IMG/VR virus record: IMGVR_UViG_3300005731_000265
Coordinates: 1 to 22,939 of that record
DNA length: 22,939 nt
DNA from: a virus
Strand: one strand, 5' to 3'
A model generated the notes under the pieces. The model saw only the letters and a list, made by a program, of their open reading frames with translations. It did no database searches and was not told the DNA's origin. Shown here piece by piece: positions 1 through 22,939 of this stretch; within the stretch, counting starts at the first letter, position 1, and each line of letters begins with the position of its first letter. The position numbers were made by a program, and so were the translations under genes.

Positions 1-395
1 AACAGATATTCAAAAAGGGCAAGGGCGGTGGTCTGCCGTTCGTTCCTGACCTGACCCGCCTGCCGGAAGCGCAACAGGGCGGCGACGTCGCCGAGGTGTT
101 GACCAAGGATCAGGAAGAGACCCGGTTGAAGCGTTTGCAAGCCGACAAGATCGAGTTGGAACTCAAAGAACGCGCTGGTGAATTGATTTCCGCAACCGAT
201 GTGGCTATGGCGTGGGTTTCGATCATTACGGTGGCAAAAACGAAGCTATTGCGCATTCCGACAGCACTCGCACCACTCGCCTTTGGGAAGAAAGACGTGT
301 ACGAAGTACAAGAAATACTTGAGAGTGGTGTACGGGAAGCGTTAGAAGAGATACCTAACGAGTGGGTGTCTGCGGAAGGTTCGGAAAATGTTTGA
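1..395 (+). CDS. Terminase small subunit, Nu1-like (5' end missing)
   Basis: The reading frame is open from position 3, so the gene starts before the window; 130 codons are visible before the TGA at 393-395. The visible part contains LPFVPDLTRLP followed by an E/K/L-rich helix (DQEETRLKRLQADKIELELK) and a helix-rich C-terminus. This layout is typical of lambda Nu1-type DNA packaging proteins, whose N-terminal winged-helix DNA-binding domain would lie upstream of the window. In that family the protein recognises packaging sites and assembles with the large subunit into the genome-packaging motor. The matching GpA-type large subunit lies at 2031, separated from this gene by the lysis genes. A GTG at 96 is in frame but is unlikely to be the true start, because the frame and the family resemblance continue upstream of it. 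Family assignment rests on pattern recognition of the helix region and on context. Confidence 0.8.
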   Translation, partial: QIFKKGKGGGLPFVPDLTRLPEAQQGGDVAEVLTKDQEETRLKRLQADKIELELKERAGELISATDVAMAWVSIITVAKTKLLRIPTALAPLAFGKKDVYEVQEILESGVREALEEIPNEWVSAEGSENV

Positions 396-681
396 GAAAC
401 CTGTTACGTACTGGTTTGCTATTGTCGGTGTAAGTTTGTGGTTGATGGGTCGTGACGCCGAGACCGAGGGGCTTAGTCGCCGGGTTGTAAAGACAATCGC
501 ATCTGCGTTGATGGCGATGGGGTTAGCGAGCGACATATCCGCATGGACAGGATTTTCAGAAACGATCGCGGCTGTTATGATCATGGCATTCGGTTTGATG
601 ATTTTGGACCTTGCGACGGCACTGATCGCCGACCGCACGTTCATCAAAGACATCATCAAGAACAGGGTCGGTCGAGGATGA
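388..681 (+). CDS. Putative holin, three transmembrane segments
   Basis: This 97-residue protein has three predicted hydrophobic segments, at about residues 6-20, 34-50 and 59-81. It has a charged stretch (GRDAETEG) after the first segment and a basic C-terminus (IKNRVGRG). Small size, three membrane spans and a basic tail are typical of class I holins, which form holes in the inner membrane at lysis and let the endolysin out. The ATG overlaps the end of the small terminase gene by 8 bases, suggesting translational coupling. Two more small membrane proteins and an amidase follow directly, so the lysis context is strong. Which of the three membrane proteins is the true holin cannot be decided from sequence. 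No specific holin family signature was recognised. Confidence 0.6.
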   Translation: MFEKPVTYWFAIVGVSLWLMGRDAETEGLSRRVVKTIASALMAMGLASDISAWTGFSETIAAVMIMAFGLMILDLATALIADRTFIKDIIKNRVGRG

Positions 682-833
682 TGGACAACACGAAAAATGC
701 TGTCAAACGACAAGTCATCCCGTTTTGGCTGATTGTGGCCATGGTCCTGATCGGCTTGATTGAGTTAGGGTTTATGGCAGAAAACGACGGGTGCGCCCCG
801 GCAGACCCGAAATGTTCACAGGGGGTTCGGTGA
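678..833 (+). CDS. Small single-span membrane protein, lysis cassette
   Basis: This 51-residue protein starts at ATG 678, which overlaps the preceding TGA (ATGA, 678-681). A second ATG follows at 681. It has a basic N-terminus (NTKNAVKRQ), one hydrophobic segment at about residues 15-33 (IPFWLIVAMVLIGLIELGF), and a short hydrophilic tail with two cysteines. By size, topology and place between a putative holin and the endolysin it could be a second holin component, an antiholin or another lysis accessory. I do not recognise the family. A longer reading of the same frame from 543 would run through the upstream gene and is not supported; the ATGA overlap makes 678 the likely start. Confidence 0.6.
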   Translation: MMDNTKNAVKRQVIPFWLIVAMVLIGLIELGFMAENDGCAPADPKCSQGVR

Positions 834-1249
834 TGATTTTCGTAGCTGACAATTTCCATGCGCGCCCCTACGGTTTCACGACGAACCAGATCAGTCACGC
901 GACTTTAATCGGCTTTCTTTTTATCGTTTACGGTAGTTGTATCGCGTGGTTTTACATTGCCGGTGAATTCCCCCACAAGGAATGGATCGCTATTGGCGGC
1001 GCGGTCGGTTATGCTGCGTTCGAACTACTCGTACAGGGGTGGCGCCGATGGGACACCGTCGAGGATTGGTGGTTTGTCGTCGTATATGGTGTATTTATGC
1101 CACTACTGGCGTTTGACGAAATGGTCGTCGGAGAACCGAAAGCGGTTGTTGATTTGACACGAGCTCTGCCGCTCATTCTCGTGTTCTTCACACACCTGGG
1201 TCTCGGTGCATTGTACCGGTGGCTTCAACAACAAGGGGTGATCAAATGA
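833..1249 (+). CDS. Four-span membrane protein, possible holin-like
   Basis: This 138-residue protein starts at ATG 833, which shares one base with the preceding stop; an in-frame GTG at 830 is an alternative. A GGGGG run at 821-825 is a plausible ribosome-binding site. Four hydrophobic segments are visible, at about residues 23-43, 50-69, 78-94 and 110-127, so the protein is almost certainly an integral inner-membrane protein. It lies directly before the endolysin, which it overlaps by 4 bases, so a role in lysis is likely. It is larger than most holins and I do not recognise the family. An alternative is a membrane protein that modifies the host envelope or blocks superinfection. Confidence 0.65.
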   Translation: MIFVADNFHARPYGFTTNQISHATLIGFLFIVYGSCIAWFYIAGEFPHKEWIAIGGAVGYAAFELLVQGWRRWDTVEDWWFVVVYGVFMPLLAFDEMVVGEPKAVVDLTRALPLILVFFTHLGLGALYRWLQQQGVIK

Positions 1250-1692
1250 TCAAACATGGAGACGTACCTGTCACAGAAGTGATGCTTCACACGCTGGCCG
1301 TTCCGACCGGATGGTACAAGCGCCGGGACGCTGAAGTGATGATGCGCGAGGTGCGCGTATGGCACAAACAGCGCGGTTGGAAAAAAGAAGGGTATCACCG
1401 TCTTTTCGACCCGAAGGGTAAGATGGCAATAGGTCGCAGTTTGTACGAAGTTGGCGCGGGTTGTCGAGGTCACAACACAGGTGTGATCCATATCGCGCTC
1501 TGCAATACTGTTGCGATCGAGAAGATGGGCAAGTTCGACGATTTCTATACGAAGGCACAGTGCGTCGCGTTGCGTGATTACCTTCTCGAACTCGAAGAAC
1601 TTCACGGCGCCCCGTTGAAGGTCACAGGGCATAACGACTATGCCCCAAAACTATGCCCGGGTTTCAAGGTGGTTCAGGATGAATGGCTTTAA
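1246..1692 (+). CDS. Endolysin, T7 lysozyme-like N-acetylmuramoyl-L-alanine amidase
   Basis: This 148-residue protein belongs to the amidase_2/T7 lysozyme type, which cuts the bond between N-acetylmuramic acid and L-alanine in peptidoglycan. The zinc ligands appear as H15 (in VMLHT), H129 (GHND) and C137 (KLCPGF). Their spacing matches T7 lysozyme H17, H122 and C130, including the Lys two residues before the Cys (K135, equivalent to T7 K128) and a Tyr in GYHRLF (Y50, equivalent to T7 Y46). Catalytic residues are therefore intact. There is no signal peptide, so release should depend on a holin. The ATG at 1246 overlaps the upstream stop (ATGA); an in-frame GTG at 1219 lies inside the upstream gene and is less likely. 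The length is normal for the family. Confidence 0.93.
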   Translation: MIKHGDVPVTEVMLHTLAVPTGWYKRRDAEVMMREVRVWHKQRGWKKEGYHRLFDPKGKMAIGRSLYEVGAGCRGHNTGVIHIALCNTVAIEKMGKFDDFYTKAQCVALRDYLLELEELHGAPLKVTGHNDYAPKLCPGFKVVQDEWL

Positions 1693-2044
1693 ATGGATAC
1701 CCCTGTGTCTATTGCTCACAGCGTGTGGGGCGTCTCCGTTGAACCTTCTGACAGGTGGCGGACCAAACGTTGCGGCAAACGTACAGGCGGGTGCCGAGAA
1801 TAACCAAGCACTAGGGGTGTCGAATCGCGATGAAAAGACCGTCACACGTTCAACCGCTCGTACAATCGATCAGTCCTCTAGCGGGACAGGCATTCGTTCA
1901 GAGAAAGTTGAGACGGTGGTGGTCGAGGCAGCGGCGGATTGGGTGTGGGTGTTGATCGCCGGCGTCCTCATCGGCATATTTATCGGTTGGACGATCGACA
2001 CGCCGCGTGACATGATGTTCGGACGACGAAATGGCTCTGACTGA
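1679..2044 (+). CDS. Putative unimolecular spanin (u-spanin)
   Basis: This 121-residue protein begins with a lipoprotein signal: a hydrophobic run (IPLCLLLTAC) ends in a lipobox with the acylated Cys at residue 16. A hydrophilic periplasmic stretch rich in Ser, Thr, Asn and Gln follows (about 17-86). A C-terminal transmembrane segment spans about 87-105 (WVWVLIAGVLIGIFIGW), and a short basic tail follows. An outer-membrane lipid anchor combined with an inner-membrane span in one protein is the defining layout of u-spanins such as T1 gp11, which fuse the two membranes in the last step of lysis of Gram-negative hosts. It overlaps the endolysin by 14 bases and the large terminase by 14 bases. 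An in-frame upstream start at 1640 would spoil the signal peptide, so 1679 is preferred. Confidence 0.8.
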   Translation: MNGFKWIPLCLLLTACGASPLNLLTGGGPNVAANVQAGAENNQALGVSNRDEKTVTRSTARTIDQSSSGTGIRSEKVETVVVEAAADWVWVLIAGVLIGIFIGWTIDTPRDMMFGRRNGSD

Positions 2045-3902
2045 CTATCAATTCGCCACGACCGTTGACCTGATCGAACCGACACTTTCCGCGTTTCGCC
2101 CGCCACCGGACATGACAGTGGCAGAATGGGCGGACGAGGAACGCCGTCTTTCGTCGGAATCATCTGCGCAACCCGGACGCTATCGCACGGAAGTTACCGA
2201 ATACATGCGCGAGCCGATGGAAATGGTCGGCAAACCGGGTGTGCGGCGTATCACGCTCATGACGTCCGCACAGGTAGCGAAATCGACGGTGATCGAGAAC
2301 ATCATCGGCTATATCGTTCATCTCGACCCAAGCCCTATCTTGCACGTGTCGCCGACGCTGGATTCCATGAAAATGTTTTCCAAGGAACGCTTGGCGCCGA
2401 TGATACGCGACACGCCCGCGCTACGTGGCTTGGTAAAAGACGCACGTTCGCGTGACAGTGACAACACGATCAGCAACAAGTCGTTCCCGGGTGGTCACAT
2501 TGCGATGGTGGGTGCGAATGCGCCGTCCGGTCTCGCATCGCGACCCATCCGTGTGGTCGTTTGTGACGAGGTGGATCGTTTCGAGGCGTCGGCTGGCACA
2601 GAAGGTGACCCGATCAGTCTGGCGATCAAGCGGACAACGACGTATTGGAATCGAGTCCTCGTTTTCGTGTCGACACCTGGTGACAAGTCGACGTCACGGA
2701 TCGAGAAGGAATTCCAGAACGGTGATCAGCGTCATCGGTGGTGTGAATGTCCGCACTGCGGTGAGATGCAGAAACTCGCATGGGCGCAAGTCCGGTGGAC
2801 TGACGGCAACCCTGACACCGCATATTACGAATGCGTCAACAACGGGTGTGTTTGGGACGACGAGGATCGCAAGACCGCATCCCGCCGCGGCGAATGGCGT
2901 GCTGAAAAGCCGTTTAACGGTAACGTGTCGTATCATTTGTCGCAGCTGCACAGCCCTTTCGCGCCACTGGCGGACGGTGTGCGCGAGTTTCTTGAGGCAG
3001 GGACCAATCCGCAGTTGCTCAAGACATGGGTGAACACATTCCTCGGTGAGACGTGGGAAGAAAAGGGTAAGAGGCTCGAATGGTCCGACTTGCTCGATCA
3101 TCGCGAAGAATACGACACACGCGACATGATCCCCGAAGATGTGACGTTGATCACTGCGGCGGTCGATGTTCAAGACGACCGGTTTGAAATCGAATATGTC
3201 GGTTGGGGCGACGACGAACAGTCATGGTCGCTCGGTTACCATGTGCTTTACGGCGACTTGTCGGCACCGGAAGTATGGTCTGATCTACGGGACCATCTGC
3301 GAATGACGTTCGAACACCCGTTGTTTGGTGAAATGACGTGGCGAAGCTGTGCTATCGACTCGGGCGGTCACTACACCTCATCGGTCTACAAATTCACCGA
3401 GATTGTACCACGAACTGTGGCCATTAAGGGTGTCGAGGGTAAGGGTAAACCGATATTCGGCAAGCCCATGAAAAACACCATCGGTAACGCCCGTGTTATC
3501 CCGCTTGGTGTCGACACCATTAAACCCATTGTCGCGGCGCGTCTCCGAGTGGGCAACCCGGACAAGGCAGGATATTGCCGGTTCCCAATGCCTGACGATG
3601 AATCACCGCAGGGGTGGTACGATGACGACTATTTCCGTGGCATGACGGCAGAGGAGTTGAGGACCACGTTCGTCCGTGGCTTCCCGGTCAAGCGATGGTC
3701 GAAGATCAGACCGCGCAACGAACCGTGGGATCTGCGGGTGTACAACACAGCTGCGCTTGAGATGCTGCAGGTCGATTTGAATGCCCATCGTCGTGCGGCA
3801 TTGCGTGAAATCGCCAAGCGTGATACTCAAGACGATAAGCCTGCGCGGCGAAAGAGTGAAACACGTAAACGAGCATGGGTGGATAGCTGGAAAGATGATT
3901 GA
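2031..3902 (+). CDS. Terminase large subunit, lambda GpA-like
   Basis: This 623-residue packaging motor protein has an N-terminal ATPase domain and a C-terminal nuclease domain. A GpA-type Walker A variant lies at residues 78-86 (TSAQVAKST) and Walker B at 175-180 (VVVCDE). A zinc-binding segment (C238, C240, C243, with C268 and C273) lies between the domains, and the nuclease begins with the acidic motif around D379 (AAVDVQDD). These proteins cut concatemeric phage DNA and pump it into proheads through the portal. The length is normal for the family. The start at 2031 overlaps the u-spanin gene, and the encoded opening (MTVAEWADEERRL at about 28-40) is typical of the family. GpA-type terminases with Nu1 partners often cut at cos sites; whether this phage does is an inference. 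Confidence 0.95.
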   Translation: MALTDYQFATTVDLIEPTLSAFRPPPDMTVAEWADEERRLSSESSAQPGRYRTEVTEYMREPMEMVGKPGVRRITLMTSAQVAKSTVIENIIGYIVHLDPSPILHVSPTLDSMKMFSKERLAPMIRDTPALRGLVKDARSRDSDNTISNKSFPGGHIAMVGANAPSGLASRPIRVVVCDEVDRFEASAGTEGDPISLAIKRTTTYWNRVLVFVSTPGDKSTSRIEKEFQNGDQRHRWCECPHCGEMQKLAWAQVRWTDGNPDTAYYECVNNGCVWDDEDRKTASRRGEWRAEKPFNGNVSYHLSQLHSPFAPLADGVREFLEAGTNPQLLKTWVNTFLGETWEEKGKRLEWSDLLDHREEYDTRDMIPEDVTLITAAVDVQDDRFEIEYVGWGDDEQSWSLGYHVLYGDLSAPEVWSDLRDHLRMTFEHPLFGEMTWRSCAIDSGGHYTSSVYKFTEIVPRTVAIKGVEGKGKPIFGKPMKNTIGNARVIPLGVDTIKPIVAARLRVGNPDKAGYCRFPMPDDESPQGWYDDDYFRGMTAEELRTTFVRGFPVKRWSKIRPRNEPWDLRVYNTAALEMLQVDLNAHRRAALREIAKRDTQDDKPARRKSETRKRAWVDSWKDD

Positions 3903-4461
3903 TAACCCCTTCGACACAGACGCCCTGTCAGACTCCGAACCGGATGTCATCATCAAGGGTGCGTATTACGCATGGCGCCGCAATCTTTCTGAGATTTCCG
4001 GCCCTGATTATTCGGTCAAATACGAGGTGATGCCCGTCGCTGGCGGCACGGCCCAGACGGTGAGCGGGACCGAGAACGGCGACTATTGGGAGTTCGAAAT
4101 CCTCGGGTCGGCGACGACGTCGTGGTCCGACGGCGATCACCGATGGGATCTGCTCGTGGTGAGGACGTCAGACAGCGAAGGGGCGGTTGTCGAAAGTGAC
4201 GTGCTGTCCGTGTTCGCAGATGATGCCGATCGACGTACACACGCCGAGATCATGGTGGTAAAAATCGAGTCGTTGCTGAACGGTCGTGCTGACCACGATG
4301 TTGAATCTTACAGCATCAAGCAGCGCTCGTTGACACGCATGAGCGTGAAAGAGTTGACGATGTGGCGCGATTATTATCTCGACGAGATTGCGCGTACCGG
4401 CGGCTCAGTTAGCCGGGAGAATTCGGCAAAATCCAATACAGTTCGCGTGAGGTTCATCTAA
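3895..4461 (+). CDS. Putative head-tail adapter with beta-rich N-domain and gpW-like C-domain
   Basis: This 188-residue protein starts at ATG 3895, inside the last codons of the large terminase; a longer in-frame reading from 3781 is unlikely. It sits between terminase and portal, where lambda encodes gpW. The C-terminal part (about 114-170) has the gpW pattern: a helix (AEIMVVKIESLLNG), a short strand segment (VESYSIKQRSLTRMS) and a second helix (VKELTMWRDYYLDEIART). gpW closes the DNA-filled head below the portal. The N-terminal part (about 15-110) looks like a beta-sandwich, with alternating hydrophobic residues, aromatic residues and Gly/Asp turns, and is not part of lambda gpW. The gpW resemblance is inferred from position and short similarity, and the N-domain function is unknown. 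Confidence 0.6.
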   Translation: MIDNPFDTDALSDSEPDVIIKGAYYAWRRNLSEISGPDYSVKYEVMPVAGGTAQTVSGTENGDYWEFEILGSATTSWSDGDHRWDLLVVRTSDSEGAVVESDVLSVFADDADRRTHAEIMVVKIESLLNGRADHDVESYSIKQRSLTRMSVKELTMWRDYYLDEIARTGGSVSRENSAKSNTVRVRFI

Positions 4462-5981
4462 TGGGAATCTTTGATTTTCTGAAACGTCGTCCGAAAGACC
4501 AGGTGTCGTCCGGCACTCCCCATGCGGCGCGCAATGCATATGACGCGGCGACGACGCTCGCTCGTTACGGTGATCTTTCGAGCTCGTCGGGTTCTGCCGA
4601 TTACGAATTGGCGAACGCCCTTGTACCGTTGCGCAACAAGTCGCGCAATTTGTACCGCAACTCGTCAGCGCAGCGTCGCTACGTCCAGTTGATGCGTGTG
4701 AATATTTGCGGCGAGAACGGTTTCCAACTGCAATCACGCGTCCGCATGACCACAGACTCGATGAAACTCAACAGGTCGTTGAACAAGAGTGTTGAGCAAG
4801 AGTGGCGAGACTGGTGGGCGAAGCCGACAGCATGTGGTGAAATGAGTGGCGAGGACTTGACGAAACAGGCAATCGCGTCGCGCTGCAATGACGGCGAGGT
4901 GATCTGGGAAATCGTGTTCGGTCTTGAATATCCGAGCGGTATCGCGGTCAACCCGATCGAGGCCGATTTGCTTGACGAAACGTTGACGACAATCAACAAG
5001 TCGACAGGGAACCGAATCAAAATGGGCGTTGAGGTCACCAAAACGGGTCGGCCGGTTGCGTACCACTTCCTGCAAGAGCATCCCGGTGATCTGGCGGGTA
5101 TTTACGGACGCGAGCGTAACCGCCACCGTCGTGTGCCAGCGGAGCGCGTCATTCACATGTTCGACCGCTATCGTCCGGGACAGACGCGCGGCGAGCCACC
5201 CGCTGCGCCTGTGATCCACCCTGTGAAGATGTTGAACGGTTATCGCGAAGCCGAGACAATGAGTCGTCGTCTGCGCGCGGCGGTCATGGGCTTCTTTACC
5301 AAAAACTCGCCGACACCCGAGGCGATCAGCCAACTCGCGGATCGAGAAGACACTGCTGACGAACTGTTCGAGATGGACGTTGACCCTGGCCGGTTCAAAT
5401 CGCTACCGACAGGTTACGATTTCAAACAGTTCGACCCCGGCGGTGTGCAAGCCGACTATCAGGACTTCGAGGCACAGGTCAAGAAAGACCAAGCGATGGG
5501 TTACGGCATCTCGACGTTCTCGCACGGGATGGAAACAGCGGGCGTGAGTTATTCAACCGGTCGAACTGTGGCCATCGAAGATCGCGATTACTACAAAATG
5601 GAACAACGTCTGTTCATCGACGGGTTGTTCAAGAAGCTGTTCCGCATCTGGTTGCCACGTCGCATCCTCGAAACCGACAGCATGATACCGGCGTCACGCA
5701 TCGGGACGATCTTGGAAAAGGTCAAGTTCCGCGGTCGTGGGTGGGATTGGGTTGATCCGGCCAAAGACGTCAAGGCGAACACCGAAGCGTTGCGTACAAA
5801 TCAGACGTCGTTGGCACGTGTCGCTGCCCAACGCGGCATCGATCGGGACGAGTTGCTTGATGAAATACAGGAAGATCAACTCGCCGCTAAAGATCGGGGT
5901 TTGACCCTTGACTACGACGATGGTAACAATGTTGCACAAGAACCCGACGAAACGCAAGAAAGTGACGAAGATGACAACTGA
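4461..5981 (+). CDS. Portal protein, lambda family
   Basis: This 506-residue protein matches the lambda gpB-type portal family in length and pattern. It has an N-terminal arm with many Asn/Arg (RNKSRNLYRNSSAQRRYV at about 53-70) and the typical segment EWRDWWAKPTACGEMSGEDL followed by a DGEVIWEI strand. A proline-rich MFDRYRPGQTRGEPP loop and a VSYSTGRTVAIEDRDYY helix come later, with an acidic tail at the end. Twelve copies form the ring through which DNA enters and leaves the head. The start overlaps the preceding stop by one base (TAATG). The C-terminus overlaps the protease-capsid gene by 11 bases. No missing region was noticed. Confidence 0.92.
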   Translation: MGIFDFLKRRPKDQVSSGTPHAARNAYDAATTLARYGDLSSSSGSADYELANALVPLRNKSRNLYRNSSAQRRYVQLMRVNICGENGFQLQSRVRMTTDSMKLNRSLNKSVEQEWRDWWAKPTACGEMSGEDLTKQAIASRCNDGEVIWEIVFGLEYPSGIAVNPIEADLLDETLTTINKSTGNRIKMGVEVTKTGRPVAYHFLQEHPGDLAGIYGRERNRHRRVPAERVIHMFDRYRPGQTRGEPPAAPVIHPVKMLNGYREAETMSRRLRAAVMGFFTKNSPTPEAISQLADREDTADELFEMDVDPGRFKSLPTGYDFKQFDPGGVQADYQDFEAQVKKDQAMGYGISTFSHGMETAGVSYSTGRTVAIEDRDYYKMEQRLFIDGLFKKLFRIWLPRRILETDSMIPASRIGTILEKVKFRGRGWDWVDPAKDVKANTEALRTNQTSLARVAAQRGIDRDELLDEIQEDQLAAKDRGLTLDYDDGNNVAQEPDETQESDEDDN

Positions 5982-7773
5982 GACACGTGACGGCCACGTT
6001 GGCCAAATGCGCGCCACGGACGATGGCACTTTTGTTTTTCCGCTTTCGTCGGAAACGCCGTATCAACGTTGGAACGGCAAGGAAATTCTGGTTCACACCG
6101 ATGATGCGGTGAACCTCGACTTCCTCAATTCCGGAAATGCGCCTTTACTTGACACCCACAATCGGTGGGACGGTCTGAGCGCGCAAATCGGTGTTGTCAG
6201 GAAAGCGTGGTTGGACAAGAAACGTGTCTACGTCGAAGTGAAGTTTTCAGCGCGGCAGAACGCGCAGGAAATCAAACGCGATGTGGAAGAAGGAATCATT
6301 CGCAACGTGTCTGTGGGTTATGACATTGACCCTCGGGGTATCGTTCGCGATGATGATGCGGACGAGTACCGCGTTACTAAATGGACGCCCAAGGAAGCGT
6401 CTTTTGTTCCAATTCCCGCCGACGAAACGGTGGGCATGGGACGATCACACCAAAAAAGGGAGGCCGTTATGGCTGACGAAGTGAAAGATAAGCCCGAGCT
6501 TCCTGGGCTGGAAACGGAAGATCAAAAGGCACAGCGTCACGAGGAAGCCGTGACCGAAATCACCGCTTTGGCTCAGGCGCACAACCGCTCTGATCTGGCG
6601 AACGATTTCGTCAAGGGCGCGCTTCGCAACGGCGAAGTTCCGAATGTGGCCGTTTTCAAAGGCATCATGCGTGCCGAACTGCCGGAAGACACCCCGCTCG
6701 TGAACAACGACGTGGGTCTGACCGAGCGGGAAAGTCAGTCTTTCTCTGTGCGCAAATGGTTGGCGTCGCTGGAAAACCCGGACAACGCCACTGTTCGTGA
6801 AGATGCTGCGTTTGAAATCGAGGCCATGAACGAGGCGAGTCAGCACTCGCGTCACGGCGGTTTCATGTTGCCCGAAGAGGTGATGCGCAAATGGGGTGAT
6901 TTCACCGTTGACGGTGTACACTCTTCCCAGGTTCGTACGCTCGATACAGGCGGCAACCCGAATGTTCAGGACACCGATCATCTGGCGAACCGCTTCATCG
7001 ACAACTTGCGCAATCGTCTCGTGCTTGGTCGCTTGGGTCTGACGATGATCACCGGTTTGTCCGGCAACATCGAAATCCCGGGTGGTGACGCGAACACCGC
7101 GGCGGCGTGGCTTGGTTCTGAAGATGCAGATGCGGCGGAGAGCGAACCGACTTTCCGTAAGATTGATCTGAACATCCATGACATTGCGGTCTACACCGAC
7201 ATGACTCGCCGGATGCTCGTCCAGTCGACCATCGACATCGAAATGTATGTGCGGAACCAAATCCTCGACGCTATGGCCCAAGGTATTGATCTCGCGGGCT
7301 TCTACGGTACGGGTGCATCCGGTCAACCGACTGGCATCATCAACACCGCGGGTATCGGCTCTGTGACCTTTGCCTCTTCGACGCCTGATCGTGACGAACT
7401 GGTTGACATGCGCGCCGCTATTGCCGCCACCAACCAGACGCAGTCGCCGGCGTTCGTTATGAACACCGACATGGAAGCCGATCTGATGAAAGTACCGGTC
7501 AACGGTACGGGTTCCGATCGCTTCCTGGTCGACGGTACAACTGGTCGTTTGGAGCTCGGCAACAGTGTCGAAACAACCAACCAGTTCACCGCAGGTGACG
7601 TTCTGGCCGGTGTGTATTCGGATGCGATCATGGGCATGTGGGGTTCGTTGGAACTGGCACGTTCGACCGAGGCGAAATTCCTGTCCGCAGGTATCCGTCT
7701 CCGTGCGATCCAGTCCTTGGACTTCGGTGTGGGCCGCGTCGGTTCTTTCGTCCTCGGCAACGACGGCGTATAA
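5971..7773 (+). CDS. Fused prohead protease and HK97-fold major capsid protein
   Basis: This 600-residue protein joins two functions normally encoded by separate genes. Residues 1-166 are an HK97-type prohead protease (U35): the probable catalytic His is H63 (LLDTHNRW), the Ser is S114 (IRNVSVGYD), and a conserved acidic position lies near E142 (PKEASFVPIPAD). Residues from about 167 onward are a delta/scaffold region (KDKPELPGLETEDQ, EEAVTEITALAQ) and then the HK97-fold capsid body (FMLPEEVMRKW, YTDMTRRMLVQS, GTGASGQPTGI). The capsid part forms the icosahedral shell and the protease matures it. ATG 5971 lies inside the portal end; an in-frame ATG at 5908 is less likely. A strong internal start at 6469 probably also makes free capsid precursor (separate entry). 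Confidence 0.92.
   Translation: MTTETRDGHVGQMRATDDGTFVFPLSSETPYQRWNGKEILVHTDDAVNLDFLNSGNAPLLDTHNRWDGLSAQIGVVRKAWLDKKRVYVEVKFSARQNAQEIKRDVEEGIIRNVSVGYDIDPRGIVRDDDADEYRVTKWTPKEASFVPIPADETVGMGRSHQKREAVMADEVKDKPELPGLETEDQKAQRHEEAVTEITALAQAHNRSDLANDFVKGALRNGEVPNVAVFKGIMRAELPEDTPLVNNDVGLTERESQSFSVRKWLASLENPDNATVREDAAFEIEAMNEASQHSRHGGFMLPEEVMRKWGDFTVDGVHSSQVRTLDTGGNPNVQDTDHLANRFIDNLRNRLVLGRLGLTMITGLSGNIEIPGGDANTAAAWLGSEDADAAESEPTFRKIDLNIHDIAVYTDMTRRMLVQSTIDIEMYVRNQILDAMAQGIDLAGFYGTGASGQPTGIINTAGIGSVTFASSTPDRDELVDMRAAIAATNQTQSPAFVMNTDMEADLMKVPVNGTGSDRFLVDGTTGRLELGNSVETTNQFTAGDVLAGVYSDAIMGMWGSLELARSTEAKFLSAGIRLRAIQSLDFGVGRVGSFVLGNDGV
6469..7773 (+). CDS. Predicted internal product: major capsid protein precursor
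   Basis: Inside the protease-capsid fusion an ATG at 6469 is in frame and preceded by AGGGAGG (6457-6463) with 5 bases of spacing, one of the best Shine-Dalgarno sites in the window. It falls exactly where the protease domain ends. The 434-residue product starts MADEVKDK and is the size expected for an unfused HK97-type capsid precursor with its scaffold domain. Making many capsid subunits per protease would fit the stoichiometry of assembly. Nineteen bases around this start (6458-6476) differ at one position from those around the next gene's start (7824-7842), which supports a functional initiation site. This is a prediction from sequence; whether both forms exist is unknown. Confidence 0.6.
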   Translation: MADEVKDKPELPGLETEDQKAQRHEEAVTEITALAQAHNRSDLANDFVKGALRNGEVPNVAVFKGIMRAELPEDTPLVNNDVGLTERESQSFSVRKWLASLENPDNATVREDAAFEIEAMNEASQHSRHGGFMLPEEVMRKWGDFTVDGVHSSQVRTLDTGGNPNVQDTDHLANRFIDNLRNRLVLGRLGLTMITGLSGNIEIPGGDANTAAAWLGSEDADAAESEPTFRKIDLNIHDIAVYTDMTRRMLVQSTIDIEMYVRNQILDAMAQGIDLAGFYGTGASGQPTGIINTAGIGSVTFASSTPDRDELVDMRAAIAATNQTQSPAFVMNTDMEADLMKVPVNGTGSDRFLVDGTTGRLELGNSVETTNQFTAGDVLAGVYSDAIMGMWGSLELARSTEAKFLSAGIRLRAIQSLDFGVGRVGSFVLGNDGV

Positions 7774-7784
7774 TACGAAACAGC

Positions 7785-7808
7785 GAGGGGCGCGAATCAG
7801 CGCCCCTT
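7785..7808 (+). terminator. GC-rich hairpin after the capsid gene, terminator-like
   Basis: Between the capsid stop and the next gene lies a perfect 8-bp stem (AGGGGCGC / GCGCCCCT, 7786-7793 and 7800-7807), plus an outer G-U pair, with a 6-base loop GAATCA. Only two T residues follow before CCTG, so a strong rho-independent terminator is not supported. It may be a partial terminator, or a stem that stabilises the 3' end of abundant capsid mRNA. Confidence 0.45.
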
Positions 7809-7834
7809 CCTGACACACAAAACGGGAGGCCGAT

Positions 7835-8062
7835 ATGGCTGAAGTAAAGAAATCGAACCTCAAGGTTCTCCGCGAAATCCGCATCAAAGGTAAGGCTGTG
7901 GGTAAAGGCTCTGTCATCGCCAAGTCGGAATTCGCCAACAAAGGTGACTGGTTGAACCTTTGCGGCATGAAACCAGCGCGCCTCGAAGAAACGGATGACG
8001 GTCTCAAGAAGATCGACCCCGTGAAGGCGAAGAAAGACACCAAACTGCCGGGCGCCAAGTAA
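7835..8062 (+). CDS. Small basic hypothetical protein after capsid
   Basis: This 75-residue protein is lysine-rich and starts MAEVKKSNLK. It has a short beta-like segment (LREIRIKGKAVGKGSVIAKSEF) and a charged tail ending KLPGAK. It has a strong ribosome-binding site (GGGAGG, 7824-7829). Its place between the capsid and an FII-like joining protein suggests a head-related role, for example where lambda encodes FI, but I do not recognise the family. The pattern GKAVxKGSVI resembles small proteins seen next to capsid genes in other phages. Its stop overlaps the next start (TAATG), so the two are probably translated together. Confidence 0.75.
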   Translation: MAEVKKSNLKVLREIRIKGKAVGKGSVIAKSEFANKGDWLNLCGMKPARLEETDDGLKKIDPVKAKKDTKLPGAK

Positions 8063-8373
8063 TGCCCGCGTCGTTCATTGAAAACGACATCACACACATG
8101 CTCGCCTCGTCGGATTTCGGCGAGGCGAGTGGTTCTGTGACATGGAAAGGTAACGCCGTCGATGCGATCTTTGACGACGAGGATGTTGAACTGACTCTCG
8201 GTGAGGGTGTCGGTCAGATCATCCCGCAACCTATGCTCACGGGTAAAACCGCCGACTTCCCGAGTATCGCTGACGGCGATGCTGTGGTGGCTGACGGTCG
8301 CAATTTCGTGGTGAAGAACTGGAAACGGGACGGCACTGGCGAGATTGAGATTTTCCTTGAGGAACAGGTCTAA
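8062..8373 (+). CDS. Head-tail joining protein, lambda FII-like
   Basis: This 103-residue protein resembles the lambda gpFII group. Features are a short N-terminal helix, the segment KGNAVDAIFDDEDVEL (FII has a GVFDDPE pattern here), and a central strand-turn (PSIADGDAVVADGRNFVV) equivalent to the GDTLTIGEENFWV region. A final strand lies at DGTGEIEIFLEE. In the family it joins the head connector to the tail. The gene order (capsid, small protein, this gene, tail terminator, tail tube) is the lambda order E-FI-FII-Z/U-V and supports the call. The start shares one base with the preceding stop, and the stop TAATG overlaps the next start. Confidence 0.75.
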   Translation: MPASFIENDITHMLASSDFGEASGSVTWKGNAVDAIFDDEDVELTLGEGVGQIIPQPMLTGKTADFPSIADGDAVVADGRNFVVKNWKRDGTGEIEIFLEEQV

Positions 8374-8825
8374 TGGCACATGTCCGCGCTCAGATACGTG
8401 AACGGTTCAAGACCGTGCTCGACGCCGCGCTCGGTGCCGGTTATGACATCTACGCTTCACGCAAGTACAGCCACAACATCAAGACCGGTACGGCCCTTGT
8501 GGACATGCGTTTCCTTAACGATCAGACGTCAGACGTCGAGGCGCAACTGTCAGGTGTTCGCGAGCACACAGGCAGTCTTTACATTCGTGTGCAGCGACCC
8601 GCGATGGAAAGCGACCTTGACGATCTGCTTGACGCAGACGAGACCAGTATCGTCGAGGCCGTCGAAGCCGAAAACTTTCGTGACCTGCTCACCGAAGACC
8701 CTGAATTGATGCAGGTCAATTTCTCAGATGATGCGTCCGGCGCCCAAGCTGTCGGCGCTATTGTCTTACGTTTCGATGTCGAGTATCGTATCGAAAAAGA
8801 TAACCCTGAAACAGTTGTTCCATGA
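8373..8825 (+). CDS. Putative tail terminator protein (gpU-like)
   Basis: This 150-residue protein has an N-terminal helix (RAQIRERFKTVLDAAL), several strands (TALVDMRFL, HTGSLYIRVQRP), an acidic helix (SDLDDLLDADETSIVEAVEAENF) and a final strand (AIVLRFDVEYRI). This order is that of lambda gpU-like tail terminators, which cap the finished tail tube and form the head interface. Its place between an FII-like joining protein and the tail tube gene fits. Sequence similarity in this family is low, so the call rests mainly on layout and position. It could instead be a gpZ-like tail completion protein. Confidence 0.65.
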   Translation: MAHVRAQIRERFKTVLDAALGAGYDIYASRKYSHNIKTGTALVDMRFLNDQTSDVEAQLSGVREHTGSLYIRVQRPAMESDLDDLLDADETSIVEAVEAENFRDLLTEDPELMQVNFSDDASGAQAVGAIVLRFDVEYRIEKDNPETVVP

Positions 8826-8834
8826 GGTGATTGA

Positions 8835-9224
8835 ATGGCACGTTATAAAGGTAAAGAAGGCGATCTTAGCGTCGGCGGTACGTCATTGGGGGAGCGCATC
8901 AGTTTCGACATCGAAACGAGCGTCAACACCGCGGACGCATCCACACAGGGCAATGACTGGACCGACACCGACGGTTTGCAGTTGAGCGCGACAGCGAACG
9001 TCGAGGTCTTCTGGGATCCAGGTGATGATCAGCAAAACCTGCTCGTTCCTGGTGACACGGTCAATTGTATCTTCTACCTGGGTGGCAACACTACCGGGCT
9101 GGTTGAGATTTCCGGCAACTTCCTCGTCGAGACGAGAAGCGTGGCCGTTCCGGTTGGTGATCTGGTCAAGACGAACCTGACTCTCCGCAACAAAGGCGCC
9201 ATCACAGAAAGCACAATCGCATGA
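8835..9224 (+). CDS. Major tail (tube) protein
   Basis: This 129-residue protein is beta-rich with little helix (GKEGDLSVGGTSLGERISF, GLQLSATANVEVFW, TTGLVEISGNFLVETRSVAV, TNLTLRNKG). Size and pattern fit a siphophage tail tube subunit of the lambda gpV core type, here without the extra C-terminal immunoglobulin-like domain of lambda. Stacked rings of these subunits form the tail tube through which DNA passes. It has a good ribosome-binding site (GAGGTGA, 8824-8830). It directly precedes the tail assembly chaperone, which it overlaps by 4 bases, and the tape measure follows. This is the standard siphophage order. Confidence 0.82.
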   Translation: MARYKGKEGDLSVGGTSLGERISFDIETSVNTADASTQGNDWTDTDGLQLSATANVEVFWDPGDDQQNLLVPGDTVNCIFYLGGNTTGLVEISGNFLVETRSVAVPVGDLVKTNLTLRNKGAITESTIA

Positions 9225-9592
9225 CCAATTTCGCAGAACTGATTCGCAAGGAAGTGGCGCAAAGCGCGCAGGACCGTGGCACATGGACCGGCGAACTCGG
9301 TGGCACCACCGTGACCATCTACGCCAAGCCGCTTTGCCCCGCTGATCACGAATATGCTCGTAAAAAGGGCTATCCGGATTTCATGTCGAACATGCCGATG
9401 GGTGCGATGGTGCACCTGCTAGCGCGCAAGGCAGAGAGCGAAGCTGGTTCGCCTATTTTCCGTCCGAACGCTGACGTCCCGATCCTCAACAAGATGGGTC
9501 AGGACAAGATTGCCGAAATCTTCGGTGAGTTGTTCGCTGGTCAGATGGAAGGTGAGGACGACGCGGCTCATGAGGAACGCCTGGGAAACTAA
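9221..9592 (+). CDS. Tail assembly chaperone, zero-frame product (gpG-like)
   Basis: This 123-residue protein sits between tail tube and tape measure, the place of lambda gpG. It has a beta-hairpin (TWTGELGGTTVTIYAKPLC), a helix-rich middle and an acidic C-terminus (GEDDAAHEERLGN). Tail assembly chaperones bind the tape measure protein and bring tube subunits to it; they are not part of the virion. The gene ends in the slippery heptamer GGGAAAC immediately followed by TAA, so part of the ribosomes should shift to the -1 frame and make the longer form listed separately. ATG 9221 overlaps the tail tube stop (ATGA). Confidence 0.82.
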   Translation: MTNFAELIRKEVAQSAQDRGTWTGELGGTTVTIYAKPLCPADHEYARKKGYPDFMSNMPMGAMVHLLARKAESEAGSPIFRPNADVPILNKMGQDKIAEIFGELFAGQMEGEDDAAHEERLGN

Positions 9593-9738
9593 GGGCAGAC
9601 GAGGAATCCCTCGTCTGTTACCGTCTCGCAGAAGCGTTACACGAAGACATTGATGTTGTGCGTCATTGGTCATATGAAAAGATACGGGGATGGCTCGCGT
9701 ATTTTGAGATAAAAGCGGAGGAAAACGAGAATGCCTAA
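9221..9738 (+). CDS. Tail assembly chaperone, -1 frameshift product (gpGT-like)
   Basis: If ribosomes slip back one base on the heptamer at 9583-9589, reading continues from base 9589 in the -1 frame to a TAA at 9736-9738, which overlaps the tape measure start. This adds 49 residues, giving 172 in all. The added part begins LRADEESLVCYRLAEAL and contains HWSYEKIRGWLAYFEIK, a compact helical domain with a conserved-looking Trp/Tyr pattern and no internal stop. In lambda the same arrangement makes gpGT, whose T part binds tail tube subunits while G binds the tape measure. Without the frameshift the 138-base stretch before the tape measure would be noncoding, out of keeping with the dense packing elsewhere. 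Confidence 0.85.
9583..9617 (+). promoter_or_regulatory. Programmed -1 frameshift signal
   Basis: The heptamer G-GGA-AAC (9583-9589) is in the correct X-XXY-YYZ phase of the chaperone frame. It is followed at once by the TAA stop. After a 6-base spacer (9590-9595) comes a perfect 9-bp hairpin, CAGACGAGG (9596-9604) and CCTCGTCTG (9609-9617), with a 4-base loop. Heptamer, spacing and stem all match known -1 frameshift signals; lambda uses GGGAAAG at the same place. Confidence 0.87.
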
Positions 9739-11404
9739 AGGTGTCAATTTTCAGTTTACCGCTACGAACAAAGCCAAGGGTGCCATGCATGGCGTCCAGC
9801 GCGACCTTCAGGGCATTCAGCGACATACTCGCCAGACGATGCAGGTACAGCAGTCATGGAACCGTGGTCTGAACGCAAACCGACGCGCCGTACAGCAACT
9901 CGGATTTCAGGTGTCGGACTTCGCGATTCAGGTTTCCGGCGGTCAATCTGCTATGCTTGCTTTCGTGCAACAGGGTGGTCAAATCCTACAGTTCTTCGGA
10001 CCACTCGGTGCCACGGCGGCGGCGTTGCTTGCGATCTTCGGTTCGATGGCGATTGCGTTCGTCAAGTCGGGTCACGCGTTGTCGGAACTGATTCCGTTGA
10101 CCGGTGTGCTGGAAGAGGATTTCAGGGCGATTGGCACAGTCCTTGCGTCGGTGGGTGATGCCATGCTCACTGTCGCCAACCTGATCGTGAACAACCTCGA
10201 CACCATCGTCATCGCCATTGCAATTGTCGTCGGCTGGATTGGTACGAAATGGGTGATCGCAATGGTGGCGGCGAGTTCCGTCACGTCCGCGTTCATCGGC
10301 GTTCTACGTGCTGCCGCGGTATCGTATCATTTGGCAGGTGCGGGTGCAGCTGCGGCAACAGTCGCGACGTCCGTGTTCACGGGCGCCTTGCGCGTACTGC
10401 GCGCCGTGCTCATCTCACTCGGCCTACCCGCTCTGATCATTGCGGCAGCGATCCTTGTCGAGCGTTTCCTTGCTTTGTCACAAGCGGCCGGTGGATGGGG
10501 TAATGCGCTAGGACTGCTTGCCGACGTGGCGAAAGAGGTTTTTGAACGAATCGGGCTCGCCATGTCGTATATTCCTGTTGCGATGCGCGCCGCGGCGAAC
10601 AAAATGGCGGCGTGGTTTATCGAAAAACTTGCTGACATGTCGTTCCACTTCCTCGACTTCATGGCGGACGTGACGGACGGTTTCAACACTATCTTCGGTA
10701 CGAATCTGAAACCGATGGGTGGCGGCATGGACGTGTATATGCGCGGGGTTGCCTCGTCTTTCCGAGAAGCGGGTAGTGCTGCGTCGAAGACAGGGGATGA
10801 AATCAAGAAAGCGATGACCGCGCCGCTCACTTCGATCGAGAAGATCAGAGAGCTCGTCAAGGAAACGAAGATTGATCTGCGTGACCTATTTGGTGGCGGC
10901 ACGGAAGGTGACGGCGGGGATTCTGCAGCAAGTCGTGCGAAAAAGGAAGCGGACCGGATCGAGAAGATTTTCAAGGATATGCAAAAGTCGATTTCCGACA
11001 GCATGTTGTCCGGGTTCAAAGCGTTGTTTGACGGGTCGAAGTCGTTCGGTGACGCTGCTCGCGACATTCTTGGCAACATTCTCGACAACGTTATCGATCT
11101 TCTCATGACACCTATCTTCAACAGCATCGCAGGCGCCATTACCGGTGGCATTCTCGGTGGTCTGGGTGGCATCGCTTCCTTCGACGGCGGTGGTAGCACG
11201 GGTATTGGTGCTCGCGCCGGCGGTTTGGACGGCAAGGGCGGCAGACTCGCAATGGTACACCCCAACGAAACAGTGGTGGATCACACCAAGGGTCAGAGTA
11301 CAGGCGGTGTGACCATCAACATGAACATCTCAACACCTGATGTTCAGGGTTTCCGCCGGTCCAAGCGACAGATCGCGAACGAACTGAAAGCGGCGATGGG
11401 GTAA
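9731..11404 (+). CDS. Tape measure protein
   Basis: This 557-residue protein has an N-terminal helical part (AMHGVQRDLQGIQRHTRQ, FQVSDFAIQVSGGQSAMLAFVQQGGQILQFFGP in two adjacent runs), long hydrophobic segments at about 91-111 and 158-180 and beyond, and a central Ala-rich helical region. A lysine-rich segment (about 395-430) follows. The Gly-rich C-terminus begins FDGGGSTGIGARAGG and ends with VHPNETVVDH, typical of lambda gpH-type tape measures. These proteins set tail length, plug the tube and enter the host envelope during DNA delivery. At 557 residues it is short for the family, suggesting a short siphovirus tail. Its start overlaps the frameshift product and has a GGAGG ribosome-binding site (9718-9722). 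Confidence 0.92.
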   Translation: MPKGVNFQFTATNKAKGAMHGVQRDLQGIQRHTRQTMQVQQSWNRGLNANRRAVQQLGFQVSDFAIQVSGGQSAMLAFVQQGGQILQFFGPLGATAAALLAIFGSMAIAFVKSGHALSELIPLTGVLEEDFRAIGTVLASVGDAMLTVANLIVNNLDTIVIAIAIVVGWIGTKWVIAMVAASSVTSAFIGVLRAAAVSYHLAGAGAAAATVATSVFTGALRVLRAVLISLGLPALIIAAAILVERFLALSQAAGGWGNALGLLADVAKEVFERIGLAMSYIPVAMRAAANKMAAWFIEKLADMSFHFLDFMADVTDGFNTIFGTNLKPMGGGMDVYMRGVASSFREAGSAASKTGDEIKKAMTAPLTSIEKIRELVKETKIDLRDLFGGGTEGDGGDSAASRAKKEADRIEKIFKDMQKSISDSMLSGFKALFDGSKSFGDAARDILGNILDNVIDLLMTPIFNSIAGAITGGILGGLGGIASFDGGGSTGIGARAGGLDGKGGRLAMVHPNETVVDHTKGQSTGGVTINMNISTPDVQGFRRSKRQIANELKAAMG

Positions 11405-11407
11405 GAC

Positions 11408-12133
11408 ATGGCGTTTGTGGAAGATGTTTTACCGGTTGATGTGGCACCAGGTGCGAGCGGCGGTCCGATGTTTCACACCACCGTGAAGCGTCTGCGCAGT
11501 GGCGCCGAATTCCGCAACAGGTTGTGGCAAAACCCGTTGCGCGATTTTGTCGTGCGTTACAACTCGCGGACCATCGAGCGCATCGAGTCCGAGATACAAA
11601 AGTTCGTGTTCAAAATCGGCGGCGCGCATCTCGGTTTCCGGGCGCGTGACTGGTCGGATTACACCGCCACGGATGAGCAGGTCGGTGTTGGCGATGGGAC
11701 CACGTTTTATTTCCGACTGACAAAGTCGTACGGGACGTATGAGCGCCGCATTCTGAAGCCGGATCCCGCCACTGTGACAATCAAGCTGAACGGTGTCGCG
11801 GTTGACGCTGACAATTGGGCGATCGATGGCAGCAACGGTGTCGTGATCTTCCTTACGGCGCCCGGTATGAATCAGATCGTGACATGGTCTGGCGAATTTC
11901 ACGTGCCGATTCGTTTTGACGATGACATGACCACGATCACGACACTCACGAGCGAGCGCGGCACCCTTGCGAACGTACCGTTGCGCGAAGTCCGTGTTCG
12001 TGAGGTCATCGACGAGGATTTGTACGATCAGATAAGGGACTATCTCGATCTGTTCGACAAAACAGAGCTCGTTGAAATGCTCGACATCCTCGACACTCAC
12101 GTTAACATCAATTGGCCGGGTACATCGCCATGA
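11408..12133 (+). CDS. DUF2460 distal tail protein, GTA gp12-like
   Basis: This 241-residue protein matches the DUF2460/TIGR02217 family, found in Rhodobacterales gene transfer agents (gp12) and related phages. Family features include an N-terminal strand region (TTVKRLRSGAEFRN), the segment FVVRYNSRTIERIESE and GGAHLGFRARDWSDYTA. It also has TFYFRLTKSYGTYERRILKP and the late FDDDMTTITT with VREVIDEDL. In the GTA particle this is the distal tail protein, forming the ring that connects tube and hub. The start follows the tape measure stop by three bases. The terminal Pro-Gly codons carry a GGG that may serve as ribosome-binding site for the next gene, which overlaps by 4 bases. Confidence 0.9.
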   Translation: MAFVEDVLPVDVAPGASGGPMFHTTVKRLRSGAEFRNRLWQNPLRDFVVRYNSRTIERIESEIQKFVFKIGGAHLGFRARDWSDYTATDEQVGVGDGTTFYFRLTKSYGTYERRILKPDPATVTIKLNGVAVDADNWAIDGSNGVVIFLTAPGMNQIVTWSGEFHVPIRFDDDMTTITTLTSERGTLANVPLREVRVREVIDEDLYDQIRDYLDLFDKTELVEMLDILDTHVNINWPGTSP

Positions 12134-12984
12134 GTTTGACCGAACACCTCAGTTCCGGTAACACCACGATCTGCTATTGTTGGGTCGTTCGACGACAGGA
12201 CGGCGAAGTGCTTGGTTTTACCGATCACGATGTCGATGTCGTCGCTGATGGCGTGACATGTCTTTCCACCACCGGTATCACCACTTCGACGTTCGCGCAG
12301 TCGCTCGGTCTCTCAATCGATGATCTGGAAATCGAAGGCGTGATTGACGATGACTCGATCACCGAGGTTGATATCCGGGGCGGTCTTTACGATGGCGCGT
12401 CTGTCGATCTTTACATCGTCAATTGGGACGACACCGACGAGTTTCTGCATCTCGCGTCAGGTGAGTTCGGCGAGCTGGTTGAGACGGACGGCGGTGGTTT
12501 CCAGACTGAATTTCTGTCACGCGTTGTCACGTTGAACCAACCGTCCGGTCGCGTTTATCAACGCACCTGTGACACGGTTCTCGGGTCTGAGGCTTGCACT
12601 GTCGACCTGACAGACCCGTCGTACCGTACGGACACAACCGTTGTTGTTGTGGTCGATGATCGCATGACCGTGGCGTCGCTGTCGGGGTTTGACGACGATT
12701 GGTTCACCCTCGGGAAGATCATCACCGAAGACGGTCAGGAAATAGGCATCCGGCGCCATGTCGGCACGACTCTCGATCTATGGCGCTCACCGGACGTCAC
12801 CATCGAACCAACCACCCCTGTGACCGTCATTGCGGGGTGCAAACAGGACGTGAATACGTGTCGTGAGAAGTTCGACAACGTGCTCAACTTCCAAGGGTTC
12901 AATTTGATACCGGGTAACGACCGCCTCACTGCGTACCCTGTGCGCGGACAGGATGACTATGACGGGGGTAGCTTGTTCAAATGA
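12130..12984 (+). CDS. DUF2163/BR0599-type baseplate hub protein, GTA gp13-like
   Basis: This 284-residue protein has an N-terminal DUF2163 domain (CYCWVVRRQDGEVLGFTDHD, TGITTSTFAQSLGLSIDDLE, DLYIVNWDD). Its C-terminal BR0599-type domain has spaced cysteines (CDTVLGSEACTVDL, AGCKQDVNTCREKF) and the ending NFQGFNLIPG. The pair is typical of GTA gp13 and related phages, where it forms part of the baseplate hub between distal tail protein and central hub. The cysteine pattern suggests a metal or iron-sulfur site. The start ATG 12130 overlaps the upstream stop (ATGA); an in-frame ATG at 12112 lies within the upstream gene and is less likely. The stop overlaps the peptidase start. Confidence 0.9.
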   Translation: MSLTEHLSSGNTTICYCWVVRRQDGEVLGFTDHDVDVVADGVTCLSTTGITTSTFAQSLGLSIDDLEIEGVIDDDSITEVDIRGGLYDGASVDLYIVNWDDTDEFLHLASGEFGELVETDGGGFQTEFLSRVVTLNQPSGRVYQRTCDTVLGSEACTVDLTDPSYRTDTTVVVVVDDRMTVASLSGFDDDWFTLGKIITEDGQEIGIRRHVGTTLDLWRSPDVTIEPTTPVTVIAGCKQDVNTCREKFDNVLNFQGFNLIPGNDRLTAYPVRGQDDYDGGSLFK

Positions 12985-13418
12985 CCACACGGGATGATGT
13001 CATCACCACGGCGCGCGAATGGAAAGGTACGCCGTACAAACACCAGCACTCGACGCGGGGCGCTGGTTGCGACTGTCTCGGTCTTATCCGGGGCGTTTAT
13101 CGTGATCTTTACGGGACAGAACCCGAGACGCCGCCCAATTACAGCCCTTCGTGGGGTGAAGCTGGTCGACGCGAATTGATGATGGAAGCCGCGGGTCGGC
13201 ACCTGATCCAAATCCAGCGTATCGAAGACGCTCGACCAGGTGACGTGCTGATCTTTCGGATGCGGCGTGGTCACATCGCCAAACATTGTGGCATATTGGT
13301 CAGTGACACGCACATGATACACGCATATCAAGGGGCGAAGGAAGTCACGGAGAGTGCTATGGTGCCGTACTGGCGAAACAGGGTCGTTGGTGTATTCTCG
13401 TACCCGGGAGTTGAATAA
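12981..13418 (+). CDS. NlpC/P60 tail peptidase, GTA gp14-like
   Basis: This 145-residue protein is an NlpC/P60 cysteine peptidase of the phage cell-wall peptidase type (TIGR02219, GTA gp14). The catalytic Cys is C32 in GAGCDCLGLIRG. The His is H102 (AKHCGILV), with a following polar or His position at H114 (MIHAY). The fold should cut peptide bonds in peptidoglycan stems so that the tail can cross the wall during DNA injection. It is encoded between hub genes rather than in the lysis cassette, so it is a virion enzyme rather than the endolysin. The start overlaps the previous stop, and the stop overlaps the next start (TAATG). The length is normal for the family. Confidence 0.92.
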   Translation: MTTRDDVITTAREWKGTPYKHQHSTRGAGCDCLGLIRGVYRDLYGTEPETPPNYSPSWGEAGRRELMMEAAGRHLIQIQRIEDARPGDVLIFRMRRGHIAKHCGILVSDTHMIHAYQGAKEVTESAMVPYWRNRVVGVFSYPGVE

Positions 13419-16400
13419 TGGCGACGTTACTCATCGCAGCAGGTGCGTCGGCAGGTGTGTCGGCAGGTGTTACCAGCGTTATTGCGAGCACCGCTATTTC
13501 GGTCGGACTCGGACTCGTAAAAGCAGCGCTGACACCAGATCAGATCGTCAAGCGTAATGGCGCTCGTATTTCGGAAGCACAGATCACGTCTTCGGCTGAA
13601 GGTTCGCCGATCGATGAGCTCGCGGGTCGCGCTCGTATCGGCGGCGAGATGATATGGGCAACGTCGTTCAAAGAGACCGTTGTGACCACCACCGATTCAC
13701 AGGGCGGCAAGGGCGGTCCGAAGCTGGTGACCGAGACCACCGAATATCTTTACAGCACCTCGTTCGCAATTGCCCTGTGTAAATCCGACGGTGACACGAT
13801 CATCGGTCGCGTATGGGCTGACGGCAAGCTGCTCGATCTGAGCAATTTCACGTACCGGTTCTATGACGGGTCTCAAAGTCAGCTACCGGACCCGAAAATC
13901 GAGGCTGTTGAGGGTGTCGGTACGGTCAGTGCGTATCGCGGTGTTGCATACATCGTATTCGAAGACATGCCGCTCGCCGACTTCGGTAACCGCATCCCGC
14001 AAATCAATGTCGAGGTGAACCGCAGCACATCGACCGAATCACCCGCCGCAATGGAAAACAGCCTGCAAGCTGTCAACATCATTCCGGGTGCGGGCGAATT
14101 TGTTTACGGCGTTGAGTCCTATCATTCCGACGATGACGAGGGGAACTCGCTGCCCGAAAACACGACAGGCTCGTCAGGTAACACCGACTTTGTGGCGTCG
14201 CTGGATCGCCTCGCCGACATCGTACCGGGCGTAACGTCTGCGTCACTGGTTGTCTCGTGGTTCGGTGACGACACGGACGCGACGGTTTGTACCGTTCGAC
14301 CAAAGGTTGACAACACCACGAAGAACGTGAAGCCGTCAGCGTGGCGTGTGTCAGACAGGGTGCGGTCAAATGCGGAACTGGTGAGCGATTATGACGGGTC
14401 GCCGGCGTTTGGCGGCACACCATCGGATCAGACGGTGCGCGAAGCGGTCGCTGAGATGAAAGAACGCGGTCTGCGTGTCATGTTCTACCCGTTCATGCTC
14501 ATGGACACCACTGGCTACCCGTGGCGTGGTGAAGTGGCCGGAGACCCGACGAACTTCCTTGGCACTGCGGCACCGGGTGACTTCGCCTCATGGAACGGGA
14601 CGCAAATTGCGTACACCGGTCCGAACGAATGGTCACATCGCAGATTCATTCTGCACTATGCGCGTTTGCTCGAAGATTTGCTCGACAGCGGTGACGCGTT
14701 CCTTGTCGGGTCGGAGATGGTCGGTCTGAGCGCGGCACAGGCGTCATGGGGTACAGGTCTCGCAACGCTGATGACCGACGTGCGTACAATCCTCGACGCC
14801 GGCGTGAACGTATCCTATGCGTCCGACTGGTCGGAGTATGACGAGGCAAACCTCGCACCCGTGTGGTCATCTGCGGATTTCATCGGCATTGATTGGTATT
14901 TACCGCTCACTGACTGGCGCACGTCCAGCGACGAGACATACACACGGCAGCATTTCATCGACGGTGTCACGGGCGGTGAATATTGGGACTATTACTATGC
15001 GTCCGAAGCTGATCGTGAGAACAACGTGCGGACGCCCATAACGAGTCCGGAATATCGTCAGAAAGACATCGGCTATTGGCGTGACAACAACGTCTCTGGC
15101 AAACCGATATGGCTCACCGAGTTTGGTTGCGGCGCCGTAGACAAAGGTGGTAACCAACCAAACGTGTTCCCTGACGAGAAGACGGGTGCGGGTCTGCCGT
15201 ATTTCTCCGATGGTTCGCGGAACGACACCGTACAGCGTCTATACATCGAGGCATTGCTCGAATATTTCGGCGACAACACGTCGATCGTTGATCCGGCGAA
15301 CATGTTCGTGTGGACGTGGGACGCACGCCCGTTCCCCGCCTTCCCGTCCAATCTGACGAAATGGTCCGATGGTGTTAATTGGGAGACCGGTCATTGGATC
15401 ACAGGGCGCGTCGGCGGAGCATCCGTGGCGGAAACTGTCCTCGAATTGTGTTTGCAGATGGGTGTTGACGAGAGTTCTGTCGACGTCACTGGTCTCGCCA
15501 CAATTACGACCCGAATCAGGGGTATGCATGTGACGGACGTGACGTCTGCGCGAGCAACGCTTGAAAACCTGATGGCGACGTATCTGTTCGATGCGTATGA
15601 GGACGGTCCGACACTGGTGTTCATCGATCGGCAGAACTCGACCGAGGTCACCATCGGCGAAGATCACCTGATCGACGAGGACGATTCGAGTCCCTACGCG
15701 CTGACACGAAAGAAAGACACCGACCTTCCGGACCGCGTAAAGGTTGATTTTGTCGACGAGTTGCGCAGCTTTAACGCGGCGTCTGTGGATGGTCACACGG
15801 TTACGGGGTTCAGTCAGCGGATACAGCAATTCACGTCGATTTGCGTCCTCGGGACAGACTACGCCAGGTCACTCGCCGACACGCTGGTGCATGAGCAGTG
15901 GACCGCGCGCAACGGTATTGAGTTCTCCGTTCCGTTCTCGGTCGAAGACACAGGCGATGTGTATCTCGGTGTGCTTAAACCGGGTACTAACTTCACGATG
16001 TTCGGGCGGCGGTATCGAATCATCGAGTTGATTTACAGTGACGCGATGGAAGTACGCGCCGTCGGCTATAACGCCAACGTGTACCTGCCGGTGGATCATG
16101 CCTCGATCGATGCGGACATCGACAGTGTCGCGGCTTATGGTTCGCCCCTCGTAACATTCATGGACATACCGTTACGTGACGCGGACGAACCGAACCAGTG
16201 GTCGCCGCGCATCGCCGCCCGTCAGAACCCGTGGCCGGGTCGTGTACTCTTTTATCGCGAAGACGGTTCCGGTGGGCACACGCTGAACACAAGTGCTGAT
16301 GTCGAAGCCGTGATCGGTGAAACAACGGACGATTTCGCAAAAGGGACGCCGTGGGTGTGGGACGAGAGCGATACGGTCAACGTTCGTTTGTACGATCCGG

Positions 16401-17077
16401 ATGCGACATTGTCGTCCGTCGCTGACCTGGCGGTGCTGAACGGCGCGAATGCTATGCTGATCGAGACGCCGTCTGGCGAATGGGAAGTGTTCCAGTTCGC
16501 GAACGCGACGCTTGAGGGTGACGGCACATACACGCTGTCTCGGATGCTGCGCGGACAGTTGGGAACAGAACCTTACATGGGAGATCCGACACCAGCAGGC
16601 GCCCGTGTGATCATCTACGACAGTCAACGCTTCACCAGCATCGAAGGCACCGCGGCGAACCTCGGTCTTGACGTAGCGTTGCGGTACGGACCGTCTGGTG
16701 TGCTTTTGTCCGACGGGCGCTACGTTGACGAGACGGTTGTACCGCGCGGCGTGGCGTTCCGACCCTATGCGCCAACCGACCTTAACCAGTACTTTTCCGG
16801 TGTTGACATCGTCCTTGAATGGAAGCGACGCACACGTTACGACGGCGACACGTGGGATGTCGTCGAGGTGCCTCTGAATGAGGAATATGAGCGCTATGAG
16901 ATCGACATTCTGGATGGTGCGACAGTGGTGCGCACAATTCAGGTAGACGATGCAACAACTTACACCTATACTGAGGCCGATCAAATCACTGACTTCGGGT
17001 CAGCGCAGACATCGGTAGATTGGGTCGTGTATCAAATGAGCGCGACATTTGGCAGAGGATCACCCGCAAATGGCTGA
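13418..17077 (+). CDS. TIM-barrel tail hub and host-recognition protein, GTA gp15-like
   Basis: This 1219-residue protein, the largest in the window, matches the GTA gp15 family (GTA TIM-barrel-like plus phage tail hub domains). Residues 1-40 are hydrophobic and Ala/Gly-rich. The region to about 210 holds the family N-domain (GARISEAQITSSAEGSPI). A TIM barrel spans about 255-650, with VVSWFGDD, LRVMFYPFML, VGSEMVGL (E433), YASDWSEYD, FIGIDWYLPL and KPIWLTEFGCG (E568). Beta-rich hub domains and a fibronectin-like C-terminal part (about 1120-1190) follow. It should form the central tip of the tail, as lambda gpJ does, and contact the host surface. The two Glu residues sit where glycoside hydrolases of this fold keep catalytic residues; activity is unproven. 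A GGGAG ribosome-binding site lies at 13406-13410. Confidence 0.92.
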   Translation: MATLLIAAGASAGVSAGVTSVIASTAISVGLGLVKAALTPDQIVKRNGARISEAQITSSAEGSPIDELAGRARIGGEMIWATSFKETVVTTTDSQGGKGGPKLVTETTEYLYSTSFAIALCKSDGDTIIGRVWADGKLLDLSNFTYRFYDGSQSQLPDPKIEAVEGVGTVSAYRGVAYIVFEDMPLADFGNRIPQINVEVNRSTSTESPAAMENSLQAVNIIPGAGEFVYGVESYHSDDDEGNSLPENTTGSSGNTDFVASLDRLADIVPGVTSASLVVSWFGDDTDATVCTVRPKVDNTTKNVKPSAWRVSDRVRSNAELVSDYDGSPAFGGTPSDQTVREAVAEMKERGLRVMFYPFMLMDTTGYPWRGEVAGDPTNFLGTAAPGDFASWNGTQIAYTGPNEWSHRRFILHYARLLEDLLDSGDAFLVGSEMVGLSAAQASWGTGLATLMTDVRTILDAGVNVSYASDWSEYDEANLAPVWSSADFIGIDWYLPLTDWRTSSDETYTRQHFIDGVTGGEYWDYYYASEADRENNVRTPITSPEYRQKDIGYWRDNNVSGKPIWLTEFGCGAVDKGGNQPNVFPDEKTGAGLPYFSDGSRNDTVQRLYIEALLEYFGDNTSIVDPANMFVWTWDARPFPAFPSNLTKWSDGVNWETGHWITGRVGGASVAETVLELCLQMGVDESSVDVTGLATITTRIRGMHVTDVTSARATLENLMATYLFDAYEDGPTLVFIDRQNSTEVTIGEDHLIDEDDSSPYALTRKKDTDLPDRVKVDFVDELRSFNAASVDGHTVTGFSQRIQQFTSICVLGTDYARSLADTLVHEQWTARNGIEFSVPFSVEDTGDVYLGVLKPGTNFTMFGRRYRIIELIYSDAMEVRAVGYNANVYLPVDHASIDADIDSVAAYGSPLVTFMDIPLRDADEPNQWSPRIAARQNPWPGRVLFYREDGSGGHTLNTSADVEAVIGETTDDFAKGTPWVWDESDTVNVRLYDPDATLSSVADLAVLNGANAMLIETPSGEWEVFQFANATLEGDGTYTLSRMLRGQLGTEPYMGDPTPAGARVIIYDSQRFTSIEGTAANLGLDVALRYGPSGVLLSDGRYVDETVVPRGVAFRPYAPTDLNQYFSGVDIVLEWKRRTRYDGDTWDVVEVPLNEEYERYEIDILDGATVVRTIQVDDATTYTYTEADQITDFGSAQTSVDWVVYQMSATFGRGSPANG

Positions 17078-17903
17078 CACGAACAAACTCGGGATGCCGC
17101 TCATTGCAGCGGATCAGGCGCAAAAACATGTCACGCACAATGACGCGCTTCAACGGATCGACCAGCTGGTTCAGCAAACCGTGATCAACCGCACCACGAC
17201 AGCACCGCCCGGTAGCCCAAGCGAAGGTCACGCGTACGTTATCGCGTCGCCGGCGACAGGTGATTGGGTCGGTCGCGAGAACCAGATCGCGGCATGGATC
17301 ACGGGCGCGTGGTTCTATTTCACGCCCCGCGCTGGATGGGTTATCTGGGATGAGAGTGCCAATAAACATTTCGCGTATGTTAGTGGCGCATGGACCGACT
17401 ATGTCGCGTATGTGACCGGTGCTAAATTTGGGTGGGAGAACCATCAAGACGTCACTACAACAACGACACCTATCGCGTTGTCACTAGCGAACACATGGTA
17501 CGATATGACAAACGATGGGGCTGGTTCGTTCACGATACACACATCGCCGCCTCAAATTAGTGGCGTAGGGCCGTTGTGGGACACTGTGGCGCAAGAGTTA
17601 GACTTTTCGACACTTGATGTTTACGACGAGGTGCGTTTCCGGTTCGACGTAACTGTGACCACAACAGGCGCGAATCGTAACATTGACGCAAGATTGGCGT
17701 TCCTGCCAGGTTTCGTCGCAGAAAACGTCTTTATCGAACGAGCCTTTAAGACGGCAGGTGTGCATCAACTATTCATTGAGTTCAGCTTTGCAATGTTCAA
17801 CGCTGCGACACGGGACGGTCCCGCCAAGTTCCAAGTGCGTTCAGACGGTACAGGGGATTCGGTAGTGGTCAACGGATGGAAAATCAGCGTACATAAAGTG
17901 TGA
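17070..17903 (+). CDS. DUF2793 tail fibre or spike-associated protein
   Basis: The N-terminal half of this 277-residue protein matches DUF2793: TNKLGMPLIAADQAQKHV, HNDALQRIDQLV and TTAPPGSPSEGHAYVIA. It continues GDWVGRENQIAAW and a Trp-rich WFYFTPRAGWVIWDES. In alphaproteobacterial phages, GTAs and prophages this domain follows the tail hub gene and is thought to be part of a fibre or spike. The C-terminal half (about 130-277) is beta-rich with no recognised motif and may be a jelly-roll or carbohydrate-binding domain for the host surface. ATG 17070 lies within the last codons of the hub gene and has AGAGGA upstream; an in-frame TTG at 17049 is less likely. Confidence 0.8.
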   Translation: MADTNKLGMPLIAADQAQKHVTHNDALQRIDQLVQQTVINRTTTAPPGSPSEGHAYVIASPATGDWVGRENQIAAWITGAWFYFTPRAGWVIWDESANKHFAYVSGAWTDYVAYVTGAKFGWENHQDVTTTTTPIALSLANTWYDMTNDGAGSFTIHTSPPQISGVGPLWDTVAQELDFSTLDVYDEVRFRFDVTVTTTGANRNIDARLAFLPGFVAENVFIERAFKTAGVHQLFIEFSFAMFNAATRDGPAKFQVRSDGTGDSVVVNGWKISVHKV

Positions 17904-17915
17904 TTGGAGTCGGCC

Positions 17916-19064
17916 ATGACGCCGGAACAACGTGATGTGCTCGATATGAAAGAGCGGCAGGGTATGACGCGAAAACAGATCGCGTCGGAATTGGGTATCA
18001 GCGAGACTGCGGTGAAGCGCCGGTTGGAACGAGCTCGTACCGCCCGTGTCAGTAGTGACACCCGTCGCGAAAGCCTCGATCCGCATGTGGTGGACTATCT
18101 CAAGCGCGCCGGGTACAGCGACCTCAGCGGTGTGCATTCGGGATGGGTGCCGACACCAGCGGAGAACGAAGGTGGTAAGGAAGGTAACGTCTATTTCTAT
18201 CTCGGGAAAGACGAGCAGTACATCAAAGACCTCGGTGAAGCGATCAGCGACGCACTCGTCGACCACAAACCATTGAAGAAGATAAAGCGTCCGAAGGTCA
18301 CAGGTGAGGGGTATTGCAATTTCGTCCCGTTGGCTGATCTTCACCTTGGTGGCGAGTACGGCAATCCGGAATACGAGGCTGTGGTCACCGAAGTGATTGA
18401 CGACGTCGTATCGCGCTTGCCACCAGCTGAGAAGGCTGTGCTGGTTGAGCTAGGCGACCTGTTCGACGCAAACGACCATCTCGGCGTCACGCCCGCGAGC
18501 AAGAACAACTGCGACGTGATTCGGGAGAACCATCTCGCGACGACGCAACTCGCCGTGAAGATCATGAAACGGGCGATCTATCGTCTGGCGCAAACGCATC
18601 GCGAGGTCGAGGTCCATATGTGCCGCGGCAACCACGATGAGACAGCGTACATCAGTGTCATGGTTGCACTGGCCGAGCACTTCGAGCGCAGCGACCATGT
18701 GACCATTGTGGTCAGCGACGCCGACTATCGTGTTATTCCATGGGGCGAGTGCGCGGTGTTCCCGAACCACGGCGACAAGATCAAGTGGGGTGCGTTGAAA
18801 GACGTATGGGCTGATCAGTTCCCCGACGAGTGGGCAGCGGCAAAAATGCAACGCCTCATCTGGACCGCGCATTTCCACCATCGTCGCGCCGAAGAGATGA
18901 TCGGTGCCGAGGGTGAGCATTTCCGAACCACAGCGGCACCAAACAAATGGGCGCAACAGAAGGGTATGATCAGTCGTGGTGGGATGGTCGGCGTCACCCT
19001 GCACAAAGAGTGGGGCGAGACTGGACGCACCGTGTCGATGATGCGCCCGCGTCGAGTGGTTTAA
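17916..19064 (+). CDS. HTH-metallophosphoesterase fusion protein
   Basis: This 382-residue protein has an N-terminal helix-turn-helix (about 1-42; MTRKQIASELGISETAVKRR) of the sigma region 4/LuxR type. A linker follows, and then a calcineurin-like phosphoesterase domain. Metal-binding motifs are complete: D141 and H143 (LADLHLGG), GDLFD at 180-184, GNHD at 238-241, H285 (NHGDK) and H319/H321 (TAHFHH). Similar HTH-phosphoesterase proteins occur in other phages and the function is unsettled; nuclease or phosphatase activity is possible, and the HTH suggests DNA binding. It is the last rightward gene, after the tail genes, and meets the leftward operon. Start: ATG 17916 has GGAG 7 bases upstream; TTG 17904 is in frame but lacks support. 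Confidence 0.88.
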   Translation: MTPEQRDVLDMKERQGMTRKQIASELGISETAVKRRLERARTARVSSDTRRESLDPHVVDYLKRAGYSDLSGVHSGWVPTPAENEGGKEGNVYFYLGKDEQYIKDLGEAISDALVDHKPLKKIKRPKVTGEGYCNFVPLADLHLGGEYGNPEYEAVVTEVIDDVVSRLPPAEKAVLVELGDLFDANDHLGVTPASKNNCDVIRENHLATTQLAVKIMKRAIYRLAQTHREVEVHMCRGNHDETAYISVMVALAEHFERSDHVTIVVSDADYRVIPWGECAVFPNHGDKIKWGALKDVWADQFPDEWAAAKMQRLIWTAHFHHRRAEEMIGAEGEHFRTTAAPNKWAQQKGMISRGGMVGVTLHKEWGETGRTVSMMRPRRVV

Positions 19065-19095
19065 TCGAGACCGGGCATGTAGTCGAACCAATCGG

Positions 19096-19305
19096 TCAAC
19101 TGATCGATAGTCGTTCAATCTCACGATCAATATAGAAGCGTGCTTTTTTCAGGTCTTCGAGTGAGTCACCTTTGAGACCAGCACGCCACAGGTATTTCAT
19201 CGCATTCCCGCAGCAGAAATTCATATGCTCAGTCACCTGAATGCACTCGACACCTGACGGGTGCGATGTGTAATGTGGCGGGTGGTTCACCATATCTTCG
19301 CTCAT
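19096..19305 (-). CDS. DUF3310 protein
   Basis: This 69-residue protein matches DUF3310, a small family common in phages and often labelled a nucleotide kinase-like protein. Visible features are VNHPPHYTSHPSGVECIQV, the helix MNFCCGNAMKYLWRAGLKG and LEDLKKARFYIDREIERL. Biochemical function is not established. It is the last gene of the leftward operon and faces the HTH-phosphoesterase gene at a distance of 31 bases. The start at 19305 has a good AAAGGAG ribosome-binding site and overlaps the stop of the upstream zinc-ribbon gene (ATGA). A longer reading from 19323 would lie inside that gene and is not likely. Confidence 0.88.
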   Translation of the reverse strand: MSEDMVNHPPHYTSHPSGVECIQVTEHMNFCCGNAMKYLWRAGLKGDSLEDLKKARFYIDREIERLSIS

Positions 19306-19415
19306 TTCTCGTCTCCTTTGCATTCGGGCGCCGGCTCATCGACGTCCCATCGTTTCCCGCATTTGTGGCAGAAATACTCGTCGCCCTGACGCTGCGCTGT
19401 GTGCTTCTCACTCAT
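19302..19415 (-). CDS. Small zinc-ribbon-like protein
   Basis: This 37-residue protein has the core EYFCHKCGKRWDVDEPAPEC: a Cys pair (C16, C19), then a Trp and acidic stretch, and a further Cys at 32. This is a half zinc-ribbon pattern seen in very short phage proteins next to DUF3310 genes. Its start overlaps the stop of the gene before it (ATGA), and its own stop overlaps the DUF3310 start the same way, so it sits in a continuous translationally coupled chain. A GGGG run in the last codons of the upstream gene is 9-10 bases before the ATG. The coupling and the Cys pattern are the reasons for calling so short a gene. Function is unknown. Confidence 0.72.
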   Translation of the reverse strand: MSEKHTAQRQGDEYFCHKCGKRWDVDEPAPECKGDEK

Positions 19416-19696
19416 CGCGTCAACCCCGGCAAAGCAGGTCGCGTCGTCAACCCCGGCAGCGACGGTTTCGTGGCCGGAACCGGACGAGGTGCCGTCACCG
19501 TCTGCCCAACCTTTGACAATGCGTCACGCGCCGCGTCCTCGATCGTGTCGCCGTACCCGTACGCAAGGACGTCGTTGGACGGTCGACCCCAGATCGTGAA
19601 ATAGACGTTACCCTTGACGCTGGACGCCACACCAGATGCGAAGTACAGGGCGCGCTTGTCCTCAATCAGCTTGTTGATTTCCTGAAATACGTTCAT
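19412..19696 (-). CDS. Small hypothetical protein, paralogue of its upstream neighbour
   Basis: This 94-residue protein starts MNVFQEINKLIEDKR, continues with two strands (VYFTIWGRPSNDVLAYGYG) and a helix (DTIEDAARDALSKV), and ends in a Pro-rich tail with two copies of LPGLT (80-84 and 89-93). The core (V-x-x-T-I ... GYGDT ... DAA) matches the neighbouring gene at 19699-19911, so the two look like diverged duplicates. The core is about 45 residues of alpha/beta type. Function is unknown. The start at 19696 follows the neighbour's stop by two bases. A longer in-frame reading to 19834 would overlap the neighbour in another frame and has unnatural composition (Arg/Cys-rich), so it was rejected. 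Confidence 0.75.
   Translation of the reverse strand: MNVFQEINKLIEDKRALYFASGVASSVKGNVYFTIWGRPSNDVLAYGYGDTIEDAARDALSKVGQTVTAPRPVPATKPSLPGLTTRPALPGLTR
19419..19458. repeat. Short direct repeat encoding duplicated LPGL tail
   Basis: GTCAACCCCGGCA is found at 19419-19431 and 19446-19458, 27 bases apart. It encodes the two LPGLT units at the C-terminus of the 94-residue protein, suggesting a small in-frame duplication. Confidence 0.7.
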
Positions 19697-19698
19697 GA

Positions 19699-19911
19699 TC
19701 ACAGTCCTGGTAGTTGTGGGATGGGTGCCTCTTTCGGGAGTTGGTCGACAGCGTTGGCAAGAGCAGCGTCGGCGGTGTCGCCGTATCCCTGTATTGCAAC
19801 ACCACGAAAACCCTTGCGGTGGATTGTGCAACACACGCCACCGGCCGGTAAGATGCTGGTCGTGAACGTGACGTTGTAGCTGTCATCGCGCTTAAGGATG
19901 TCATCAATCAT
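19699..19911 (-). CDS. Small hypothetical protein, paralogue of its downstream neighbour
   Basis: This 70-residue protein starts MIDDILKRDDSYN, has strands VTFTTSIL and VCCTIHRKGFRGVAIQGYG, a helix after DTADAALANAVDQL, and ends PIPQLPGL. It shares the VxxTI...GYGDT core with the gene at 19412-19696. The start at 19911 has GAGGTAA just upstream and overlaps the end of the diphosphohydrolase gene by 8 bases. Its final Pro-Gly codons (CCAGGA) supply an AGGA sequence 8 bases before the next ATG. Function is unknown. It lies in the replication and nucleotide-metabolism operon and may be an accessory protein of it. Confidence 0.75.
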   Translation of the reverse strand: MIDDILKRDDSYNVTFTTSILPAGGVCCTIHRKGFRGVAIQGYGDTADAALANAVDQLPKEAPIPQLPGL

Positions 19912-20455
19912 GTTTACCTCGCACGTGCTCGATTGCTTTGTTCGGGTCAGCGGTGCGCCAGTCCGGCCAATCACGCAGTTCATTCTTACCGTGCTGTTTG
20001 GCGAGAATGCGGTATACCGCTTCACGTGCCACCTCGTCAGCCGTTGGTGTGTGTGGTACCATTGGTGACATCGTGGGTGGGTTCTCGAAATTGGCGCGAA
20101 CCGCCCGCGTCAAACCATCAAGCGCGAGGATCACCACGTCGACCCACTCATTGGCGCGGGCGTTGGGGGTGGTGGGTGCTGCCATTGACTGCTCATATTC
20201 CAGATCCATGCGCGCCTTGGTCAGACGCTTCATGTCGTTGAGGGCGGGCGTCGCGTCATGGTTGATCAGTGGCATGTCAGCAAAGTCCAAGAACTCAGCA
20301 ACAGCACCTTCGAGCTCAGTCGGTTTGGTCGGACCGGCAATCTCAACCAACTCTTTCTTGATGTGGTCAATCACACTATGCGTGCGCTCATCCGGGCCGA
20401 AGTTGCAACGGCTTACGGCCACCTGCCGGGCCAAGTATTGTACAAAATCAGTCAT
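19904..20455 (-). CDS. MazZ/DUF550-type dATP/dGTP diphosphohydrolase
   Basis: This 183-residue protein matches the dATP/dGTP diphosphohydrolase family (DUF550, including phage MazZ) of the MazG fold, which removes pyrophosphate from purine deoxynucleoside triphosphates. Signatures are FGPDERTHSVIDHIKKELVEI (residues 19-27 and 28-39, with E35 and E38), NEWVDVVILALDG (E103, D106) and the C-terminal KNELRDWPDWRTADPNKAIE. The acidic pairs that bind metal are present. About 60 residues (41-101) lie between the two catalytic helices, more than I expect for the family, so there is an insertion. ATG 20455 overlaps the polymerase stop (ATGA). In some phages MazZ works with PurZ to make 2-aminoadenine genomes, but no PurZ is seen in this window. 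Confidence 0.85.
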   Translation of the reverse strand: MTDFVQYLARQVAVSRCNFGPDERTHSVIDHIKKELVEIAGPTKPTELEGAVAEFLDFADMPLINHDATPALNDMKRLTKARMDLEYEQSMAAPTTPNARANEWVDVVILALDGLTRAVRANFENPPTMSPMVPHTPTADEVAREAVYRILAKQHGKNELRDWPDWRTADPNKAIEHVRGKHD

Positions 20456-22395
20456 ATCACCAGTTTCCTCGCTTCTTCGATGTAATAAAGCCAATTCACA
20501 TTGTCCCACCGGAACAACGACGCGTCGTTCACCACTGTGACCATCCAGCCGACGTCGATACCGGTGTCGGAATATTCCGTTGCGTTGCGTTTCACCATGC
20601 ACTTGTTCAGCGGCGCACCGTCGGTCGACACATAGTAGCGCGACGTGTTCTGGATCTGCTCGTCGCCGTGATAGAGATAGCACGGGTGCCTGTTCGCAGA
20701 TTTGTTGACCTTCACCGACAACATGAAGTCGAACGGGTCACGGTGGTTCATTATGAATTCTTCAACCGGAGTCCCGTGTACCATCGCCGCCTCGGCAGCT
20801 TTACGCACGACGAGCATACTGTGATCCTGGTGCCACTGACGCTCACGGGTGTACAGATTATCGAGCGGCGTCTCATAGGCGTACGCACCGATACGCTTGA
20901 TACCGCCGTCGGTTTTTTCCGCCAGGTACGAATTCACGTCACGAATATGCATCGCCTTGTAACGCACCGATTCGAGTTCGAGGCCGGTGTGTTTTTCCCA
21001 CGCAGCGCAGGTTTCTTTCATGTAATCGACGAGGTGTTTCCGTATTTTGACGGTCAAACCGTCCGTGTTGATCTGGACCATCTGAATGTCGCCTTGGTCG
21101 ACAAAGTCGTGCGTCCGTACCAACCACTCGGCCAACATGCACAGGTAAAGTTGCCCGTTCACCGTGATCGACATAGTGTATTGCGGATCGAAAAACGGCG
21201 AGTATTTACTGTTGCTGTCGCCGTACACACCGTTCAGCGCCAGTTTCAACATAGCGTTTTCCGCCGTACCCTTACCATGCTGTTTCCGCATGTCGTATAC
21301 GGTCTCGTACACGTCACAGAACGTTTCGCTGAGATGTGCGGGGAACCACCGGTTGCTGATCGCAAGGTTCGGGTAATACGACGCCACGTCCCAATCCCAG
21401 ATTTCCCACTCGTCATCTTCACGTACCGTCACGCCGTGTAACGATCCGTGGATCCCGCCGGTGCCGAAGTCGTACTTGAACCCGTCGATCGTGGCGGACA
21501 GATCGTTAAACACACCTTTGGTTTCGATGCCGCCCGGATGCGCGTCGCGCCCTGTCTTCGGACCGAGCCTCACACCTTCCAGATACGTCTTCACGCGCTG
21601 AAACTCTGGGTGGTTGAACGTCACGCGCGGCGAGATGACGTCACGCAGCGCGACGTGGTCTCGGTGTGTCTGCAAGCGCTCTTTACGGCCGTTCGGGCGG
21701 TGATAGCACGGCACACCCTGTCTCTCCAATTCACGCTCGAAGAACTTCTTGCCGATCTTCGTGTCGTTCATGTTCAACACGTCACCCATGTCGGGGTATT
21801 TCTCGGCGAGCTCGTCACGGAACCGGATTTGATCGAGCGACGCGACATAGAAACGAAACGTCTCCGACACGTCGTGGCACATGTAGGCGATAATCTCGTC
21901 TTTCTGTTCCGATGTGGTTGGTTGGTCGGGCGGGTATGGCAGGTCGACGACGCTGTTCGATCGCATGTTGATTTCGAGTTTCTTCAACGATGTGCTGCGC
22001 GACATGTTGTCGAAGTGATGGATTTTGTAAAGATCACCCTGTGTGACTATCCGGTCGGACGGCCACAGGTTGTGTGCGAAGCGGTCATGACTGGTGATAA
22101 TCGCCGTGCCTTTGTCGTGCGCCGTCTGCGCATAGAACCCGCGCCCGTTGTCCCACTGCATCAGGTGTTGCATGACCGGCCAGTCGAAGCCCTCGTTGTT
22201 GTAGCCGAACAAACGCGCGCCGGCGTCACGCAGCTGGTACAGAAACGCGATCATCTCGACGGACTGGTTACGCCGATCTGACACCTCGAAGATGTAACGC
22301 GTTCGTGTCGCAGCGTGTGTCAGATCGACACAGAACAGGTCGAGGTACGTTTCGATGTCGTAAATCCAATCGGTGTGCGGGATGTCGTGTTTCAT
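20452..22395 (-). CDS. Family B DNA polymerase with 3'-5' exonuclease domain
   Basis: This 647-residue replicative polymerase has complete exonuclease motifs: exo I D13/E15 (YDIETY), exo II NNEGFD (66-71) and exo III YMCHD (171-175). Polymerase motifs follow: GGIHG (313-317), motif A DVASYYP (336-342), motif B KLALNGVYG (384-392) and motif C INTDGL (442-447). In motif C the first Asp of the usual DTD is Asn (N443), while the second, metal-binding D445 is kept. The short distances between motifs A, B and C leave no room for the TPR1 and TPR2 insertions of phi29-type enzymes, so protein priming is unlikely (inference). The start at 22395 overlaps the upstream stop (ATGA). It is the main replication gene of the leftward operon. 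Confidence 0.93.
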   Translation of the reverse strand: MKHDIPHTDWIYDIETYLDLFCVDLTHAATRTRYIFEVSDRRNQSVEMIAFLYQLRDAGARLFGYNNEGFDWPVMQHLMQWDNGRGFYAQTAHDKGTAIITSHDRFAHNLWPSDRIVTQGDLYKIHHFDNMSRSTSLKKLEINMRSNSVVDLPYPPDQPTTSEQKDEIIAYMCHDVSETFRFYVASLDQIRFRDELAEKYPDMGDVLNMNDTKIGKKFFERELERQGVPCYHRPNGRKERLQTHRDHVALRDVISPRVTFNHPEFQRVKTYLEGVRLGPKTGRDAHPGGIETKGVFNDLSATIDGFKYDFGTGGIHGSLHGVTVREDDEWEIWDWDVASYYPNLAISNRWFPAHLSETFCDVYETVYDMRKQHGKGTAENAMLKLALNGVYGDSNSKYSPFFDPQYTMSITVNGQLYLCMLAEWLVRTHDFVDQGDIQMVQINTDGLTVKIRKHLVDYMKETCAAWEKHTGLELESVRYKAMHIRDVNSYLAEKTDGGIKRIGAYAYETPLDNLYTRERQWHQDHSMLVVRKAAEAAMVHGTPVEEFIMNHRDPFDFMLSVKVNKSANRHPCYLYHGDEQIQNTSRYYVSTDGAPLNKCMVKRNATEYSDTGIDVGWMVTVVNDASLFRWDNVNWLYYIEEARKLVI

Positions 22396-22595
22396 ACCAT
22401 CTCCGGTACTTGGTCGCAGGTGTATGGCACAAACGCGTCATGTCCCCACAGTGATGTTGATTCGACGAACGCCATCGTCCCGCGTATCGCACCGTCGCGA
22501 CACTGTTCTTCGTTCACGTGTAGGATCGATGCGGGTTCGCACATCATGTCGCCGTTCGGCAGGATCACGCAAAATGAGATAGTCAAGAGCCACAT
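22392..22595 (-). CDS. Small hypothetical protein with hydrophobic N-terminus
   Basis: This 67-residue protein starts MWLLTISFCVILPNGDMMCE and has further cysteines at 37 and 61. The first 13 residues are hydrophobic but too short to be a clear signal peptide or membrane span. A good ribosome-binding site (TAGGAG) precedes the ATG. Its stop overlaps the polymerase start (ATGA), so the two are probably co-translated. Small phage proteins with a similar hydrophobic start, then LPxG and spaced cysteines, are common, but the function is unknown. A longer in-frame reading to 22850 runs through the Pro/Ala-rich gene in another frame and has an Arg/His-rich composition, so it was rejected. Confidence 0.72.
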   Translation of the reverse strand: MWLLTISFCVILPNGDMMCEPASILHVNEEQCRDGAIRGTMAFVESTSLWGHDAFVPYTCDQVPEMV

Positions 22596-22618
22596 GGTTT
22601 TTCTCCTACGATGGGTGG

Positions 22619-22642
22619 GACACGGCGCCGCAACGCCGTGTC
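22619..22642 (-). other. Perfect GC-rich hairpin between two early genes
   Basis: GACACGGCG (22619-22627) and CGCCGTGTC (22634-22642) form a perfect 9-bp stem with a 6-base loop. On the transcribed strand it is followed by CCACCC, with no T run, so it is not a standard terminator. It lies in the 70-base gap between the Pro/Ala-rich gene and the 67-residue gene and could act as an mRNA processing or stabilising element. Confidence 0.5.
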
Positions 22643-22665
22643 GATTGTCGTTACGTCCGTGACGC

Positions 22666-22939
22666 TTACTGCGCGCCCGGAAGAGGCGGAGCGCCCGCGC
22701 CAGGAAGCGGCACGGCAGGTGCGCCATGTGCCGCAGGTTGACCGGCAGGTGGTTGCAGGATTTGCGTGTGCGGCTGTGTCGCAGGTGGCGCGCTAGTAGG
22801 GTATGTAGTCGCCCCAGGTGCGCCACTGGCTGGTTGCATCGGCGCACCATAGTTCTGCGGCTGTGGCGCGGGTGCTGCGTTTCCCGCAGGCGGCATACCC
22901 GGAGCGGCGGCAGGTGCGTGCGGCATACCCGGAGCGGCG
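22666..22939 (-). CDS. Pro/Ala-rich protein, C-terminal part only
   Basis: The frame is open to the window edge, so the start is missing; 90 codons and a stop are visible. The whole visible part is low-complexity and rich in Pro, Ala, Gly and Gln (APGMP repeats, PAPQPQNYGAP, TQILQPPAGQ), ending PLPGAGAPPLPGAQ. It is likely a disordered C-terminal tail of a larger replication or DNA-binding protein, since it opens the polymerase operon in this window. The globular part that would identify it lies outside. ATGs at 22926 and 22896 are in frame, but both fall in the repeat and are probably not starts. Confidence 0.6.
   Translation of the reverse strand, partial: AAPGMPHAPAAAPGMPPAGNAAPAPQPQNYGAPMQPASGAPGATTYPTSAPPATQPHTQILQPPAGQPAAHGAPAVPLPGAGAPPLPGAQ
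22891..22939. repeat. Direct repeat, 19 bases with 30-base period
   Basis: CGGCATACCCGGAGCGGCG occurs at 22891-22909 and again at 22921-22939, the window end. The 30-base period equals ten codons and gives a repeated AAPGMP in the Pro/Ala-rich protein. More copies may follow outside the window. Confidence 0.8.

Follow-up and report, generated by a model that had tools for sequence, protein, structure and literature searches.

In long-tailed phages, the G/GT frameshift in the tail assembly chaperone gene is widely conserved (PMC5009743; the PRFect paper, PMC10885494). In phage lambda, -1 slippage determines the ratio of two tail assembly chaperones, the abundant G and the rare GT (PMC5009743). 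The lambda genes lie in the order tail tube, G, T and tape measure, with T in the -1 frame, an X XXY YYZ heptamer (GGGAAAG) near the G stop and the end of T overlapping the start of the tape measure gene (PMC5009743). The -1 sites of dnaX and IS elements carry an SD-like element upstream of the heptamer, a class proven to be stimulatory, and have AAG in the A site (PMC4066793). Reporter work in E. coli indicates that a shift from AAC to AAA is poorly tolerated in bacteria (PMC4066793). The record of Rhodobacter phage RcRhea (Cronusvirus) already joins both frames in one CDS (RCRHEA_12), and a paper on R. capsulatus phages notes the programmed frameshift that is usual in chaperone genes (PMC8601537). 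According to the paper describing the CRP-822 roseophage family, which does not mention frameshifting, only some subgroups have the chaperone (PMC12629253).

Here we analyzed an IMG/VR viral record of 22,939 bases, a single metagenomic contig from a marine phage (hereafter, the window), in which an initial annotation had placed a complete -1 frameshift cassette at the end of the tail assembly chaperone gene. The site resembles that of lambda in gene order, in the frame of T, in the type and place of the heptamer, and in the overlap of T with the tape measure gene. It differs in that its heptamer ends in AAC rather than AAG, its stop directly abuts the heptamer instead of lying several codons on, and its T runs for 49 codons from the slip rather than 144. 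Like the dnaX and IS sites, it has an SD-like element upstream; unlike them, it has AAC in the A site and serves tail assembly. We conclude that this is almost certainly a programmed -1 ribosomal frameshift site, which yields two tail assembly chaperones, G and GT, from one gene. Frameshifting of this kind was already known from phage lambda, and the window is a further case of it. Relative to the records and papers examined, the new element is the T frame of CRP-type roseophages and pelagiphages.

RESULTS

Organization of the tail module and the slip site

The morphogenesis module of the window is of the siphophage type and runs in the order terminase, lambda-type portal, protease–capsid fusion, head closure, tail terminator, tail tube, G/T, tape measure and GTA-like baseplate with a TIM-barrel hub. 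The best phage matches of the terminase are CRP-type roseophages (47%), which makes the CRP-822-type phages CRP-406, CRP-811, CRP-821 and CRP-831 the closest cultured relatives by this gene. The G/T gene sits between the major tail protein and tape measure genes, and the order tail tube, G/T, tape measure holds for the window and for almost every annotated relative inspected. Elsewhere in the module, a prohead serine protease (Peptidase_S78) and the major capsid protein are fused in one ORF (5971–7773); the major capsid genes of CRP roseophages are likewise unusually long.

The features of the slip site are collected in Table 1. The 3' end of G reads CTG GGA AAC TAA, and the initial annotation proved correct base for base in its in-phase GGGAAAC with an immediate TAA, its 6-base spacer and perfect 9-bp hairpin with a 4-base loop, and its -1 frame open for 49 codons up to a stop that overlaps the tape measure start (by 8 nt, with the ATG at 9731). 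The hairpin can be extended by two flanking G-U pairs. Within the window's genes (6,116 codons), there are just 14 in-phase XXXYYYZ heptamers, and the 22.9 kb as a whole contain only two perfect 9-bp hairpins (loop 3–8). As both are this rare, their joint occurrence at the end of G is not a matter of chance. The second of these hairpins (22619–22642) is located close to the end of the contig, within minus-strand ORFs that overlap each other. A minus-strand ORF that spans the cassette (9419–9826) was judged spurious on position.

Table 1. Coordinates of the G/T slip site and its neighbors in the window
Feature	Position	Strand	Description
Major tail (tube) protein	8835–9224	+	PHROG phrog_10528, major tail protein, 4.8e-7; just upstream of G
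G, tail assembly chaperone ORF	9221–9592	+	123 codons/aa; TAA at 9590–9592
SD-like GAGG	9572–9575	+	-11 to -8 from heptamer; candidate upstream stimulator
Slippery heptamer G GGA AAC	9583–9589	+	0-frame phase, as required for tandem -1 slippage
0-frame stop TAA	9590–9592	+	directly abuts heptamer
Spacer TAAGGG	9590–9595	+	6 nt, heptamer to hairpin
Hairpin	9596–9617	+	perfect 9 bp, 4-nt loop; 5' arm CAGACGAGG (9596–9604), loop AATC (9605–9608), 3' arm CCTCGTCTG (9609–9617); candidate downstream stimulator
T domain, -1 frame	9589–9738	+	49 aa (LRADEESL...IRGWLAYFEIKAEENENA); codons 9589–9735, stop TAA 9736–9738
Tape measure protein	9731–11404	+	557 aa; Pfam TMP_2, 1.9e-8; PHROG tape measure

We infer the following course of events at this site. 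Most ribosomes would translate G and stop at the TAA. A minority, holding GGA and AAC of G GGA AAC, would re-pair one base upstream, on GGG AAA, and go on in the -1 frame, producing GT, that is, G plus a 49-residue T domain. As in lambda, many copies of G would coat the tape measure protein and few copies of GT would recruit tail tube subunits, such that the rate of slippage would set the G:GT ratio. By this analogy, the tail tube protein encoded just upstream would be the expected partner of the T domain.

Conservation of the heptamer and stop

Two independent searches for relatives were run, one with G peptides (39 loci) and one with internal T peptides (54 loci); neither made use of the heptamer. 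Once duplicates had been removed, 51 distinct loci remained: the window, CRP-811, CRP-821 and 48 loci from environmental viruses, with 20 of the 48 found by the T search alone. To these we added nine cultured phages (CRP-406, RcRhea, R4C, HTVC026P, HTVC111P, HTVC112P, HTVC202P, phi3LM21 and DSL-LC06), for a total of 60 loci including the window. The 59 relatives thus comprise 48 environmental loci and 11 cultured phages. At the DNA level, the cassette had no match among phages.

In every one of the 59 relatives, an in-phase slippery heptamer lies at the G stop or one codon before it and is followed by a homologous T frame, which is complete in all except one locus cut by the contig end. A missing heptamer or an interrupted -1 frame in relatives had been named in advance as evidence against the cassette. 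Neither was found; all 59 keep both the heptamer and the open frame. The letters of the heptamer vary while its register is constant: the 51 loci have AAAAAAC (45), GGGAAAC (4), GGGAAAA (1) or AAAAAAA (1), and the nine further phages AAAAAAC, GGGAAAC or AAAAAAG. Across the 60 loci, 56 heptamers end in AAC, and two pelagiphages have AAG instead. The stop abuts the heptamer in 49 of the 51 loci and in eight of the nine further phages (57/60 overall), with one sense codon intervening in the other two loci and in phi3LM21. TAA, TGA and TAG are all in use.

Two groups of cultured phages illustrate the range of variation. The CRP-822-type roseophages have homologous G and T and share with the window the GAGG, the heptamer and the abutting TAA. 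They differ in using AAAAAAC rather than GGGAAAC and, in CRP-811 and CRP-821, in having no strong downstream structure. RcRhea has GGGAAAC abutting its stop (TGA), as in the window, and its G and T are homologous via intermediates. However, RcRhea is distant (about 26% identity to the intermediate query, locus L070; not found when the window's own protein was the query), and it has no GAGG at -11.

Elements flanking the heptamer

Among 28 divergent representatives, GAGG occurs at exactly the same offset from the heptamer in 20; the next commonest offset is seen in 4. The Glu codon at the GAGG site is GAG rather than GAA in a ratio of 21:4, compared to 117:189 elsewhere in G (Fisher p = 9e-6). 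Synonymous recoding of the whole segment gave only a weak SD enrichment (mean z -0.8), because Glu-Glu or Glu-Asp coding alone often gives an SD. In the window, the GAGG falls within the class of SD-like elements (GAGG, GGAG, AGGA and similar) located 6–17 nt before the motif and is a candidate stimulator. GAGG at such a spacing belongs to a class that stimulates -1 shifting experimentally in E. coli (PMC4066793). Another study found that an SD near the E site attenuates -1 shifting (PMC6321510), and hence the sign of any GAGG effect could go either way.

The downstream hairpin is less constant. In the window, the folding z-score is -2.75 against dinucleotide shuffles and -2.2 against synonymous recodings of T. 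The initial annotation had included the hairpin in the cassette. It is missing in the nearest relative (L002), and folding in CRP-811, CRP-821 and several others does not exceed the synonymous-recoding controls. A different stem, of 12 bp and starting 4 nt after the heptamer, is common to eight loci (L020, L022, L026, L031, L043, L070, L071 and L072). In these lineages, both sides have changed, in compensatory fashion, at 10 pairs of the structure, a count that is biased, as the sequences were partly chosen for stems. We rejected a single consensus structure for all lineages: the 12-bp stem forms 10–12 of its 12 pairs in just 8 of the 28 representatives.

Judging from these alignments, the constant elements of the site are the heptamer, the abutting stop (57/60) and the SD-like GAGG at -11 (20/28), and the downstream hairpin appears to be a lineage-specific extra. 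Comparison of the relatives, which had been proposed as a check on the prediction, bears out the heptamer and the T domain; a stem is strong in the window and some lineages and absent in others. The description of the cassette as complete was right about heptamer, stop and hairpin in the window itself and overlooked the upstream GAGG, which is more constant than the hairpin. Each of GAGG, abutting stop and hairpin may have a stimulatory role.

G resembles a tail assembly chaperone

The window's G had been taken for a tail assembly chaperone, and three lines of evidence support this: gene position, the PHROG matches of its relatives, and its top structural match. The G proteins of relatives match phrog_344 (tail assembly chaperone) in 26 of 31 cases. 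The window's G itself matches a PHROG family of unknown function, and that only weakly, and it has no match in Pfam or NCBIfam; a G sequence profile gave only weak, unrelated matches among PDB chains. An AlphaFold2 model of G (pLDDT 84.7) has as its best PDB match in Foldseek the HK97 tail assembly chaperone (2OB9; probability 0.99, E 0.02). The predicted fold is alike (TM 0.51–0.58), with a sequence identity of 9%. Matches of the G model among viral models include named tail assembly chaperones, that of RcRhea among them.

T evolves as a protein

In 134 pairs with 60–95% nucleotide identity, divergence of T at the three codon positions of the -1 frame was 0.177, 0.132 and 0.443. Between the window and L002, the corresponding numbers of differences are 14, 11 and 26. 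These patterns of substitution indicate that T evolves as a protein, under purifying selection in the -1 frame.

The T proteins of relatives match phrog_337 (tail protein) in 24 of 31 cases, and G as well as T members have matches to phrog_16513 (tail assembly chaperone). The Pfam family for lambda-type T, Phage_tail_T (PF06223), matched one of the 31 members at E 0.01, and not the window. Profile comparison of T with lambda T was not significant (hhalign probability 6.9%). The parallel drawn in the initial annotation with lambda G/GT therefore holds as a functional one and does not extend to significant homology of the T sequences. In searches of bacterial genomes with T peptides, no relative was confirmed and no prophage copies were found.

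Alternative readings of the site

One could suppose that no frameshifting occurs and that T is an independent small protein, translated after re-initiation or from its own start, as the annotation of the T region of phi3LM21 as a small ORF of its own (p41) and an in-frame ATG near T codon 7–10 in some relatives would suggest. However, in the window and 21 other distinct loci, the T frame contains no ATG, GTG or TTG from the stop upstream of T through its 20th codon, and hence only a non-standard start could give a separate T product in the window. Any such codon lies downstream of the conserved beginning of T, which abuts the heptamer, and under this scheme the heptamer would not have to be conserved. 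We consider a separate T very unlikely. Transcriptional rather than ribosomal slippage could also give a fused product, and many relatives have runs of A7 to A9 at the site, of a kind that can cause polymerase slippage. Yet the site reads GGGAAAC in the window, L002, L056, L090, RcRhea and R4C, with no homopolymer longer than three. This excludes polymerase slippage as a general explanation, and what is conserved is the register, not the length of the run; we regard this reading as even less probable than a separate T. The least credible reading, with a negligible chance of being right, is that the frame was disrupted by chance or by sequencing error. The source is a single metagenomic contig, but the arrangement is common to 59 relatives, including isolated cultured phages, and T is constrained at the protein level. 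This conservation already refutes an error.

A programmed -1 frameshift is thus the reading we retain, and a variant compatible with it concerns where the slip occurs. Because AAC sites are poorly tolerated in E. coli, the slip rate in the window may be low. The AAC in the A site could mean that low efficiency is wanted, that alphaproteobacterial ribosomes differ, or that the slip takes place with the stop in the A site. In the last case, the E- and P-site tRNAs would mainly re-pair during slow termination, and competition with release factor, not the hairpin, would set the ratio. The near-constant abutment of the stop is consistent with this variant, given that slip site and stop are 26 nt apart on average in annotated phage frameshifts (PMC10885494) and that the lambda stop lies further on. 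So are the poor A-site slippage at AAC-ending sites in E. coli (PMC4066793) and the report, from 70S extracts, of -1 slippage while a stop codon occupies the A site (PMC6321510). On the other hand, abutment may reflect merely a minimal G/T overlap or the conserved first Leu of T, and the identity of the stop is not conserved. We hold the stop-in-A-site variant to be a minority possibility. Equally tentative is our broader conjecture that phages of marine alphaproteobacteria share a family-wide variant of G/GT, in which an AAC heptamer abutting the stop, together with GAGG at a fixed distance, would set the ratio by termination-coupled slippage, with a hairpin that is optional and has been repeatedly replaced.

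Annotation of T in related phages

The initial annotation had anticipated that a gene caller would leave the T region empty, as is the case in CRP-406, CRP-811, CRP-821, CRP-831 and R4C; T is also unannotated in HTVC026P, HTVC202P and DSL-LC06. Phages of roseobacters and SAR11 therefore carry a T domain that is absent from most deposited annotations, and as a result a tail protein that is probably essential escapes family comparisons as well as proteomic searches. A reverse-strand "hypothetical protein" overlies the T frame in HTVC111P and HTVC112P (gp45, positions 1109–1261 of locus L109, and gp41, 1109–1255 of L108, respectively). These are probably spurious calls that hide the GT extension. 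In CRP-406 (locus L101, 4521–5004, minus strand), the "hypothetical protein" CRP406_31 is a G chaperone that ends in AAAAAAC-TAA and is followed by a T frame lacking annotation. As the CRP-406 G is clear, the published restriction of the chaperone to some subgroups may in part be an annotation gap. Given that AAC sites should be poor according to the E. coli data, a site that ends in AAC, abuts the stop and is preceded by an SD offers a clean test of slippage by ribosomes other than those of E. coli.

Two further ORFs of the window deserve mention. On the minus strand, a 647-aa ORF (20452–22395) has no Pfam match at 0.001 and contains, by eye, DNA polymerase B-like motifs (YDIET, DVASYYPNL). 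Directly after the tail module, a single ORF (17904–19064) combines a sigma-70 region 4-like DNA-binding domain with a calcineurin-like phosphoesterase domain, an unusual pairing.
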